This document shows positions 1-64,000 of a stretch of 64,000 bases of DNA, piece by piece. The stretch covers positions 62,001-126,000 of the forward strand of contig NZ_JASAMB010000002.1 in NCBI RefSeq assembly GCF_029948125.1. The letters run 5' to 3'. Below the pieces are notes generated by a model that searched no databases, was not told the origin of the DNA, and saw only the letters and a list, made by a program, of their open reading frames with translations. The stretch's first letter is position 1; every line of letters begins with the position of its first letter. Origin of the DNA: Catellatospora sp. KI3 (GTDB lineage: Bacteria; Actinomycetota; Actinomycetes; Mycobacteriales; Micromonosporaceae). The position numbers and the translations under genes were made by a program.

Positions 1-288
1 GGCCCGGTCCATGTCCCCGGCGTGCTCGGCGGCCAGCAGCCGGAAGCGGGCCTGGCTGATGGCGAACCGGGCCAGGTCGATGGTGGTGAAGTAGCGCCGG
101 GCGGCCAGGCCGCGGGCGAAGTAGTACAGCGAGGCGCCCTGCATCATCGTGTTGTCGACGTCGAAGAACGCGGCGCCGGTGCGGTCGGCGGCGGGCTGCG
201 CGGTCGGCGCCAGCTCGGCGGCGGCCAGCGGCGGCTGGGCCACCATCACCGCCTCATCGAGCGGGGCTGACCTCTGCCTGCGCGCCAT
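1..288 (-). CDS. HAD-IB family phosphatase, N-terminal part only
   Basis: The reading frame starts at an ATG with AGGAG five bases upstream and runs off the left edge, so only the first 96 codons are seen. Residues 41-50 contain the HAD motif I 'FFDVDNTMMQ' with nucleophile Asp43 and Asp45, preceded by a roughly 38-residue low-complexity leader. The following 'YYFARGLAARRYF' stretch is typical of the SerB-like HAD-IB group, soluble phosphatases that often act on phosphoserine or phospholipid head groups. The substrate is unknown. It lies downstream of the bldN and rsbN-like genes on the same strand, an order I recall from Streptomyces, so it may be co-transcribed with them. Confidence 0.85.
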   Translation of the reverse strand, partial: MARRQRSAPLDEAVMVAQPPLAAAELAPTAQPAADRTGAAFFDVDNTMMQGASLYYFARGLAARRYFTTIDLARFAISQARFRLLAAEHAGDMDRA

Positions 289-393
289 CGGATCTCCTCT
301 GCCGTTGCCCGCAACTTCCTGCGAGCCTTCTCACAGCCTAGGGGCGCGATGCCCGTTCGGCATCGCGCCCCAGTTCCGTGCGGTGACGCCCGA

Positions 394-1458
394 TCAGCCG
401 AGCAGGCCCCCGAGGATGCGGCCCAGCTCGTCGAGCAGGCCCTCCTCCTGCGGTGCCGGCGTCTGCTCCCCGGTCGGGGCCGGGGACGCGCTCGCCGACG
501 GGGCCGGGGAGGTCGACGGGTTCGGCCCGTTGCCGGCGGGCTTGCCCTTGTTCTCCTCGACCGGCTGCTGCGGCTGCTCCTGCCGGCTCGGCTGCTGCGG
601 CTGCGTGCTGACGTTGGCGCAGGTGCCGGGCACCGCCCCCAGCTTGTCGCTGCCGACCGAGGCCGCGCCGCAGGCCATCGCCGTACGGGCGTCGGCCGAG
701 CGCTGCTCGATCTGGTCGAGCAGGCGCAGCGAGTCGGTGACCTTGTCGCGGCCGGCGCCGGTGGCGTCGTCGAGCAGCTGCGCCACGAGCATCCGCTGGT
801 CGGTGACGAACCGGTCCACCGCGTCCAGCGAGCCGGTGTCCCGGCGCTCGATCGCGGAGGTGAGCAGCATCTTGATGCCCTGCCGGGTGTCGCCGTCCAT
901 GTCCCGCAGCGCGTCGACGAAGCCGGTGGCCCGGCGTACGGCGTGCGCCTCCTGCAGACGGGTGCGGGCGAACTCGAGGTAGAGGCGGCCGCGGCTGAGG
1001 TCGGAGCCGGCCAGGGCCAGCTGTGCCTTCTCCGTCGAGCGCTTCACCCCGTACAGCGTGTCGCCGGGCATCGCGTCACCGCTCGCCACCGACACGCCGG
1101 ACAGGGCCAGCGTGCCGGCGGCGATACCGACCACGATCGCGCCCCGGGCGCGGGCCCGCCCAGTGGTGCGCGCCGGCCAACCGGCCGTGGAGCGCCGGTC
1201 CTCCGTCTCGGGTCGGGCGGTGACGCCGATGCCCTCCCGCTGCGCGGTGGCGATCAGCTGAGCGCGGAGATCGCGCTTGAACGAGGCGTCGGGCGTGCCG
1301 GGCAGCGTGACTGTCTGCAGCTGCTGACCGACCGCCACCAGCTCGGTGAGCTGGTCGTCGACGCGGGAACGAGTGTGGTGACGGCGACCGCCGTTGGCCT
1401 CGTCGAGTAGCTGGGCGAAGCGCTCGGCGCGCCGGCGATCGAACAGGGAGGTGTTCAC
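394..1458 (-). CDS. rsbN: RsbN-like membrane anti-sigma factor (DUF5667 type)
   Basis: Probable partner of the BldN sigma factor encoded just upstream. The N-terminal ~100 residues are charged and helical, as expected for a cytoplasmic sigma-binding region. One transmembrane helix follows at about residues 106-125 ('GAIVVGIAAGTLALSGVSVA'), then a helical outer region and a Pro/Gln/Ser-rich tail ending 'LLDELGRILGGLLG'. The outer part has the look of DUF5667 ('GDTLYGVKRSTEKAQLAL'). I chose the GTG at 1458 because AAGGGGGG lies eight bases before it; a GTG at 1467 is in frame but overlaps that Shine-Dalgarno sequence. In Streptomyces RsbN holds BldN inactive at the membrane. The name rests on gene order and architecture, not on a search. 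Confidence 0.72.
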   Translation of the reverse strand: MNTSLFDRRRAERFAQLLDEANGGRRHHTRSRVDDQLTELVAVGQQLQTVTLPGTPDASFKRDLRAQLIATAQREGIGVTARPETEDRRSTAGWPARTTGRARARGAIVVGIAAGTLALSGVSVASGDAMPGDTLYGVKRSTEKAQLALAGSDLSRGRLYLEFARTRLQEAHAVRRATGFVDALRDMDGDTRQGIKMLLTSAIERRDTGSLDAVDRFVTDQRMLVAQLLDDATGAGRDKVTDSLRLLDQIEQRSADARTAMACGAASVGSDKLGAVPGTCANVSTQPQQPSRQEQPQQPVEENKGKPAGNGPNPSTSPAPSASASPAPTGEQTPAPQEEGLLDELGRILGGLLG

Positions 1459-1603
1459 CGCGGGCACCCCCCTTCGCTGGTCGCGGTGACTGAAACGGCG
1501 AGGGCGGTGGAGAATGCCGCTCGCACCCGGTCAAACGCGATCAGGGCACGATCAGTTACGCCCACCGCGGCCGAGCCACCGCAGAGAGTGATGTGAATCA
1601 CGT

Positions 1604-2533
1604 TCACGGCTGGAAACCCTCCGGGAGCAGTCGGGCCAGGGCGCGCACCGCGCGGTACTGCAGCGCCTTGATCGCGCCCTCGTTCTTGCCCATCGCCTGC
1701 GCGGTCTCGGCGACCGAGAAGCCCTGCAGGAACCGCAGCACGATGCACTCCTGCTGCTCGGGGTTGAGCTGCTTGACCGCCGTCAGCAGCGCCACGTTGG
1801 TGATGTGGTCCACCACCGCCGTCTCGGGGCTGCCCTCCGGGCCGCGGTCCTCGCGGTCGGCGTCGAGCACGTCGCCGGTGGTGACCTCCAGCCGGTACCG
1901 GCCGGACTTGAAGTGGTCGGCGACCAGGTTGCGCGCGATGGTCACCAGCCACGCGCCCAGGTCGCGGCCCTGCCAGGTGAAGCTGCTGATGCGCTTGAGC
2001 GCGCGCAGGAACGTGTCGGAGGTCAGGTCCTCGGCCAGCGGCCGGTTGCCGACACGGAAGTAGATGAACCGGAAGACGGTGTCGACGTACCGGTCGTAGA
2101 TGAGGCCGAAGGCCTCCGCGTCGCCCTGCTGGGCCCGCTCGACCAGCGTCCACACCTCGTGCGCGGCGTCGCTGGGGTCGGGCCGGTCCGGGTAGACCGG
2201 GCCGCCGCCACCGGTGCCCTGCTCCTCGACCGAGGGCAGCAGCGCGGTGTCGCCGTCGGACGCGCCGGCCCCGTGCGGGCCGCTCTGCGTGGGCATGCCG
2301 GCCCGGCCGCCGACGCGGCCGCCGACCGGCTTGGTGCCCGGCGGCTGGTGCCGGGTCGCGGCGTCGTTGGTCTGCCGGGTACGGATGCGCTGGGTCCCGC
2401 CGTCGCCACGTACCGCGGTGGCGAGCATCTCGTTGAGCGAGGTACGGAGCGCCGACAGGCCATCGGTCAGGGCTCGGCGGGCCGCCGCCACCTCGCTGGT
2501 GATCAGCTCGTCGCCGTAGAACAGAGAACTCAT
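1604..2533 (-). CDS. bldN: ECF RNA polymerase sigma factor, BldN type with N-terminal pro-region
   Basis: ECF sigma factor of 309 residues. Region 2 spans about 126-195 ('AFGLIYDRYVDTVFRFIYF', 'AEDLTSDTFLRALKRI') and region 4 about 235-305 ('LNPEQQECIVLRFLQGFSV' followed by a helix-turn-helix 'ETAQAMGKNEGAIKALQYRA'). About 120 residues precede region 2 and are disordered, rich in Gly, Arg and Thr. This fits the known pro-sequence of Streptomyces BldN, which is removed by proteolysis and controls entry into aerial growth and sporulation. The next gene on the same strand encodes an RsbN-like protein. The long 5' region (2534-2936) holds two inverted repeats that could be regulatory. Confidence 0.85.
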   Translation of the reverse strand: MSSLFYGDELITSEVAAARRALTDGLSALRTSLNEMLATAVRGDGGTQRIRTRQTNDAATRHQPPGTKPVGGRVGGRAGMPTQSGPHGAGASDGDTALLPSVEEQGTGGGGPVYPDRPDPSDAAHEVWTLVERAQQGDAEAFGLIYDRYVDTVFRFIYFRVGNRPLAEDLTSDTFLRALKRISSFTWQGRDLGAWLVTIARNLVADHFKSGRYRLEVTTGDVLDADREDRGPEGSPETAVVDHITNVALLTAVKQLNPEQQECIVLRFLQGFSVAETAQAMGKNEGAIKALQYRAVRALARLLPEGFQP

Positions 2534-2629
2534 CCCGCCACCTCCGCGTGCCCCCAGTCCGATACGCCCCGGGCTGCGGGCGGCCGCGAGCGGCTACCGG
2601 CATACCGGGCAATCTCCACCATAAGCCGC

Positions 2630-2654
2630 TGAACACTCCCAGGGCACGTGTTCA
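2630..2654. promoter_or_regulatory. Inverted repeat upstream of bldN
   Basis: TGAACAC and GTGTTCA form 7-base arms separated by 11 bases, about 100 bases upstream of the bldN start. The position fits a repressor operator in the bldN leader or promoter. No trans-acting factor can be named from the sequence. Confidence 0.35.
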
Positions 2655-2694
2655 GTGCGATAACCGGCACAAAGGCCTCCTCTGGCTGAGGGGT

Positions 2695-2724
2695 GTCGAC
2701 TCATGGCAAAACGGGCGAGTCGAC
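2695..2724. promoter_or_regulatory. Inverted repeat between bldN and the acyl-CoA ligase gene
   Basis: GTCGACTC and GAGTCGAC form perfect 8-base arms with a 14-base spacer. It sits in the 403-base spacer between the divergent genes starting at 2533 and 2937. No T-run follows, so an operator or a leader structure is more likely than a terminator. The rest of the spacer shows no convincing gene. Confidence 0.35.
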
Positions 2725-2936
2725 CCTGGTGATGATAAGGGCCGACGCCATGCAGCGGTGTGGAGCCAACGCTGGACCGAAATGTTGCCGCCTACCGAGG
2801 GACCTCGTCGCACACCGTGTGCGGCTTGGCGCACTGGGTGTGCCAATGTGCGGGCACCTCACCCGCCCGAGTGAAGATCACCCCCTGTGTCCTGGTTCGC
2901 CGGCGTCGGTAGGGGGTGGGCGGAGGACCCTCCGCT

Positions 2937-4481
2937 GTGGAAAACTCAGCCACCGTGAACCTCGCCACACTGCTGCGCAACCAGGCCGCCGCCCAGCCGG
3001 ACCGCATCGCGCTGCGGGCGGGCGGCGAGGCGCTCACCTGGGCCGAGTGGGACGCGCGCACCGACGCGGCGGCGTACGGGCTGCGCGGCCTGAACCTGCC
3101 CGAGTCCGACGGCCGGCCGGCGCGGGTCGCCATCGCGCTGCCGAACACGTTCGAGTTCGCGGTGGCGTTGACCGCGGTGCTGCGTGCCGGACTGGTCGCG
3201 GTGCCGTGCAACCCGGGGTTCACCCCGCGCGAGCTGGGCCATGTGCTGTCGGACAGCAGCGCGCAGGTGCTGCTGGCGCGGTCAGAGCTGCTGGCGGGGG
3301 TCGCCGGGGCGGTGCCGCACGCGCTGACCGAGCTGCCGGCGGCGGCCGCCGGTGAGCTGCCGGAGCCCGCCGACGACGAGATCGCGCTGCTGCTCTACAC
3401 CTCCGGCACCGAGGGCGCCCCGAAGGGCGCGATGCTGCCGCACCGGGCGCTGCTGGCCAACCACCGGCAGCTCGCCGCGGTGGAGCCGCCGGTGCTCGGC
3501 GCCGACGACACGGTGCTGCTGGCGCTGCCGCTGTTCCACGCGTACGGGCTCAACACCGGCCTGGGCTCGGTGCTCTGGCACGGGGCGACGGGCGTGCTGG
3601 TGCCCGACTTCGACGCGGCCGGCACCGCCGCGGCCATCCAGGCGCACCGGGTGACCGTGGTCGTCGGCGTCCCGCAGATGTTCCTGGCCTGGAGCGCCCT
3701 GCCGGACCTGCGCGAGCGGCTGGCGACGGTGCGGCTGGCGGTGTGCGGCGCGGCCGCCCTGGAGCCCGCCCACGCGGCCCGCTTCACCCAGCTCACGGGG
3801 GTCACCGTGCAGGTCGGCTACGGCCTGACCGAGACCGCGCCGGTGCTCGCCGCGACGGTGGCGGCGCCCGCGGCCAAGCCCGGTTCGATCGGCCGCCCGC
3901 TGCCCGGCGTGGAGCTGCGGCTGGTCAACGGGGCGGGCGAGGACGTGTGGCGGGGCGGCTCGGCGCTGCTGGACGACGACGATGACGACGACCCGGACCT
4001 GGCCGTGCCGGACTCGCCGGGCACCGACCCGGGCGAGGTGGTGGTCCGCGGCGACAACCTGTTCCTGGGCTACTGGCCCGACGGGCGGGGCGGCCCGGAC
4101 GCCGACGGCTGGTGGCCCACCCGCGACGTGGCGTACGCCGACGGCGACGGCGACCTGTTCCTGGTCGACCGGCTCGGCGAGCTGATCCTGGTCAGCGGCT
4201 TCAACGTGTACCCGGCCGAGGTCGAGCAGGTGCTGCTGGCACACCCGGGCGTGGCGCAGGCGGCGGTGCTGGCCGCCCCGCACCCGCTCACCGGCCAGCA
4301 GGTGCGCGCGATCGTGGTGCCCCGGCAGCGCGCCGGCGAGGCGGAGCTGACCGAGGCGGAGCTGGCGGCGCACTGCGCGCGCAACCTGGCCCGGTTCAAG
4401 TGCCCGGCGCGGATCGAGTTCGCCGGGCAGCTGCCGCTGTCGGTCATCGGCAAGGTGCGCAAGTCGCTGCTGCGAGAATGA
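2937..4481 (+). CDS. AMP-dependent acyl-CoA synthetase / ligase
   Basis: Member of the ANL adenylating superfamily, about 514 residues. It activates a carboxylic acid as acyl-AMP and transfers it to CoA. The P-loop-like A3 motif 'LLYTSGTEGAPKGAML', the A5 motif 'GYGLTETAPV', the hinge region 'VDRLGELILVSGFNVYPAEV' and the C-terminal catalytic lysine in 'GKVRKSLLRE' are all present. The GTG at 2937 is preferred because GGAGGA lies nine bases upstream; GTGs at 2916 and 2955 are in frame. An unusual seven-Asp run lies just before the start of the C-terminal subdomain. Chain length and natural substrate cannot be told. The glutaredoxin gene follows after 4 bases. Confidence 0.88.
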   Translation: MENSATVNLATLLRNQAAAQPDRIALRAGGEALTWAEWDARTDAAAYGLRGLNLPESDGRPARVAIALPNTFEFAVALTAVLRAGLVAVPCNPGFTPRELGHVLSDSSAQVLLARSELLAGVAGAVPHALTELPAAAAGELPEPADDEIALLLYTSGTEGAPKGAMLPHRALLANHRQLAAVEPPVLGADDTVLLALPLFHAYGLNTGLGSVLWHGATGVLVPDFDAAGTAAAIQAHRVTVVVGVPQMFLAWSALPDLRERLATVRLAVCGAAALEPAHAARFTQLTGVTVQVGYGLTETAPVLAATVAAPAAKPGSIGRPLPGVELRLVNGAGEDVWRGGSALLDDDDDDDPDLAVPDSPGTDPGEVVVRGDNLFLGYWPDGRGGPDADGWWPTRDVAYADGDGDLFLVDRLGELILVSGFNVYPAEVEQVLLAHPGVAQAAVLAAPHPLTGQQVRAIVVPRQRAGEAELTEAELAAHCARNLARFKCPARIEFAGQLPLSVIGKVRKSLLRE

Positions 4482-4485
4482 CCCG

Positions 4486-4713
4486 GTGACCCGACTGACG
4501 CTGTACACCCGGTCCGGCTGCCACCTGTGCGAGGTGGCCGCCGAGGTGCTCGACCGCATCGGCGAGCCGTACGAGGAGATAGACATCTCGGGCGACCGCG
4601 AGCTGGAGGCCGATTACGGCGACCGCATCCCGGTGCTGATGCTGGACGGCCGGGAGCACGGGTACTGGCGGGTGGAGGAGGAGCGGCTGCGCCGCGACCT
4701 GGCCAAGCAGTGA
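4486..4713 (+). CDS. Glutaredoxin family protein
   Basis: Small 75-residue thioredoxin-fold protein starting with GTG. The N-terminal strand 'LTLYTRSGCHLC' carries a CxxC motif (Cys-His-Leu-Cys), followed by 'YEEIDISGDRELEADYGDRI' and the cis-proline strand 'RIPVLMLDGRE'. It is shorter than classical glutaredoxins and matches the DUF836/glutaredoxin-like group. Its thiol-redox role is inferred from the fold. It lies 4 bases after the acyl-CoA ligase and 20 bases before the HAD gene, so all three are probably co-transcribed. A similar gene lies beside rex in Streptomyces as I recall it. Confidence 0.85.
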   Translation: MTRLTLYTRSGCHLCEVAAEVLDRIGEPYEEIDISGDRELEADYGDRIPVLMLDGREHGYWRVEEERLRRDLAKQ

Positions 4714-4733
4714 TCACCCGGTACTCTGGCCCG

Positions 4734-5387
4734 ATGGGTAGGCATCTCGTCTGGGACTGGAACGGCACACTGCTCGACGACCTCCAGCTGGTCGTCGCCT
4801 CGACCAACGCGGCGTTCGCGACGGTCCCGGGTCCCGCGGGCGCGGTCTCGGTGACGGTGCACGAGCACCGCCGCGACTTCCGGCGCCCCATCCACGAGTA
4901 CTACGGGCAGGTGCTGGGCCGGGAGGTCGGGCTGGCCGAGTTCGCCGTGCTCGACCGGGTGTTCCACGACAGCTACCGCACCCGGCTGACCACGGTCGAG
5001 CTGGCCGCCGACGCGCTGGCGGCGCTCGCGGCCTGGCAGGGCACCCAGTCGCTGCTGTCCATGTGGTTCCACCGGGAGCTGGTCCCGCTGGTCGAGCGGT
5101 ACGAGCTGACCCCGCACTTCCTGCGGGTGGACGGCCTGCGCGACGACACCGACGGCGGCTTCAAGGCGATCCACCTCAAGCGGCACCTGGCCGAGCTGCG
5201 CATCGACGGGGCGAACACGGTCATGATCGGCGACTCGATCGACGACGCGGACGCGGCGGCCTCGGTCGGCGCGCGCTGCGTCCTGTACGCGGGCGGCCTC
5301 ACCGACCCGGACCGGCTGCGCGCCTACGGCGTGCCGGTCGCCGACAGCCTCGTGGACGCCGTCGCCATCGCCACGACGCTGTCCTGA
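4734..5387 (+). CDS. HAD family hydrolase (phosphoglycolate phosphatase-like)
   Basis: 217-residue soluble HAD phosphatase. Motif I 'VWDWNGTLLDD' is at the N-terminus, with the first nucleophilic Asp and a Trp-Asn pair in place of the usual second Asp environment. Motif IV is seen in 'VMIGDSIDDADAAASVGA' near residue 165. The start is the ATG at 4734, where homology begins; the open frame extends upstream through the glutaredoxin gene in another phase. The substrate is unknown. A strong intrinsic terminator follows at 5430, ending this three-gene unit before rex. Confidence 0.83.
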   Translation: MGRHLVWDWNGTLLDDLQLVVASTNAAFATVPGPAGAVSVTVHEHRRDFRRPIHEYYGQVLGREVGLAEFAVLDRVFHDSYRTRLTTVELAADALAALAAWQGTQSLLSMWFHRELVPLVERYELTPHFLRVDGLRDDTDGGFKAIHLKRHLAELRIDGANTVMIGDSIDDADAAASVGARCVLYAGGLTDPDRLRAYGVPVADSLVDAVAIATTLS

Positions 5388-5429
5388 GCATCGGTGACCT
5401 TCGTCGCATCCCCGTGCCGCGTCGCCATC

Positions 5430-5466
5430 CCGGGCAGTGAGATCGATCACTGCCCGGTTTCGTTTT
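5430..5466 (+). terminator. Intrinsic terminator after the HAD gene
   Basis: A perfect 11-bp stem (CCGGGCAGTGA with TCACTGCCCGG) encloses a 6-base loop and is followed directly by TTTCGTTTT. This is one of the few hairpins in the window with a proper T-tract. It insulates the rex-hem operon from the upstream unit. Between it and the Rex operator (about 245 bases) I see no gene. Confidence 0.85.
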
Positions 5467-5711
5467 CCGTGCGCGATTCGGGGCTGTAGTCGATCAGTGT
5501 GGCTGCTGGGAACGGGCGTGTTTTGCTGCCCTTTGTCATAGATGCGACATAATCGCGGAGCAGCGCCCATCCGGACAGCCGCGACGAGCCGCGCGAGAGC
5601 GCGTCCGCCGAGCCCGGTGGCGTGTGACGAGCCAGAGTGGGGGCACTGTGCCGCGGGGGCATTCTGGCTGTTGCGCGAGGACCGGATGGGCGCGCTCTTC
5701 AAGATCGCGAT

Positions 5712-5740
5712 TTGTGCACCCGTTCACAAGCGCCTACTCT
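5712..5740 (+). promoter_or_regulatory. Rex operator overlapping the rex-hem promoter
   Basis: TTGTGCACCCGTTCACAA at 5712-5729 matches the known actinobacterial Rex operator (TGTGAAC-N2-GTTCACA class) at 14 of the 16 core positions. A -35-like TTGTGC (5712-5717) and a -10-like TACTCT (5735-5740) lie 17 bases apart, so bound Rex would cover the -35 box. This predicts autoregulation by the NADH/NAD+ ratio. The leader to the rex ATG is then about 75 bases. Confidence 0.85.
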
Positions 5741-5820
5741 GTTACCTCGACGTTCCCCGCTAGCACAGAGCCAATCGGCCATGTGATCGGGGGTCTAAGC
5801 CTCATTCGGCACGGAGTCTC

Positions 5821-6696
5821 ATGAGTCAGCAGCGCACCGGTCACGAAGCCGGGATAACCGGCCGTGTCGGCGCGGTCGCCGGAGGGTCAGGCCCGGATTT
5901 TCCGGATCTGCCCGAAGCGACGGTGGCCCGGCTGCCCGAGTACCTGCGCGCCCTGCACCACCTCGCCGAGACCGGGCACGACACCGTCTCCAGTGAGGGT
6001 CTGGCCAGCGCCGCCGGGGTCAACTCGGCCAAGCTCCGCAAGGACCTGTCGCACCTCGGCTCGTACGGCACCCGCGGCGTCGGCTACGACATCGAGCCGC
6101 TGGTCACCCAGATCGAGTACATCCTCGGCCTGAACAAGCGGCGCGCCGTCGCCCTGGTCGGCGTCGGCAACCTCGGCCACGCGCTGGCCGGCTACGCCGG
6201 GTTCGCCAGCCGCGGCTTCCGCATCGCGGCCCTGTTCGACGCCGACACCACCCGCGTCGGCGAGCTGATCAACGGCATCGCGGTCCGGCACATCGACGAC
6301 ATCCCCGAGGTCGTCGCCGTCGAGGGCATCTCCATCGCCGTGCTCGCCACGCCCGCCGGCGCCGCGCAGACGGTCGCCGACCAGCTGGTGGCCGCCGGCG
6401 TCACCAGCATCCTGAACTTCGCCCCGGTCGTGCTGAACCTGCCCGACCAGGTGGACGTGCGCAAGGTCGACCTCGCGGTCGAGCTGCAGATCCTGTCGTT
6501 CCACGAGCACCGCAAGTCCGCGCGCAGCGGCGTGGCCGACAGCCGCGAGGGCGCCGCCCGCGACGGCGGCGGCGAGCCCGGCGGACCGCGGCTGCGCCCC
6601 GGCGCCGCCCGCCGCGCCCCTGCGGTGGCGCGCTTCCTGGCCGCCGAGACCGGCACCGGCACCGGCCGGACCGCGCGCGGGGAGGTCGCCGCATGA
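5821..6696 (+). CDS. rex: Redox-sensing transcriptional repressor Rex
   Basis: 291-residue Rex. The N-terminal winged helix (about 25-90) includes 'LASAAGVNSAKLRKDLSHLG' and 'SYGTRGVGYD'. A Rossmann domain follows, with the dinucleotide loop 'VGVGNLGHALAGY' that binds NADH or NAD+. Rex represses respiration and heme genes until NADH rises. The last ~65 residues are a basic, Gly/Ala-rich tail absent from short homologues. The start is ATG 5821. The stop overlaps the hemA start by 4 bases (ATGA), so rex is the first gene of the heme operon. Its own operator lies about 100 bases upstream. Confidence 0.95.
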   Translation: MSQQRTGHEAGITGRVGAVAGGSGPDFPDLPEATVARLPEYLRALHHLAETGHDTVSSEGLASAAGVNSAKLRKDLSHLGSYGTRGVGYDIEPLVTQIEYILGLNKRRAVALVGVGNLGHALAGYAGFASRGFRIAALFDADTTRVGELINGIAVRHIDDIPEVVAVEGISIAVLATPAGAAQTVADQLVAAGVTSILNFAPVVLNLPDQVDVRKVDLAVELQILSFHEHRKSARSGVADSREGAARDGGGEPGGPRLRPGAARRAPAVARFLAAETGTGTGRTARGEVAA

Positions 6697-8018
6697 ACCT
6701 CATCGTGGTCGGTGCGTCGTACCGCACCGCGCCGGTCGAGCTGCTGGAGCGGCTGTCGCTGGTCGACGGCGCCACCGCGCTGCCCCGGCTGCTGGCCGAC
6801 GGCCGCGTCGGCGAGGCCGTGGTCGTGTCCACCTGCAACCGGGTCGAGGTCTACGCGGCCGCGCCCGCGTTCCACGCCGGCCTGAGCCACCTCGGCGACG
6901 TGCTCGGCGAGCTCACCGGCCTGCCCGCCGACCGGCTCGCCTCCTCGCTCTACGTGCACCACGGGCAGGACGCGGTCCGGCACGTGTTCCGGGTCGCGGC
7001 CGGGCTGGACTCGATGGTGGCCGGCGAGGCGCAGATCCTCGGCCAGCTGCGCGAGGCGTACCAGGCGGCGACCGACGCCGACGCCACCGGCCGGATGCTG
7101 CACGAGCTGCTCCAGCAGGCGCTGCGGGTGGGCAAGCGCGCGCACGCCGAGACCGGCATCGACCACGCGCCGCGCAGCATGGTCAGCGCCGCCCTGGACC
7201 ACGCGGTGGCCGAGTCTGCGCAGCCGCGCAACTGGCTGGTCGTGGGCGCGGGCGCGATGGGCGCGCTGTCGGTGGCGGAGCTGTCGCGCCGGGCAGCGGG
7301 CACCGTCACCGTCGTCAACCGGGGCGCCGACCGGGCGCTGCGGCTGGCCCAGGCGTACGGCGCGCACGCCGCCCCGATCGAGCGGCTGCCCGAGCTGCTG
7401 GCCGCCGCCGACGTCGTCATCACGGCCACCGCCTCGGTGGAGCACGTGCTCACGGTCGAGAACGTGCGCGCGGCGCGCACCGGCGCCACCAAGATCCTCA
7501 CTATCATCGATCTGGCGCTGCCGCGCGACGTCGAGCCGGAGGTGGGCGGACTCGACGGCGTACGGCTGGTCGACGTCGCCCGGCTGGGTGCCGTCGTCGC
7601 GCAGCCCGCCGACCTCGAGGTCATGGCGGTCGAGCAGATCGTCGACGCCGAGGTCGAGGCGTACGCCGGGTGGCTCCGCGGGGCCGAGGTGGCGCCGACC
7701 GTGGCCGCGCTGCGCGCCCGCGCCGACGACGTGGTCACCGCCGAGCTGCGGCGGCTGACCCAGCGCCGCGCGGACCTGACCGACGAGCAGCGCGCCGAGG
7801 TCGCTCACACGGTGCACCGCATCGTGCAGCGGCTGCTGCACCAGCCGACGGTGCGGGTGCGCCAGCTCGCCGCCGAACCCGGCGGTGAGGCGTACGCGCA
7901 GCTGCTGCGCGACCTGTTCGACCTGTCGGTGATCCCCGGATCGCCGGACCAGAAGACCACAGTGGCCGACGTGCCGGACGTTTCCGGGCGGCCGGTGACG
8001 GAAGAGGGTGCCCGATGA
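6693..8018 (+). CDS. hemA: Glutamyl-tRNA reductase
   Basis: First enzyme of the C5 route to 5-aminolevulinate: NADPH-dependent reduction of glutamyl-tRNA(Glu) to glutamate-1-semialdehyde. The catalytic Cys48 lies in 'VVVSTCNRVEVYAA'. The tRNA-contacting loop ('AGLDSMVAGEAQILGQ') and the NADPH-binding Rossmann loop ('VVGAGAMGALSV') follow in order. Length (441 residues) is normal. It overlaps rex upstream and hemC downstream by 4 bases each, which implies translational coupling. The operon lacks hemL, which must be elsewhere. Confidence 0.96.
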   Translation: MNLIVVGASYRTAPVELLERLSLVDGATALPRLLADGRVGEAVVVSTCNRVEVYAAAPAFHAGLSHLGDVLGELTGLPADRLASSLYVHHGQDAVRHVFRVAAGLDSMVAGEAQILGQLREAYQAATDADATGRMLHELLQQALRVGKRAHAETGIDHAPRSMVSAALDHAVAESAQPRNWLVVGAGAMGALSVAELSRRAAGTVTVVNRGADRALRLAQAYGAHAAPIERLPELLAAADVVITATASVEHVLTVENVRAARTGATKILTIIDLALPRDVEPEVGGLDGVRLVDVARLGAVVAQPADLEVMAVEQIVDAEVEAYAGWLRGAEVAPTVAALRARADDVVTAELRRLTQRRADLTDEQRAEVAHTVHRIVQRLLHQPTVRVRQLAAEPGGEAYAQLLRDLFDLSVIPGSPDQKTTVADVPDVSGRPVTEEGAR

Positions 8019-8935
8019 GTTCTCCCGCTGGTGTGCTGCGCCTGGGCACCCGGGGCAGTGCCCTCGCCCTCGCGCAGTCGCAGATGGTCGCCGACGCGCT
8101 CACCAAGACGGGCATGGCCGTCGAACTGGTCGAGATCGTGACCCCCGGTGACCGCTCCTCCGCGCCGGTGCAGCAGCTCGGCGTGGGCGTGTTCGTCTCC
8201 GCGCTGCGCGACGCGCTCGGCGCCAAGGAGATCGACTTCGCTGTGCACTCGTACAAGGACCTGCCCACCGCGCCCGCCGACGGGCTGGCCATCGCGGCCG
8301 TGCCCGAGCGGGCCGACCCCCGCGACGCGCTGATCGCCCGCGACGGGCTCACCCTGGCCGAGCTGCCCACCGGGGCGGTCATCGGCACGGGCGCGCTGCG
8401 CCGCATCGCGCAGATCGCCGCGCTGGGGCTGCCCGTCACGACCGTGCCGATCCGCGGCAACGTCGACACCCGCCTGCGCAAGGTCGCCGACGGCGAGCTC
8501 GACGCGGTGGTGCTGGCCCGCGCCGGGCTGGCCCGGCTGGGCCGCGCCGGTGAGGTCACCGAGATTCTGGACCCGATGCTCATGCTGCCCGCGCCCGCCC
8601 AGGGCGCGCTGGCGGTGGAGTGCCGGTCCGCCGATACCGCTCTGGTCGAGGCGCTGTCCGCGCTCGACCACCGGGCCACCCGCGCGGCGGTCATCGCCGA
8701 GCGGGCCCTGCTGGCCACGCTCGAGGCCGGGTGCAGCGCGCCCGTCGCGGCGCTGGCCGAAGTCACCGAAGACGACGAGATCTACCTGCGCGGTGCCGTG
8801 ATCAGTCCGGATGGGCGGTTCGCCCTGCGGCTGTCACGCACCGGAACGCTCGCCGACGCTGAGCAGGTCGGCCGGCTGCTCGCCGCTGACCTGCTCGAAG
8901 ACGGTGCCGAGAATGTACTTGGGAGTGCTGAATGA
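8015..8935 (+). CDS. hemC: Porphobilinogen deaminase (hydroxymethylbilane synthase)
   Basis: Polymerises four porphobilinogen units into hydroxymethylbilane. The N-terminal 'LRLGTRGSALALAQSQ' and the active-site Asp region 'AVHSYKDLPT' are typical. Cys240 in 'LEAGCSAPVAAL' is the attachment site of the dipyrromethane cofactor. The 306-residue length fits the family. The gene is joined to hemA and hemD by ATGA overlaps. Confidence 0.96.
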   Translation: MSSPAGVLRLGTRGSALALAQSQMVADALTKTGMAVELVEIVTPGDRSSAPVQQLGVGVFVSALRDALGAKEIDFAVHSYKDLPTAPADGLAIAAVPERADPRDALIARDGLTLAELPTGAVIGTGALRRIAQIAALGLPVTTVPIRGNVDTRLRKVADGELDAVVLARAGLARLGRAGEVTEILDPMLMLPAPAQGALAVECRSADTALVEALSALDHRATRAAVIAERALLATLEAGCSAPVAALAEVTEDDEIYLRGAVISPDGRFALRLSRTGTLADAEQVGRLLAADLLEDGAENVLGSAE

Positions 8936-10512
8936 CCCGCACCCGTAAGCCCGCCGGGCACGTCGCGTTCGTCGGGGCTGGACCCGGCGACCCTGGCCTG
9001 CTCACCCGCCGCGCCTACGAGACGCTGCGCGAAGCCGACCACATCGTGTACGACCGCAGCGTCCCCGACGCGATGCTGGAGTCGCTACGCGCCGAGTTCG
9101 GCGAGCAGACCGAATACAGCCCCGCCGAGGGCGTCCCCGGCGACGTGGCCAAGGTGCTGCTGTCGGAGGCCCGCTCGGGCCGCAACGCGGTGCACCTGGT
9201 CGCCGGTGACCCGTTCGGCCACGACGCCGTGGTCAAGGAGGTCCAGGCGGTCGCGCGCACCAACGTGCGGTTCGCCGTGGTGCCCGGCATCGGGCAGGCC
9301 GCGGGCGTCGCGACGTACGCGGGGGTGCCGCTGACCGGCGTGCGCACCGCGACCGACGTCGACGACATCAGCGCGGTCGACTTCGACGGGCTCGCCGCGG
9401 CGCTCAAGCACGGCTCGGTCGCGCTCGCCGTCGACGCGGGCGACCTGGCCTCGGTACGCGACGGACTGCTCGCGGCCGGCGTCGAGGGCACCGCCCAGGT
9501 GGCGATCACCGGCGACGGCACCGGCGAGACGCAGTACACGACGATCTCCACGGTCGACAGCTTCGTCGCCGCCGCGCTGGGCTTCTCCGGCCGCGTCGTG
9601 GTGACCGTCGGCTCCGGCGTGGCGAACCTGGACCGGCTCGGCTGGTGGGAGGCGCGCCCGCTGTACGGCTGGCGGGTGCTGGTGCCGCGCACCAAGGAGC
9701 AGGCGGGCGTGATGAGCGCGCGGCTGCGGGCGTACGGGGCGATCCCGTGCGAGGTGCCGACCATCGCGGTCGAGCCGCCCCGGACCCCGGCCCAGATGGA
9801 GCGGGCGATCAAGGGCCTGGTCGACGGCCGGTACGCGTGGGTCATCTTCACCAGCGCCAACGCCGTGCGCGCGGTGTGGGAGAAGTTCGGCGAGCACGGG
9901 CTCGACGCCCGCCACTTCGGCGGCGTCAAGATCGCGTGCATCGGCGAGGCGACCGCGGAGGCGGTCCGCTCGTTCGGCATCCAGCCCGAGCTGGTGCCCG
10001 GCGGCGACCAGTCCAGCGAGGGCCTGCTCGCGGAGTTCGCGCCGTACGACGAGATCTTCGACCCGGTGGGCCGGGTGCTGCTGCCCCGCGCCGACATCGC
10101 GACCGAGACGCTGGCCGCGGGCCTGACCGAGCGCGGCTGGGAGGTCGACGACGTGACGGCGTACCGGACCGTCCGCGCGGCACCGCCGCCGGAGGAGATC
10201 CGCAACGCCATCAAGTCGGGCGGGTTCGACGCGGTGCTGTTCACGTCGTCCTCGACCGTACGCAACCTGGTCGGCATCGCCGGCAAGCCGCACACCCGCA
10301 CCGTCGTGTCGGTGATCGGCCCGAAGACGGCCGAGACCGCGGTCGAGTTCGGCCTGCGCGTCGACGTCCAGCCCGAGCACGCCTCCGTGCCCGACCTGGT
10401 CGAGGCGCTGGCGATGTACGCCGTCGAGCTGCGCGAGCGCCTGGCGGCGATGCCCGCCAAGCAGCGTCGCGGCTCGAAGGTGCAGGGCCCGACCGCACTG
10501 AGGTTCCGCTGA
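8932..10512 (+). CDS. hemD: Fused uroporphyrinogen-III C-methyltransferase-like / uroporphyrinogen-III synthase
   Basis: A two-domain protein of 526 residues. Residues ~8-245 form a tetrapyrrole methylase (SUMT/CobA) domain starting 'VAFVGAGPGDPGLLTRRA'. Residues ~255-500 form the HemD synthase domain ('WRVLVPRTKEQAGVMSARL', 'WVIFTSANAVRAVWEKF', 'VLFTSSSTVRNLVG'). HemD cyclises hydroxymethylbilane to uroporphyrinogen III. The methylase half departs from active CobA at two signature places: 'AGDPFGHDAV' replaces the Gly-rich GDPFVFGRG type loop, and 'GVPLTGVR' replaces GIPLTHR. It may therefore be catalytically weak or only structural. ATGA overlap with hemC; hemB follows after 35 bases. Confidence 0.9.
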   Translation: MTRTRKPAGHVAFVGAGPGDPGLLTRRAYETLREADHIVYDRSVPDAMLESLRAEFGEQTEYSPAEGVPGDVAKVLLSEARSGRNAVHLVAGDPFGHDAVVKEVQAVARTNVRFAVVPGIGQAAGVATYAGVPLTGVRTATDVDDISAVDFDGLAAALKHGSVALAVDAGDLASVRDGLLAAGVEGTAQVAITGDGTGETQYTTISTVDSFVAAALGFSGRVVVTVGSGVANLDRLGWWEARPLYGWRVLVPRTKEQAGVMSARLRAYGAIPCEVPTIAVEPPRTPAQMERAIKGLVDGRYAWVIFTSANAVRAVWEKFGEHGLDARHFGGVKIACIGEATAEAVRSFGIQPELVPGGDQSSEGLLAEFAPYDEIFDPVGRVLLPRADIATETLAAGLTERGWEVDDVTAYRTVRAAPPPEEIRNAIKSGGFDAVLFTSSSTVRNLVGIAGKPHTRTVVSVIGPKTAETAVEFGLRVDVQPEHASVPDLVEALAMYAVELRERLAAMPAKQRRGSKVQGPTALRFR

Positions 10513-10547
10513 CCGTCTGACCTGCCGGTACCGGCTTGGGGGTAGTC

Positions 10548-11531
10548 ATGTCCTTCCCGAACATCCGCCCGCGGCGGCTGCGCACCAGCGCGGCCATGCG
10601 GCGCATGGTCAGCGAGACCCGGCTGCACCCGGCCGAACTGGTGCTGCCCCTGTTCGTCAAGGAAGGGCTGGCCGAACCCCGGCCGGTCAGCTCCCTTCCG
10701 GGCGTGGTGCAGCACTCCCGCGAGTCGCTGCGCAAGGCGGTCGCCGAGGCGGCCCAGGCCGGGGTCGGCGGCGTCATGCTGTTCGGCATCCCCGAGCGCA
10801 AGGACGCGACCGGCTCCGGCGGCACCGACCCGGCCGGCATCCTCAACGTCGCGATCCGCGACGTGGTCGGCGAGGTCGGCGATTCGCTCGTGGTGATGAG
10901 CGACCTGTGCCTGGACGAGTTCACCTCGCACGGGCACTGCGGGCTGCTGCGCGAGGACGGGGTGGTCGACAACGACGCCACGCTGGCCGCGTACGCCCGC
11001 ATGGCGGTGGCCCAGGCCGCGGCCGGAGTGCACGTGGTCGGCCCGTCCGGGATGATGGACGGCCAGGTCGGCGTGGTGCGCCAGGCGCTGGACGAGGCGG
11101 GCTACACCGACGTCACCATCCTCGCGTACGCCGCGAAGTACGCCTCCGCCTTCTACGGCCCGTTCCGCGAGGCGGTCGAGTCGTCGCTGGACGGCGACCG
11201 GCGCAGCTACCAGCAGGACCCGGCCAACGTGCGCGAGTCGCTGCGCGAGGTGGCGCTGGACGTGGCCGAGGGCGCTGACATGGTCATGGTCAAGCCCGCC
11301 CTGGCCTACCTCGACGTGATCAGCGCGGTGCGCGCCTCGTTCGACGTGCCGGTCGCGGCCTACCAGGTCAGCGGCGAGTACGCCATGGTCGAGGCGGCCG
11401 CCGCCAACGGCTGGATCGACCGCGAACGGATCATGATGGAGACGCTGCACTCCATCCGCCGCGCCGGGGCGCAGGTCATCCTGACCTACTGGGCCGCCGA
11501 GGCCGCCCGCCGCCTGCGCGCGGAGTACTGA
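10548..11531 (+). CDS. hemB: Delta-aminolevulinic acid dehydratase (porphobilinogen synthase)
   Basis: Condenses two 5-aminolevulinate molecules into porphobilinogen. Schiff-base lysines are visible in '[16 protein letters not shown]' and '[14 protein letters not shown]'. The metal-site segment is '[14 protein letters not shown]', where Asp replaces the middle Cys of the classical three-Cys zinc site; I recall this hybrid form in other actinobacteria. The start is the ATG at 10548, with GGGGG six to ten bases upstream; an in-frame GTG at 10536 lacks this. It is the last heme gene of the operon. The VOC gene begins 34 bases later and could be read through. Confidence 0.95.
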
Positions 11532-11565
11532 CCGCGGCTCCCAGGCCCGGCTCTAGGATCTGCTC

Positions 11566-11940
11566 ATGATCGCTGAGCTGCAGTGCATCGTGCTCGACTG
11601 CCCGGAGCCGGCCCGGCTCGCGGCCTTCTACCAGGCCGTACTCGGCGGCGAGGTCGACCGGCCGGACCGGCGCTGGTCGCGCGATGCGGACTGGTCGACG
11701 CTGCACCTGCCGTCCGGGCTGGTCCTGTGCTTCCAGCGGGTCGTGGCGTACCAGCCGCCGCAGTGGCCCGACCCGACCCGCCCGCAGCAGTTCCACCTGG
11801 ACTTCGGCGTCCCCGACCTGGACCGCGCCGAGGCCGAGGTGCTCACCCAGGGGGCCCGCCTCCTCGACGGCGCACCCGGCCGCAGCTGGCGCATCTACGC
11901 CGACCCCGCCGGCCACCCGTTCTGCCTGGTGCGCCACTAG
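11566..11940 (+). CDS. VOC (glyoxalase/bleomycin-resistance fold) family protein
   Basis: 124-residue single VOC domain. It starts 'IAELQCIVLDCPEPARLAAF', typical of the actinobacterial glyoxalase-like group, and ends 'RIYADPAGHPFCLVRH', whose last strand usually supplies a metal ligand. The substrate is unknown; members include lyases, dioxygenases and drug-binding proteins. The gene lies 34 bases after hemB on the same strand and its stop abuts a palindromic repeat. Confidence 0.82.
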   Translation: MIAELQCIVLDCPEPARLAAFYQAVLGGEVDRPDRRWSRDADWSTLHLPSGLVLCFQRVVAYQPPQWPDPTRPQQFHLDFGVPDLDRAEAEVLTQGARLLDGAPGRSWRIYADPAGHPFCLVRH

Positions 11941-12015
11941 GGGTGCAGTTTCCGGGAAACTGCACGATTCGGGGCCAAGATTCCAGCACTTTCCCCGAAA
12001 CTGCAGCGTGCACCC
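11941..12015. repeat. Nested palindromic intergenic element (GTGCAGTTTC type)
   Basis: The element begins at the base after the VOC stop codon. GGGTGCA at the left end pairs with TGCACCC at the right end. Inside the left half, GTGCAGTTTC and GAAACTGCAC form a 10-bp stem with a 3-base loop. A second arm near 11990-12005 repeats the same motif inverted with one mismatch in 16. It fills the space between two convergent genes, so it may also act as a bidirectional terminator, but it lacks a T-tract. Confidence 0.65.
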
Positions 12016-12031
12016 CCGAGGGTGGGGCGGG

Positions 12032-12244
12032 TCAGGCGCAGCAGCCACCGCCGCAGCAGCCACCGCCACCGCCGCCCGAGGGGGCGGGGGCGGCGCCGCG
12101 GGCGGCCAGGCCGACGGTGGTGAGGAGTTTGACCGTGTCCTCGTGCCCGGCGGGGCAGGCGGCGGGGTCGCTCGCGGCGGCCATCGGGCGGTCGATCTCG
12201 AACGTGTCGCCGCAGGCGCGGCAGCGGAAGTCGTAGCGGGGCAT
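12032..12244 (-). CDS. FmdB-family zinc-ribbon regulatory protein
   Basis: 70-residue protein. The N-terminal half is a zinc ribbon of the FmdB/CxxC_CxxC_SSSS type: 'MPRYDFRCRACGDTFEI' supplies the first Cys pair. The second half-site is 'DPAACPAGHED', which shows Cys and His instead of a second CxxC. The tail is Gly/Cys-rich ('GGGGGGCCGGGCCA'). The function of these proteins is not established; a role in nucleic-acid or metal binding is often suggested. It faces the VOC gene convergently and starts 10 bases after the GNAT gene stop, so it may be co-transcribed with it. Confidence 0.8.
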   Translation of the reverse strand: MPRYDFRCRACGDTFEIDRPMAAASDPAACPAGHEDTVKLLTTVGLAARGAAPAPSGGGGGGCCGGGCCA

Positions 12245-12254
12245 GGGCTGAATT

Positions 12255-13343
12255 CTAGGCCGGGGAGCCGACGATGCCGAGCCGCTGGGCCAGTGCCGCG
12301 ACGTCGCCCTCGTACTCCAGCCAGGCGCGGTCGGCGATGAAGCCCAGCTCCTGGTTCACCTTGATGAGGGGCTCGTTGACGGCGGCGTTCCAGGTCTGCA
12401 CCTCGGTCAGCTTCGGCTCGGCCGAGCGCAGCTCGAACAGCATCCGGGCCTTGATCGCCCGGCCCACGCCGTAGCCGCGGTGCCGGGGGACGACGACCGT
12501 GTCGTACTGGTCGGCGCGGCCGGGGCGCTGGGCGGGCACCACGACCTCGGTGAGCCCGGCGATCTCGCCGGTCTTCTCCACCACGGCGACCACGACGTAG
12601 AGCTTCAGCCCGCGGGCGTCGAGCGTGTTCAGGCTGGCCTGCAGCCGCTGCGGCTCGTACGAGCTGGGCCGCAGCTCCAGGTCGCCGAGCTCGTAGTCGT
12701 CGCGCACCTCCGCCTTGGCGGCCGCGTACGCCGCGATCAGGTGGTCCGGCGGCCCGCCCGGGTAGAACTCGATCTGGTAGCCCGCGCCCACCCCGGCGGC
12801 GAGGTCGCCGAGGGTGAACCAGTCGACCGTGTTCAGGCTGAGCAGGCTGCGGATCTCGGTGAACGCCAGCGTGAAGCCGTACGCCTGGTAGAAGTCGACG
12901 GCGCAGGTGCCGCCGGCGACCTCGACGCCGAGCAGGTCGAAGCCCTCGGAGTGGGCCAGCCTGACCTGCTCGGTGAGCAGCGCCCGGCCGATCTGCTGGC
13001 GCCGGGCCTTGGGGTGGACCAGGATCTCGACCACGCCGATGTCACCCAGTAGGAGGATGCTGCCCGCGCCGAGCGGGGCCACGCCGCGGGCGGCGTCGCC
13101 GGCCGTCTCCTCGACGAGCCACATGGTCTTTCGTTCGCCGGGCATGGTGACCGACAGGTAGTCGCGCATCCGACCGTCGTGCCACAGCGGATCATCCGGC
13201 AGGTCGACCGCGCTGACCTCGTTGAGGAGGGCGACCAGAGAGGTGATCTCAGTGGCGGACGCGGTACGGGGATCCCATTCGCGCACCTTCACCCGTCCAG
13301 CTTGCACACTGCGGCCGGTAAAAGGAAGGGTCCTACCTGTCAT
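12255..13343 (-). CDS. Double-domain GNAT N-acetyltransferase
   Basis: About 362 residues containing two GCN5-related acetyltransferase folds. The first acetyl-CoA loop is in 'ILVHPKARRQQIGRALL', the second in 'VVVPRHRGYGVGRAIKARML', each with the R/Q-x-x-G-x-G/A pattern. The C-terminal 'NEPLIKVNQELGFIADR' is the usual fourth motif. It should transfer an acetyl group from acetyl-CoA to an amine; the acceptor is unknown. Start choice is uncertain: ATG 13343 has no clear Shine-Dalgarno sequence, and GTGs at 13307 and 13292 are in frame near the start of homology. The proposed start lies in a degenerate copy of the AAGGAAGGG repeat. Confidence 0.8.
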   Translation of the reverse strand: MTGRTLPFTGRSVQAGRVKVREWDPRTASATEITSLVALLNEVSAVDLPDDPLWHDGRMRDYLSVTMPGERKTMWLVEETAGDAARGVAPLGAGSILLLGDIGVVEILVHPKARRQQIGRALLTEQVRLAHSEGFDLLGVEVAGGTCAVDFYQAYGFTLAFTEIRSLLSLNTVDWFTLGDLAAGVGAGYQIEFYPGGPPDHLIAAYAAAKAEVRDDYELGDLELRPSSYEPQRLQASLNTLDARGLKLYVVVAVVEKTGEIAGLTEVVVPAQRPGRADQYDTVVVPRHRGYGVGRAIKARMLFELRSAEPKLTEVQTWNAAVNEPLIKVNQELGFIADRAWLEYEGDVAALAQRLGIVGSPA

Positions 13344-13345
13344 CG
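13315..13345. repeat. Degenerate half-copy of the AAGGAAGGG/CTACGTA repeat
   Basis: The stretch GGTAAAAGGAAGGGTCC resembles one end of the palindromic elements at 28258, 57803 and 63641 (GGTAAGGAAGGG...). The rest of the element is not recognisable. It overlaps the uncertain start of the GNAT gene. Confidence 0.35.
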
Positions 13346-13444
13346 TATGCAAACCATTACTCTGAGTGTTGACTGTCGTGCGGCCGGGTCGCTGTCGGTA
13401 GCCTGGCGCGTCACCTGCCCATTGTCCCGCCCGCGGGGCGGCGG

Positions 13445-14521
13445 TCACGCCCGGCTCTTCGCTCCGTACGCCTGGGCGGTGTCGTAGACCTTCTGCAGGT
13501 AGACACCGATGTTGTTGTACGACAGCACGACGGCCTTCCAGTTCGCCACCACCCGCAGGTCCTTGCCGGGCGCGCACAGGTAGTACGCGGCGGCCAGCGC
13601 GGCGTCGTCGAGGTCGTGCGGGTCGGCGAGCTGGTCGGAGTCGGCGTCCACCGCGTACGACCGCCAGGTCGCCGGGATGAACTGCATCGGCCCCACCGCG
13701 TGGTCCCAGGTCTTGTCGTTGTCGAGCGCCCCGGCGTCGGTGTCCTTGACCCGCCCGAGGTTGCCGGAGCCGTTCAGCGCCGGGCCGATGATCGGCGGCA
13801 GCGCCCGGCCCTGCTCGTCGAGCCGGGCACCCTTGGTGCGGCCGTGGTCGGATTCGATCTGCCCGATCGCGGCCAGCGTGGTCCAGTTGAGGTGGCAGGC
13901 GGGCCGGGTGGTCCCCAGCACGTACTCGGCGTACGCGTACGCCTCCAGGGCGGGCACCGGCACCTGCACCTTGACCGACTGCTGTTCGGCCCAGCGGTGG
14001 AACGCCGCGGCCGGGCGCGGCACGCCGGTCGGCGGCGGCGACAGCGTCGGCAGCGGCAGCTCGCTCGCGGTCGGCGCCGCGGTCGGCGCGGTCTCCGCCG
14101 ACGGGGTCGGCGCGGGCGCGGCCTTCGCCGAGACCAGCGCCGGGATCAGCAGCGCGCCCGCGGTGGCGGTGGCCGCGACGAGGGCGATGATGGTCAGCCC
14201 GGCGGTGGTCAGCCGCCCGTACGGCTTGCGGGCGCCGCGCCGCACGCCGTCCCAGGCGACGCGGCTGCCGTGCATGGCACCGTCCCGCAGCCTGGGCAGC
14301 CCGGTCCGCACCGCCGACACGACCCGGCTCGCACGCACTGCCTGCGCGGCGGCGCGGTGGGCGCCGACGTGCTCGCCCGCGTCGGGCGCGCCGACCGGCT
14401 CGGCCGTCGCGTCCGCCGCCGCCGCGGCAGTGGCATCACTGTCGGGGGTCGACCGAGCGCCGGACGTCGCCGCCGGCTCCGCGTCCACCGACGCCTGCTT
14501 GGCTTCCTCCCCGTCGCGCAC
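13445..14521 (-). CDS. Membrane-anchored lytic murein transglycosylase
   Basis: 358-residue protein. A ~100-residue cytoplasmic Ala-rich tail is followed by one membrane helix (about 105-127, 'LTIIALVAATATAGALLIPA'), a Pro/Thr linker and an SLT_2/MltB-like catalytic domain. The catalytic Glu lies in 'AAIGQIESDHGR'; further support comes from 'VGPMQFIPATW', the conserved substrate-groove motif, and 'AAAYYLC'. It cleaves peptidoglycan glycan strands to 1,6-anhydro products outside the membrane. The start is a GTG without a strong Shine-Dalgarno sequence. The next gene is divergent, across 273 bases in which I see no gene. Confidence 0.88.
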   Translation of the reverse strand: MRDGEEAKQASVDAEPAATSGARSTPDSDATAAAAADATAEPVGAPDAGEHVGAHRAAAQAVRASRVVSAVRTGLPRLRDGAMHGSRVAWDGVRRGARKPYGRLTTAGLTIIALVAATATAGALLIPALVSAKAAPAPTPSAETAPTAAPTASELPLPTLSPPPTGVPRPAAAFHRWAEQQSVKVQVPVPALEAYAYAEYVLGTTRPACHLNWTTLAAIGQIESDHGRTKGARLDEQGRALPPIIGPALNGSGNLGRVKDTDAGALDNDKTWDHAVGPMQFIPATWRSYAVDADSDQLADPHDLDDAALAAAYYLCAPGKDLRVVANWKAVVLSYNNIGVYLQKVYDTAQAYGAKSRA

Positions 14522-14794
14522 GCCGTCGAGTATGTCTCACATCGCGGCGCCCTGTCGCACCGCGCAGGTCACGCCGCCGGTTCGGACTGGTTTCGCCGCA
14601 ACCGGGCGCACCGGATGATCCAGCTGTGCCCTGACGGCCCACATCCGCCCAGCGGTGTCGTCGTTACGACGGTTGGCAGCGCTGATCTCCGGGGACCGTA
14701 TCGGCCCGGAGCGATGCCGCGGGACCGGCCCGCAGTTCGGGCGGCTCGATCAACCCGTTCTCACGATGTCAAGTGCAGGTGGGGGTACGGCAGC

Positions 14795-17524
14795 ATGAAC
14801 CGCGACTTCCAGGGGGGCGGAGGTTCTCCACGCGTGCCGCAGCGTTCAGACCTGCCGCGTGGGCAGGTGACGTTTCTGTTCACCGACATCGAGGGCTCGA
14901 CACGACTGGCCCAGATGCTCGGCGAGGGCTACCGGCCGGTGCTGCACGAGCACCGGCGGGTGCTGCGTGCTGCGCTCGCCACGGCGGGCGGGGTGGAGCT
15001 GTTCACCGAGGGTGACTCGTACTTCTTCGTCTTCGCCGAGGCGGCGCACGCGCTGCAGGCCTGCGCGCAGGCCCAGCGCGCCCTGGCGCAGCACCCCTGG
15101 GACGACCCGAAAGCACAGCCCCGGGTACGGATGGGCCTGCACACCGGCATCGCCCACCCGCACGGCGGCGAGTACGCCAGCCCCGAGGTGCACCGCGCCG
15201 CGCGGGTCGCCGCGGCGGCCCACGGCGGGCAGATCCTGCTCTCCGCCTCGACCGCCGAGGCTGCCTGCGCCCTGCCCGACCAGGCCTGGCTGCTGGACCT
15301 GGGGCTGCACCGGCTGCGCGGCTTCGACGGCCGCGAGCGGCTGCACCAGCTGGTCGCGCCGGGCCTGGAGCAGCACTTCCCGCGACCGCGCACCGAGCAG
15401 GCCGCCCCGCACAATCTGCCCAATCACCTGACCTCGTTCGTGGGACGCCGCGAGGAGCGAGCCGAACTCGGCTCGCTGCTGGCCGCGCACCGCCTGGTCA
15501 CGGTGGTCGGCGCGGGCGGGGCGGGCAAGACCCGGCTCGCCGTCGCGGTCGCCGGCGATCTCGTCGAGTCCTATCCGGACGGCGTGTGGTCGCTCGATCT
15601 GGCCACCGTCACCGATCCGGGGCTGGTCGCGTTCACCGTCGCCACCGTGCTGGGCCTGCGCCCCGAGCCGGGGCGGCCGGTCACCGAGACGCTGGCCGAC
15701 TTCCTGAGCACCCGCCGGCTGCTGCTGCTGCTCGACACGTGCGAGACGCACCTGTCGGCGGTGGTGCCGCTGCTGGCCCGGCTGCTGGCCGGAGCCGCCG
15801 AGGTCACCGTGCTGGCCACCAGCCGCGAGCCGCTGGGCCTGCCCGGCGAGCTGGTGTGGCGCATCCCGCCGCTGTCGCTGACCGCCGGTGGCGAGGACGG
15901 CACCAGCGACGCGGTCGCCCTGCTCGCGCAGCGTACGGTCGCCGCGCGCGGCGGACGGCCGATCGAACCGGCCGAGCTGGCCGGGCTGGCCCGGGTCGCC
16001 GCCCGGCTGGACGGGCTGCCGCTGGCGATCGAGCTGGCCGCGGCGCGGCTGCGGGTGCTGTCCGCGGGGGAGCTGGCCGGGCGCCTGCACGCCGAGCTGA
16101 CCGCCGACGAGGCCGACCCGCTGCTGGCCCTGGACGCCGGGGGCGGCACGGCCGCCGCGCACCCCCGGCACGCCACCATGCAGGCGACGGTGACCTGGTC
16201 GTACCGGACGCTGCCGGAGGACGCGGCGCGGCTGCTGCGCTGGCTGTCGGTGTTCGCCGGGCCGGTGCGGCTGTCCGGGGTGGAGGCGCTGCTGGACGCC
16301 GACCCGCTGGGGCCCCTGACGGTGCTGGTGGACAAGTCGCTGGTGCAGGCCGAGCCGGGGCCGCACGGCACGACGTACCGGATGCTCGACCCCATTCGCT
16401 CGTACGCGATCCGGCGGCTGAGCGAGCACGGTGAGGAGGCGGCCGCCCGGAACAGGCACGTGGCGTGGGCGCTGACCGAGCTGCGCGAGGTGCACCACGG
16501 CCCGGACGGGCAGCCGGTGACGCTGTCGCTGTACTCGATCGACCCGCTCGCCGCCGAGGTGCGCGCCGCGCTGCGCTGGTGCGGCACCGGCGGCAGCGCC
16601 CGCGACGGCCTGCGCCTGTCCTGCGGGCTGGACCAGTGGTGGCGCGAGCGCGGCCTGGCCCGCGAGGGCCGGCTGTGGCTGTTCCGGCTGTACGCCCGGC
16701 TGTCCGAGACCGGCGAGCCGGTGCCCGACGCGGAGCTGGCCCGGGTCTACCACGCCCACTCCGGCCACGCCGCGGTCGACGGGGAGTTCGCCGAGGAGCT
16801 TCGGTTCAGCCACCGCGCCGAGGCCTCGGCCCGGCGCGCGGGCGACCCGCGCCTGCTGGCCCGGGTGCTGGCCGGGCGGTCGGGGGCGCTGCGCGACGCG
16901 GGCCAGCCGGCCGACGCCGAGAAGGCCTGCCGCGAGGTGATGGAGTGGGCCGAGCGGCACGACGTCGCCGCCGACGCGCTGTTCTCCGTGTGCAACCTGG
17001 CCGAGCTGCTGTGGCTGCGCGGCGCGCTGGACGAGGCGGCCGACCTGCTCGCCGCGTCGCGGCAGCTGGAGCAGCTGCGCCCGGCCGAGCGCGGCCGCCG
17101 CACGCTGGACCTGCTGCTGGGCATGGTGGCGCTGCGCCGCGGTGACCTGGTGGCCGCGCACGAGCACCTGACGGTGGCGCTGCGCTCGCGGATGGCGTAC
17201 GGCTTCCACGGGCGGGCCTGCGTGGCGGTCAAGGCGATGGCGGCCCGGTGCGTGCAGGGCGGCGACCCGCGTACCGCGGCGGTGCTGTTCGGGGCGGCCG
17301 AGTCCACCACGGTGAAGCTGCACTGCGGTCCGGGCATCTTCGCGGCGTACTGGACGGCGCAGCAGGAGGCGGCGCGGGCCGCCCTGGGCGACGCCGCCTT
17401 CGACGAGGCGTACGCCGAGGGGGCCGGGCTGTCGCTCGGCGAGTCGGCGTCGCTGGCGCTGGCCGTGGAGCACCCGGACCTGTCCGTCGACTCCGGCCGC
17501 TTCGCCGAGCTGCCCGCCTCCTGA
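14795..17524 (+). CDS. Cyclase-domain STAND ATPase with TPR-like C-terminus
   Basis: 909-residue signalling protein. Residues ~22-185 are a class III nucleotide cyclase domain: 'VTFLFTDIEGSTRLAQ' gives metal Asp31 and 'FTEGDSYFFVF' gives Asp74. The transition-state Asn expected in 'VNRAAR' is His133 here ('EVHRAARVAAAAHGGQ'), so activity is doubtful. Residues ~215-500 form an NB-ARC/AfsR-like ATPase with Walker A 'GAGGAGKT' (239-246), a Walker B-like 'LLLLLDTCET' and sensor 'LATSREPLGL'. The remaining ~400 residues look like helical TPR-type repeats. Unlike LuxR-type relatives there is no C-terminal helix-turn-helix. ATG 14795 follows GGTGGGGG; the open frame extends further upstream without family features. 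Confidence 0.85.
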   Translation: MNRDFQGGGGSPRVPQRSDLPRGQVTFLFTDIEGSTRLAQMLGEGYRPVLHEHRRVLRAALATAGGVELFTEGDSYFFVFAEAAHALQACAQAQRALAQHPWDDPKAQPRVRMGLHTGIAHPHGGEYASPEVHRAARVAAAAHGGQILLSASTAEAACALPDQAWLLDLGLHRLRGFDGRERLHQLVAPGLEQHFPRPRTEQAAPHNLPNHLTSFVGRREERAELGSLLAAHRLVTVVGAGGAGKTRLAVAVAGDLVESYPDGVWSLDLATVTDPGLVAFTVATVLGLRPEPGRPVTETLADFLSTRRLLLLLDTCETHLSAVVPLLARLLAGAAEVTVLATSREPLGLPGELVWRIPPLSLTAGGEDGTSDAVALLAQRTVAARGGRPIEPAELAGLARVAARLDGLPLAIELAAARLRVLSAGELAGRLHAELTADEADPLLALDAGGGTAAAHPRHATMQATVTWSYRTLPEDAARLLRWLSVFAGPVRLSGVEALLDADPLGPLTVLVDKSLVQAEPGPHGTTYRMLDPIRSYAIRRLSEHGEEAAARNRHVAWALTELREVHHGPDGQPVTLSLYSIDPLAAEVRAALRWCGTGGSARDGLRLSCGLDQWWRERGLAREGRLWLFRLYARLSETGEPVPDAELARVYHAHSGHAAVDGEFAEELRFSHRAEASARRAGDPRLLARVLAGRSGALRDAGQPADAEKACREVMEWAERHDVAADALFSVCNLAELLWLRGALDEAADLLAASRQLEQLRPAERGRRTLDLLLGMVALRRGDLVAAHEHLTVALRSRMAYGFHGRACVAVKAMAARCVQGGDPRTAAVLFGAAESTTVKLHCGPGIFAAYWTAQQEAARAALGDAAFDEAYAEGAGLSLGESASLALAVEHPDLSVDSGRFAELPAS

Positions 17525-17562
17525 AACGGACCATCCCGGCGTAGCGGCGCCGGGCGGCCGTT

Positions 17563-17605
17563 CCTGCGCGGGCTTCCCGGAGACGGATCGGGAAGCACGC
17601 GCAGG
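17563..17605. terminator. Bidirectional hairpin between convergent genes
   Basis: CCTGCGCGGGCTTCCCG pairs with CGGGAAGCACGCGCAGG (16 of 17 pairs) around a 9-base loop. It lies between the stop of the cyclase gene and the stop of the phospholipase gene. There is no T-tract, as is usual for hairpin terminators in high-GC actinobacteria. Confidence 0.7.
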
Positions 17606-17625
17606 CTGTCAGGGGTGCGGTCGGG

Positions 17626-18150
17626 TCAGTCCAGACCGCCGTTGGCCCGGATCGCGTCGCGCTTCATCCGCTGCGCGCGGGCCAGCTCGGCGTCGCTGAC
17701 GACGACACCGCCGAACGCCTTCACCGCCTGGTAGTAGGTCCAGGCCAGGCTGGTGCAGGCCGGGCGCACGACCACGTTGTAGGTCGCGCACTTGCGCTTG
17801 AGGTCCTCGTAGAAGGCGCTGTCCAGGCGGGACTTGTTCGCCGGGAACTGCCCCATCTCCTTGTAGTTGCGGTAGCCGAAGTCGTGGCGGTAGCAGGAGA
17901 GCTTGAAGTCGAACCCGATCGGGTTGTCCGGGCTGGACGAGCAGTAGTCCGTGCCCCAGCTGAACGCGTACGCCGACCACGAGCCCTGGTTCTGCCGGGC
18001 CGAGTTCCAGGCGTTGTAGCTGGCGGAGCTGGTCTGCGTCCAGCCGGAGAGCACGGACAGCTTCTCCTCGGCGGTGACCGCGGCGGCAGGGGTGGCCAGC
18101 GCCAGTACGGCCGTGAGGGTGGTGAGCGGGACGAGCAGGAGGCGCTTCAC
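17626..18150 (-). CDS. Secreted prokaryotic phospholipase A2
   Basis: 174 residues. A Sec signal peptide is clear: '[20 protein letters not shown]' followed by an AAA cleavage region near residue 24. The mature part carries the catalytic pair His89-Asp90 in '[12 protein letters not shown]', the signature of the Streptomyces-type phospholipase A2 family. Cys pairs (70/86 and two near the C-terminus) could form two disulfides. It would hydrolyse the sn-2 ester of phospholipids outside the cell, normally Ca2+-dependent. It is monocistronic by context, with convergent and divergent neighbours. Confidence 0.92.
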
Positions 18151-18400
18151 GGGGGGTCACCTCGGGTTTTCGAGTCGGCACGGGGATGACGAGCAACTCG
18201 GGGCCGATGCGGGGGCGTGCATCGGTTGGGGTGAATCTAGCTGTTGCGCCGATGTTTCGGAAGTGTTGACTTGTCGGTACTGGACGGCTGCCCCTTCGGA
18301 CCCGTCCGGCCGCCGCGCCCCCCGTTGTTCGCGCGGTGCCGTTAGGATCCCCTCGCCGGTGCGAACCCGTGCCGCACTCACGTTGCCGGGAGCCGAGCCG

Positions 18401-19657
18401 ATGTCCCACTCCGACCGTGACTTCGACCCCTGGGGCGACCGGCGTGACCGGCGCGATCAGGACCCCTCCCGCCAGGAGCGGCAGCCGTCCGACCCGCCGC
18501 CGAACGGCTATCCACAGCCCGGGGGTTATCCACAGCAGGGCGGCCATCCGCAGGCGGGTTATCCACAGCAATCAGGCGATTACCCACAGCAACGCGGTGG
18601 ATATCCCCAGGGCGGCCCCGCGCAGGGCTACGGCCAGCAGCCGCAGTACGGCCAGCAGCCCGGCTACGGCCAGCCCGGTTATCCACAGCCTGGCCAGGCC
18701 CAGCCCGGCTACGGCCAGCAGCAGCCCGGCTACGGCGGCCAGCAGGCCTATGGCCAGCAGCAACAAGCCTATGGCCAGCAGGAGCCCGGCTACGGCCAGC
18801 AGCAGCCCGGCTACGGCCAGCCGGGTCACCCGCAGCAGGGTTACCAGCAGCAGGGCTACGGCCAGCAGGACGGCTACGGCCAGCAGGGCGGTTATCCACA
18901 GCAGGGTTACCAGCAGCAGGGCTACGGCCAGCAGGCGCACCCGCAGCCGGCCTACGCTCCCGCCCCGCGGCAGGAGGACGACTACCCCGGCTGGGGCGAC
19001 GTCGCGCCGCAGCCCGAACGCGGCCGCCGCCATCCGATCATCGAGAAGCGCCGGAAGAAGTCCCGCAAGGGCCTGTGGATAACCATGGTGGTCTTCCTGG
19101 TGCTGTGCGGCGGCGGCGCGGCCGGCGGATACTGGATCTTCAACAAGGCCAAGGACACGGTCGAGGACGTCGCCGACAAGGTCAACGACGCCGACCGGAT
19201 CTCGGTGGTCGAGCCGAAGACGCTGGGCGGGCGGGCCAGGAGCACCGACCCGGGGCTGGCCAAGACGGTCAACGAGCTGAAGTCCGGCATGGCCGCCGAC
19301 CTGCCCGGCGCGACCTCGTCGGTGGCGGCGTACTACGGCTCGGCGGAGAAGAAGAACCTGACCATGGCGTTCGCGGTGTCGGTGCTGAACCCCGCGCCGC
19401 AGGCCGCGCTGGACGCGTTCACCTCGGCGGCGACCTCCCAGCTCGGCAAGGTCACGTTCGAGAAGGTGGAGCCGGGCCCGCTGGGCGGGCTGGCCCAGTG
19501 CGGCCAGGGCGCGGTCAGCGGGGTGCCGGTCGCGATCTGCGTGTGGGCGGACAACGGCAGCGTGGGCATGATCATGTACTTCGCGCAGAACTTCGCCTCG
19601 ATCAAGACCAAGTTCGCCGCCGAGCGCGGCGAGGTCGAGAAGAAGGCCACCGCCTGA
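18401..19657 (+). CDS. Gly-Tyr-Pro-Gln repeat single-pass membrane protein
   Basis: 418 residues. The first ~195 are cytoplasmic low-complexity repeats of GYPQ, GYGQQ and GYGQP units. A basic stretch ('[12 protein letters not shown]') precedes one membrane helix near residues 226-247 ('[20 protein letters not shown]'). An outer domain of ~170 residues follows, with no domain I recognise. The architecture resembles Gly/Tyr/Gln-rich actinobacterial envelope proteins. The repeat DNA uses GGT-TAT-CCA-CAG codons that are atypical of this GC-rich genome and spell DnaA boxes. ATG 18401 is preceded by GGGAG. Function unknown; a phase-separating or polar scaffold role is speculation. Confidence 0.85.
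18508..19082. promoter_or_regulatory. Cluster of DnaA-box sequences inside the coding repeat
   Basis: Perfect TTATCCACA copies lie at 18526, 18559, 18679 and 18892 on the plus strand, and TGTGGATAA (the same box on the minus strand) at 19074-19082. One-mismatch copies lie at 18508 (CTATCCACA) and 18580 (TTACCCACA). Four arise from the Gly-Tyr-Pro-Gln codons, but the fifth comes from unrelated codons (Leu-Trp-Ile-Thr) that include the very rare ATA. The sequence is certain; binding by DnaA is not shown. Confidence 0.5.
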
Positions 19658-19711
19658 TCCAGGCGCGGCGTCTCGGCTGGGCGGCCGGGTCCCGCGCCCG
19701 CCGCCCGGCCA

Positions 19712-19774
19712 TGATCGCCTTCTCCGGTCGAAAAGCGCGCCCCTCGCGCACTTTTCGACCGGCGAGAGTGATCA
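19712..19774. repeat. Long imperfect hairpin element with TGATC/GATCA ends
   Basis: TGATC at 19712 and GATCA at 19770-19774 bound the element. The inner arms CCGGTCGAAAAG and CTTTTCGACCGG are perfect 12-mers, extended by CGCG pairs with a two-base bulge. It lies 55 bases after the membrane-protein stop in a 384-base spacer. It could terminate that gene or be a miniature repeat; other copies would decide. Confidence 0.6.
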
Positions 19775-19870
19775 AGGCTGCCGCTGCGCAACAAGGTCGA
19801 CGTCTGTGGTCAGTCGGCGGCGCGGGAGTCGGCGCCGGCGCCGGTCCGCGCGCTGAGGCGACCGCACACC

Positions 19871-19903
19871 GCGATCTTCACGCGCTGATCCATCGAAGAT
19901 CGC
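19871..19903. repeat. Inverted repeat in the spacer before korB
   Basis: GCGATCTTC and GAAGATCGC form 9-base arms around a 15-base loop. It is one of three hairpins in the 19658-20041 spacer, which holds no gene that I can support. Confidence 0.4.
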
Positions 19904-19991
19904 TGTCGCCGGTCGAGATGTCGCGTGAGAGCGCGGCTTGTGACCTCAAGCGCCGATCATCGCGCGGCGCTGGCGCGGGAGGCGGCTGAAA

Positions 19992-20031
19992 CGCGGCTGC
20001 CCCGACCGGGGATCCGATCGGGGCAGCCGCG
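19992..20031 (-). terminator. Terminator of the korAB operon
   Basis: A perfect 14-bp stem (CGCGGCTGCCCCGA with TCGGGGCAGCCGCG) with a 12-base loop lies 10 bases beyond the korB stop codon on the minus strand. Confidence 0.8.
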
Positions 20032-20041
20032 AGGCGCGGAA

Positions 20042-21065
20042 CTACAGGATGGTCCAGGTGTCGCCGGAGTTGAGCAGGGCGGCCAGGTCCTGCTCGGGCT
20101 CGCCCGCCTTGGCCTTCGCCGCGTCGAGCTGGTTGCGCACCAGCTCGTCGTAGGACGGGCGGCGCACCGAGCGGAACACGCCCACCGGGGTGTGCCGCAG
20201 GTCCGGCCCGGCCAGCCGGGACAGCGCGAACGCGTACGCCGGGTCCTCGGCGTGGGCGTCGTGCACCAGCACGTCGGCCGGGTCGGTGGCGGCGGCCTCG
20301 CCGACGGCCAGCCCGAAGCTGCCCGCCGGGTGGGTGACCACGTGCGACCCGTCGGCCCCGAACGTGAGCGGCTGCCCGTGCTCCAGCCGGATCAGGTAGT
20401 CGTCGCGGGTCTCCGGCTCCTTGAGCACGTCGAAGGCGCCGTCGTTGAAGATGTTGCAGTTCTGGTAGATCTCGACGAACGCCGAGCCCTGGTGGTCGGC
20501 GGCCTGCCGCAGCACCGACTGCAGGTGCTTGCGGTCGGAGTCGATGGTCCGGGCCACGAACGAGGCCTCGGCGCCCAGCGCCAGCGAGATCGGGTTGAAC
20601 GGCGCGTCCGAGGAGCCGGACGGCGTCGACTTGGTGATCTTGCCAAGCTCGCTGGTCGGCGAGTACTGCCCCTTGGTCAGGCCGTAGATCTTGTTGTTGA
20701 ACAGCAGGATCTTCAGGTTGACGTTGCGGCGCAGCGCGTGGATCAGGTGGTTGCCGCCGATGGACAGCGCGTCGCCGTCACCGGTCACCACCCACACCGT
20801 CAGGTCCGGCCGCGACACCGACAGGCCGGTCGCGATCGCCGGGGCGCGCCCGTGGATCGAGTGCATGCCGTAGGTGTTCAGGTAGTACGGGAAGCGCGAG
20901 GAGCAGCCGATGCCCGAGACGAACACGGTCCGCTCGCGCGGGATGCCCAGCTCCGGCAGGAAGCTCTGCATCGCGGCCAGGATCGCGTAGTCACCGCAGC
21001 CCGGGCACCAGCGCACCTCCTGGTCGGACTTGAAGTCCTTCATGGTCAGCTGGACCGGCACCGCG

Positions 21066-21073
<8 letters not shown>
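20042..21073 (-). CDS. korB: 2-oxoacid (2-oxoglutarate) ferredoxin oxidoreductase, beta subunit
   Basis: 343 residues. The beta subunit binds thiamine diphosphate and a [4Fe-4S] cluster. 'VRWCPGCGDYAIL' gives the N-terminal Cys pair, 'GIGCSSRFPYYL' a third Cys, and 'VVTGDGDALSIGGNH' to 'LLFNNKIYGLTKGQYSP' the TPP/Mg2+ fold. With KorA it oxidatively decarboxylates 2-oxoglutarate to succinyl-CoA and reduces ferredoxin, an alternative to the dehydrogenase complex. Pyruvate-type specificity cannot be excluded. Its ATG overlaps the end of korA by 8 bases. Confidence 0.93.
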
Positions 21074-22976
<1,903 letters not shown>

Positions 22977-23187
22977 TGGACGCGACCTCCTGCTGGGGTG
23001 GTGTGCTGTTACGTCTCGATTAAGGTCAGCCTACGTCGGCGGTAGGGAATCGCGGTGACAAGGGTGCCCAGCCCAAACTGGCGATGAACGTGATAAAGGC
23101 GACACGGCACCGGGTGCCGAGTCGCCCAGATCACTCGCTCGTCCCAAAAGCTGACACAAACGAAGAACGTCGGGGACGGGTACGGGC

Positions 23188-24951
23188 TCAGTCCGAGCGC
23201 GCGAACGCCAGTCCGGTCCACGTATACGTCACCGGATCGATCTCGGCCCCCAGCGGCGCGGCCGCCACGGTGAGCCGCCCGTCCGGCGCCACCGACCAGC
23301 CCCCGACCGCGTCCTGCGGCCCGAGCGGCACGGTGGCCAGCGCCCGCCAGCCGTCCGGGGCCAGGTCGAACACCACGAGGTTGGCCGAGGGCTGCACGTC
23401 GAAGGTGGCCGACGGGGTGTCGTCGATCGCGCATTCGACCAGCAGCAGCAGGTACGGGTGCCCGGCCGGATCGAGCCAGGCGATCATCGGTCCGTTCGAC
23501 GGGGCGCCGGTCCGCACCAGCCATTCGCGGTCGCCCTCGTCGGCGATGCCCTCGGCGTTGAACCGAGGCCGCAGCGTCCCCGTCTTCGGGGGCAGGCTGT
23601 TGCAGCGCAGCCGGTCGGCGACCGGGGTCAGGTCCAGCCAGCGCCCCGGGCCGCTCGGCAGCACCGGCGGGTACGCCGCGGACACGTCCACCGGGGCGAA
23701 CGCGGTGCCGGTCCAGCGGAACCCGTACGCCATGCCGGGCCGGTAGTCCCGCGGCCCGGTCTGCCACGGGTGCATCTCGGCGTAGAGCACGCCGTCGGCG
23801 ACCCAGAAACCGGGGTAGACGGCGCCGCGCTCGCCGGTCCAGCCCAGGGCGCGCAGCCCGCCGCCCGGGGTGCGGGTCACCACCAGCAGTTGGCCCTGCG
23901 CGTCCCCGCTGTCCTCGGCGGTGCGCAGGCAGGTGGCGTGGAGCACCGCCTCCGCCTGACCGTCGCCGGTCAGATCCCCGTACGCCTCCCGCGTGGCGTC
24001 GAGCGTGACCTTCGGGTAGCCGCCGCCGCCGACCGCCGTGCCGCTGTCGGAGCGGCGGAACGTCACCGTGCCCGACGGGCAGCCCGGCCAGGCGGGCAGC
24101 GCGACGGTCGCCGTCGCGAAGTCGACCTTGGTGATCGGGTCGTCGGCGGCAGGGCTCGGCACCGGGGCCGGGCTGGGGCCGGGCACCACCGGCCCGCTCG
24201 CGACGGGGCCCGGGGTGGCGACGGTCGGGCTCGGGCTCTCGGCCGGGGGGACCGGGGCGCCGTCGAACGGCCGTACCCACTGGAAACCGACCAGGACCAG
24301 CACGGCCAGCACCGCCGCCGCGGCCCCGGCCAGCGCGGTCCGGCGCGCCCGGCGGCGGGTGTCGCCGCGCCGGCGCACCGCCTCGGGCGCGACCGCGGCC
24401 GCGCGCGAGGGGTCGGCCAGCTGCACGGCCAGCTCCGCGCGGCCCCGCGACAGCCAGGACTTGACCGTGCCGACCGGCACGCCCATCTCCCGGGCCACGT
24501 CGCTCACCGGCAGGTCGACCAGGTGGTGCAGCACGATCGCCTGCCGCTGGTCGGCGGGCAGCCCGCGCAGCGCGGCCACCAGCGCGACGTGCTCGGGGTC
24601 GGGCGGGGCGGCCGTGTCGGGGCGCTGGCGCACCAGGTGCGCCGCGGCCACCTTCAGGTGCCGCCAGCGGGAGTGGGCCAGGTTCGCCGTCACCCGGTAG
24701 ACCCAGGCGGCCGGGTTGTCGTAGCGCGCCAGCTCGGCCCAGCGCTGCCAGGCCCGGCAGTACGCCTCCTGGGCCAGGTCGTGCGCCTCGGCGCGGTCGG
24801 CGGTCAGCGCGTACGCCGCGGCCACCGTCCCGGCGTAGTGCGCCTGGTAGAACGCGTCGAAGTCGGCGGCGGACGCCTCGGCCCGACGCGTCGGCGCCGA
24901 CGCGAGGTCAGCGGCGGGGACGCCGCCCGGCGGGGTGACGGACATGGTCAT
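23188..24951 (-). CDS. ECF sigma factor fused to a transmembrane helix and a large extracytoplasmic domain
   Basis: 587 residues. Sigma region 2 spans about 30-95 ('FDAFYQAHYAGTVAAAYAL', 'AEAHDLAQEAYCRAWQRW') and region 4 about 120-178 ('LPADQRQAIVLHHLVDLPVS', 'EMGVPVGTVKSWLSRGRAEL'). One membrane helix follows at ~205-224 ('TALAGAAAAVLAVLVLVGFQ'), then a Pro/Ser linker and ~330 outer residues with a repeat-like 'YGDLTGDGQAEAVLHATC' (FG-GAP-like Ca2+-binding flavour). The outer segment takes the place of a separate anti-sigma factor, and none is encoded nearby. Release from the membrane would probably need proteolysis. ATG start; targets unknown. Confidence 0.85.
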   Translation of the reverse strand: MTMSVTPPGGVPAADLASAPTRRAEASAADFDAFYQAHYAGTVAAAYALTADRAEAHDLAQEAYCRAWQRWAELARYDNPAAWVYRVTANLAHSRWRHLKVAAAHLVRQRPDTAAPPDPEHVALVAALRGLPADQRQAIVLHHLVDLPVSDVAREMGVPVGTVKSWLSRGRAELAVQLADPSRAAAVAPEAVRRRGDTRRRARRTALAGAAAAVLAVLVLVGFQWVRPFDGAPVPPAESPSPTVATPGPVASGPVVPGPSPAPVPSPAADDPITKVDFATATVALPAWPGCPSGTVTFRRSDSGTAVGGGGYPKVTLDATREAYGDLTGDGQAEAVLHATCLRTAEDSGDAQGQLLVVTRTPGGGLRALGWTGERGAVYPGFWVADGVLYAEMHPWQTGPRDYRPGMAYGFRWTGTAFAPVDVSAAYPPVLPSGPGRWLDLTPVADRLRCNSLPPKTGTLRPRFNAEGIADEGDREWLVRTGAPSNGPMIAWLDPAGHPYLLLLVECAIDDTPSATFDVQPSANLVVFDLAPDGWRALATVPLGPQDAVGGWSVAPDGRLTVAAAPLGAEIDPVTYTWTGLAFARSD

Positions 24952-25080
24952 GCAGGGTCACACACCTTGCCCCCGCGTCCGGTTGCACGAGTCCCAACTG
25001 TTACCCGCGATCGGCTGCGGGGCCGGTCGCCGCGCCCGCGGAGGCGGGCGCCGTGAGCGCCGGGGCGCTAGGCTGCGTGC

Positions 25081-25452
25081 GTGGACGGTTACCTCGGCCC
25101 GTACGCCACGGTGGGGCTGCTGCTGCTGGTCGGCGTGCTCATCATCGGCGGGGCGTTCACCGCCAACCGGCTGCTGCGCCCGTCGCGGCCCAACGCCGCC
25201 GACGGCAAGTTCGACACGTACGAGTGCGGCCTGGACCCCGTCGAGGGCGGCTGGGCGCAGGTGCACATCCGCTACTACATCTACGCGTACCTGTACGTCC
25301 TGTTCGCGGTCGAGGCGGTGTTCCTGTTCCCGTGGGCGGTGGTCTACCTGGCGGGCGGCGCCAAGGTGATCGCCGAGATGGCAGTCTTCGTCGCGGTGCT
25401 CGCGCTCGGGCTGCTCTACGCCTGGCGCAAGCAGGCTCTGCGCTGGCTCTGA
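25081..25452 (+). CDS. nuoA: NADH-quinone oxidoreductase subunit A (orphan)
   Basis: 123 residues with three predicted membrane helices and the conserved loop 'KFDTYECGLDPVEGGWAQVH', including the Cys-Gly-(Leu)-Asp motif of NuoA/ND3 near the quinone site. 'IRYYIYAYLYVLFAVEAVFL' is the second helix. GTG start. No other nuo gene follows; the nearest is nuoB at 63746. This split resembles the second, partial nuo set known in streptomycetes. Whether it joins the main complex I is unknown. Confidence 0.92.
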   Translation: MDGYLGPYATVGLLLLVGVLIIGGAFTANRLLRPSRPNAADGKFDTYECGLDPVEGGWAQVHIRYYIYAYLYVLFAVEAVFLFPWAVVYLAGGAKVIAEMAVFVAVLALGLLYAWRKQALRWL

Positions 25453-25564
25453 GCCGTCACCGTGGGACAGCCGCCCGGGGTCGTCCCACAGGGTGGGCGG
25501 ATCGGCCCGGACAGGTCGCATGGCAGGGTCGCGCTGAAGCGCCACACGTGCCACGATCGTGGGC

Positions 25565-26101
25565 ATGGGCAACCTGCTGCTTCTGATCGTCGTCGCGCTC
25601 ACCGTGGGCGCCGTGGTGTTCGGGGTGATGACGCTGGTCACCGGGGGTGACCCGGGACTGACGCCGGCCGAACCCGACGAGCGCGCCACGCCGTTGCCCG
25701 CCGACCGTCCGCTCGTCGAGGGCGATGTCTCCTCGGCGACCTTCGACGTCGGCTGGCGTGGATACCGGATGGCCCAGGTCGACCAGACCCTGCGTCGCCT
25801 GGCCTACGACATCGGCTACAAGAGCGAGCTGATCCAGGTGCTCGAGGCCGAGGTCACCGCGCTGCGCGAGGGCCGCGTCGAGGACGCCGACACGCTCGCC
25901 CGGGCCCGCGCCAGCGCGCTGGGCCAGGCCACGCCGCCGTCCGACACCGCGCTGCCCGCCGCCGAGGCGGAGACCGAGCCCGAGACCGACGAGGCGGACA
26001 CCGCCCAGCCGGTCGAGGCCGAGCACGACACCGACACCGACGGCGATGCGGCCGCCGAGACCGCCACCGAGGCGGCCACCGGCGAGCCGGTCCGGCGGTG
26101 A
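25565..26101 (+). CDS. DivIVA-domain membrane protein
   Basis: 178 residues. An N-terminal membrane helix ('LLLLIVVALTVGAVVFGVM') is followed by a short DivIVA-type motif, 'FDVGWRGYRMAQVDQTLRRL', and a coiled-coil-prone stretch ('LIQVLEAEVTALREGRVEDA'). The tail is acidic and Thr/Ala-rich. Such proteins sit near tag in other actinobacteria (compare Rv1209-tagA in M. tuberculosis, from memory). A role in polar growth or cell-wall organisation is inferred only. The ATG at 25565 is chosen; a GTG six bases earlier is in frame. It overlaps the next start by 4 bases. Confidence 0.8.
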   Translation: MGNLLLLIVVALTVGAVVFGVMTLVTGGDPGLTPAEPDERATPLPADRPLVEGDVSSATFDVGWRGYRMAQVDQTLRRLAYDIGYKSELIQVLEAEVTALREGRVEDADTLARARASALGQATPPSDTALPAAEAETEPETDEADTAQPVEAEHDTDTDGDAAAETATEAATGEPVRR

Positions 26102-26574
26102 CGGGGGCCGACCCGGCCGCACCCGGCTCCGGCGAGGTGACGGCGACCATCATCGTCGCCGCCCCGGCCGAGCGGGTGTATGCCGCGTTCACGGCCTGGG
26201 AGCGGCAGGGCGACTGGATCCCGCTGACCAAGGTCCGGGTGATCGAGGGCGACGGCGGCGAGGGCAGCCTGATCGAGGCGGTGACCGCCGCCGGTCCGGC
26301 GACCCTGCGCGACGAGATGCGCGTGGTGAAGCTCGACCCGCCGTACGAGGTGCGCGTCGTCCACTGCGGCAAGGTGCTGCGCGGGCCCGGCGTCATGCGC
26401 TGCACCCCGATGGCCGGGGACCGGACGCAGGTCGTCTGGCACGAGTGGTTCCACCTGCCCGGCGGGGTCGCCGGCCGGGTGGCGTGGCCGCTGCTGTGGC
26501 CCGGCTCCAAGGTCAGCCTCAAGCACTCCCTGAAGCGCTTCGCCCGCCTGGTCGAGACCGGCCGCCTCCCCTGA
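26098..26574 (+). CDS. SRPBCC (START/polyketide-cyclase fold) family protein
   Basis: 158 residues. The N-terminal strand 'VTATIIVAAPAERVYAAFTA' and following 'WERQGDWIPLTKVRVIEG' are characteristic of SRPBCC ligand-binding proteins, and 'HLPGGVAGRVAWPLLWPGSK' resembles the C-terminal helix region. It probably binds a hydrophobic ligand; which one is unknown. Its GTG start overlaps the DivIVA-domain gene stop (GTGA), so the two are coupled. Its stop is directly adjacent to the stop of the convergent sterol desaturase-like gene. Confidence 0.78.
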   Translation: MTGADPAAPGSGEVTATIIVAAPAERVYAAFTAWERQGDWIPLTKVRVIEGDGGEGSLIEAVTAAGPATLRDEMRVVKLDPPYEVRVVHCGKVLRGPGVMRCTPMAGDRTQVVWHEWFHLPGGVAGRVAWPLLWPGSKVSLKHSLKRFARLVETGRLP

Positions 26575-27411
26575 TCAGGCCTCCGGCGACCAGCCGGGGC
26601 CGCGCAGGAGGGTGGCGGGCCAGTGGCGCAGGGGGCGGGTGCGCAGGTCGCGGAGGATCGCGGCGTACTCGTGGTAGGCCACGCGGAGCGGGTTGTGGGT
26701 CTGGATGTTCGTGGTCAGGCCGTAGATCGGGCGCTCGGTCTCGGGGGCGAAGCTGCCGAACATCCGGTCCCAGATGATCAGCATGCCCGCGAAGTTGCGG
26801 TCCAGGTAGCCGCCCTGCGAGGCGTGGTGCACCCGGTGGTGCGACGGCGTGTTGAAGAGGAACTCGTACGGCCGCCACATCTTGTCGATGCGCTCGGTGT
26901 GGATCCAGAACTGGTACACCAGGTTGATGCCGCCGCAGAATGCGGTGATCTTGGGGTCGACGCCCGCGGCCGCCAGCGGCAGGTAGAACAGGAAGCCGGT
27001 GAAGCCGGTCCAGCTCTGCCGCAGCGCGGTGGACAGGTTGAACGTCTGCGACGAGTGGTGCACCACGTGCGAGGCCCACAGCACGCGGATCATGTGGTGC
27101 CCGCGGTGCGACCAGTAGTAGCAGAAGTCCTGCGCGATCAGGAACAGCGGCAGCGCCCACCAGTGGAACTCGATGCGCAGCGGGGTCAGCAGGAAGACCG
27201 CGCTGGTCGCCAGGCCGGTGCCCAGGCCCCACAGCACGTCCCAGCCCAGACTCCCCAGGCCCATGCTCAGGCTGGTCGCGGTGTCCTTCCCGCCGTAACC
27301 GACCTCGTCCTCATCGGGATGGAACCAGTAGGACACCCGTTCGAGGACCATGAGCAGAATGAACATCGGGACCGAGTAGAGCACCACGGACGGGAAGTGC
27401 GGCAGTTCCAT
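26575..27411 (-). CDS. Sterol desaturase / fatty acid hydroxylase superfamily membrane protein
   Basis: 278 residues with at least four membrane helices. The diiron histidine clusters are visible in order: 'DFCYYWSHRGHHMIRVLWASHVVHHSS' contains the first HxxxH/HxxHH-like set (HRGHH, HVVHHS), and 'NTPSHHRVHHAS' the last HHxxHH set. It should hydroxylate or desaturate a lipid, using O2; the substrate is unknown. Start ATG 27411; the open frame continues upstream through the tag gene antisense. It is divergent from tag by 42 bases. Confidence 0.88.
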   Translation of the reverse strand: MELPHFPSVVLYSVPMFILLMVLERVSYWFHPDEDEVGYGGKDTATSLSMGLGSLGWDVLWGLGTGLATSAVFLLTPLRIEFHWWALPLFLIAQDFCYYWSHRGHHMIRVLWASHVVHHSSQTFNLSTALRQSWTGFTGFLFYLPLAAAGVDPKITAFCGGINLVYQFWIHTERIDKMWRPYEFLFNTPSHHRVHHASQGGYLDRNFAGMLIIWDRMFGSFAPETERPIYGLTTNIQTHNPLRVAYHEYAAILRDLRTRPLRHWPATLLRGPGWSPEA

Positions 27412-27453
27412 GGGTTCCGAAGAGTATTCGCGTACGGCTGAGGGGGCAATAGG

Positions 27454-28026
27454 GTGAGCGTGGTTGTCGGTGCGGACGGGCTGGCGCGATGTGCCTGGTC
27501 GGGCAGCGCCCCGGAGTACAACGCGTACCACGACGACGAGTGGGGGCGGCCGCTGCGCGGCGACGACGCCATGTTCGAGCGGCTGAGCCTGGAGGCGTTC
27601 CAGTCCGGGCTGAGCTGGATCACCATCCTGCGCAAGCGCCCGGCGTTCCGGGCGGCGTTCGCCGGGTTCCACATCGCGTCGGTGGCCGCGTTCGGGCCCG
27701 CCGACGAGCAACGGCTGCTGGCCGACCCGGGGATCGTGCGCAACCGGCTGAAGATCGAGGCGACGCTGCACAACGCGCGGGTGGCGCTGGAGCTGGAGGG
27801 CGGGCTGAGCGCGCTGCTGTGGTCGTACGCCCCGGATCCGGCCGCCCGGCCGCGCCCGACCGGCCTGGGCGACGTGCCCGCGACCTCGCCGGAGTCGGTG
27901 GCGCTGGCCAAGGGGCTGAAGAAGCGGGGGCTGCGCTTCGTCGGCCCGACCACCGCGTACGCGCTGATGCAGGCCACCGGCATGGTCGACGACCACGTCG
28001 CGGGCTGCCACCGGGCCGCCCTGTGA
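27454..28026 (+). CDS. tag: DNA-3-methyladenine glycosylase I
   Basis: 190 residues. Removes 3-methyladenine from alkylated DNA. 'RCAWSGSAPEYNAYHDDEWG' at the N-terminus carries the zinc-ligand Cys and the conserved YHDxEWG motif. 'LEAFQSGLSWITILRKRPAF' is the conserved core, and 'FVGPTTAYALMQATGMVDDH' with 'GCHRA' completes the fold and the C-terminal His/Cys zinc ligands. GTG start with GAGGGGG nine bases upstream. The small gene downstream follows after 12 bases. Confidence 0.94.
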   Translation: MSVVVGADGLARCAWSGSAPEYNAYHDDEWGRPLRGDDAMFERLSLEAFQSGLSWITILRKRPAFRAAFAGFHIASVAAFGPADEQRLLADPGIVRNRLKIEATLHNARVALELEGGLSALLWSYAPDPAARPRPTGLGDVPATSPESVALAKGLKKRGLRFVGPTTAYALMQATGMVDDHVAGCHRAAL

Positions 28027-28038
28027 TGGGATGAGCCG

Positions 28039-28239
28039 GTGGAGAAAGAGTGGCTGGTGAGCGTGTCCCTGCCGATCGAGGCGGCCACACCCGCCGAGGC
28101 GGTGGCCCAGTTCTGGCGGTACGTGGTGGAGCTCGGCCCCGCCGAACTGCCCGCCTTCGTGTCCCCGTCCGGCGACGAACTCGCCATGACCGCCTACGTC
28201 GCCGACGGCCCCGCCCCCCTGGACCCCGAAGACGACTAA
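28039..28239 (+). CDS. Small conserved-looking protein, function unknown
   Basis: 66 residues, acidic, GTG start. 'KEWLVSVSLPIEAATPAEAV' followed by 'AQFWRYVVELGPAELPAFVS' suggests a small alpha-beta fold with one domain. It is 12 bases after tag and probably co-transcribed. I do not recognise a family. Codon use is like its neighbours, which supports a real gene. A palindromic repeat lies 18 bases after its stop. Confidence 0.65.
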   Translation: MEKEWLVSVSLPIEAATPAEAVAQFWRYVVELGPAELPAFVSPSGDELAMTAYVADGPAPLDPEDD

Positions 28240-28257
28240 GCCAAGCCTCCGGCGGTT

Positions 28258-28309
28258 GGGAAGGGTCCCTTCTTCTACGTAAAGCGATAAGAAGGGACCC
28301 TTCCTTACC
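28258..28309. repeat. Palindromic repeat, AAGGAAGGG/CTACGTA family, copy 1
   Basis: GAAGGGTCCCTTCTTC and GAAGGGACCCTTCC-type arms flank the core CTACGTAAAGCGATAA. The unit fills the gap between the stops of two convergent genes and ends at the paaG-like stop codon. Closely related units lie at 57803 and 63641. Each arm is itself a palindrome, so the RNA can fold into one long or two short hairpins. Confidence 0.8.
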
Positions 28310-29095
28310 TCAGTTGCCCGCGAAGAGCGGGGGGCGCTTCGCGACGAAGGCGTTGGTGGCCTCGCGGTGGTCGGCGGTGCCGCCCGCGGCGGTCTGGGCG
28401 GCCAACTCGACCGCCAGGGCCTCGGCCAGGGTGCCGGTGGCGCCCTCGAACAGCTCGCGCTTGATCTGGGCGTACGCCACGGTCGGGCCTGCGGCCAGGC
28501 GGGCGGCGAGCTCCTGGGCGGCGGGCAGCACCTCGTCGTCGGAGTCGAGCAGGCGGGTCAGCAGGCCGAGGCGGTGCGCCTCGTCGCTCCTGACCGGCTC
28601 GGCCAGCAGCAGCAGCTCGGTGGCCTTGGCGTGGCCGATCAGGCGCGGCAGCGTCCACGACACCGCCGTGTCCGCGGCCAGCCCCACCCGCGCGAACGCC
28701 ATCAGGTACGAGGTCGACGGCCCGCCGATGCGGAAGTCGGCCAGGAAGGCCAGGCCCGCGCCCGCGCCCGCGGCGGCGCCGCGTACCGCCGCCACCACCG
28801 GCACCGGCAGCGCGGCCAGCGCGGCGACCATCGGGTTGTAGTGCTCGGAGACGGTGTCCAGCGGCGCCTTGGTCTCCAGGGCCGCCAGGTGCTCGCGCAG
28901 GTCCTGGCCGACGCAGAAGGCCCGCCCCGCACCGGCCAGCACCACGGCGCGGCAGGCGCGGTCGGCGGCGAGTTCCAGGAAGGTGTCGCGCAGGGCCACC
29001 TTCAGCGCCACGTCCAGCGAGTTCAGCGAGTCGGGGCGGTTCATCGTCACCGTGGCGACCCCGTCGGTGCGGTCTACCAGCAGCGGTGCGGACAT
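28310..29095 (-). CDS. Enoyl-CoA hydratase/isomerase (PaaG-like)
   Basis: 261 residues, crotonase fold. Typical elements are 'ATVTMNRPDSLNSLDVAL', the oxyanion loop 'VVLAGAGRAFCVGQDLREH' and 'AAVRGAAAGAGAGLAFLADF'. The 'CVGQDL' sequence and Asp-containing third segment ('ADTAVSWTLPRLIGHAKA') match the PaaG/ECH subgroup that acts in phenylacetate or unsaturated acyl-CoA degradation. Its ATG overlaps the PaaX-family regulator stop by one base (TGATG), so the two form an operon. The rest of the paa pathway is not in the window. Confidence 0.87.
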   Translation of the reverse strand: MSAPLLVDRTDGVATVTMNRPDSLNSLDVALKVALRDTFLELAADRACRAVVLAGAGRAFCVGQDLREHLAALETKAPLDTVSEHYNPMVAALAALPVPVVAAVRGAAAGAGAGLAFLADFRIGGPSTSYLMAFARVGLAADTAVSWTLPRLIGHAKATELLLLAEPVRSDEAHRLGLLTRLLDSDDEVLPAAQELAARLAAGPTVAYAQIKRELFEGATGTLAEALAVELAAQTAAGGTADHREATNAFVAKRPPLFAGN

Positions 29096-29892
29096 CAGTT
29101 CTCCCTCAGGCAGTGGTCTACGAAACGGTCGGCGGCGGGCCGCAGGCGGGCTGCGTGCCGGTCGAAGAAGGCGGCCGCCGCGGTGCCGGGCCAGTCCGGC
29201 GGGAGCACGGAGGCGGGCAGCTGGGGGTCGCGGAACAGGAACGCGCGCCAGGCGTGGACCAGGGCGCAGCGGGCGGCGTACGCGGTGCGGTCGTCGGTGA
29301 GCCTGGTCACGGACCCGACGATAGGGGCCAACTGGGCGACGAACCCGGCGTACGCGGCGCCGACGGCGGAGATGTTCCAGGCGCGGGCGATCATCGCGGC
29401 GGCGTCGCCACCGGTGTACGCGGCGGAGAACCGGTCGAACCGTACGCCCGCGTCGAGCAGCAGCTGGTCCGCCTCGCCCGCGGGCCGGGCGGCGATCCAC
29501 ACCGCGGCATCGAGGCGGCCGTACCCGAGGAAGGCGAGGTCGGCGGCGAGGCGGTCGCGTTCGGCGCGCCCCAGCGCGGCCGGATCGGGTGGCGCGACGA
29601 CGATCAGGTCGAAGCGGCCGTCCCAGCCGCCGCGACCGGTGCGGTAGATCCGGGTGGCGGCCTCGTCGAGGCGGCGCATGGCGCGGGGGGTGAGTTGGTA
29701 CCCGGCGCCCGAGGGCAGGCGCACGGGCGCGAGCCAGCCCTGTCGCACCATCCGGGACACGGCGGTACGGACGGCGGGCGCGGCTATGCCGAGCGGCCCG
29801 AGCAGCCGGATCAGGGCCGCGATCGGCGCCCGGCCGCCGCGTTGTCGCAGGTGATCACCGTAGAGGTCGAAGAGTGCCGAACGGGCCTGCAT
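29095..29892 (-). CDS. paaX: PaaX-family transcriptional regulator
   Basis: About 265 residues. 'ARSALFDLYGDHLRQRGGRA' begins the N-terminal winged helix ('AAPAVRTAVSRMVRQGWLAP'), followed by the PaaX central and C-terminal domains ('LVHAWRAFLFRDPQLPASVL'). PaaX represses phenylacetate genes and is released by phenylacetyl-CoA in E. coli. I prefer the ATG at 29892 over the GTG at 29940, because family homology begins there and an inverted repeat that could be its operator spans 29902-29942. Neither start has a good Shine-Dalgarno sequence. Confidence 0.85.
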   Translation of the reverse strand: MQARSALFDLYGDHLRQRGGRAPIAALIRLLGPLGIAAPAVRTAVSRMVRQGWLAPVRLPSGAGYQLTPRAMRRLDEAATRIYRTGRGGWDGRFDLIVVAPPDPAALGRAERDRLAADLAFLGYGRLDAAVWIAARPAGEADQLLLDAGVRFDRFSAAYTGGDAAAMIARAWNISAVGAAYAGFVAQLAPIVGSVTRLTDDRTAYAARCALVHAWRAFLFRDPQLPASVLPPDWPGTAAAAFFDRHAARLRPAADRFVDHCLREN

Positions 29893-29901
29893 GAGGGGTG
29901 A

Positions 29902-29942
29902 TTGTGACAGATGTGAAGTGTGGTGGCGAGATGATGTCACAA
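29902..29942. promoter_or_regulatory. Candidate autoregulatory operator of the PaaX-type regulator
   Basis: TTGTGACA (29902-29909) and TGTCACAA (29935-29942) are perfect inverted 8-mers 25 bases apart, directly upstream of the chosen paaX start. A TGTGA/TCACA half-site palindrome at a regulator's own promoter suggests an operator. Binding is inferred. Confidence 0.45.
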
Positions 29943-30181
29943 CGTGACCGGCCCGGTTTGGGCTTCGCGTGGTCCATCAGGGAAAATCATTGGTCGGCAC
30001 CCACGCACGGCTCACCCAACCGTGTCGGGTGCCGGACAGCGTACGACGGCGCGGAGCCGCGGCGGGCAGCCTTCGGGCAGGTCCGTCGGGCGAAACCGCC
30101 GACGTGGCAAGGCGGGGAGGCCCGCCGAAGTCTTGCATTCCAACCCGGGTGCAGGTCTGGCAAGTCTGAGGGGAGACACAC

Positions 30182-30349
30182 ATGGCGGCGATGAAGCCGC
30201 GGACGGGCGACGGTCCGCTGGAGGTCACCAAAGAGGGCCGGGGAATCGTCATGCGCGTGCCGCTGGAGGGCGGCGGGCGGCTTGTGGTGGAGATGACACC
30301 AGACGAGGCCACTGCCCTGGGCGAGGCGCTCAAGCTCGCCGTCGGCTGA
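30182..30349 (+). CDS. DUF3117 small protein
   Basis: 55 residues, starting 'MAAMKPRTGDGPLEVTKEGR' and continuing 'GIVMRVPLEGGGRLVVEMTP'; this is the conserved actinobacterial DUF3117 sequence (M. tuberculosis Rv1211, from memory). GAGGGGAG lies six bases before the ATG. The function is unknown. In mycobacteria it follows tagA; here paaG and paaX lie between. A GNRA-loop hairpin about 95 bases downstream probably terminates it. Confidence 0.9.
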   Translation: MAAMKPRTGDGPLEVTKEGRGIVMRVPLEGGGRLVVEMTPDEATALGEALKLAVG

Positions 30350-30443
30350 CGAGTCCGACACAAGCAAGGCACACCCCCGCCCGGGTTCGCCGCCATGCGG
30401 ACGGCGCCCTCGGTCGGCCCATCCCTCCATGGACTGTGCTTCG

Positions 30444-30467
30444 GGTGCCGCGCGCGAGCGCGGCACC
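30444..30467 (+). terminator. Hairpin terminator after the DUF3117 gene
   Basis: A perfect 10-bp stem (GGTGCCGCGC with GCGCGGCACC) closed by a GCGA tetraloop. It lies in the 298-base spacer between the DUF3117 gene and pepA, which otherwise holds no supported gene. Confidence 0.65.
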
Positions 30468-30647
30468 TCGCGCTTTCCGGGCCGGCGGCCCGGAGGACGT
30501 ACGAGCGGCCCGCGCGACCCGGGCTGCGGTGCAGGCGGCGCCGCAGCTCAGGACGCAGCGGTCGCGTTCCACCTCGGCCGCGGCCGGTGGCCGGGTGGAA
30601 CGCGGTAGGGTCAGGCGGGCTGGTACCTGGTGGCGGAGGGGCAGAGC

Positions 30648-32108
30648 ATGATCACGATTCGACTCGGTGGCACTCGTCCGGAATCGGCCCAGGGCTGTGT
30701 GGCGGTCCCGGTGCCGGCGGCGCAGGGCGACGCACCGGTCGCGATCGACTCCGGTCTGCTCCCCGACGACATCGCCGCCGAGGCGGCGGCGTACCTGGCC
30801 GAGACCGAGCACAAGGGCTCGGCCGGCTCGGTGCAGTCGCTGCCCAGGCCGCTGCGGCAGCCCGCGAGGCTGCTGCTGGTCGGGGTCGGCGCGGGTGACG
30901 AGGCCGGTTGGCGGACCGCCGGTGCGGCACTGGCCCGGGCCGCCGCCCGCGAGGCGCGGCTCACCGTCCTCGCCCCGGCGGACCTCGACGCGGCCGCCCT
31001 GCGCGGGCTGGCCGAAGGGCTGTGGCTGGCGTCGTACCGGTTCTCGATGACCGAGCCGAAGGCCGACGCCGTGCCGAAGCTGGCCGAGGTCGTCGTGGCG
31101 GTCGAGGACTCGCAGGAGCGGGAGACGGCGCTGGCCGCCGCCCGCACCGTGGCTGACCTGACCCGGTTCGCCCGCGACCTCACCAACACCCCGTCCCAGC
31201 TGAAGACCCCCGCCTGGTTCGTCGAGCAGGTGCTCGCCCGCACCGGCGACGACGTCACCGCCCGGGTGCGCGAGCAGGACCAGCTCGCCGCCGAGGGCTT
31301 CGGCGGCATCCTCGCCGTCGGCGGCGGCTCCGCCCAGCCCCCGCGCCTGCTCGAGCTGAGCTGGGCGCCCGAGGGCGCCACCCGGCACGTGGTGCTGGTC
31401 GGCAAGGGCATCACCTTCGACACCGGCGGCATCGACATCAAGCCGACCGAGGCCATGCAGCTGATGCGCAAGGACATGGGCGCCGCGGCGACCGTCTGCG
31501 CCACCGTGCTGGCCGCCGCCGAACTCGACCTGCCGGTGCGGATCACCGCCCTGGCCCCGCTCGCCGAGAACATGGTCTCCGGCAGCTCGTGGCGCTCCGG
31601 CGACGTGGTCACCCACTACGGCGGCCTCACCTCCGAGGTGCACAGCACCGACGCCGAGGGGCGGGTCGTGCTCGCCGACGCGATGGCGTACGCGGTCGCG
31701 CACCTGCAGCCCGACCTGCTGCTCGACCTGGCCACCCTGACCGGCGCCTCCCGGGTCGCCCTGGGCAAGAAGACCGCCGCGGTGTTCAGCGACAACGAGG
31801 AGCTGCTCGCCGGGGTCGGCGCCGCCGCCGCGCAGGCGGGCGAGCTGGTATGGCGGATGCCGCTGGCCGACGAGTACGTCAAGGACGTCGCCGCCGAGAT
31901 CGCCGACCTCAACAACGCGGCCGGCAACCCCGGCGCCATCACCGCCGCCCTCTACCTGCGCGAGTTCGCCGGGCCGCTGCGCGACCGCTGGCTGCACGTG
32001 GACATGTCCGCCCCGGCCTGGAGCGGCGGCAACGACGCCGAGCTGGTCAAGGGCGCCACCGGCTGGGGCGTGCGTACCCTGGTGCGCTGGCTGTCCGCGC
32101 TGAACTGA
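30648..32108 (+). CDS. pepA: Leucyl aminopeptidase (cytosol aminopeptidase, M17)
   Basis: 486 residues. Releases N-terminal residues from peptides using two metal ions. The metal-binding core 'VGKGITFDTGGIDIKPTEAM' supplies Lys and Asp ligands, and 'RKDMGAAATV' the second Asp. The family signature NTDAEGRL appears as 'STDAEGRVVLADAMAYA' with Ser for Asn. The N-terminal regulatory domain spans ~1-160. ATG 30648 has GGAGGGG eight bases upstream, better than the ATG 18 bases earlier. It may also bind DNA as E. coli PepA does, but nothing here shows it. Confidence 0.93.
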   Translation: MITIRLGGTRPESAQGCVAVPVPAAQGDAPVAIDSGLLPDDIAAEAAAYLAETEHKGSAGSVQSLPRPLRQPARLLLVGVGAGDEAGWRTAGAALARAAAREARLTVLAPADLDAAALRGLAEGLWLASYRFSMTEPKADAVPKLAEVVVAVEDSQERETALAAARTVADLTRFARDLTNTPSQLKTPAWFVEQVLARTGDDVTARVREQDQLAAEGFGGILAVGGGSAQPPRLLELSWAPEGATRHVVLVGKGITFDTGGIDIKPTEAMQLMRKDMGAAATVCATVLAAAELDLPVRITALAPLAENMVSGSSWRSGDVVTHYGGLTSEVHSTDAEGRVVLADAMAYAVAHLQPDLLLDLATLTGASRVALGKKTAAVFSDNEELLAGVGAAAAQAGELVWRMPLADEYVKDVAAEIADLNNAAGNPGAITAALYLREFAGPLRDRWLHVDMSAPAWSGGNDAELVKGATGWGVRTLVRWLSALN

Positions 32109-32121
32109 AGCGCGGGACAGC

Positions 32122-32736
32122 CTAGACCCGCACCGCCGCGAGCAGGCCCTCGCCGACCGGCAGGACGGCGGGCTGCCAGCGCTCGTCGTCGCGGATCGCC
32201 AGGGCCACCTCCCGCACGGTGAAGACGTCGCGGCCGGTGGTCAGCACGCCGTGCAGCACCACCAGGCCGCCGGGCCGCAGCAGCCGCAGCGCCTCGTGCA
32301 CGCAGGAGGCGTACTCGGTCGGCTCGGCGTCGACGAATACGAGGTCGTACGCGCCGTCGGCGAGCCGTGGCAGCACCTCCAGCGCCCGCCCGGTGATCAC
32401 CCGGGTCCGCGACGCGGGGAAGCCCGCCTCGACGAACAGCCGCCGGGCCATGCGCTGGTGGTCGGGCTCCGACTCGATCGTGGTGAGCACGCCGTCGGGG
32501 CGCATGCCGCGCAGCAGCCACAGCCCGCTGACCCCGGTCCCGGTGCCGATCTCCACCACGGCCCGCGCCCCGCTCGCCCCGGCCAGCATCCGCAGCGCCG
32601 CCCCCACCGCGGGCGAGACCGGCTGCAGCCCCACCTCGACCGCCAGGCCGCGGGCCGTCTGCGTGATCAGGTCTTCGGGGACGAACGAGCCCGGAAAGTC
32701 CGCAGCCGGTCCAGGTTGACGCAGTGACGTCGTCAT
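32122..32736 (-). CDS. O-methyltransferase, class I SAM-dependent (COMT-like)
   Basis: 204 residues. The SAM-binding motif I 'AVVEIGTGTGVSGLWLLRGM' and motif 'GALYDLVFVDAE'-like 'GAYDLVFVDAEPTEYASCV' mark the caffeoyl-CoA O-methyltransferase-like family (compare Rv1220c). Start ATG 32736 has GGAAGG seven bases upstream; the open frame upstream of it is out of family. It is divergent from htrA by 81 bases. In mycobacteria sigE and rseA lie between these two genes; they are missing here. Confidence 0.88.
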   Translation of the reverse strand: MTTSLRQPGPAADFPGSFVPEDLITQTARGLAVEVGLQPVSPAVGAALRMLAGASGARAVVEIGTGTGVSGLWLLRGMRPDGVLTTIESEPDHQRMARRLFVEAGFPASRTRVITGRALEVLPRLADGAYDLVFVDAEPTEYASCVHEALRLLRPGGLVVLHGVLTTGRDVFTVREVALAIRDDERWQPAVLPVGEGLLAAVRV

Positions 32737-32817
32737 GTACGCACCTTCCGCGAACAGTGATTTTTCACGTTGGAACCGTGCCATTCTGGAGCCGGGAACG
32801 GGACGGGGGGTCTGCCA

Positions 32818-34092
32818 GTGACCGAGGGCTGGGTATATCGCCGACCGGACGACGAGGAGCGGGCGGCGGCGCACAGCACGCCGCCGGCGGCCGCACCGGC
32901 GTCGCATTGGTGGTCCGACGCGCTCAACGACCCGTGGCGTGATCCGCACTCTCCGGCGACGGTGTCACCGGCCGCGCAGCGGCCGCACCAGCCCTCGCCC
33001 GAGCCGCTGGCCGAGCCCGACCATACCCGACGTCGTACGTTGTGGACAGTCGCCGGAGCGGCGGTCCTCGCGGGGGTGCTCGCCGGGGTGCTGGGCGGTG
33101 CGCTGGGCGTACGGTTCAGCGACGACCCGGTCACCGTACGCTCCGTGCTGGGCGCCCCCAGCACCTCCGCCGTGCAGCGCGCCCCCGACTCGCTGGCCGC
33201 CGTCGCCCGGATGGTGCTGCCCAGCGTGGTCACGGTCCGGGTGCCCGTCGACGGCAGCGTCTCCCTCGGCTCCGGCTTCGTCGTCAGCTCCACCGGGTAC
33301 GTCGTCACGAACGACCACGTCGTCTCCGGCGGCTCCGGCGTCGCCACCGTGGTCTTCGACGACGGCAGCACGTCGCCCGCCAAGCTCGTCGGCGCCGACC
33401 CCGAGTCCGACGTCGCGGTGCTGCAGATCCAGGGCAAGCACGAGGTGACCCCGGCCGCGCTGGGCGACTCCGACTCGGTCGCGGTCGGCGACGCGGTGGT
33501 CGCGGTCGGCTCTCCGCTGGCCTTGCGCGGCACCGTCACCGCCGGCATCGTCAGCGCGCTCGACCGGCCCATCGCCACGGCCGCCGAGGACGGCACCACC
33601 CGCTACTACGCGGCCATCCAGACCGACGCCGCGGTCAACCACGGCAACTCGGGCGGCCCGCTCGTCGACGCCGCCGGGCAGGTGGTCGGGATCAACGCCG
33701 TGATCAAGTCGATGGCGGGCAGCGAGGAGTCGGCGGGCAACATCGGCCTGGCCTTCGCCATCCCGATCAACCACGCCCGGCGGGTCGCCGACGAGATCAT
33801 CGCCGAAGGCCGGGCGCACCGCACCGTGATCGGCGCAGAGATCGGCGACGCGTCCCGCGGTCCGGGCGGCGGGGTGAAGCTGGGGCAGGTGGTGGCGCTG
33901 GGACCGGCGGCCGAGGCGGGGATGCGCAGCGGCGACGTCGTGGTCGCCTACGGCGGCCACCTGATCGGCGAACCGACGGACCTGGTCGCACTTGTGCGGA
34001 AAACTGCACCGGGTGACGTGGTCAAAGTGACGTACAAACGGGGGTCTACCAGGCACGATACGTCGGTGACCCTCGTCGCTGACGCCGACTGA
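32818..34092 (+). CDS. htrA: HtrA/DegP-type membrane serine protease with PDZ domain
   Basis: 424 residues. A cytoplasmic Pro-rich tail precedes one membrane helix ('TVAGAAVLAGVLAGVLGGAL'). The trypsin-like domain shows the full triad: His in 'VVTNDHVVSGG', Asp in 'ESDVAVLQI' and Ser in 'NHGNSGGPLVD'. A C-terminal PDZ domain follows ('VVALGPAAEAGMRSGDVVVA'). It degrades or refolds damaged envelope proteins outside the membrane. GTG 32818 follows GGGGGG at seven bases. The gene is followed by tatB after 64 bases, as in the mycobacterial htrA-tatB pair. Confidence 0.93.
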   Translation: MTEGWVYRRPDDEERAAAHSTPPAAAPASHWWSDALNDPWRDPHSPATVSPAAQRPHQPSPEPLAEPDHTRRRTLWTVAGAAVLAGVLAGVLGGALGVRFSDDPVTVRSVLGAPSTSAVQRAPDSLAAVARMVLPSVVTVRVPVDGSVSLGSGFVVSSTGYVVTNDHVVSGGSGVATVVFDDGSTSPAKLVGADPESDVAVLQIQGKHEVTPAALGDSDSVAVGDAVVAVGSPLALRGTVTAGIVSALDRPIATAAEDGTTRYYAAIQTDAAVNHGNSGGPLVDAAGQVVGINAVIKSMAGSEESAGNIGLAFAIPINHARRVADEIIAEGRAHRTVIGAEIGDASRGPGGGVKLGQVVALGPAAEAGMRSGDVVVAYGGHLIGEPTDLVALVRKTAPGDVVKVTYKRGSTRHDTSVTLVADAD

Positions 34093-34156
34093 GGGGTGGC
34101 CTGGTCGGCCGGGACGCACGTACCCTTGCCGATGCGGACACAGTCGGGAGGCAGCG

Positions 34157-34585
34157 GTGCTAGAGAACCTGAACAGCTGGGAGTTCATCGGGCTGCTCCT
34201 GCTCGCCCTGCTGATCTTCGGCGAGAAGCTGCCCAAGGTGATCCAGGACGGCCTGCGCATGCTGCGCAACCTGCGCTCCATGGCCACCAACGCCACCGGC
34301 GACCTCAGCCGTGAACTGGGCACCGACATCCGCATCGAGGACCTGAACCCCAAGGCGTTCGTGCGCAAGCACCTGCTCAGCGAGGAGGACGAGGCCGCCC
34401 TGCGCAACCCGCTCACCGGCCTCTACAGCGACCTGCGCAAGGAGGTCGACGGCGTCGCCAAGTCCGCGCAGGAGACCCGCAGCTCCCTCACCGCGATGAC
34501 CACGGCCACCCCGTCGGCCCCGGTAGCCACTACCGCCGCCGCCACTCCCGCTCCCCGCACCCACAACTTCGACGACGCCACGTAG
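34157..34585 (+). CDS. tatB: Sec-independent (Tat) translocase protein TatB
   Basis: 142 residues. One N-terminal membrane helix ('FIGLLLLALLIFGEKLPKVI') with the conserved Phe-Gly-Glu-Lys-Leu-Pro hinge, followed by an amphipathic helix ('GLRMLRNLRSMATNATGDLS') and a longer helical tail than TatA. TatB receives twin-arginine precursors together with TatC. GTG start with GGGAGG upstream. A second basic-acidic helix ('DLNPKAFVRKHLLSEEDE') is typical of actinobacterial TatB. Confidence 0.93.
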   Translation: MLENLNSWEFIGLLLLALLIFGEKLPKVIQDGLRMLRNLRSMATNATGDLSRELGTDIRIEDLNPKAFVRKHLLSEEDEAALRNPLTGLYSDLRKEVDGVAKSAQETRSSLTAMTTATPSAPVATTAAATPAPRTHNFDDAT

Positions 34586-34637
34586 ACGGCGCCCGCCTCC
34601 GCGGGTAAGGCCGCGGCCTGAGGTCACTTCCCTGGCG

Positions 34638-35783
34638 TCACTTACGGGCCGGGGAGAGGCCGAGGGACTTGCCCAGGAGGGAGTCGCGGCGGACGGCGAG
34701 GCGGTCGGCGACCGCGTTCAGGGCCTTGCCCGCGGGCGAGTCGGGGCGGCTGAGCACCACGGGCGTGCCGTCGTCGCCGGCCTCGCGTACGCCGGTGTCC
34801 AGCGGGATCTGGCCCAGCAGCGGCACCTGCGCGCCGGTGAGGCGGGTCAGCGAGTCGGCGACGGTCTGCCCGCCGCCGGAGCCGAACACGTCCAGCACGG
34901 TGCCGTCGGGCAGGGTCAGCCCGGACATGTTCTCGATGACGCCGACGAGGCGCTGGTGCGTCTGCAGCGAGATGGCGCCCGCGCGCTCGGCGACCTCGGC
35001 CGCGGCGGCCTGCGGGGTGGTGACGACGAGGATCTCGGCGGTGGGCAGCAGCTGGGCCAGCGAGATGGCGATGTCGCCGGTGCCGGGCGGCAGGTCGAGC
35101 AGCAGGACGTCGAGGTCGCCCCAGTACACGTCGGCGAGGAACTGCTGCAGGGCGCGGTGCAGCATCGGCCCGCGCCAGACGACGGCGGCGTTGCCGCTGG
35201 TGAACATACCGATGGAGATGACCTTCACGCCGTGGGACTGCGGCGGCATGATCATGTCTTCGACCTGGGTGGGGCGGCCCTCGACGCCGAGCATGCGCGG
35301 GACGGAGTGGCCGTAGATGTCGGCGTCGACGACGCCGACGGAGAGGCCGCGCGCGGCCAGCGCGGCGGCCAGGTTGACGGTGACGCTGGACTTGCCGACG
35401 CCGCCCTTGCCGGAGGCGACCGCGTACACACGGGTGCGGCTGCCGGGCTGCGCGAACGGGATCACCGGCTCGGCGGCCGCGCCGCCCCGCAGGCGCTTCT
35501 GCAGGTCCTGGCGCTGGTCGGAGCTCATCACGCCGAAGTCGATCTCGACGGCGGTGATGCCGGGGACCGTGGTGGCGGCGGCGGTGATGTCGGTGCGCAG
35601 GGTGTCCTTGAGCGGGCAGCCCGCGACGGTGAGCAGGATGCGGACGTGCGCCGTGCCGGAGTCGACCTTGACCGACTCCACCATCCCGAGCTCGGTGATG
35701 GGACGGCGGATCTCCGGGTCGTTCACGGAGGCGAGGGCCGTGAGGACGGCCTGCTCGTCGGTGTTCACAGCTGCGGCGGACAT
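34638..35783 (-). CDS. mrp: Mrp/NBP35-type P-loop ATPase (Fe-S carrier family)
   Basis: 381 residues. An N-terminal MIP18/DUF59 domain ('VLTALASVNDPEIRRPITEL', with Cys in 'TVAGCPLKDTLR') is followed by a deviant Walker A 'ASGKGGVGKSSVTVNLA' and 'DLPPGTGDIAISL'. Mrp proteins assemble or carry [4Fe-4S] clusters. The CxxC pair usually found after 'ENMS' is absent: the segment reads 'IENMSGLTLPDGTVLDVFG'. Function as a cluster carrier is therefore uncertain. Convergent with tatB, 52 bases apart. Confidence 0.9.
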   Translation of the reverse strand: MSAAAVNTDEQAVLTALASVNDPEIRRPITELGMVESVKVDSGTAHVRILLTVAGCPLKDTLRTDITAAATTVPGITAVEIDFGVMSSDQRQDLQKRLRGGAAAEPVIPFAQPGSRTRVYAVASGKGGVGKSSVTVNLAAALAARGLSVGVVDADIYGHSVPRMLGVEGRPTQVEDMIMPPQSHGVKVISIGMFTSGNAAVVWRGPMLHRALQQFLADVYWGDLDVLLLDLPPGTGDIAISLAQLLPTAEILVVTTPQAAAAEVAERAGAISLQTHQRLVGVIENMSGLTLPDGTVLDVFGSGGGQTVADSLTRLTGAQVPLLGQIPLDTGVREAGDDGTPVVLSRPDSPAGKALNAVADRLAVRRDSLLGKSLGLSPARK

Positions 35784-35984
35784 GGGCCCATGCTACCCGC
35801 GGGATTGATCATCACCGGCTCTCCGGTGGGCGCGGTGGCATGCGCAACATTCCGGGGTACGGGATGAGCTTCAGCGTGAGCGATTCTCGGCTACGGGTCG
35901 AGCGGAGGCGCCTGCCGTGGCAGGATCGGTGGAGTCGGCCGCGCGCCATGCCCCTTGCGGCGTGCGGCCTTTCCCGTGTCCGCC

Positions 35985-36497
35985 TCAGGCCTGCCGGTTG
36001 CCGCGCTGTTCGAGCTGGTAGCGGCGTTGCGCGGCATCGTCGAGCTCCTCGGCGAGCTTGCTCAGCTCGGAGCGGATGTAGTCGCGGGTCGCGACCTCGT
36101 TGAGGGCCATCCGCAGCGAGGCGATCTCCCGGGCGAGGAACTCGGTGTCGGCTTTCTGCGCGGTGGCGCGGCGGCGGTCCTCGTCCAGGGTCAACCGGTC
36201 CCGGTCGGCCTGCCGGTTCTGCGCGAGCAGGATCAGCGGCGCCGCGTACGACGCCTGCGTGCTGAAGAACAGGTTGAGCAGGATGAACGGGTACGGGTCC
36301 CACCGCATCCCGAACACGCCGATCAGGTTCAGCAGGATCCACACGATCACGAAGATCGTCATGTAGACGATGAACTTGGCCGTACCCATGAAGCGGGCGA
36401 ACTTCTCGGCGAAGTCGCCGAACGCCTCCGGATCGAGCTTCGGCAGCCGTACCCCGCTGGCGTCGCGCGGCTGGTCCAGCCGCCCCCGGTCGCTCAC
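35985..36497 (-). CDS. DUF1003 membrane protein
   Basis: 170 residues, GTG start. Two membrane helices ('FIVYMTIFVIVWILLNLIGV' and 'FILLNLFFSTQASYAAPLIL') separated by the DUF1003 hallmark 'RWDPYPFILLNL'. The C-terminal third is a charged coiled coil ('REIASLRMALNEVATRDYIR'). Function unknown. It begins 10 bases after the MgtE_N-CBS gene stop, and the pairing is conserved in other actinobacteria as I recall (near mrp), so the two may act together in magnesium or envelope homeostasis. Confidence 0.88.
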   Translation of the reverse strand: MSDRGRLDQPRDASGVRLPKLDPEAFGDFAEKFARFMGTAKFIVYMTIFVIVWILLNLIGVFGMRWDPYPFILLNLFFSTQASYAAPLILLAQNRQADRDRLTLDEDRRRATAQKADTEFLAREIASLRMALNEVATRDYIRSELSKLAEELDDAAQRRYQLEQRGNRQA

Positions 36498-36507
36498 CGC
36501 GGGCCGC

Positions 36508-37758
36508 TCATGACGCGGTCCGCCTGGTCTCGTGCCGCTCCCGCCAGTCGCGCGGCAGCAGGTGGTCCAGCACGTCGTCCACGGTCACCGCGCCGACCAG
36601 CCGGTCGGCCGCGTCCACCACCGCGATCGCCACCAGGTTGTACGTCGCCATCCGCCGGGTGATCTCGGCCAGCGGCAGGTCGGGCGGCAGCGGCGTGATG
36701 TCGCGCTCCAGCACCCCGCCGAGCAGGTCGCCGGGCGGCTCGCGCAGCAGCCGCTGGAAGTGCACCGTGCCCAGGTAGCGGCCGGTGGGCGTGTCGATCG
36801 GCGCCCGGCATACGAACACCTGCGAGGCCAGCGCCGGGGACAGGTGCTTCTCGCGGATGCGGGCCAGCCCGTCGGCGACGGTGGCGTCCGGGGTGAGGAT
36901 CACCGGTTCGCTGGTCATCAGCGCGCCGGCGGTGTTCGGCCGGTAGTGCATCAGGGCCCGGACCGGGGCGGACTCCTCCGGCTCCATCAGGTCCAGCAGG
37001 AGCTGCCGCTCGACCGGCGGGAGTTCGGCGAGCAGGTCGGCGGCGTCGTCGGCGTCCATCTCCTCGAGCACGTCGGCGGCGCGCTCGCGGTCCAGCCGGG
37101 CCAGGATGTCGACCTGGTCGTGCTCGGGCAGCTCCTCCAGCACGTCGGCGAGGCGCTCGTCGTCCAGGGCGGCGGCGACGGCGTGGCGGCGCTGGTCCGG
37201 CAGGTCCTGCAGGGCGCTGGCCAGGTCGGCCGGGCGCAGCTTCTCCAGCACCGTGAGCAGTGAGGCGGTGCCCTGGATCGCCGACGGCTCGATCAGGCCG
37301 GCCAGCTCCTCCCACTCGAACTGGTGCAGCTGCCCGCGCCGCCCGAGGCGGCTGCTGACGTCGCGTACCGCGACCCGGCCGAGCTGCCACTGCCCGGCCC
37401 GGTCGGACTCCATCGCCACGTCGACCACCATGGCCGTGGTGCCGCCGGGGGTGGTCACCCGCCGGTCCAGCAGGTCGGCCAGGACCAGCAGCTCGGTGGT
37501 GCCCTTGGCGAACCGGCGCAGGTTGATCTGGCCCGAGCTGAGCACGACGCTGTCGGTGTCGATGCTGGTCACCCGGCCGATGGGCAGGAAGATCTGGCGC
37601 CGCATCGGCATCTCGGCGACGATCCCGACCACCTGCGGCGGGTTGGTGCTGCGCACCCGCACGACCACGTCGCGGACCCGGCCCACCTGGTCGCCGTTCG
37701 GGTCGAAGACGGCGAGGCCGGCGAGCCGGGCGACGAAGACCCTGGTCACCGTGGCCAT
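36508..37758 (-). CDS. Soluble MgtE N-domain / CBS-domain protein with PRC-barrel
   Basis: 416 residues. An N-terminal PRC-barrel-like segment ('GLAVFDPNGDQVGRVRDVVV') is followed by the superhelical MgtE_N domain (~160-270, 'LADVLEELPEHDQVDILARL', 'AADVLEEMDADDAADLLAEL') and two CBS domains (~280-400, ending 'VGAVTVDDVLDHLLPRDW'). The membrane channel of true MgtE is missing. It therefore probably senses Mg2+ or nucleotides rather than transporting. ATG start. It forms an operon with the DUF1003 gene. Confidence 0.87.
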   Translation of the reverse strand: MATVTRVFVARLAGLAVFDPNGDQVGRVRDVVVRVRSTNPPQVVGIVAEMPMRRQIFLPIGRVTSIDTDSVVLSSGQINLRRFAKGTTELLVLADLLDRRVTTPGGTTAMVVDVAMESDRAGQWQLGRVAVRDVSSRLGRRGQLHQFEWEELAGLIEPSAIQGTASLLTVLEKLRPADLASALQDLPDQRRHAVAAALDDERLADVLEELPEHDQVDILARLDRERAADVLEEMDADDAADLLAELPPVERQLLLDLMEPEESAPVRALMHYRPNTAGALMTSEPVILTPDATVADGLARIREKHLSPALASQVFVCRAPIDTPTGRYLGTVHFQRLLREPPGDLLGGVLERDITPLPPDLPLAEITRRMATYNLVAIAVVDAADRLVGAVTVDDVLDHLLPRDWRERHETRRTAS

Positions 37759-37844
37759 ATTGGCATGTTATGCGTATTTCTCACATGGTTTACGGCGTTT
37801 CGGGCAGCCGCGCGGGCGGGCAGCCGGGCGGCTGCCCGGTGGGC

Positions 37845-38324
37845 TCAGCGGCGCCTAACCCGGTGCAGCCGGAACGGCTTGCGGGTCGCGTTGGCGGCCG
37901 GGGTGGGCCGCGGCTCCGCCCGCTCCGAGCCGTCACCGCGCGCGGCGGGTTCGCCCGCCGGAGCCAGGCTGAGCAGCACGCACTCCTGCGCCCACCGGGC
38001 CGCCAGGGCCTCGGCTGTGCCGGGGGCGTTGAGCCGCTTGCCCGCCAGCGTGACGGCGATCGACGCCCAGCGCTCGTCCTCGGGCGTGATCCGCTCGACC
38101 GCCGCCGGGTAGGCGACCACCGCGCCGCCGTGGTCACCGCGCAGCGTCACGGTGGCCGCCGCCGCCTCGGCCAGGCCGGGCGCGGACTGCTCACCGGGGC
38201 CGAGGACCACGTGCAGGCGGCCGTCCTGGGGCAGGCACCACAGGGCGTACGCGGGACCGTCGCCCACCGCCACCCACGCGATGGCCGCCTTCTTCCCCGC
38301 CTCTTCCACCAACGGATGGCTCAT
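37845..38324 (-). CDS. Hypothetical protein, basic C-terminus
   Basis: 159 residues. 'KKAAIAWVAVGDGPAYALWC' and 'DGRLHVVLGPGEQSAPGLAE' suggest a beta-rich fold of the split-barrel kind, perhaps FMN-binding-like, followed by a charged Arg-rich tail ('RKPFRLHRVRRR'). I cannot assign a family. The ATG at 38324 is the likely start; the open frame extends upstream without similarity to anything I know. It lies upstream of the MgtE_N-CBS gene on the same strand, 86 bases away. Confidence 0.65.
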   Translation of the reverse strand: MSHPLVEEAGKKAAIAWVAVGDGPAYALWCLPQDGRLHVVLGPGEQSAPGLAEAAAATVTLRGDHGGAVVAYPAAVERITPEDERWASIAVTLAGKRLNAPGTAEALAARWAQECVLLSLAPAGEPAARGDGSERAEPRPTPAANATRKPFRLHRVRRR

Positions 38325-38434
38325 CCGCCCATTCTCACCCACCAACCCCGCCCCGGCTTGCGCGAGTTGCCGGGCGATCGAGCGTATCTTGAGCCCGTGC
38401 ACGCCCGATTGCCCGGCAACTTGAGTGATCTTGT

Positions 38435-39178
38435 TCAGGGGGCGGGGGACAGGGCCGACAGGGCGAGGGCGGTGGCCTCGGGCAGGGTGGGCGCCGACGG
38501 GCCGGTGAAGGCGTCGTCGGTGACGAAGACCAGGTGGTCGAACAGGTCGGGGGCGGACAGCTTCACCGCCGGGATGCCCAGCGCCTGCGCGCCGGTGAGC
38601 TCCCGGGAACCGCCGTCGCCGACGAAGGCGCAGTCCCGCGGTTCGACGCCGAGCCGCGCGCACGCGGCCAGGTACATCTCCGGCCGCGGTTTGCAGTGTC
38701 CGACGTGCACCGAGTAGACCTTCGCGTCGATCAGGTGGGTGATCGGCAGGCCGCGCATGATCTCGGGCAGCTCCCAGGCGCAGTCGCTCACCACCGCGAG
38801 CCGGATGCCCTGCCGCCGCAGCCGCCACAGCGTGGCGAACGCCTCCGGCCGCAGCCGGGTGTCGGCCCGTACCGCCATCAGGCGGGCGGCCTGCGCGGCC
38901 CGCAGCCGGGAGGCGCTGGGCGCGACGCCGAGCTCGCCCGCGATCCAGCGCAGGGTCTCCAGCGCGTCGCCGTAGGCACCGCGGCAGCGGGCGTAGAACG
39001 AGCTGTCGAGCACCGCCCGGTACTCCTCCGGTTGGACGCCCAGCAGGCGGGGCGCCAGGTCGTGTGCCGGGCCGCGGGTGCAGGCGGTGGTCAGCGTGCC
39101 GTAGAAGTCGAGCAGCAGCGCGCGGGGGGAAACAGGATAAACCGATTGGTATGGATCCATTCGGTTGAGAGTAATCAT
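38435..39178 (-). CDS. HAD family hydrolase
   Basis: 247 residues. Motif I is 'ALLLDFYGTLTTAC', with the nucleophile Asp but Tyr in place of the acid-base Asp of DxDxT (DFYGT). Motif II is the Ser in 'LAVVSDCAWEL', the Lys motif is in 'HVGHCKPRPEMY' and motif IV is 'CAFVGDGGSRELTGA'. This fits the haloacid dehalogenase or pyrophosphatase-type subgroup. The start may be ATG 39178 or 39160; the second lies in an inverted repeat. Divergent from the EamA transporter gene. Confidence 0.83.
   Translation of the reverse strand: MITLNRMDPYQSVYPVSPRALLLDFYGTLTTACTRGPAHDLAPRLLGVQPEEYRAVLDSSFYARCRGAYGDALETLRWIAGELGVAPSASRLRAAQAARLMAVRADTRLRPEAFATLWRLRRQGIRLAVVSDCAWELPEIMRGLPITHLIDAKVYSVHVGHCKPRPEMYLAACARLGVEPRDCAFVGDGGSRELTGAQALGIPAVKLSAPDLFDHLVFVTDDAFTGPSAPTLPEATALALSALSPAP
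39140..39166. promoter_or_regulatory. Nested palindrome at the HAD gene start
   Basis: AACCGA and TCGGTT flank the perfect palindrome ATGGATCCAT at 39151-39160. It overlaps the first codons of the HAD gene. The local AT content is higher than in neighbouring coding DNA. An operator role is possible but unproven. Confidence 0.3.
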
Positions 39179-39239
39179 ACGGTCACGTGAATGACATAGG
39201 ATGATCGCCCACAGTGCTCACAAGATCGCACAGAGTGGT

Positions 39240-40241
39240 ATGGAAAGATCGGGCGACGTGCGCCCCAGGCTCGACCCACTCACCATCGCCGCCGTCACGG
39301 TCGCGATCATCGCCGTCTCCTCCTCCGGCGCGCTCATCGCGTACGCCGCCGCGCCCGCCCTGGCCATCGCCTTCTGGCGCAACGCCCTGGCCGTCGGCGT
39401 GCTCGCCCCGGTGGCGGTGGCGCGCCGCCGCGACGAACTGCGCGGTCTGCGGGCCAAGGGCGCGCTGCGCTGGTGCCTGCTGGCCGGGGTCGCGCTCGCG
39501 GTCCACTTCGCCACCTGGGTGCCCGCCCCGAAGCTGACCACCGTCGCCACGGCGACCGCGCTGGTCGCGACCCAGCCCGTCTGGGCCGGGCTGATCGCGG
39601 TCGGGCAGGGCCGCCGCCTCGGCCGGCTCACCTGGCTGGGCATCGCGACCGCGGTCGTCGGCGCGGCGGTCACCGCGGGCGTCGACTTCACCAGCGGCGG
39701 GCACACCGCACTGCTCGGCGACGTGCTCGCGGTGGCGGGCGGCCTGATGGCCGCCGTCTACACGTCACTGGGCGAGAAGGCCCGGTCGCAGACCAGCACG
39801 ACGACGTACACCACCGTCTGCTACTCCGTCTGCGCGGCGCTGCTGCTCGCGGTGTGCCTGATCTTCGGGGTGCAGCTCTCGGGGTACACCGGCTCGACCT
39901 GGCTGGCGCTGCTGGCGCTCACCGCCGGGGCGCAGCTGCTGGGGCACTCGCTGCTCAACTACGCACTGCACAAGATCTCGGCGACGACGATCAGCGTGCT
40001 GGTGCTGCTCGAGGTTCCCGGCGCGGCGCTGCTGGGCTGGGCCTGGCTGGGGCAGACCCCCCGCCCGGCGGCCTGGCCCGGCATCCTGCTGCTGGTCTCG
40101 GGGGTGGCCGTGGTGGTGCTGGGCGCCCGCCGCGCCCCGGTCCCGCCCACCCCGGACCCCCTCGACCTCGACCTCGACACGGAGCCGGTCACCCCTGCCG
40201 GACGCTCTGACCGCCGTCCACCACGAGCATCTGACCGGTGA
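39240..40241 (+). CDS. EamA/DMT family transporter
   Basis: About 333 residues with ten predicted membrane helices in two EamA repeats. Key stretches are '[20 protein letters not shown]', '[20 protein letters not shown]' and '[20 protein letters not shown]' near the end of the second repeat. Such proteins export or import small metabolites; the substrate is unknown. ATG 39240 is chosen; ATG 39201 and GTG 39258 are in frame. Its 3' end overlaps the convergent SDR gene by 53 bases. Confidence 0.87.
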
Positions 40242-40956
40242 TGTAGCCCGCCGCGGGCGAGCACAGGAACGCGATCGTCGCGGCCACCTCGTCGGGGGTG
40301 CCGGGGCGGCCCATCGGCGTCTCGTACCCCTGCTTGAGCTCCACCAGGGTCGACGCCGAGGTGTGGATGGTGCCGGGGGCGACCGCGTTGACGGTGATGC
40401 CGTCGGCGACCAGCTCCATCGCCAGCGCCCGGGTCAGCCCCAGCACGCCCGCCTTGGCCGCCGCGTACCCCGCCTCGGCGGGCAGGGCGTTGACCGGCCC
40501 CGCGGTCGCGGACAGGTTCACGATGCGGCCCCAGCCGCGCTCTGACATGCCGCCCAGGAAGGCCCGGCTGGACAGGAACGCGGTGGTGAGGTTGCGGTCG
40601 ATCTCGGCCCGCCACTCCTCGAAGGTCAGCTGCGCCACCGGCCGGATCACCTCGGGCATGGCCCGGCTGGTCAGACCGGCGTTGTTGACCAGGATGTCGA
40701 CGTCGCCGAGCTGCTCGGTGACGGCGTCGGCCAGCGCGCCCACCTCCTCCTCCAGGGTGAGGTCGGCGACGAAGCCCAGCACGCCCAGCTCGCCCGCGCG
40801 CTCGTGGATGCGCCGGGTGGTGGAGACCACCGCGACCTTCGCACCGAGCGCGGCGAGCTGGCGAGCGGTGGCGAAGCCGATGCCGTGCGGGCTGCCCGCG
40901 CCGGTTACCAGGGCGATCCGGCCGTCCAGCCGGAAGGGATCCATCCGCTCGTTCAT
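40189..40956 (-). CDS. Short-chain dehydrogenase/reductase (SDR)
   Basis: 255 residues, classical SDR. The cofactor loop is '[20 protein letters not shown]' (TGxxxxxGIG), with '[13 protein letters not shown]' (NNAG), the catalytic Ser in '[11 protein letters not shown]' and the Tyr-Lys pair in '[19 protein letters not shown]'. 'TVVSTTRR'-like '[13 protein letters not shown]' after strand two suggests NADP(H). The ending '[16 protein letters not shown]' is typical of 3-oxoacyl-ACP reductase-like members. ATG 40956. Confidence 0.9.
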
Positions 40957-41043
40957 GGTTCGATCCTGCCGGTTTGTCCGGGCTGACGCTAGTAGGCAAG
41001 ACCGCTTACTCTGACGGGACCCTTCTCGACCTGGAGTTCCGCG

Positions 41044-41694
41044 ATGAGCGACCCGACCGCGCCCCCGCCGCCCCATCATGAGCCCGGCGCCGCGCCGGTG
41101 TTCCCCGAGCCCGCGCCGCTCACCTTCGGCGACCCGGCCGGTTCGTTCGGCACCCCCGCGGCCGAGCCGCCCGCCGCCCCGGCCGCGGCCGACGGTGCGG
41201 CCCAGGTCGCGCCCGCCAACCCGTACGGCGCGTGGGCCGGCGCCGAGCCGAGCACCGCGCAGCAGGGTCCCGCGACCGTGATCGGCCAGGTCCAGCCCGG
41301 CCAGTACCCGCAGGGCTACGCCCACCCCGGCTACCCGGGCTACCCGGCCGCCTACCCCTACGGCTACGCGTACGTGCCGTCGCGCGGCACCAACGGCATG
41401 GCCGTCGGCGCCATGGTGACCGCGATCGTGGGCGCGGTCACCTTCTGCTGGCTCTACGGCATCCCCGGACTGATCCTCGGGCCGATCGGCGCGATCCTGG
41501 GCCACGTCGCCCGCAGGCGCATCCGCACCACCGGCGAGGAGGGGGACGGCATGGCGCTGGCGGGCGTCATCATCGGCTGGATCGTCACCGGCCTCTCGCT
41601 GCTGCTGCTCATCGTCATCGCGGTCTTCTTCTTCTGGCTCTCGCAGCAGTCGTCGACCTACGACTCGGAGAACGGGACGTTCACGATGTTCTGA
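41044..41694 (+). CDS. DUF4190 Pro-rich membrane protein
   Basis: 216 residues. The first ~115 residues are Pro/Ala/Gly/Tyr-rich and end in '[20 protein letters not shown]'. Two membrane helices follow in a DUF4190 domain ('[20 protein letters not shown]', '[20 protein letters not shown]') with '[18 protein letters not shown]' between. The function is unknown; such proteins are common in actinobacterial envelopes. ATG 41044 after an AGTTCCGCG leader. Divergent from the SDR gene by 87 bases. Confidence 0.82.
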
Positions 41695-41774
41695 CCGGCG
41701 TCGGCGGGGCGGGCGACGTGGCCGACGCCACGCCCGCCCGCACCCCCGCCCGCCCATCAGCCATGCTTGACGGT

Positions 41775-42944
41775 ATGGCGACTCCACCGTCCGACACCCT
41801 CGCGCAGGGCCTGGCCGAAGTACGCGCGCTGCTGCTCGGACCGGACCTGGTCCGGGCCACGGCCAGCGGCGCCCGCAAGGGGCAGACTCCGGCGGTGCTG
41901 CGGGCCACGCTGCGCCCGGTGACGCTGAAGGCGGGGGACCGGCTGCAGCTGGTCACCGAGGACGGCCAGCGGCCCACCACGGTGAACCTGGCGCCCGGCG
42001 CCGAGGCGGCCGCGCGCGTCGACGAGCTGCTGGCCGAGCCGTTCGGCGGCTGGGTGGTGGAGACGGCGCACGGCTCGCTGCGTCTGCAGGCCACCAGGAA
42101 GGGTGCGGTGCTGCACCGGGGCGCCGCCGTCGCGGCACCGGCCGACACCGGGCACGACCGGGCCAAGGAGCACCTGCTCGACCCCGGCGACCCGCTGTAC
42201 GACGTGATCGGCGGCGACGCCGCCAAGCGCCGCCAGGTCGACGCGTTCCTGCGCGCGCTCGCCGCCACCCTGCCCGACCCGGCGCAGCTGCCCCGCCCGC
42301 TGCGCGTGGTCGACCTCGGCTGCGGCAACGCGTACCTGACCTTCGCGGCGTACCGCTACCTGTCCGGCCAGGGCGTCGACGTCCGGCTCACCGGCGTGGA
42401 CATCCGGCCCGACCAGCGCGAGCGCAATACGGCGCTGGCGCGGCGGCTCGGCTGGGACGACCACGTCACGTTCGTGGCGGGCAGCATCGCCGACGCGCCG
42501 GTCGAGTCGGCCGACGTGGTGCTGGCGCTGCACGCCTGCGACACCGCCACCGACGACGCGCTGGCGCGGGCGATCAGCTGGGACGCCCGGTGGATCCTGG
42601 CCGCGCCGTGCTGCCACAAGGACATCTCCCGGCAGCTGCGCAGGCGGCCGCCGGAGGGGGCGTACGCGATGCTGACCGAGCACGGGATCCTGCGGGAGCG
42701 CTTCGCCGACGTGCTGACCGACACGGTGCGGGCGGCGCTGCTGCGCCGGCACGGGTACGCGGTGGAGGTGGTGGAGTTCATCGACTCGGCGCACACCCCG
42801 CGCAACGCGATGATCCGCGCCCGCCGCACCGGTGCCGCCACGCCCGCCGACCCGGAACTGGACACCCTCCTCGCCCAGTGGCACATCCACCCCCACCTGG
42901 CCGAACTGCTCACCGACCCGGCGGCCCCGCAGCCCGCGCCTTAG
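41775..42944 (+). CDS. Class I SAM-dependent methyltransferase (Methyltransf_32 type)
   Basis: 389 residues. An N-terminal ~140-residue domain precedes the SAM-binding core: '[20 protein letters not shown]' (motif I), '[20 protein letters not shown]' and '[20 protein letters not shown]'. '[20 protein letters not shown]' supplies a conserved Cys-Cys-His unit of this family, known from tRNA/rRNA methyltransferase relatives. The target is unknown. ATG 41775 or 41763 could start; neither has a strong Shine-Dalgarno sequence. A perfect 23-bp hairpin follows the stop. Confidence 0.85.
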
Positions 42945-42948
42945 CATC

Positions 42949-43007
42949 GACGCTGGCCTATCCAGAGGACGGATTTCCGAGATTCGTCCTCTGGATAGGC
43001 CAGCGTC
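42949..43007. terminator. Perfect 23-bp inverted repeat between convergent genes
   Basis: The left arm (42949-42971) and right arm (42985-43007) are perfect reverse complements over 23 bases, starting GACGCTGGCCTATCCAGAGG, with a 13-base loop. It begins 5 bases after the methyltransferase stop. It should terminate both converging transcripts. Its length and perfection are unusual, so it may also be a repeat family member. Confidence 0.75.
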
Positions 43008-43042
43008 AATAGAAGGCGGGTGGTGGTCGGGGCCGGTCCCCG

Positions 43043-44119
43043 TCAGGAAAGGCTTGAGGTGTCCGCGGCCGCGACCGGTGGCCCGGTGACCGATCCGCCG
43101 CGCGGTGACAGGGCCGAGGCGAGTGCGATCGCGGTATCGGCCAGCAGCGTGTCGGGCCGCATCGGCTCCCCGGCCAGCTCCGACACCAGTGCCGCGAAGC
43201 CGGGCAGCGCGAACCCGTCCTCCTCGCCGATCGCGGGCGCGATCTTCGCCAGCGACGCCCGGGTACGCCCCCACGCCTCCAGCAGCTCCCGCCGCGACGG
43301 CACCCCGAACCCGTGCCCGACCGGCGCGCTGTGCCGCAGTTTCACCACCGCCGACCCGTTCAGCGCCTCCGCCAGCCGGCAGCCGTACGTGACCACCTCG
43401 GCCTGGTGCGCGCTGAGGCGGCTGTACACGGCGCAGCGGCGGTGGCAGCCGACGGCGCAGACCGACAGCGCGTGCGCGGTGTTCGAGTGCTGGCGGTCCA
43501 GGTAGGCCCGCCAGCCGGCCGCGTTCTCGTGCGCCACCAGCAGCGACCGGCGCGCGGCGGACTTCTCCGGCTTGGTGTGCGGGCACTCGCGGTCGTCGAA
43601 GTCGCCCCAGGCGCTGCCGTCGCTGCCGACGGAGGCGGGCATGCGCGCCGGATCTGCCGCGTGCCCGAGCACCCGCTCCCAGGCCAGCAGCGCCGCGTAC
43701 TCGCTGGCGATGTGGACCCCGGCGACCACGGCGTTGGTCTCGCCGCGGTGGAAGCGGGCCGCGATGACCTCCAGCAGCAGCCGGTACGCCGGGCGCATGC
43801 TGCCCAGGGCGCCCCGGTGCGGCTCGCGGGGCGCCTGCGGCATCCGGCAGGCCAGGGCGCGCTCGCGCAGCGGCTCCGGCACGGAGTCGCCGTCGACGCT
43901 GTCCGCGACGGCGTGCTCGGTGTTGGCGTCGGCGGCCGGGTTGCTCTCGCCGAAGTCCTCGGCGTCGAGGTCGAGCAGCCGCTGGCCGAAGGCGCAGAGC
44001 TGCTGCACCCGGGCTACATCGAGGGTGGTCAGCGCGCCGCCGGTCGAGGCCAGCGCGGCGACCTCGGCGAAGGCGTACCGCCCGGCCAGCGCGACGAGTA
44101 CCTCGTGAGCCGTCTCCAC
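43043..44119 (-). CDS. Uncharacterised protein with Cys/His-rich centre
   Basis: 358 residues, GTG start, no signal peptide or membrane helix. The protein is mostly helical by composition. 'ALGSMRPAYRLLLEVIAARF' precedes the centre and 'RDSECPH'-like 'FDDRECPHTKPEKSAARRSL' plus 'VCAVGCHRRCAVYSRLSAHQ' (~205-260) could make a metal site. I do not recognise the family. Coding bias is strong and neighbours give no functional clue. It is 53 bases from the heme oxygenase stop on the same strand and could be its operon partner. Confidence 0.75.
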   Translation of the reverse strand: METAHEVLVALAGRYAFAEVAALASTGGALTTLDVARVQQLCAFGQRLLDLDAEDFGESNPAADANTEHAVADSVDGDSVPEPLRERALACRMPQAPREPHRGALGSMRPAYRLLLEVIAARFHRGETNAVVAGVHIASEYAALLAWERVLGHAADPARMPASVGSDGSAWGDFDDRECPHTKPEKSAARRSLLVAHENAAGWRAYLDRQHSNTAHALSVCAVGCHRRCAVYSRLSAHQAEVVTYGCRLAEALNGSAVVKLRHSAPVGHGFGVPSRRELLEAWGRTRASLAKIAPAIGEEDGFALPGFAALVSELAGEPMRPDTLLADTAIALASALSPRGGSVTGPPVAAADTSSLS

Positions 44120-44172
44120 CTGCCCAGTCTTCCACGGACAGGCACGCCGGGCGGGTCAGCGACCACCGCCGG

Positions 44173-45108
44173 TCAGCGCGCGGGCACGCCCAGGATCTGG
44201 CACGCCTCGCGGTAGAGCCGCGTGACCTCGACACGTACCTGCGCGCGCTCGGTGAGCCGCGCGGCGAACGGGACGCGTACCGGCGTGTCGACCCCGTCGA
44301 CGACGGCGCGGAACTCGATGCCGGCGGCGTCCATACCGGACATGGCGGCCGACGAGGTCCGCGGCCGGGTCGGCTCGGGCAGGGCGGCGCGGCAGATGAG
44401 CAGCGAGTCGTCGGCGTGGTCGTCGTTCATGTGCCGCATGATCTGGGCGATGACCTCGGGCGGGAACGGGTTGGGGTGGGCCCGGCCCAGGTCGGCGAGG
44501 ACGTCGGTGTTGAGCTGGTAGGCCAGCTTCACCTCCGCGACGACCGACTCCTGTGCCGCCTCGTCCCAGGGGGCGGCGTCCAGGGCGGCGCGGTAGCCGT
44601 TCTTGAACGCGTCGAGGTCGCCGAGGTCGAAGGCGTAGAAGCGCAGGCCGTCGCCGCCGAGGGTGAGGTCGTACGCGCGGGCCAGGGCGCGGGCGAGGTA
44701 CTGCCCGCCGGACAGGTCGCCCAGGTAGCGGTTGTAGTGGTGGGCGACGTACGCGCCGGGGTCGGTGAAAGCGGCCTCGCGCAGGCGGGCGACGTACGCG
44801 GCGGCGGCGGGCACGGGGCTGAGCGCGTCGCGCCAGTCGGCGCCGAGCAGGAACTCCAGGTCGGCGGCGAGCGCGGGCAGGCGGGTGAGCCCTTCGTGGT
44901 GGAACACCCCGGCGATCGGGTCGCCCTGCCAGGAGCGGGCGGCCTCCTCCAGCACCTCGTAGATCAGGTGGTACTGCGCGGTGAGGGCCGCGTGGGCGGC
45001 CACCGTGAGGCGGCCCCGGGTGAGGTCGTCGAGGAAGGTCGTCTGCTCGGCCGCCTTGTGGTCGGTCCAGGTGGCGGCGCGCAGCCGGGCGGAGAAGGGC
45101 TCACTCAT
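44173..45108 (-). CDS. Heme oxygenase fused to a DUF2470 domain
   Basis: 311 residues. Residues ~1-205 are a HmuO-like heme oxygenase: proximal His17 in 'TWTDHKAAEQTTFLDDL' and the distal-helix motif 'YLGDLSGGQYLARALA'. Residues ~220-305 are DUF2470 ('FPPEVIAQIMRHMNDDHADD'), also found at the end of HugZ-type heme-degrading proteins. It opens heme to biliverdin, CO and Fe2+ for iron supply. ATG 45108. A DtxR/IdeR iron box overlaps the promoter, predicting repression when iron is plentiful. Confidence 0.92.
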   Translation of the reverse strand: MSEPFSARLRAATWTDHKAAEQTTFLDDLTRGRLTVAAHAALTAQYHLIYEVLEEAARSWQGDPIAGVFHHEGLTRLPALAADLEFLLGADWRDALSPVPAAAAYVARLREAAFTDPGAYVAHHYNRYLGDLSGGQYLARALARAYDLTLGGDGLRFYAFDLGDLDAFKNGYRAALDAAPWDEAAQESVVAEVKLAYQLNTDVLADLGRAHPNPFPPEVIAQIMRHMNDDHADDSLLICRAALPEPTRPRTSSAAMSGMDAAGIEFRAVVDGVDTPVRVPFAARLTERAQVRVEVTRLYREACQILGVPAR

Positions 45109-45127
45109 GCCGAGCACCGTACGGGAA

Positions 45128-45146
45128 TTAGGTAACCCTAACCTCA
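45128..45146 (-). promoter_or_regulatory. IdeR/DmdR iron box upstream of heme oxygenase
   Basis: TTAGGTAACCCTAACCTCA matches the 19-bp actinobacterial iron box TTAGGTTAGSCTAACCTAA at 16 positions. It ends 20 bases before the heme oxygenase ATG. A second palindrome, TCAAACT-TT-AGTTTGA (45144-45159), abuts it and overlaps the likely -35 region. Confidence 0.88.
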
Positions 45147-45198
45147 AACTTTAGTTTGACCTTCGGGCTGCCGTCACCGCCTCGCAGAGGAACGGAGA

Positions 45199-45233
45199 AC
45201 GCCTCCCCACCGGTCGTCCCGGTGGAGAGGCGT
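45199..45233 (-). terminator. Terminator of the DEAD-box helicase gene
   Basis: ACGCCTCCCCACCGG pairs with CCGGTGGAGAGGCGT, 14 of 15 positions, around a 5-base loop. It lies 18 bases beyond the helicase stop on the minus strand. Confidence 0.75.
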
Positions 45234-45250
45234 CAGTCGTGCGGGGCGGA

Positions 45251-46987
45251 TCAGGCCTCGGCGGCCGGAGTCGCCGGGCGGCGCCGGCGGCGTGTCCGCG
45301 CGGGCGCGGCCGGGGTCGAGGTGTCCGGCCCGAAGGGGTCGGACGGGTCGGAGAACGAGATCACCAGCGACGCCTCGCGCGGCTTCACGGGCTCGCGGGC
45401 GGCCTCCACCAGCGGGGTCTCCTGCGCCGTCGCGGGCTCGTTCGCGGCCTCGTGCGTCACCGAACCGGCCGCGGCCGTGCCGCTGCCGCGACGGCGGCGC
45501 CGCCGTCGGCTGCGACCGGCGCCCTCACCGGCCTCGGTCTCGGCCGGGCCGTCGCCCGCCTCGGCCACCGGAGCGACCACGGCGGCGGGGGCCTCGTCGC
45601 CTTCGAGGCGGCGGCGGCGCCGCGGGGCGCGCTCGCGCGGCGGCGCCTGCTCGACCGGGCCGCGCTTGCCGCGCGCACCCCGTCGGCTGCCGCCGCCCAG
45701 GTCCTCCTCGACCTCGGCGGACAGCCCGGCCCGGGAGCGCTGCGCGCTGGGCAGGGTGCCGCTGACGTCGGTGGGGATGTCCAGGTCGGTGTAGACCCAG
45801 GGCGAGGTGTGGTACGTCTCGATCGGGCCGTCCGGGCCGGTCAGCTCCAGGCTGAGCGTCTTCTCGACGATCCGCCAGCGGGGCATGTCCTCCCAGTCGA
45901 CGAAGGTCACCGCGACGCCGGAGGCCCCGGCGCGGCCGGTGCGGCCGATGCGGTGCACGTACGTCTCCGGGTCGTCCGGGCAGTCGTAGTTGATGACGTG
46001 GGTGACGCCGGAGACGTCCAGGCCGCGCGCGGCGACGTCGGTGGCGACCAGTACGTCGATCTTGCCGGCCCGGAACGCCCGCAGCGCCCGCTCGCGCGCG
46101 CCCTGGCCGAGGTCGCCGTGCACGGCCGCGGCCGCGAAGCCGCGGAAGTCCAGATCCTCGCTGACGCGGTCGGCGTTGCGCTTGGTCCGGGTGAAGATCA
46201 TGGTGAGGCCGCGGCCCTGGGCCTGCAGCACGCGGGCCAGCAGCTCCAGCCGGTTGAGCTGGTGGGTGCGGTAGACGACCTGCTTGGTCTGCGGGCTCAC
46301 GCCCGGCTCGGCGGTGTGCCCGGCGTGCACCGTCACCGGCGTACGCAGGAAGCGGCGCGACAGCGCCACGATCGGGTCGGGCATGGTCGCCGAGAACAGC
46401 ATCGTCTGCCGCTCGACCGGCAGCATGGACAGGATCTTCTCGACGTCGTCGAGGAAGCCCAGGTCGAGCATGCGGTCGGCCTCGTCGAGCACCAGCGCCC
46501 GGACCTTGTCGAGCTTCAGGTGCTTCTGCTTGCACAGGTCGAGCAGGCGGCCGGGGGTGCTGACCAGGATCTCGACGCCGGACTTGAGCGACTCGACCTG
46601 CGGCTCGTACGCGACGCCGCCGTAGAGGGCGAGCACGCGGACGCCGCGGGACCTGCCCGCTCCGGCGAGATCTTTGGCGACCTGGAGGCCCAGCTCGCGG
46701 GTGGGTACGACGACCAGCGCCTGCGGCATGCCGTCGTTGCCGCCCTCGCCGCGGGCGGTCACGCGGTCGATCAGCGGGATGCCGAAGCCGAAGGTCTTGC
46801 CGGTGCCGGTGGGCGCCTGGCCGATCATGTCGCCGCCGCGCAGCGCGATCGGCAGCGCGTACTCCTGGATGGCGAAGGCGCGCTCGATGCCCATCGCGGC
46901 CAGGCTCGCCACGGTCTCCGGGCGGACGCCGAGCTCGGCGAAGGTGGGCGCGAGGGTCGGTGTTGCGTTGTTCGTGATGTCGGTCAT
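45251..46987 (-). CDS. rhlE: DEAD-box ATP-dependent RNA helicase (RhlE-like)
   Basis: 578 residues. All helicase motifs are in order: Q motif ('AFAIQEYALPIAL'), I 'APTGTGKTFGFGIP', Ia 'PTRELGLQV', II 'LDEADRMLDLGF', III 'LFSATM', IV 'TMIFTRTKRNADRV', V 'LVATDVAARGLDVSGV' and VI 'YVHRIGRTGRAG'. A ~150-residue basic, disordered tail ('APRRRRRLEGDE', 'GRSRRRRRRRG') probably binds RNA. It unwinds structured RNA in ribosome assembly or mRNA decay. ATG 46987. The leader is long and contains a perfect 10-bp palindrome. Confidence 0.92.
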   Translation of the reverse strand: MTDITNNATPTLAPTFAELGVRPETVASLAAMGIERAFAIQEYALPIALRGGDMIGQAPTGTGKTFGFGIPLIDRVTARGEGGNDGMPQALVVVPTRELGLQVAKDLAGAGRSRGVRVLALYGGVAYEPQVESLKSGVEILVSTPGRLLDLCKQKHLKLDKVRALVLDEADRMLDLGFLDDVEKILSMLPVERQTMLFSATMPDPIVALSRRFLRTPVTVHAGHTAEPGVSPQTKQVVYRTHQLNRLELLARVLQAQGRGLTMIFTRTKRNADRVSEDLDFRGFAAAAVHGDLGQGARERALRAFRAGKIDVLVATDVAARGLDVSGVTHVINYDCPDDPETYVHRIGRTGRAGASGVAVTFVDWEDMPRWRIVEKTLSLELTGPDGPIETYHTSPWVYTDLDIPTDVSGTLPSAQRSRAGLSAEVEEDLGGGSRRGARGKRGPVEQAPPRERAPRRRRRLEGDEAPAAVVAPVAEAGDGPAETEAGEGAGRSRRRRRRRGSGTAAAGSVTHEAANEPATAQETPLVEAAREPVKPREASLVISFSDPSDPFGPDTSTPAAPARTRRRRRPATPAAEA

Positions 46988-47177
46988 CAGGTGCTGGGGT
47001 GCCCTCTCAGTGATCCGCGGCCGGTGACCGGTTGACCGGTCGGCCTGCGGATGTCGGTACGCCCAGTTGTCATCGAAGGGCGCATATTCAGTCTCGAAAC
47101 GCGGGGCGCTGGCGGAGACGGAGATGAATCCGGTCCACGGGGCACGATCGGGTCGATCGCGGCGCCGCACACGCGAT

Positions 47178-47199
47178 GACATGGGCACCTGCCCATGTC
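47178..47199. promoter_or_regulatory. Palindrome in the helicase leader region
   Basis: GACATGGGCA and TGCCCATGTC are perfect 10-base arms with a 2-base centre, about 190 bases upstream of the helicase ATG in a 301-base spacer without a gene. It could be an operator or an RNA hairpin in a long 5' UTR. Confidence 0.45.
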
Positions 47200-47288
47200 A
47201 GCTCACCTATCGTACGACCACGTTCGCGTCTGGTCACCTGGTGCGGGCCGATTGACCGCAGATTAGTGGGATATCACACGCAAATCGG

Positions 47289-47945
47289 TCAATTGTTGAG
47301 GCCGACCGCGGTCATCCGGGCCGTGTGGGCGCTCGTCAACCGCCGGAACAAGCCGTCGGCGCCCTCGCCGGCGCCTCCGTCGAGCAGCAGCGCGGTCAGC
47401 GTGGCGCGCTCCTGCGCCACCTGCTGGGCCTGCGACAGCGCCTCGCCGACCAGCCGCCGCGCCCACATGGACAGCCGGTCGGCCAGGCCGGGCTCGGCGG
47501 CGACGCACGCCCGGATCTCGCGCGCGGCGAAGACGGCGTAGTCGTCGTGGTGCAGCACGTCCAGCACCAGGGCGCGGTCGGCGTCGCCGAGCGAGACGGC
47601 CGGCACCAGCCGGGCCACCTCGCGGAAGAAGTCGTCGCTGATCCCCTCGCCGACGTAGGCCTTGGTCAGCGCCTCGGGCCAGTCGGCCGGTTCGGTGTTG
47701 TCGTGGTACGTCCGCAGCGCCGCCGTGAACGGGGCCATCGCGTCCTGCGGGTCGACCCCCAGCGCGCTCAGCCGGTCGGCCAGCCGCCGGTAGTTGCCGA
47801 TCTCGGCGGCCGCCATCTGCGCGAGCAGCGCCTGGCGGCGCAGGTCGGGGGCGAGCCGCGCGTCGGCGGCCATCCGGTCGAAGGCCAGCAGCTCGCCGTA
47901 CGCGAGCATGCCCAGCAGATCGATCACACCAGCATCAGGGGCCAC
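47289..47945 (-). CDS. Ferritin-like domain protein (Rv3210c type)
   Basis: 218 residues, GTG start, all-helical. Glu/His residues spaced for a diiron site appear in 'AYGELLAFDRMAADARLAPD', 'AAAEIGNYRRLADRLSALGV' and 'DVLHHDDYAVFAAREIRACV'. The family is often annotated as ferritin-like or MiaE-like hydroxylase; the substrate is unknown. It is encoded beside the DEAD-box helicase and DUF3107 gene, an order shared with M. tuberculosis and Streptomyces as I recall. Confidence 0.82.
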   Translation of the reverse strand: MAPDAGVIDLLGMLAYGELLAFDRMAADARLAPDLRRQALLAQMAAAEIGNYRRLADRLSALGVDPQDAMAPFTAALRTYHDNTEPADWPEALTKAYVGEGISDDFFREVARLVPAVSLGDADRALVLDVLHHDDYAVFAAREIRACVAAEPGLADRLSMWARRLVGEALSQAQQVAQERATLTALLLDGGAGEGADGLFRRLTSAHTARMTAVGLNN

Positions 47946-47995
47946 AGCGGCAGTATATGGCGCGCGTCACACCTCGGCCCGAGGCGGAAAACGAT

Positions 47996-48026
47996 CGCCG
48001 CGCCCCGCGGGAGGCGGGGCGCGGCG
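47996..48026 (-). terminator. Terminator of the DUF3107 gene
   Basis: A perfect 13-bp GC-only stem (CGCCGCGCCCCGC with GCGGGGCGCGGCG) with a 5-base loop, 14 bases past the DUF3107 stop. Confidence 0.75.
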
Positions 48027-48039
48027 CGGTGCCAGCAGG

Positions 48040-48264
48040 TCAGCGGGTGAAGCCGACGCTGCGGGTTGACGACTCGGCGATCTCCACGTATGCCAGCTTG
48101 TCCGTCGGCACGATGATCCGACGGCCCTTCTCGTCCACCAGGGTCAGCACCTTGCTGTCCGACGCCAGCGCGTCGGCGATCAGCTTCTCGACCTCAGCGG
48201 GCGTCTGCGCGCTGTCCACCACCAGCTCCCGCGGGGCGAACTGCACACCTACCTTGACCTCCAC
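48040..48264 (-). CDS. DUF3107 small protein
   Basis: 74 residues starting 'VEVKVGVQFAPRELVVDSAQ' and ending 'EIAESSTRSVGFTR', the conserved actinobacterial DUF3107 sequence (Rv3208A, TB9.4). GTG 48264 has GAGGAGG four bases upstream; the longer open frame is not supported. It is a small beta-rich protein of unknown function. It lies directly after the TetR/FasR-type gene on the same strand. Confidence 0.9.
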   Translation of the reverse strand: MEVKVGVQFAPRELVVDSAQTPAEVEKLIADALASDSKVLTLVDEKGRRIIVPTDKLAYVEIAESSTRSVGFTR

Positions 48265-48362
48265 ACAACCTCCTCGGCTCGTCAGCGAGACTACCGCGCT
48301 GTCGCGGCTGGACGGTTCGATGTCGGGGTGGCGGGGCGCGCCGCGCCGGTGCCGCATCCCGG

Positions 48363-49010
48363 TCAGTGGTCGGTGAGCGGGAAACTGCTGATGCCGCGCC
48401 AGGACAGCGCGGCGACGAGCGCCTCGGCCTCGTCCTGGTCGATGACCCGGCCCGCCGCCAGCCACCACCGGGCCGCGACCTGGGCCGCACCGCTCAGGCC
48501 GGCCGCGAGCACCTCCGCGCGGGCCCGGCTGACACCGGTGTCGGACATGATCGTCGCGGTCATCACCTCGACGCTGACCCGCTCCATCCGGTCCACCCGC
48601 TCGGCCACCGCCGGGTCGTTGCGCAGGTCCGACTCGAACACCAGCCGGTACGCCTCACTCTCGTGCGAGACGAAGTCGAAGTAGGCCCGCATCGCGCCCC
48701 GGACCCGCTCCTTGTTGTCCGTGGTCGCCGCCATCGCCGACCGGATCCGCTCGGCGAACGCGTCGCAGTGCGTGTCGAGCAGGGCCAGGTACAGCTCGAG
48801 CTTGCCCGGGAAGTGCTGGTAGAGGACAGGCTTCGACACGCCCGCGCGCTCGGCGATGTCGTCCATCGCCGCCGAGTGGTAGCCCTGGGCGACGAACACG
48901 TCCTGAGCTGCGGCGAGGAGCTGCTTGCGGCGCGCCGACCGAGGCAGCCGGGTCGGCCTGCCCGTGGCTGTCGAGCCGTTGGGGTTGCCCCCACTGGTGG
49001 CCGCGGTCAT
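48363..49010 (-). CDS. fasR: TetR-family regulator, FasR-like
   Basis: 215 residues. The TetR DNA-binding domain is at ~25-75 ('ARRKQLLAAAQDVFVAQGYH', 'MDDIAERAGVSKPVLYQHF'). The C-terminal helical domain binds a ligand. In M. tuberculosis the gene in this position (Rv3208) is FasR, which activates fatty acid synthase genes and senses long-chain acyl-CoA. The assignment rests on position and family. ATG 49010 with AGGAG five bases upstream. Confidence 0.8.
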   Translation of the reverse strand: MTAATSGGNPNGSTATGRPTRLPRSARRKQLLAAAQDVFVAQGYHSAAMDDIAERAGVSKPVLYQHFPGKLELYLALLDTHCDAFAERIRSAMAATTDNKERVRGAMRAYFDFVSHESEAYRLVFESDLRNDPAVAERVDRMERVSVEVMTATIMSDTGVSRARAEVLAAGLSGAAQVAARWWLAAGRVIDQDEAEALVAALSWRGISSFPLTDH

Positions 49011-49048
49011 GGCGTCTCCTCACCCTGCGGACGGGACTTTGACGGATC

Positions 49049-49072
49049 TTGCAAACTGGCCCGTCGTTGCAA
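49049..49072. promoter_or_regulatory. Paired TTGCAA sites in the divergent fasR promoter
   Basis: TTGCAA occurs at 49049-49054 and 49067-49072, 18 bases apart centre to centre, in the 118-base divergent spacer. Each is itself a palindrome. The spacing (about two helical turns) suits a TetR-family dimer pair. Confidence 0.35.
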
Positions 49073-49128
49073 CTTATCGTCATTCGCCGTTCACGGTAGC
49101 CTCAGCGTGGGCGACGGAGGAGCGCACG

Positions 49129-51393
49129 GTGGATGTAACTGGGCAGACCGAGAACGCGGGGCGAGCAAGTCTGCCCCCCGACGGCGGAGCAGACGAGTCC
49201 GCGACGGACGGTGTCGCGCCAGCCTGGCCCGCCGGGCAGGGGCAGCCTACCCGGGCCGACTCGGCCGAGGCGTGGTCGAGTGCGGGTGCGGCGCTGGAGC
49301 CCGGCTTCGAGCCGCTGACGCCGTGGCACACGGCCGTGGCCGACCGGCGCGGCATCGACGCGCTGACCGGAGCCGACCCCTTCGCCGCGACGATCACCCG
49401 CCCGGTGCCGCCGATCCCCGCCGCCCCGAACGGGCACCACCGGCCCCCGGCGCACAGCCACCACGCCTTCGACGACAGCCCGCTCAGCGAGGACCCGTAC
49501 GCCGACGAGATGGCCCAGGCCTCGGCGGAGTTCGCCCGGTTCGCCGCGTTCGACGAGCCCACTCCGGCGCACGGGCTGCCCCACCTGAGCGCCCCGCCGG
49601 TCTTCACGCCGTACCAGCCCGCCCCCGTCAGCCCCGCGGCCGAGGTCACGCCGATCCCGGTGGTGCCGCCGCTGGCCGCTGCCACCCAGTCGGCGCTGAC
49701 CATGCCCACCGGCGCCTACCCGGCCCCGCCGCCCGGCCTGCGCCCGTCGCTGCCCGCCGAGCTGTCCGGGCCGGTGCCCAGCGCCCCGCCCGCGGCCCAC
49801 GCGGCGGAGCCGCCGCTGGCGGCCATGGCCGAGGCCGCCACCCGCGCCGTTCCCACGGCAGAGCCGCCGCAGCCGGAGCCGTCGATGATGCAGCCCGATC
49901 CGCAGCAGACCTCGCAGCACACGCCCCCGGCCGAGGCGCCGGGGCGGCCGGTGGAGCAGCCGCGCGCCGCCGAGTTCCGGGGACCGGATCCGCGCGGACC
50001 GGAGCCACGCGGGCTTGAGACACGCGGGCTTGAGCCGCGCGGGGGCGCCCCGCGCGGGGGCGAGCACGAGGACGGGTTGTCGCTCGGAGCCCGGTTCGGC
50101 CGGGCGTTCGCGGACGCGCCGCTGCCCACCCGGCCGCCGCTCGTGCCCGAGCCGGCCGCGCCCGCGCCGCCGCTGCCCGCCGCCGCCCAGCAGCCGCCCG
50201 CCGAGCCGCTCCGGCCGGCACCGCCCCGGGCCGAGGCCCGGCCGGGGTTCGCCATCCCGGCGCAGGACCCGTTCGGCCGCACCGCCAACGGCCACGGCGC
50301 GCCCGCCACCGCCCCGGACGCCGTCGCCGACGACGAGGACGACGAGCACCTGCCGCAGCGCGTGCCCGGGGTGCCCGACGTGCCGCCGACCACGCACCCG
50401 CTGCCCGAGGGCGACCCGGCCGCGGCCACGCCGCAGCTGGACCGGATCGCCTCCCACCTGCGCCGCGACGACCTGCCGACCGAGCAGCGCCCGGACGGCT
50501 TCGATGTGGACGCGGTGCTGAAGGCGGTGCGCGGCGTCGCGGGCGTACGCGACGCGGCCCTGCGCACCACCGCCACCGGCGCCCACCACCTGCGGCTGGA
50601 CCTGGCCGAAGGGGCCGATCCGGCCGCGATCAGCCGGATGGTCGCCCGGATGCTGCAGGAGCAGATGGGCATCGACGCCGCCCCGGCGGGCGGGCTGCTG
50701 CCCCGCCCCGCCGCGCAGGCCGCCGAGCCGGCCGCGCAGACGGCCACCCTGCCCGCGCCGCGCTCCGGCGCCGGCGCCGCGCCGCCGCCCGGCCTGACCG
50801 GCACGCACGACCCGCTGGCCGACCCGCCGGCCCGCGAGCCGCGCCGCCGCCATCCGGTGAGCGTGCCCCGCCGCGCCCCCGGCGAGCTGCGCAGCAGTGA
50901 ACGCGCGCCCGCCCTGCGGGCGGTGAACAGCGAACCCGAGCTGCCCCAGACCGCGTCCCCGCCGCCGCTGCACACCGAGCGCGACCAGGGTCCGCGCGCC
51001 ATCATCGAGCACGTCCAGACCAGCACCTTCGGCCTGGACGCCACGGTCGAGGTGCGGCTGAACACCGGCGCCCGCCAGGCGACCGGCGTGGCCAGCGGCC
51101 CCGCCGTCGACGCGTACGTGCTGCGCCTGTGCGCCGCCGCGACCGCCGTCGCCATCGACGACCTGCTGCGGGAGGGCACCACGACCGGCGAGTCCGGACG
51201 GTGCTTCGTCGAGCAGGCGACGATCGTGCCGATGGGCAGCTGCGAGGTGGCGGTCGTGGTGGTGCTGCTGGTCTGCGGCGGCTGGGTGGAGCAGCTGGCC
51301 GGGTCGGCACTGGTGTCGGGAGATCCCCGGCGCGCGGTCGTCCGGGCCACCCTCAGCGCGGTCAACCGAAGGCTCGCGGCACTACTGCCGTAG
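49129..51393 (+). CDS. Large Pro/Ala-rich protein with two conserved-looking C-terminal segments
   Basis: 754 residues. GTG 49129 has GGAGGAG seven bases upstream. The first ~400 residues are disordered, rich in Pro, Ala, Glu and Arg, with short Arg-Gly repeats ('RGPEPRGLETRGLEPRGG'). Two ordered segments follow: one near 460-520 ('VDAVLKAVRGVAGVRDAALR', 'DPAAISRMVARMLQEQMGID') and one at the C-terminus, about 625-754 ('HVQTSTFGLDATVEVRLNTG', 'VPMGSCEVAVVVVLLVCGGW'). I recognise neither. The last segment faintly recalls a LeuA-type regulatory fold, which is only a guess. No signal or membrane helix is clear. It sits between the fasR-like gene and the DUF3152 pair. Confidence 0.78.
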   Translation: MDVTGQTENAGRASLPPDGGADESATDGVAPAWPAGQGQPTRADSAEAWSSAGAALEPGFEPLTPWHTAVADRRGIDALTGADPFAATITRPVPPIPAAPNGHHRPPAHSHHAFDDSPLSEDPYADEMAQASAEFARFAAFDEPTPAHGLPHLSAPPVFTPYQPAPVSPAAEVTPIPVVPPLAAATQSALTMPTGAYPAPPPGLRPSLPAELSGPVPSAPPAAHAAEPPLAAMAEAATRAVPTAEPPQPEPSMMQPDPQQTSQHTPPAEAPGRPVEQPRAAEFRGPDPRGPEPRGLETRGLEPRGGAPRGGEHEDGLSLGARFGRAFADAPLPTRPPLVPEPAAPAPPLPAAAQQPPAEPLRPAPPRAEARPGFAIPAQDPFGRTANGHGAPATAPDAVADDEDDEHLPQRVPGVPDVPPTTHPLPEGDPAAATPQLDRIASHLRRDDLPTEQRPDGFDVDAVLKAVRGVAGVRDAALRTTATGAHHLRLDLAEGADPAAISRMVARMLQEQMGIDAAPAGGLLPRPAAQAAEPAAQTATLPAPRSGAGAAPPPGLTGTHDPLADPPAREPRRRHPVSVPRRAPGELRSSERAPALRAVNSEPELPQTASPPPLHTERDQGPRAIIEHVQTSTFGLDATVEVRLNTGARQATGVASGPAVDAYVLRLCAAATAVAIDDLLREGTTTGESGRCFVEQATIVPMGSCEVAVVVVLLVCGGWVEQLAGSALVSGDPRRAVVRATLSAVNRRLAALLP

Positions 51394-51414
51394 CGGATAT
51401 GGCAGGCTGTCACG

Positions 51415-52320
51415 ATGCGCACCGCCCCCTCGCCCCGTGCCGCCCGCAACTGGGACACCGACACGACGGCCGTACGGGCGTCACGGGCCGAGGCAGGACG
51501 GCTCGCCCGGGCCCGGATGCGGCAGCGCCGCCGCCGTACCGCCGTGCTGTGCCTGCTGCTCGGGGCGGCCGTGCTGGTCGGCATCGACCTGCTGCGCGGT
51601 GCCCCGGAGCCGCCGCCCACCCGGCCGGTCGCGGCCACCCCGGCGTCGCCGAGCGCGGCTGCCTCGCCGTCGCCCTCGCCCAGTCCGTCGCCCTCGCCCG
51701 AGCCGGTGTACCAGATGGACGGTCCGACGCCCGCCTCCGGGCCGGGGACCTGGACCTACGCGAGCAGCACCGGGAAGGTGATGGGGACCGCGGGCAACAT
51801 CAAGCGGTTCCGGGTGGCGGCCGAGTCCAACGTGGCCAAGGACGAGCTGCCCGAGTTCACCCGCATGATCGACGAGACGCTGGGCGACCCGCGAAGCTGG
51901 ATCGCCGGTAAGCAGTTCCGGCTGCAGCGGGTCGCGGCGGGGTCGTCGTACCAGTTCACGGTCTATCTCGCGACCGGTGAGACGACGCGCAAGCTGTGCG
52001 CCCAGGGCGGCATGGACACCCGCATGAACGGCGTCTCCTACACCTCGTGCCGCCTGCCGGGGCGGGTGGTGATCAACCTGAACCGCTGGCGCGGCTCGGT
52101 GCCCGACTACCTCAGCAAGCACATCGAGCTGCACCTCTACCGCAACTACGTGATCAACCACGAGGTCGGCCACGAGCTGGGCCACTACCACGAGGGCTGC
52201 CCGGGTGCGGGCAAGCTCGCCCCGACGATGCAGCAGCAGACGCTGGGGCTCAAGGGGTGCATCGCCAACCCCTGGCCGTACGTCGACGGCAAGCGCTACG
52301 CCGGACCGTCGGTGGCCTGA
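51415..52320 (+). CDS. DUF3152 membrane-anchored zinc metalloprotease-like protein, copy 1
   Basis: 301 residues. A basic N-terminal tail, one membrane helix (~43-59, 'AVLCLLLGAAVLVGIDLL') and a Pro/Ser linker precede the DUF3152 domain. The zinc motif HExxHxxGxxH is complete at 249-259 ('HEVGHELGHYH'), followed by a conserved 'GCPGAGKLAPTMQQQTLGL' met-turn-like region with Cys pairs. It resembles Rv3207c of M. tuberculosis. The substrate is unknown. Its stop overlaps the start of copy 2 (TGATG). Confidence 0.87.
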   Translation: MRTAPSPRAARNWDTDTTAVRASRAEAGRLARARMRQRRRRTAVLCLLLGAAVLVGIDLLRGAPEPPPTRPVAATPASPSAAASPSPSPSPSPSPEPVYQMDGPTPASGPGTWTYASSTGKVMGTAGNIKRFRVAAESNVAKDELPEFTRMIDETLGDPRSWIAGKQFRLQRVAAGSSYQFTVYLATGETTRKLCAQGGMDTRMNGVSYTSCRLPGRVVINLNRWRGSVPDYLSKHIELHLYRNYVINHEVGHELGHYHEGCPGAGKLAPTMQQQTLGLKGCIANPWPYVDGKRYAGPSVA

Positions 52321-53189
52321 TGTATCCCGACCTGGAGACGTACCCGGCCCGGCGGCAGGACCCCGACGACGGCGCTGGCTTCCGCGCCCGGCGCCGGGCG
52401 CAGATCCGGGCGCGCCGCCGCCGGAACCTGATCATCGTGTTGTCGCTGCTCGGCGTGGTGGTCGGCCTGGTCGGCATCGACCTCGCCCGCGGCTCGGACG
52501 GGCTGCTGCTCGACGGCCCGGCCGCGCCCAGCGCCGCCGCCGCCACCGGCACGCCGGCTCCGTCCGCCGCGCCGGGGCCCACCGGACGCGAGGAGGGCAC
52601 CCCCGCCGATCCGGCCGGGGTCCCCGCCAGCGGCACCGGCAAGTTCGCGTACGTGGGCGGCACCGGCAAGGTGCTCGGCGCCAAGGGCACCGTGCGCAAG
52701 TTCCGGGTCGCCGTCGAGCAGGGGACCGAGCAGCAGGCGGCACCGTTCGGCGGCGAGGTCGAGGCGATCCTGGGCGACGCGCGCGGCTGGACCAGCGGCG
52801 GGGTGTACCGGTTCCAGCGGGTCGCCGAGAAGGCCACCGCCGAGTTCACGGTGTACCTGGCCAGCGCGCAGACGTCGAAGAAGATGTGCGCGGCCGGCGG
52901 GCTGTACACCGACGGGTTCGTCTCCTGCCGCCTGCCCGGTCAGGTGATCATCAACCTGAGCCGCTGGCTGACCGCTGTGCCCGGCTACGGCGCCCCGCTG
53001 GGCGACTACCGGGCGTTCGCGCTCAACCACGAGGTGGGCCACCAGCTCGGGTTCGGCCACGAGGACTGCCCGGGGGCCGGCCTGGACGCGCCGGTGATGA
53101 TGCAGCAGTCGACCGGCCTGCGGGGCTGCCTGCCGTACGCGTGGCCGTACCGTACCGGCCAGCTCTATCGAGGTCCCGCTATTCCCTGA
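52320..53189 (+). CDS. DUF3152 membrane-anchored zinc metalloprotease-like protein, copy 2
   Basis: 289 residues, same plan as copy 1: basic N-terminus, membrane helix (~37-55, 'LIIVLSLLGVVVGLVGIDLA'), linker and DUF3152 domain with 'HEVGHQLGFGH' at 237-247 and 'PGAGLDAPVMMQQSTGLRGC'. The two proteins share many blocks ('VQRVAEKATAEFTVYLAS' versus 'LQRVAAGSSYQFTVYLAT') but differ enough to be an old duplication. ATG overlaps the previous stop by one base. The duplication is not in the mycobacterial locus as I recall it. Confidence 0.86.
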   Translation: MYPDLETYPARRQDPDDGAGFRARRRAQIRARRRRNLIIVLSLLGVVVGLVGIDLARGSDGLLLDGPAAPSAAAATGTPAPSAAPGPTGREEGTPADPAGVPASGTGKFAYVGGTGKVLGAKGTVRKFRVAVEQGTEQQAAPFGGEVEAILGDARGWTSGGVYRFQRVAEKATAEFTVYLASAQTSKKMCAAGGLYTDGFVSCRLPGQVIINLSRWLTAVPGYGAPLGDYRAFALNHEVGHQLGFGHEDCPGAGLDAPVMMQQSTGLRGCLPYAWPYRTGQLYRGPAIP

Positions 53190-53277
53190 CGCGCCAGGCC
53201 AGCGGCGTGACACACCTCGCAGTCCGGGAGATGGTCGATCATGGCGGTCGGCGGGTAGGGCGAGCGAGAATGTGGTC

Positions 53278-54459
53278 ATGTCATTGCCGCCGCTGGTGGA
53301 ACCCGCCGAGTCGCTCTCGGTGGACGAGATCCGCCGCTACAGCCGTCACCTGATCATCCCGGACGTCGGGGTTGCCGGGCAGAAGCGGCTCAAGAACGCC
53401 AAGGTGCTGTGCGTGGGTGCCGGTGGTCTCGGCTCGCCCGCGCTGATGTACCTGGCCGCCGCGGGTGTGGGGACGCTGGGCATCGTCGAGTTCGACACCG
53501 TCGACGAGTCCAACCTGCAGCGCCAGATCATCCACGGCCAGTCGGACATCGGCCGCCCGAAGGCCGAGTCGGCCGCGGCCAGCGTCCGCGAGATCAACCC
53601 GTACGTGAACGTGGTGATCCACAACACCGCGATCGACCGGGACAACGTCTTCGACATCTTCGGGCAGTACGACCTGATCGTCGACGGCACGGACAACTTC
53701 GCCACGCGCTACCTGGTCAACGACGCCGCGGTGCTGCTGGGCAAGCCGTACGTGTGGGGCTCGATCTACCGGTTCGACGGGCAGGCCAGCGTGTTCTGGG
53801 CCGAGCACGGCCCCTGCTACCGCTGCCTCTACCCGGAGCCGCCGCCGCCCGGCATGGTCCCGTCGTGCGCCGAGGGCGGCGTGCTGGGCGTGCTGTGCGC
53901 GAGCATCGGCGCGATCCAGGTCACCGAGGCGATCAAGCTGCTCGCCGGCGTCGGCGAGCCGCTGGTGGGCTCGCTGATGGTGTACGACGCCCTGGAGATG
54001 ACGTACCGCAAGATCAAGGTCCGCAAGGACCCGGCCTGCGCGCTCTGCGGCGAGAACCCGACCGTCACCCAGCTGCTGGAGGACTACGAGGACTTCTGCG
54101 GCGCGGTCTCCGTCGAGGCGCAGGAGGCGGTGGTCGACGCGACCATCACCGCCCGCGAGCTCAAGGAGTGGCAGGACGCCGAGAAGGACTTCCTGCTGGT
54201 CGACGTCCGCGAGCCGGCTGAGTACGAGATCGTGCGCATCCCGGGCAGCGTGCTCATCCCCAAGGGCGAGATCCTGTCCGGCGAGGCCCTGGCCACGCTG
54301 CCGCAGGACAAGCAGATCGTGCTGCACTGCAAGTCGGGCGTGCGGTCGGCCGAGGCGCTCGCGGCGCTGAAGGCGGCCGGGTTCAAGGACGCCGTGCACG
54401 TCCAGGGCGGCGTGCTGGCCTGGGTCAAGACCATCGACCCGAGCCTGCCCAGCTACTGA
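53278..54459 (+). CDS. moeZ: Adenylyltransferase/sulfurtransferase MoeZ
   Basis: 393 residues. The ThiF/MoeB domain (~1-275) has 'VLCVGAGGLGSPALMYLAAA' (nucleotide loop), 'DESNLQRQIIHGQSDIGRPK' and two zinc Cys pairs ('CYRCLYPE', 'CALCGENP'). The C-terminal rhodanese domain (~290-390) carries the active Cys in 'QIVLHCKSGVRSAEALAAL'. It activates ubiquitin-like sulfur carrier proteins such as MoaD, CysO or ThiS by adenylation and thiocarboxylation. ATG 53278 is chosen; GTG 53272 is in frame. This closes the fasR-DUF3152-moeZ block. Confidence 0.94.
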   Translation: MSLPPLVEPAESLSVDEIRRYSRHLIIPDVGVAGQKRLKNAKVLCVGAGGLGSPALMYLAAAGVGTLGIVEFDTVDESNLQRQIIHGQSDIGRPKAESAAASVREINPYVNVVIHNTAIDRDNVFDIFGQYDLIVDGTDNFATRYLVNDAAVLLGKPYVWGSIYRFDGQASVFWAEHGPCYRCLYPEPPPPGMVPSCAEGGVLGVLCASIGAIQVTEAIKLLAGVGEPLVGSLMVYDALEMTYRKIKVRKDPACALCGENPTVTQLLEDYEDFCGAVSVEAQEAVVDATITARELKEWQDAEKDFLLVDVREPAEYEIVRIPGSVLIPKGEILSGEALATLPQDKQIVLHCKSGVRSAEALAALKAAGFKDAVHVQGGVLAWVKTIDPSLPSY

Positions 54460-54464
54460 GCCGA

Positions 54465-54505
54465 CGACTGCGGGAGGCGGGCCTTCTGTCTGCCTCCCGC
54501 AGTCG
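54465..54505. terminator. Terminator after moeZ
   Basis: A perfect 14-bp stem (CGACTGCGGGAGGC with GCCTCCCGCAGTCG) and 13-base loop. It starts 5 bases past the moeZ stop and ends 4 bases before the stop of the convergent lipoprotein gene, so it can serve both. Confidence 0.82.
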
Positions 54506-54508
54506 CGG

Positions 54509-55063
54509 TCACTGGCTGCAGTCGACCGTTCGAGGCGCGCAAATCCGCAGTCCGTCGGGCGCCGTGGCGACGAACTTCTCGCCATTCGCCTCGTAACTGA
54601 TCTCGACGTCCGAGAACGTCCAGATGCCGGGTTTTTCGACGTGGATGACGAACAGGATCTGGTACCAGGTGTTGGGGCTGAGGACTGCCCCTTCGGCCGG
54701 TACGAACGGATCGGTCGCCTGGCTCGGCGGCGGGAAGCCGTTGGCCAACCCGGCGGTGTCGGTGATGCCGGTCAAATCCAGGACGTAGACGTCGGTGACG
54801 GTGACTCCGTCCTGGGTGTTCGACCCACGGAGCGATATCCCGGTCACGGTCAGCGGTTCGTCGGTCGGGTTTCGGACCTTGGACGCTCCGAACGAGATCA
54901 CTGTGCCGGGGTCCCGCGAGCCGCCGGACAGGCCGCGACCATCGCCCACGTAAAGCGGCCCGGATCGACCGGGTGGGGAGCAGCCTGCAATCAGGCAGAT
55001 GAGGTGGAGCGTGGCGGCTAGGGCCGCCACGCTCCATCGAACTCGATTAGAAGGTATAGACAA
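54509..55063 (-). CDS. Putative lipoprotein, function unknown
   Basis: 184 residues from a TTG start (GTG 55030 is the in-frame alternative). The signal peptide ends in the lipobox 'LIAGC' with Cys28. The mature part reads as a beta-sandwich, with 'VRNPTDEPLTVTGISLRG' (a typical CARDB/DUF-like strand pattern) and a Cys pair at the C-terminus ('RICAPRTVDCSQ'). It probably sits on the outer membrane face. The start overlaps the end of the upstream small gene, suggesting coupled translation. Confidence 0.7.
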   Translation of the reverse strand: MSIPSNRVRWSVAALAATLHLICLIAGCSPPGRSGPLYVGDGRGLSGGSRDPGTVISFGASKVRNPTDEPLTVTGISLRGSNTQDGVTVTDVYVLDLTGITDTAGLANGFPPPSQATDPFVPAEGAVLSPNTWYQILFVIHVEKPGIWTFSDVEISYEANGEKFVATAPDGLRICAPRTVDCSQ

Positions 55064-55301
55064 TTTTTGCGTACCTCGGGAACGCGTTGCTGCCGCAGAT
55101 GTAGATCCAGTTCCGCGCGGCCTTCCAGCTCATGTCGACCTTGCTGGAGTAACCGCTCGTCGCGCCGAGGCTGACGCCCGGGAAGGACGCGGCGGTAGAC
55201 GTGGACGGCAGGGCGGTCGCGCCGAGCGCGGCTGCGGCGACGATCGCGATGCTTCGTGCGATCCGGCTGGGTCGATGGCGTAGCTTGGGGTCGGTTCTCA
55301 C
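55047..55301 (-). CDS. Small secreted protein, function unknown
   Basis: 84 residues. A basic N-terminus is followed by a signal sequence ('RSIAIVAAAALGATALPSTS') with likely cleavage near 'STAAS'. The mature ~45 residues include 'SWKAARNWIYICGSNAFPRY'. GTG 55301 has AGGAGG a short distance upstream. I recognise no family. It forms a unit with the lipoprotein gene that overlaps its 3' end. GC content is lower here than in flanking genes, which may mean recent acquisition. Confidence 0.6.
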   Translation of the reverse strand: MRTDPKLRHRPSRIARSIAIVAAAALGATALPSTSTAASFPGVSLGATSGYSSKVDMSWKAARNWIYICGSNAFPRYAKIVYTF

Positions 55302-55414
55302 TTGCCCTCCTGAGATGGATGCCGAGTGGGATCTCAGGCGGCCTGCGGGGACCATCCGCTGGCCGCCACCCATTTGGGCCGACTCTAGTGGTCCACAGTG
55401 GACTCAAGCGGGGC

Positions 55415-55423
55415 TGTGGATAA
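55415..55423. promoter_or_regulatory. Single DnaA-box sequence
   Basis: TGTGGATAA is a perfect DnaA box on the minus strand, beside the palindrome GTCCAC-A-GTGGAC (55391-55403). Both lie in the 366-base spacer 55302-55667, which also has the inverted repeat GACAGAT/ATCTGTC (55547-55569) and no convincing gene. Confidence 0.35.
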
Positions 55424-55667
55424 CTTTCCTCAGATGTCTGCGGCTCGGCGTCGGCAATGGCGGTGACGGCATCCGGGTGGTTCGAAGAGCGGACGACTAG
55501 GGCATGCCTCCAGGTTTGATCCTGAATGCGAAAGTTGCGGTTCGGCGACAGATGTCTGATCTATCTGTCCTGCTTTTGTGGCACTGAACGCGGCCTATTC
55601 CGACCGCGAGTTCTGTTGACCTTGACCGACCTGCTGAGGTCGTGATCCAGGTCGCCACGTACCCTTG

Positions 55668-56495
55668 ATGATCGTGGTTGATCTCGACGCGGCAATCGGT
55701 TTCGTGGTGAAGAAAGGCGACCCGGTGGACCGGGCACGCCTGTCGTACCTGCGTACCGGCGTGATGCCGAGCGAGGACGTCATCTCGGCCATGGAAGCCG
55801 GTCAACTTCCCGGCGGCGGCTGGCCGACCTCGGCCCGGGGCAAGATCCCGTCGATCGACGTCACCTGCTTCCGCATCGACCAGCTCGACGACCTCGGCGC
55901 GCTCGGCCGCCCGGCGGCTCAGCAGGCGCTGGCGTGGCTGGGCCGGCGTCAGGCGGCCGACGGCAGCTGGCAGGAGGTCAAGGAGCTCGCCCCCGAGGCG
56001 CCCGAGTGGGCGCAGCCCGGCGACCCCGAGGCCACCCTCTACCTGACCGCGAACGCCACCTTCTGGCTGACCGTGTCCGGGCTCGACTTCCGGGCCACGC
56101 TGCCCTACGGCGACGACACGCCCATCCCGTACGCCGAGTGCACCGCGCGGGGCGCCGAGTTCATCAAGAACAGCCTGAACAGCGACGGCACCTGGCCGTC
56201 GTACCTGATGACCGGCTGGCTGGGCGCCGCGGTGATGTACCGGCAGGACATGTTCTACGAGGCAGCCAGGATGCAGTCGGTGCTCGGCGAGCGGCTGCCC
56301 CGGATGGCGCCGGTCGACGCGGCCGCGATGGCCGCCTCGCTGCGCCGGGTCGGCGTCTCGGCCGACGACTGGACCATGATCGCGGCCAAGAAGCGGCTGG
56401 CCGAGACGCAGCGCACCGACGGCGGCTGGGACTCCGAACAGGGTGACGCGTTCGACGTGCACCTCACCCTGAACGTCATCCGCGCGATCCGCTAG
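55668..56495 (+). CDS. Prenyltransferase / squalene-cyclase-like alpha-toroid protein
   Basis: 275 residues. Several short repeats of the terpene cyclase/prenyltransferase barrel are visible: '[14 protein letters not shown]', '[14 protein letters not shown]', '[14 protein letters not shown]' and '[20 protein letters not shown]', each with the Gly-x-Trp (QW-like) signature. The chain is about half the length of squalene-hopene cyclase and lacks a visible DxDD motif, so it is not a full cyclase. It may be a peptide-binding or dimeric toroid. ATG 55668 (TTG one codon earlier). Confidence 0.78.
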
Positions 56496-57736
56496 CCGCG
56501 CACCTGCCCCTCGCCGGTGATCACGAACTTGGTGCTGGTGAGCTCCGGCAGGCCCATCGGGCCGCGCGCGTGCAGCTTCTGGGTGGAGATGCCGATCTCG
56601 GCGCCGAAGCCCAGCTCGCCGCCGTCGACGAACCGGGTCGACGCGTTGACCAGCACCGCCGCCGCGTCCACGTGCGCGGTGAACCGGCTCGCGGCGGGCA
56701 GCGAGGTCGTGATGATCGCCTCGGAGTGGCCCGAGCCGTAGCGGCGGATGTGCGCCACCGCCTCGTCCAGCGACGCCACCACCCGCGCCGACAGCTCCAG
56801 CGCCAGGTACTCGGTGCCCCAGTCGTCCTCGGTCGCGGGGACGACGGTGTCGTCGTACGCGACGATCTCGGGGGAACCGTGCACCGTCACGCCCTGCTCG
56901 CGCAGCGCCGCCAGGGCCCGGGGCAGGAACGTGTCGGCCACCGCCGCGTGCACCAGCAGCGACTCGGCCGCGTTGCACACCGACGGCCGCTGCACCTTCG
57001 CGTTGAGCAGGATCTTCAGCGCCATGTCCAGGTCGGCGGTCTCGTCGACGTAGATGTGGCAGTTGCCCACCCCGGTCTCGATCACCGGCACCGACGACTC
57101 CTCGACCACGGTGCGGATCAGCGACGCCCCGCCGCGCGGGATCAGCACGTCGACCAGGCCGCGGGCGCGCATCAGCTCCTTGACCGTCTCGCGGGTGGCC
57201 GAGTCGACCAGCTGCACCGCGTCGGCAGGCAACCCGGCCGCGGCCAGCGCGTCGCGCAGCACCACCACGATCGCCGCGTTGGAGCGCGCCGCCGAGCCCG
57301 AGCCGCGCAGCAGCACCGCGTTGCCCGACTTGAGGGTCAGGCCCGCCGCGTCGGCGGTCACGTTCGGCCGCGCCTCGTAGATGATGCCGACCACGCCGAA
57401 CGGCACCCGCAGCTGCCGCACCTGCAGCCCGTTGGCCAGCGTGCCGCCCCGGACCACCTCACCGACCGGGTCCGGCAGCCCTGCGATCTGGCGCAGCCCG
57501 TCGGCCATCCCGGCCAGGCGCGCCTCGTTCAGCGCCAGCCGGTCCACGGTCGACTCCGGCGTGCCCTGCTCGCGCGCCGCCGCCACGTCCAGCTTGTTGG
57601 CCGCGAGGATCTCGGGGGTACGCGACGACAGCGCGTCGGCCATCGCCAGCAGCGCCGCGTCCTTCACCGCCCGCGACACCGTCGCCAGCACCGTGGCCGC
57701 CTCCCGGGCCCGCCCCGCCTGCTCGATCACGCTCAT
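56492..57736 (-). CDS. proA: Gamma-glutamyl phosphate reductase
   Basis: 414 residues, aldehyde dehydrogenase fold. Reduces gamma-glutamyl phosphate to glutamate semialdehyde in proline synthesis. The signature with the active Cys is in '[15 protein letters not shown]', and '[20 protein letters not shown]' is the conserved N-terminal block. ATG 57736 has GGAGAGG upstream. Its stop region overlaps the end of the convergent alpha-toroid gene by 4 bases. proB lies 146 bases upstream on the same strand, separated by a repeat. Confidence 0.95.
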
Positions 57737-57802
57737 GCGTCCAGCCTCTCCGTAACTCGCCCAGCCCAGCCGCCCGCCCTGCGCCCCAGCGCGCCGGGCC
57801 GG

Positions 57803-57882
57803 CAAGAAGGGGCCCTCCTACTACGTAATGCGAACCGTGTTGCTGCTCGGCTCGCCGGCCGAGCCGACGAAGGCGCCCTTCC
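57803..57882. repeat. Palindromic repeat, AAGGAAGGG/CTACGTA family, copy 2 (rearranged)
   Basis: The left part, AAGAAGGGGCCCTCCTACTA then CGTAATGCGA, matches copies 1 and 3. The right part is replaced by a new hairpin (GGCTCG-CCGGC-CGAGCC) before the terminal GGCGCCCTTCCTCA arm. It lies between proB and proA, ending at the proB stop. Confidence 0.7.
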
Positions 57883-59013
57883 TCATCCCGCCGGGAGGAG
57901 GACGAGGTCGTCGCGGTGGATCACCTCGCGCTCGTAGGCGGGGCCCAGCGTGGCGGCCAGCTCACCCGTCGAGCGGCCGAGCAGGCCGGGCAGCTCCAGG
58001 GCGTCGTAGTTGACCAGCCCGCGGGCGACCGCGCGGCCGCCGGTGTCCACCAGGTCGACCGGATCACCGGCGGTGAAGGCGCCGTCCACGGCGGTGATGC
58101 CGGCCGGTAGGAGGGAGGCGCGACGCTCGACCACCGCCGAGACCGCGCCCGGGTCCAGGTGCAGGCGGCCGCGGGCGGTGGTGGCGTGGGCGAGCCAGTG
58201 CAGGCGGGCGGTGGCCCGTACCCCCGCGGCGTGGAAGAGCGTGCCCACCGACTCGCCGCGCAGGGCCGCGGCGGCCATGGGCGCAGCCGTGAGCACCACC
58301 GGGATACCCGCGTCGCTGGCGATCCGGGCGGCCTCGACCTTGGTCACCATGCCGCCGGTGCCGACCCCGGCACTGCCCGCCTGGCTCACGTCGAACGTAC
58401 GCAGCCGCGCGAAGTCGGCGACCTCGTCGACGCGCCGCGAATCCGGGTGCGACGGGTGGCCGGTGTACAGCGCGTCCACGTCCGAGAGCAGCACCAGCAG
58501 GTCCGCCTGGACCAGCGCGGCCACCAGCGCGGCCAGCCGGTCGTTGTCGCCGAACCGGATCTCCTCGGTGGCGACGGTGTCGTTCTCGTTGATGATCGGC
58601 ACGGCGTTCATGTCGAGCAGTTTGCGCAGCGTGCGGTACGCGTTGCGGTAGTGCGCCCGCCGGGTCACGTCGTCCACGGTCAGCAGCACCTGGCCCACGG
58701 TCCGCCCGTGCCGCCCGAACTCCTCCGTGTACGCGTGCATCAGCCGCCCCTGCCCCACACTGGCGGCAGCCTGCTGCGTGGCCAGATCCCGCGGTCGTCG
58801 GCTCAACCCCAGCGGCGCCAGCCCGGCCGCGATCGCCCCGGACGACACCAGCACGACCTCCCGCCGCGCCCCGCCCTCCGGCCGCTCCGCCGCGGCGACC
58901 GCCGCCACCAGCGCGCCCAACCGCCCCGGATCCAACCCCCCGGCAGCCGTCGTCAACGACGACGACCCCACCTTCACCACCACGCGCTTAGCCCGCGTGA
59001 CCACGTCCCGCAT
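57883..59013 (-). CDS. proB: Glutamate 5-kinase
   Basis: 376 residues. The amino acid kinase domain shows 'RVVVKVGSSSLTTAAGGLDP', 'REVVLVSSGAIAAGLAPLGL', 'AVPIINENDTVATEEIRFGD' and 'GVGTGGMVTKVEAARIASDA'. A C-terminal PUA domain follows (~290-376). It phosphorylates glutamate as the first, proline-inhibited step of proline synthesis. The start is ATG 59013, where homology begins. The upstream open frame is Gly/Trp-rich because it crosses a G-rich leader and is rejected. Confidence 0.95.
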   Translation of the reverse strand: MRDVVTRAKRVVVKVGSSSLTTAAGGLDPGRLGALVAAVAAAERPEGGARREVVLVSSGAIAAGLAPLGLSRRPRDLATQQAAASVGQGRLMHAYTEEFGRHGRTVGQVLLTVDDVTRRAHYRNAYRTLRKLLDMNAVPIINENDTVATEEIRFGDNDRLAALVAALVQADLLVLLSDVDALYTGHPSHPDSRRVDEVADFARLRTFDVSQAGSAGVGTGGMVTKVEAARIASDAGIPVVLTAAPMAAAALRGESVGTLFHAAGVRATARLHWLAHATTARGRLHLDPGAVSAVVERRASLLPAGITAVDGAFTAGDPVDLVDTGGRAVARGLVNYDALELPGLLGRSTGELAATLGPAYEREVIHRDDLVLLPAG

Positions 59014-59040
59014 CCCCCCATTCTGCCCACCGACCCGCAC

Positions 59041-59108
59041 CCACCCCCCTCCCCATCCCACCCACTGGCGCCCCCCGCCCCACCGCCCCCCACCACCACC
59101 CCCCGCCG
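59041..59108 (-). promoter_or_regulatory. G-rich leader of proB with G-quadruplex potential
   Basis: On the minus strand this stretch has many runs of three to six G, ending about 28 bases before the proB start. The plus strand is almost pure C. RNA from a promoter upstream would carry it in the 5' UTR. Confidence 0.45.
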
Positions 59109-59109
59109 C

Positions 59110-59169
59110 GTTGATCATGAACTTGTGGCACGGTTCGACGGTGTGTCGCGTGCACAGCTTCCTGATCGA
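59110..59169 (+). repeat. Left 60-bp inverted repeat flanking the ATL gene
   Basis: Starts GTTGATCATGAACTTGTGGC and ends CCTGATCGA. It matches the reverse complement of 59552-59611 at 54 of 60 positions. It ends 49 bases before the ATL start codon. Confidence 0.85.
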
Positions 59170-59218
59170 CTCGGGACGGCGCGGGACTGGAAGCGGTCGG
59201 CGAACTAGCCTGAGCGCC

Positions 59219-59512
59219 ATGACGCCCGAGGAGTACACCGAAGCGGTGCTGCGGTTCGTTGAGCAGATTCCACTCGGGCGGGTGATGACCTACGGCGCGG
59301 TCGCGGACGCTCTGGCGGACGAGTCGGGTCGCAACTCGGCCCGGCGGGTCGGCACGATCATGGCGCGCCACGGCGGTGGAGTGCCCTGGCACCGGGTGGT
59401 GGGCGCGGGCGGCCGACTGCCCCCCGGCCACGAGAACGAGGCCCGTCGCCGCCTTCAGGAAGAAGGCGTGACCTTCCGGGGCGATCACGTCGCTCAGGGA
59501 CACATCAACTGA
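59219..59512 (+). CDS. Alkyltransferase-like (ATL) protein, MGMT family without active Cys
   Basis: 97 residues. The MGMT C-terminal domain is clear: 'IPLGRVMTYGAVADALADES' and the active-site segment 'GVPWHRVVGAGGRLPPG'. Trp replaces the catalytic Cys (PCHRV becomes PWHRV), which defines the ATL group. ATL proteins bind O6-alkylguanine and hand it to nucleotide excision repair rather than repairing it themselves. ATG 59219. The gene stands alone between 60-bp inverted repeats. Confidence 0.92.
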   Translation: MTPEEYTEAVLRFVEQIPLGRVMTYGAVADALADESGRNSARRVGTIMARHGGGVPWHRVVGAGGRLPPGHENEARRRLQEEGVTFRGDHVAQGHIN

Positions 59513-59551
59513 CGCGCCGCAATTCGACGCGACGCCTCCGGGCAAGGCATG

Positions 59552-59611
59552 TCGATCAGGAAGCTGTGCCCAGGACACGCCGTCGAGCCGTGCCATAAGT
59601 TCATGATCAAC
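59552..59611 (-). repeat. Right 60-bp inverted repeat flanking the ATL gene
   Basis: The reverse complement starts GTTGATCATGAACTTATGGC and ends CCTGATCGA. It pairs with 59110-59169 with six mismatches. It begins 40 bases after the ATL stop and ends 12 bases before the ggt stop. Confidence 0.85.
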
Positions 59612-59622
59612 CAGGCGGGGGG

Positions 59623-61020
59623 TTAGAGGGGGAGGGCGGAGCCGCCTCGGCGGGGGTCGGCGGCGGGGCCGGTGGGGCCGATGGCGGAGACGCCGCCGAA
59701 GTAGTGGTTCAGGGCGGGCCAGCGGTTGACGGTGTAGCCGGCGGCGGTGAGGGCGGCGGCCTGGTCGGCCGGGTACGACGGTTCCACGTGGACGATGTCG
59801 TCGAGCGGGTGCAGCCGGGCGGCGTCGACGGCCGCCGCCGTGTCCAGGTCCTCGATCAGTACGCCGACCAGCGTGTTCAGCAGCGCCGAGCGGATCCGGG
59901 AGCCGCCCGCGGAGCCGACCGCCAGCCGCAGGTTGCCGTGGTCGAGCACGACCAGCGGGCACATCATCGAGCCCATCCGCTCGCCGGGCGCCAGCTCGCC
60001 GCTGATCAGCTCGCCCTCGCCGAGCATCGAGTTGAGGTGGACGCCGAGGCCGGGCAGCCAGATGCCGGAGCCGAGGCCGAGGGTGGTGGTGACCACGCAG
60101 GCGTTGCCGGCCTCGTCGACGGCGGTGACGTTGGTGGTGTCGCCGAGCTTGTCCAGGCGGCGGGGCAGGTCGAGCGCGTTGGCCAGGGTGACGGCGCGGG
60201 CGCCGCGGTCGAGGCCGGCCAGGTCGGCGGGCAGCGACCGGATGGTGTCGATGACGCGGTTGAGGTCGGCGCGGCCGAGCACGGTGCAGCCGCCGAGCTG
60301 CGCGGCGTTAACCTCGCGGTCGATCACCCGGTACGACGCCAGGTCCAGCGGCCCGAGCGACCCGCCGTCGGCGCGTACCGCCTCGACCATGCTCTGGCCG
60401 ATCTCGCCGGTGTAGCAGACCGACGGGCCCTGCTCGGCGATGAGGCTCAGCGCGTCGGCGAGCCCGGCGTGGAACAGCAGCTCACCGCCGCGCAGCAGCC
60501 GCCCGCCGGGGGCGTACGCGGTGGTGCCCTGGTCGATCAGCATCGCCTGCACCAGCGAGGGCAGGGTGACCGCGTGCGCCTCGGGGATGGGCACTCCGGT
60601 GCGGGCCAGTCCCACCGCCGGCGCGACGACGTCGGACCAGGACAGCGCGCCCCAGCGGGCGTGAATCTCGCCACACCCGGCGGGCACTCCGGGCACGGCC
60701 ACGGAGGCTCCGCCGATCTCGTACGGCAGCGGCACCTCGCCGAAGGTGACCGCGATCGGCCGCATCGACCCCGCTTTACGATCACCGTCCAGACCCGGCA
60801 TGGAGACGAAGAAATCAAGGCAGGAGACGCGCCCTGTCGAAGATTCGTAGTAAGTGGCGAATCCGCCACCGCTCAGGCCGGTGAACACGGTCTCGCCGAC
60901 GCACGCCGCGAGCACCGCCGCGACCGCCGCGTCGGCAGCCGAACCGCCCATTCGGAGTATCCGAAGGCCTACTTCAGCGGTGGCCGGATGGCCCGCCGCC
61001 ACACCGGCAGGTACCCGCAT
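59623..61020 (-). CDS. ggt: Gamma-glutamyltransferase (glutathione hydrolase-like)
   Basis: 465 residues, Ntn-hydrolase. The autoprocessing and catalytic Thr lies in 'LGDTTNVTAVDEAGNACVVT', with 'VHLNSMLGEGELISGELAPG' and the Gly-Gly oxyanion loop 'RLAVGSAGGSRIRSALLN'. N-terminal 'GHPATAEVGLRILRMGGSAA' is the usual start block. There is no signal peptide, so it is likely cytosolic and may act on gamma-glutamyl compounds other than glutathione, as actinobacteria lack glutathione. ATG 61020; divergent from the transporter by 28 bases. Confidence 0.92.
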   Translation of the reverse strand: MRVPAGVAAGHPATAEVGLRILRMGGSAADAAVAAVLAACVGETVFTGLSGGGFATYYESSTGRVSCLDFFVSMPGLDGDRKAGSMRPIAVTFGEVPLPYEIGGASVAVPGVPAGCGEIHARWGALSWSDVVAPAVGLARTGVPIPEAHAVTLPSLVQAMLIDQGTTAYAPGGRLLRGGELLFHAGLADALSLIAEQGPSVCYTGEIGQSMVEAVRADGGSLGPLDLASYRVIDREVNAAQLGGCTVLGRADLNRVIDTIRSLPADLAGLDRGARAVTLANALDLPRRLDKLGDTTNVTAVDEAGNACVVTTTLGLGSGIWLPGLGVHLNSMLGEGELISGELAPGERMGSMMCPLVVLDHGNLRLAVGSAGGSRIRSALLNTLVGVLIEDLDTAAAVDAARLHPLDDIVHVEPSYPADQAAALTAAGYTVNRWPALNHYFGGVSAIGPTGPAADPRRGGSALPL

Positions 61021-61048
61021 TCAACTGCCTCCCGTACCATCCGCCCTC

Positions 61049-62482
61049 ATGACATCCAGTGTGGAGGTGATGGAGGCTCCGGGCGAAGCGCTTCCCACGC
61101 ATGTTCGGGTCGGATATTCCCTCGGGTCGCTGACCACGGGGGCGTTCGGCACGGTGCCCGGCCTGCTGCTGCTGCCGTACCTGACCGACACCCTGGGGGT
61201 GGCCGCGGGCCTGGCGGGGCTGCTGGTGCTGCTGCCCAAGGCCTGGGACGTGGTGCTCAACCCGCTGGTGGGCCGGATCTCCGACCGCACCCAGACCCGC
61301 TGGGGCGCGCGCCGGCCGTACCTGCTGTTCGCCGGACTCGGCATGGCCGCGCTGTTCGCGGGGATCTTCGCCGCCCCGCTCGGGATCTCCGCCTACTCGG
61401 GGCTCTACGTGGTGGTGATGTTCCTGCTCACCGCGACCGCGTTCGGCTTCTTCCAGGTGCCGTACGTGGCGATGCCCGCCGAGATGACCTCCTCGCCCGA
61501 CGAGCGCACCCGGCTGATGACCTGGCGCGTCGCGCTGCTGGCCACCTCGATCCTGGTCTCCGGCGCGCTGGCGCCGATCATCCGCGACTCCACCGGCGGC
61601 GGCGTCCCCGGATACCGCTGGATGGGCCTGTTCGTCGCCGCGATCATGGTCGCCGGCACCTGCTTCGCGTTCTTCAGCACCGCCAAGGCGCCCACCGGCG
61701 TCATCACCGCCAGCGAGCCGTCGCTGCGGGTGCAGCTCAAGGTGGTCGCCGCGAACCGGCCGTTCCGGGTGCTGGTCGCCTGCTTCGTGGTCCAGGCCAC
61801 CGGCGTGGCCTGCATGCTCGGCGGCGTCGAGTACTTCGCCCGGCACGTGCTCGGCGACCCCGGCACGACGACCACCCTGTTCGTCGTGGTGGTCAGCCCC
61901 GCGCTGGTGGTCATGCCGTTCTGGCGCCGGGTCGGCGAGCGGCTGGGCAAGCTCAAGGGGTACGTGGTCGCCTCGATCACGCTGACCGTGGCGACGCTGG
62001 TGCTGGTCGCGGCGCCGGTGCTGCCGAACTGGGCGGTCTACGCCATCATCGCCGTGATCGGCTTCGGCTACGCCGGCCAGCAGCTGTTCGGCCTGGCCAT
62101 GCTGCCCGACTGCATCGCGTACGACACCGCCCGCACCGGCAAGCGGCAGGCGGGCGTGTTCACCGGCGTGTGGACCGCGGGGGAGACCCTGGGCCTGGCG
62201 CTCGGCCCGTTCATCTTCGGCATCGTGCTGCAGGCCTTCGGCTACATCTCCACCACCGCGGGCATGACGGTGACGCAGACCGACTCCGCGCGTACCGGAG
62301 TCCTGCTCGGGTTCACTGTTGTGCCGGGTCTTATCGTGGGCATCGCACTGGTGCTGCTGCGCGGCTACGACCTGGGCGACATGCCCGCCGCCACGCAGTC
62401 CGCACCAGCAAAAACCAAGGTGCGGACGGTTGCCGGCCGTTCGACGTCACCCGGCACGACCACGCCGTACGACGCCGATTGA
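61049..62482 (+). CDS. MFS transporter of the GPH (glycoside-pentoside-hexuronide) type
   Basis: 477 residues with twelve predicted helices. 'PKAWDVVLNPLVGRISDRTQ' with the following 'TRWGARRPYLLF' is the hallmark GPH/MFS_2 loop between helices two and three. 'FGFFQVPYVAMPAEMTSSPD' is the matching later signature. It probably moves a sugar or a related solute with Na+ or H+. ATG 61049. The last 25 codons include a duplicated hairpin segment, and the C-terminus ('TTPYDAD') is cytoplasmic. Confidence 0.88.
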   Translation: MTSSVEVMEAPGEALPTHVRVGYSLGSLTTGAFGTVPGLLLLPYLTDTLGVAAGLAGLLVLLPKAWDVVLNPLVGRISDRTQTRWGARRPYLLFAGLGMAALFAGIFAAPLGISAYSGLYVVVMFLLTATAFGFFQVPYVAMPAEMTSSPDERTRLMTWRVALLATSILVSGALAPIIRDSTGGGVPGYRWMGLFVAAIMVAGTCFAFFSTAKAPTGVITASEPSLRVQLKVVAANRPFRVLVACFVVQATGVACMLGGVEYFARHVLGDPGTTTTLFVVVVSPALVVMPFWRRVGERLGKLKGYVVASITLTVATLVLVAAPVLPNWAVYAIIAVIGFGYAGQQLFGLAMLPDCIAYDTARTGKRQAGVFTGVWTAGETLGLALGPFIFGIVLQAFGYISTTAGMTVTQTDSARTGVLLGFTVVPGLIVGIALVLLRGYDLGDMPAATQSAPAKTKVRTVAGRSTSPGTTTPYDAD

Positions 62483-62548
62483 GGCCACACCGCCCGCACC
62501 ACCACAAAACCAGGTGCGGGCGGTTGCGGGCCGCTCGACGTCATCCGG
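62398..62548 (+). repeat. Imperfect 94-bp-period tandem duplication with a hairpin in each copy
   Basis: The ~53-base unit starting near 62402 recurs near 62496. Each has a hairpin: GTCCGCACC/GGTGCGGAC with a 12-base loop (62398-62427), and ACCGCCCGCACC/GGTGCGGGCGGT, also with a 12-base loop (62489-62524). The T-A pair in the first is C-G in the second. The first is inside the transporter gene and the second just past its stop. Confidence 0.75.
62489..62524 (+). terminator. Terminator-like hairpin after the transporter gene
   Basis: Perfect 12-bp stem with an ACCACAAAACCA loop, 6 bases after the stop. A further stem (TCGACGTCATCC/GGATGACGTCGA, 62535-62572) follows at once. Confidence 0.6.
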
Positions 62549-62611
62549 AGCGAAGGCGGAGGATGACGTCGATCAAGGCCGCAGAGCCCGCACCGCAGGA
62601 GGGCAGGTCGG

Positions 62612-63631
62612 GTGTTCGCGCAGCAGGTGCAGGGGTTTCACCGGCTTGTCATGGGGCAGGACCCGATGGCGGCGCTGTCGGCCGTCGCGCCGCTGGTGCG
62701 CGCCGCGCAGCAGGTGCCGCCCGCGGAGCTGACCCCGGCGGTGGCGTACCTGGCCCCGGCGATCGGGGCGGCGCCGCTGCCGTTCGTCGCCGCCAACGCC
62801 GCCACCGCCGCCGGGGCGATGGTGGAGCTGGGCGCCGACCCGGGCCCGCTGACCCGGATCGTGCTGGAGCGGCTGAACGGCGCGCTGACCGGTACCCACG
62901 CCTTCCTCGACACCTGGCTGGCCCGCTTCGCCGGGCGCCCGCTGCCCGAGCGCGACCAGGCCGGGATGACGGTGGCGACCGGGATGCTCGGCGCGGCCAT
63001 CGGCCCGGTGCCCGCGATGCCGCTGCTGGCGGCCTGGCGGGACGGCCCGCACTGGGCGCTGGCCGCGGTGGCCTGCCTGCAGCACGAGTCGGCGCGCGCC
63101 CAGCTGGGTGACCGGGCCGCGTGGATGGCGCAGGTCGACCCGCTGCACTCGGCGGCGCCCGCGTTCATGCGGCTCATCCTGGCGCTGCGGATCATCGACG
63201 AGCACGTCCTGGTCGTGCACCGGCCCAGCCGCCACGGGGCGATGGTGTGGGTGGGCGGCGTGGCCGACAACTTCCAGCTCCAGGTGCTGCTGGCCGACGC
63301 CATGATCGGCGCGGGCCTGGTCGAGGGGCGGCGGCCGGACCAGCGCTGGGTCAACGCGATGCGCTTCGGCCCGGACAGCTCCGAGCTGGAGCACGTGGAC
63401 GACTTCTTCCAGCTCGCCGACGCCACGGGTGCGGTGCTGCGCAACGAGACCGGCCCGGCCGACATCCCGGCGATCAGCGGCACCCGGATCGTGGTGCTGG
63501 ACGCGCCGCGCTACAGCCGCCACTGGCGGCCGGGGCGCCGCTTCCCGATCACGGCGCAGGCGCGGGTAGATCGCATCCTGACCCAGCAGGAGGTGGACGC
63601 CTGGCTGGGTTACGTGGCGCCGGCCCACTGA
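62612..63631 (+). CDS. Uncharacterised alpha/beta protein
   Basis: 339 residues, GTG start with GGAGGG upstream. The N-terminal half is Ala-rich and helical ('MAALSAVAPLVRAAQQVPPA', 'LIAPAIGAAPLPFVAANAAT'-like). The C-terminal half has 'WVGGVADNFQLQVLLADAMI' and 'FGPDSSELEHVDDFFQLADA'. There is no signal peptide or convincing membrane helix. I do not recognise a family. It follows the transporter by 129 bases of hairpin-rich DNA and precedes a repeat and nuoB. Confidence 0.72.
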   Translation: MFAQQVQGFHRLVMGQDPMAALSAVAPLVRAAQQVPPAELTPAVAYLAPAIGAAPLPFVAANAATAAGAMVELGADPGPLTRIVLERLNGALTGTHAFLDTWLARFAGRPLPERDQAGMTVATGMLGAAIGPVPAMPLLAAWRDGPHWALAAVACLQHESARAQLGDRAAWMAQVDPLHSAAPAFMRLILALRIIDEHVLVVHRPSRHGAMVWVGGVADNFQLQVLLADAMIGAGLVEGRRPDQRWVNAMRFGPDSSELEHVDDFFQLADATGAVLRNETGPADIPAISGTRIVVLDAPRYSRHWRPGRRFPITAQARVDRILTQQEVDAWLGYVAPAH

Positions 63632-63640
63632 CCCTCCAGG

Positions 63641-63695
63641 GGTAAGGAAGGGCCCCTTCTTATCGCTTCACGTAGCAGAAGGGCCCCTTCTTAAC
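63641..63695. repeat. Palindromic repeat, AAGGAAGGG/CTACGTA family, copy 3
   Basis: GGTAAGGAAGGGCCCCTTCT, then TATCGCTTCACGTAGCAG and GAAGGGCCCCTTCTTAAC. Its reverse complement matches copy 1 closely, including CTACGTRAAGCGATAAGAAG. It lies between two genes on the same strand, 51 bases before nuoB. Confidence 0.8.
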
Positions 63696-63745
63696 TCCGC
63701 CGCCAGGTCTGTGGCCCAGGCCCCGCAGAGGTCTAGGCTGAGCGC

Positions 63746-64000
63746 ATGGCCCTGCCCTCGGTGCTCGGAGACCCGATCAAGTTCGTGCTGAACTGGGGTC
63801 GGCGCTACTCGCTGTGGGTGTTCAACTTCGGCCTGGCCTGCTGCGCCATCGAGTTCATCGCCAGCAGCATGAGCCGCCACGACTTCATGCGCCTGGGCGT
63901 GATCCCGTTCGCGCACGGGCCGCGCCAGGCCGACCTGATGGTGGTGTCGGGCACGGTCACCGACAAGATGGCCCCGGCCATCAAGCGGCTGTACGACCAG
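63746..64000 (+). CDS. nuoB: NADH-quinone oxidoreductase subunit B, N-terminal part (orphan)
   Basis: 85 codons seen, running off the right edge. '[20 protein letters not shown]' and '[16 protein letters not shown]' contain the tandem Cys pair that ligates the N2 [4Fe-4S] cluster, followed by '[20 protein letters not shown]'. The sequence resembles the second NuoB of streptomycetes more than the main-operon NuoB, as I recall them. The matching orphan nuoA lies 38 kb upstream at 25081. ATG 63746. Confidence 0.93.

Follow-up and report, generated by a model that had tools for sequence, protein, structure and literature searches.

We wish to know why a protein-coding gene of Catellatospora should carry, within its reading frame, an array of DnaA boxes written in very rare codons. 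The gene (18401..19657, + strand; 418 residues by translation) lies in a 64-kb stretch of DNA, the whole of which was analysed and which we call the window, and it has orthologues in all ten other genomes of the genus. It contains five perfect copies of TTATCCACA and two copies with one mismatch, all at the positions given by the original prediction. Four perfect copies are on the + strand, at 18526..18534 and 18559..18567 (both in the codons GGT TAT CCA CAG), 18679..18687 and 18892..18900. The one-mismatch copies, also on the + strand, are CTATCCACA at 18508..18516, in the codons GGC TAT CCA CAG, and TTACCCACA at 18580..18588, in the codons GAT TAC CCA CAG. The fifth perfect copy, at 19074..19082 on the - strand, lies in the codons CTG TGG ATA ACC, which encode LWIT; these are unrelated to the other box codons and include a rare ATA, just as had been claimed. 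The five perfect boxes span 557 bp. That is, several consensus DnaA boxes stand close together at a place away from oriC.

Could such an array arise by chance? In 100 dinucleotide shuffles of the window, the mean number of exact TTATCCACA copies is 0.02 for the whole window, in agreement with the earlier statement that far less than one such 9-mer is expected in 64 kb. The window itself contains six, the sixth of which, at 55415 (-), the original prediction had overlooked, and at least six copies are reached in 0/100 shuffles. These trials, together with the shuffles of synonymous codons described below, rule out a chance origin of the boxes.

The repeat in the N-terminal part of the gene provides an internal control for its own codon usage. 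Tyr-Pro-Gln (YPQ) units are spelled TAT CCA CAG in five of seven cases; in the Tyr-Gly-Gln (YGQ) units of the same repeat the tyrosine codon is TAC in 9/11, and a preceding T is found in 0/11. Thus the contrast originally drawn between rare codons in the boxes and GC-rich synonymous units nearby holds. As a codon reference we use ten coding stretches (5378 codons, some of them in stop-to-stop frames), in which TAT makes up 0.8% of Tyr codons, CCA 1.0% of Pro, GGT 9.6% of Gly and ATA 0.4% of Ile, the last figure counting the box's own ATA. Sampling from this usage predicts 0.003 boxes for codons 1-230 of the window protein, against five observed, a contrast that may be overstated because the reference stretches are largely conserved genes. 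A safer control is the synonymous shuffle within the gene, which retains any regional A/T-rich codon use. For the N-terminal part of the gene in the present genome (G000), such shuffles give a mean of 0.41 boxes and reach five in 0 of 5000 trials, which rules out regional A/T-rich codon use as the explanation of this array. Local codon bias does explain part of the pattern, because the YPQ units of the window gene that are not boxes are also rich in A/T-ending codons. Among the 11 rows of the genus, the observed number of boxes is reached in 0 to 18 of 5000 shuffles, the 18 being in genome G005. Over the whole genome, in coding and other DNA alike, GGNTAYCCNCAR is matched 43 times; GGTTATCCACAR accounts for 19 of these, and TAC is used in 18 of the other 24.

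As the original prediction proposed, we counted the word over the full genome and at oriC. The 8.2-Mb genome has 37 copies of TTATCCACA and 0 of its reversal; for TTGTCCACA and its reversal the counts are 18 and eight. In the ten other genomes of the genus, TTATCCACA has 22 to 35 copies each and its reversal 0 to 6. We judge 28 of the 37 copies to be intergenic, by eye from open frames and without a gene caller. They include copies ahead of dnaA, dnaB and a recQ-like gene, in the gyrB-gyrA interval (the gene names being assigned from the sequences), and beside two parS-like sites. The nine coding copies are confined to two genes, the window gene with five and a gene for a dacB-type peptidase with four; outside these two, at most three copies stand together anywhere in the genome list. 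At locus L039 (G000:C56, 203-455), boxes are interleaved with two copies of the parS-like word GTTTCACGTGAAAC, the former at 203, 247 and 415 and the latter at 262 and 441.

Degenerate boxes are numerous in the 900 nt following dnaA, which include oriC; TTGTCCACA is present once there and TTATCCACA is absent. Copies of TTATCCACA flank dnaA and adjoin copies of TTGTCCACA, and oriC has one-mismatch versions of the word. The encoded DnaA carries the helix-turn-helix sequence GGRDHTTV, which functions in recognition of the DnaA box. We also considered whether the window array might be oriC itself, and rejected this: the array is not next to dnaA and dnaN, the interval between which lies near 9.8-10.6 kb of contig C9, the window being on C12.

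Two finished genomes of the genus, G003 and G008, in which oriC was checked by dnaA and dnaN motifs, allow the position of the sites to be examined along the chromosome. Within 700 kb of oriC, a limit that was picked after seeing the data, we find 25 of 30 TTATCCACA sites in G003 and 18 of 22 in G008, where about 16% are expected; counted as clusters, the figures are 13 of 18 (p = 1.4e-7) and 10 of 14 (p = 7e-6), respectively. The window array is 479 kb from oriC in G003, 523 kb in G008 and about 468 kb in a third genome, G009; the array in dacB is 232 kb, 238 kb and about 213 kb from oriC in the same three, the G009 distances being obtained by subtraction from the site list with oriC placed via its neighbouring box pair. 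Both arrays are on the same arm in G003 and in G008. The boxes appeared to be co-oriented with the replication fork (25/30 sites in G003, 16/22 in G008); by cluster the counts are 15/19 (p = 0.02) and 10/15 (p = 0.30), and we make no claim of co-orientation. As a separate observation, the DnaA helix-turn-helix motif and the dnaN start motif of G003 (L118, 12960-15007) are about 2.0 kb apart, versus 0.8-0.9 kb in the present genome and in G008; an insertion near oriC of G003 is possible.

We next asked whether related genomes keep the boxes. Catellatospora tritici, the sole named relative recovered, shows 91% identity and coincides in its coordinates with G005. Orthologues of the window gene carry two to five perfect boxes in 11/11 genomes of the genus, and boxes are still present in eight orthologues that are only 47-52% identical to the window gene over the part compared. 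Box number and spacing drift between species. At the box at 18559..18567 the codons GGT TAT CCA are unchanged in 11/11 genomes in the alignment used; at the LWIT box, ATA is found in 3/11 and ATC in 8/11. Ahead of YPQ, a T-ending codon is found in 50 of 106 units, versus 193 of 2702 codons for the same set of residues elsewhere in the gene. The expectation that orthologues keep the boxes is thus borne out throughout the genus and does not extend to distant relatives: at 17 loci outside the genus (L064-L080), where the open frame was picked by a script and may be wrong for some, five contain YPQ units, 16 in all, and no box occurs at any of the 17. Given the same word upstream of dnaA, gyrA and dnaB, and boxes in all 11 orthologues, the 9-mers of the window gene are very probably, as predicted, DnaA boxes maintained at the DNA level.

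A second array within coding sequence lies in the dacB-type gene (L042, G000:C16, 2684-2821), beyond the reach of the original prediction; it is better conserved than that of the window and is the stronger case. The gene we call dacB encodes a D-Ala-D-Ala carboxypeptidase (PF02113, E = 2.8e-69). It has three or four boxes in 11/11 genomes of the genus, the first three of which are spaced 45 and 33 bp apart in all 11. The residue before Tyr varies in dacB, yet its codon keeps a final T: the codon before YPQ is T-ending in 43 of 51 units, across eight different residues; for codons of these residues in the rest of the gene the figure is 342 of 5941. In shuffles of 13 dacB rows, the observed number of boxes is reached in 0 or 1 of 5000 trials per row. 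Additional YPQ units in dacB of G002 and G008 yield words that differ from the box by one base, such as ATATCCACA.

The two genes can be compared by a codon test that is restricted to columns where the amino acid is invariant among the 11 genomes, and that asks how often an identical A/T-ending codon is found in all of them. In dacB this is so in 7 of 10 box columns versus 5 of 286 others (p = 2.5e-9), and in the window gene, where the repeat alignment is less certain, in 4 of 11 box columns versus 2 of 82 others (p = 0.0015); both p-values are descriptive, because the rows are related. The five exceptional columns of dacB outside the boxes comprise two from a YPP unit spelled TAT CCA, one after a box, and two near the start of the gene. 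Selection on the box clusters in relatives is thus indicated for both genes, by boxes in 11/11 genomes and by the codon test alike.

Beyond the genus, dacB arrays occur in two genomes, G028 and G019, each of which is the only representative of its genus here. Five perfect boxes fall within 108 bp of dacB in G028. YPQ is the reading of two and LVHT that of one, a TTGTCCACA; the remaining two are on the other strand and are read as PVDN. Because frame and strand differ in this way, the box appears to be selected as a site in double-stranded DNA, and a translational reason is unlikely. The G028 gene is flanked by ppa and tilS motifs, as in Catellatospora. In G019, dacB has four boxes, all of them YPQ, after T, R, L and G; ppa is present in the stretch examined, and tilS was not found there. 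A dacB tree of 26 rows contains perfect boxes in 13 (11 Catellatospora, G028 and G019), and no box in the stretch examined in the other 13, which come from other genera and families; four of the 30 dacB loci (L110-L113) were excluded from the tree, with a box in 0/4. Catellatospora and G028 group at 100/100; G019 has no firm place in the tree. The presence of boxes needs two changes on this tree, and there may have been a single origin. In yet another genus of Micromonosporaceae (G017), a pair of TTATCCACA at 18-bp pitch belongs to an intergenic repeat, about 120 bp long and dispersed, that is common to 10 of 12 pair loci (L119, which has diverged, and L121-L129) and has a core present in 20 exact copies in the genome. 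The repeat resembles a small mobile-like element by which DnaA boxes would be scattered.

The host protein of the window array, a predicted membrane protein, consists, in order, of an N-terminal part rich in G, Y, P and Q, a basic stretch, a single hydrophobic segment and a C-terminal domain; a Pfam search finds no family at E <= 0.1. Because the basic stretch and the one hydrophobic segment come after the repeat, the repeat is probably cytoplasmic, and the C-terminal domain alone probably lies outside. The original description as a surface protein would therefore suit the C-terminal domain and not the repeat. The divergent neighbour (17629-18150, - strand) encodes a prokaryotic phospholipase A2 (PF09056, E = 1.2e-35), and a motif of this enzyme is also found near the array gene at L136 (G009) and L083, and was not found at L135 (G003).

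The sites, then, are in excess over chance, are conserved, and crowd around oriC, and the most economical account of them is a set of DnaA sites kept around oriC, two clusters of which lie inside genes. We think it rather likely that the 9-mers are DnaA-binding sites selected as DNA within coding sequence and probably titrating DnaA, although both binding and titration are what we infer. The window array would then belong to a set of perfect-box clusters that is found outside oriC across the genus and that would bind DnaA tightly. Those near oriC would double soon after initiation and draw DnaA off oriC, whose own boxes are mostly degenerate, and a new round would wait until more DnaA had been made. 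The gene would hold its sites by means of very rare codons, GGT TAT CCA CAG for GYPQ and CTG TGG ATA ACC for LWIT. Some of the low-complexity peptide may then be a side effect of the DNA sites.

The main rival is local gene regulation, in which array-bound DnaA would regulate its own host gene (together with dacB and the divergent ppa) by looping or by a roadblock near the start of the transcribed region, coupling envelope proteins to replication, with titration secondary. We regard this as possible, if doubtful. Both arrays occur early in their reading frames, the dacB spacing is fixed in 11/11 genomes of the genus, and ppa is divergent from dacB in the present genome, G003, G028 and G019, all of which would suit such regulation. 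However, box number and spacing in the window gene are not fixed, the arrays are within the frames, not ahead of them, and most other clusters are intergenic, many of them near oriC. Titration is favoured because of the position near oriC, because boxes are perfect outside oriC and degenerate inside it, and because spacing in the window gene drifts; on this analysis we would rank it ahead of local regulation.

The remaining explanations dispense with DnaA or with function altogether. It is improbable that the boxes are a functionless accident of repeat growth, in which the repeat expanded by copying an initial GGT TAT CCA CAG unit: the window-gene units are indeed near-copies of one another, and the one-off units have A/T-rich codons too, but YGQ units of the same repeat use TAC, the same word occurs in two unrelated genes, box codons are fixed while others change, the codon before Tyr ends in T whatever its residue, G028 uses another frame and strand, and the LWIT box stands apart. 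Selection on translation, with rare codons slowing the ribosome ahead of the membrane segment, is scarcely credible; the rare codons do lie upstream of the hydrophobic segment, but rarity is limited to those codons that complete the 9-mer, YGQ codons not being rare, G028 reads the same 9-mers as PVDN and LVHT, and most copies in the genome are intergenic. We consider it very improbable that the word serves a different DNA-binding protein and not DnaA. In its favour, oriC is without a perfect TTATCCACA, and TTGTCCACA is the high-affinity box listed for S. coelicolor and M. tuberculosis in PMC4285127; the same paper, however, lists TTATCCACA as the box of E. coli and B. subtilis, and copies of the word flank dnaA and stand beside TTGTCCACA, with one-mismatch versions in oriC.

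Clusters of DnaA boxes outside oriC are of a known kind. In the Streptomyces chromosome, such clusters were reportedly proposed, in a 2006 paper in J. Bacteriol., to act in the control of replication. The listed Streptomyces word is TTGTCCACA (PMC4285127), whereas TTATCCACA is the commoner in the Catellatospora genome, 37 versus 18. In B. subtilis there are several DnaA-box clusters outside the origin, oriC-proximal according to a cited title (Okumura et al. 2012, in PMC5295017); deletion of six is described in PMC5295017 as causing early initiation, which was interpreted as the loss of DnaA-holding sites. For the B. subtilis gene rplB, PMC4447404 describes an internal site that is strong in vitro and unbound in vivo. 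Like these, the Catellatospora clusters lie outside oriC, but two of them are written in conserved codons.

The best-studied DnaA-box cluster that influences initiation, datA of E. coli, offers a contrast to the coding arrays. According to PMC5295017 and PMC4585315, datA has five high-affinity boxes at one locus, is a negative regulator of initiation, and is described as non-coding, dependent on IHF, and promoting DnaA-ATP hydrolysis. The window array shares with datA the five boxes at one locus; it lies, however, in a conserved frame of 418 codons, and the IHF consensus WATCAANNNNTTR has 0 matches in the window, where just 0.03 would be expected by chance. To our knowledge, actinomycetes are without an IHF of the E. 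coli type. The term datA-like in the original prediction may thus describe a possible effect only, and we do not class the array as datA, because two of its defining features, non-coding DNA and an IHF site, are absent from the window locus on inspection.

In searches of the open-licence literature we recognised no description of DnaA arrays in coding sequence of Micromonosporaceae and, as far as those searches show, what is new here is the conserved arrays spelled in the codons of two genes. We put at about an even chance the broader proposition that a branch of the Micromonosporaceae keeps DnaA-binding control arrays inside genes, where selection for TTATCCACA would dictate rare codons and even peptide, such that YPQ, PVDN, LVHT and LWIT would be boxes read in different frames or strands and the low-complexity part would be partly a by-product. 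If this is true, these genes would offer an actinomycete system for testing titration purely through synonymous substitutions, which leave the protein as it is, and would caution that certain 'disordered repeats' could be DNA sites read out as peptide. In these organisms, arrays conserved within codons would be an instance of a replication signal shaping protein sequence.
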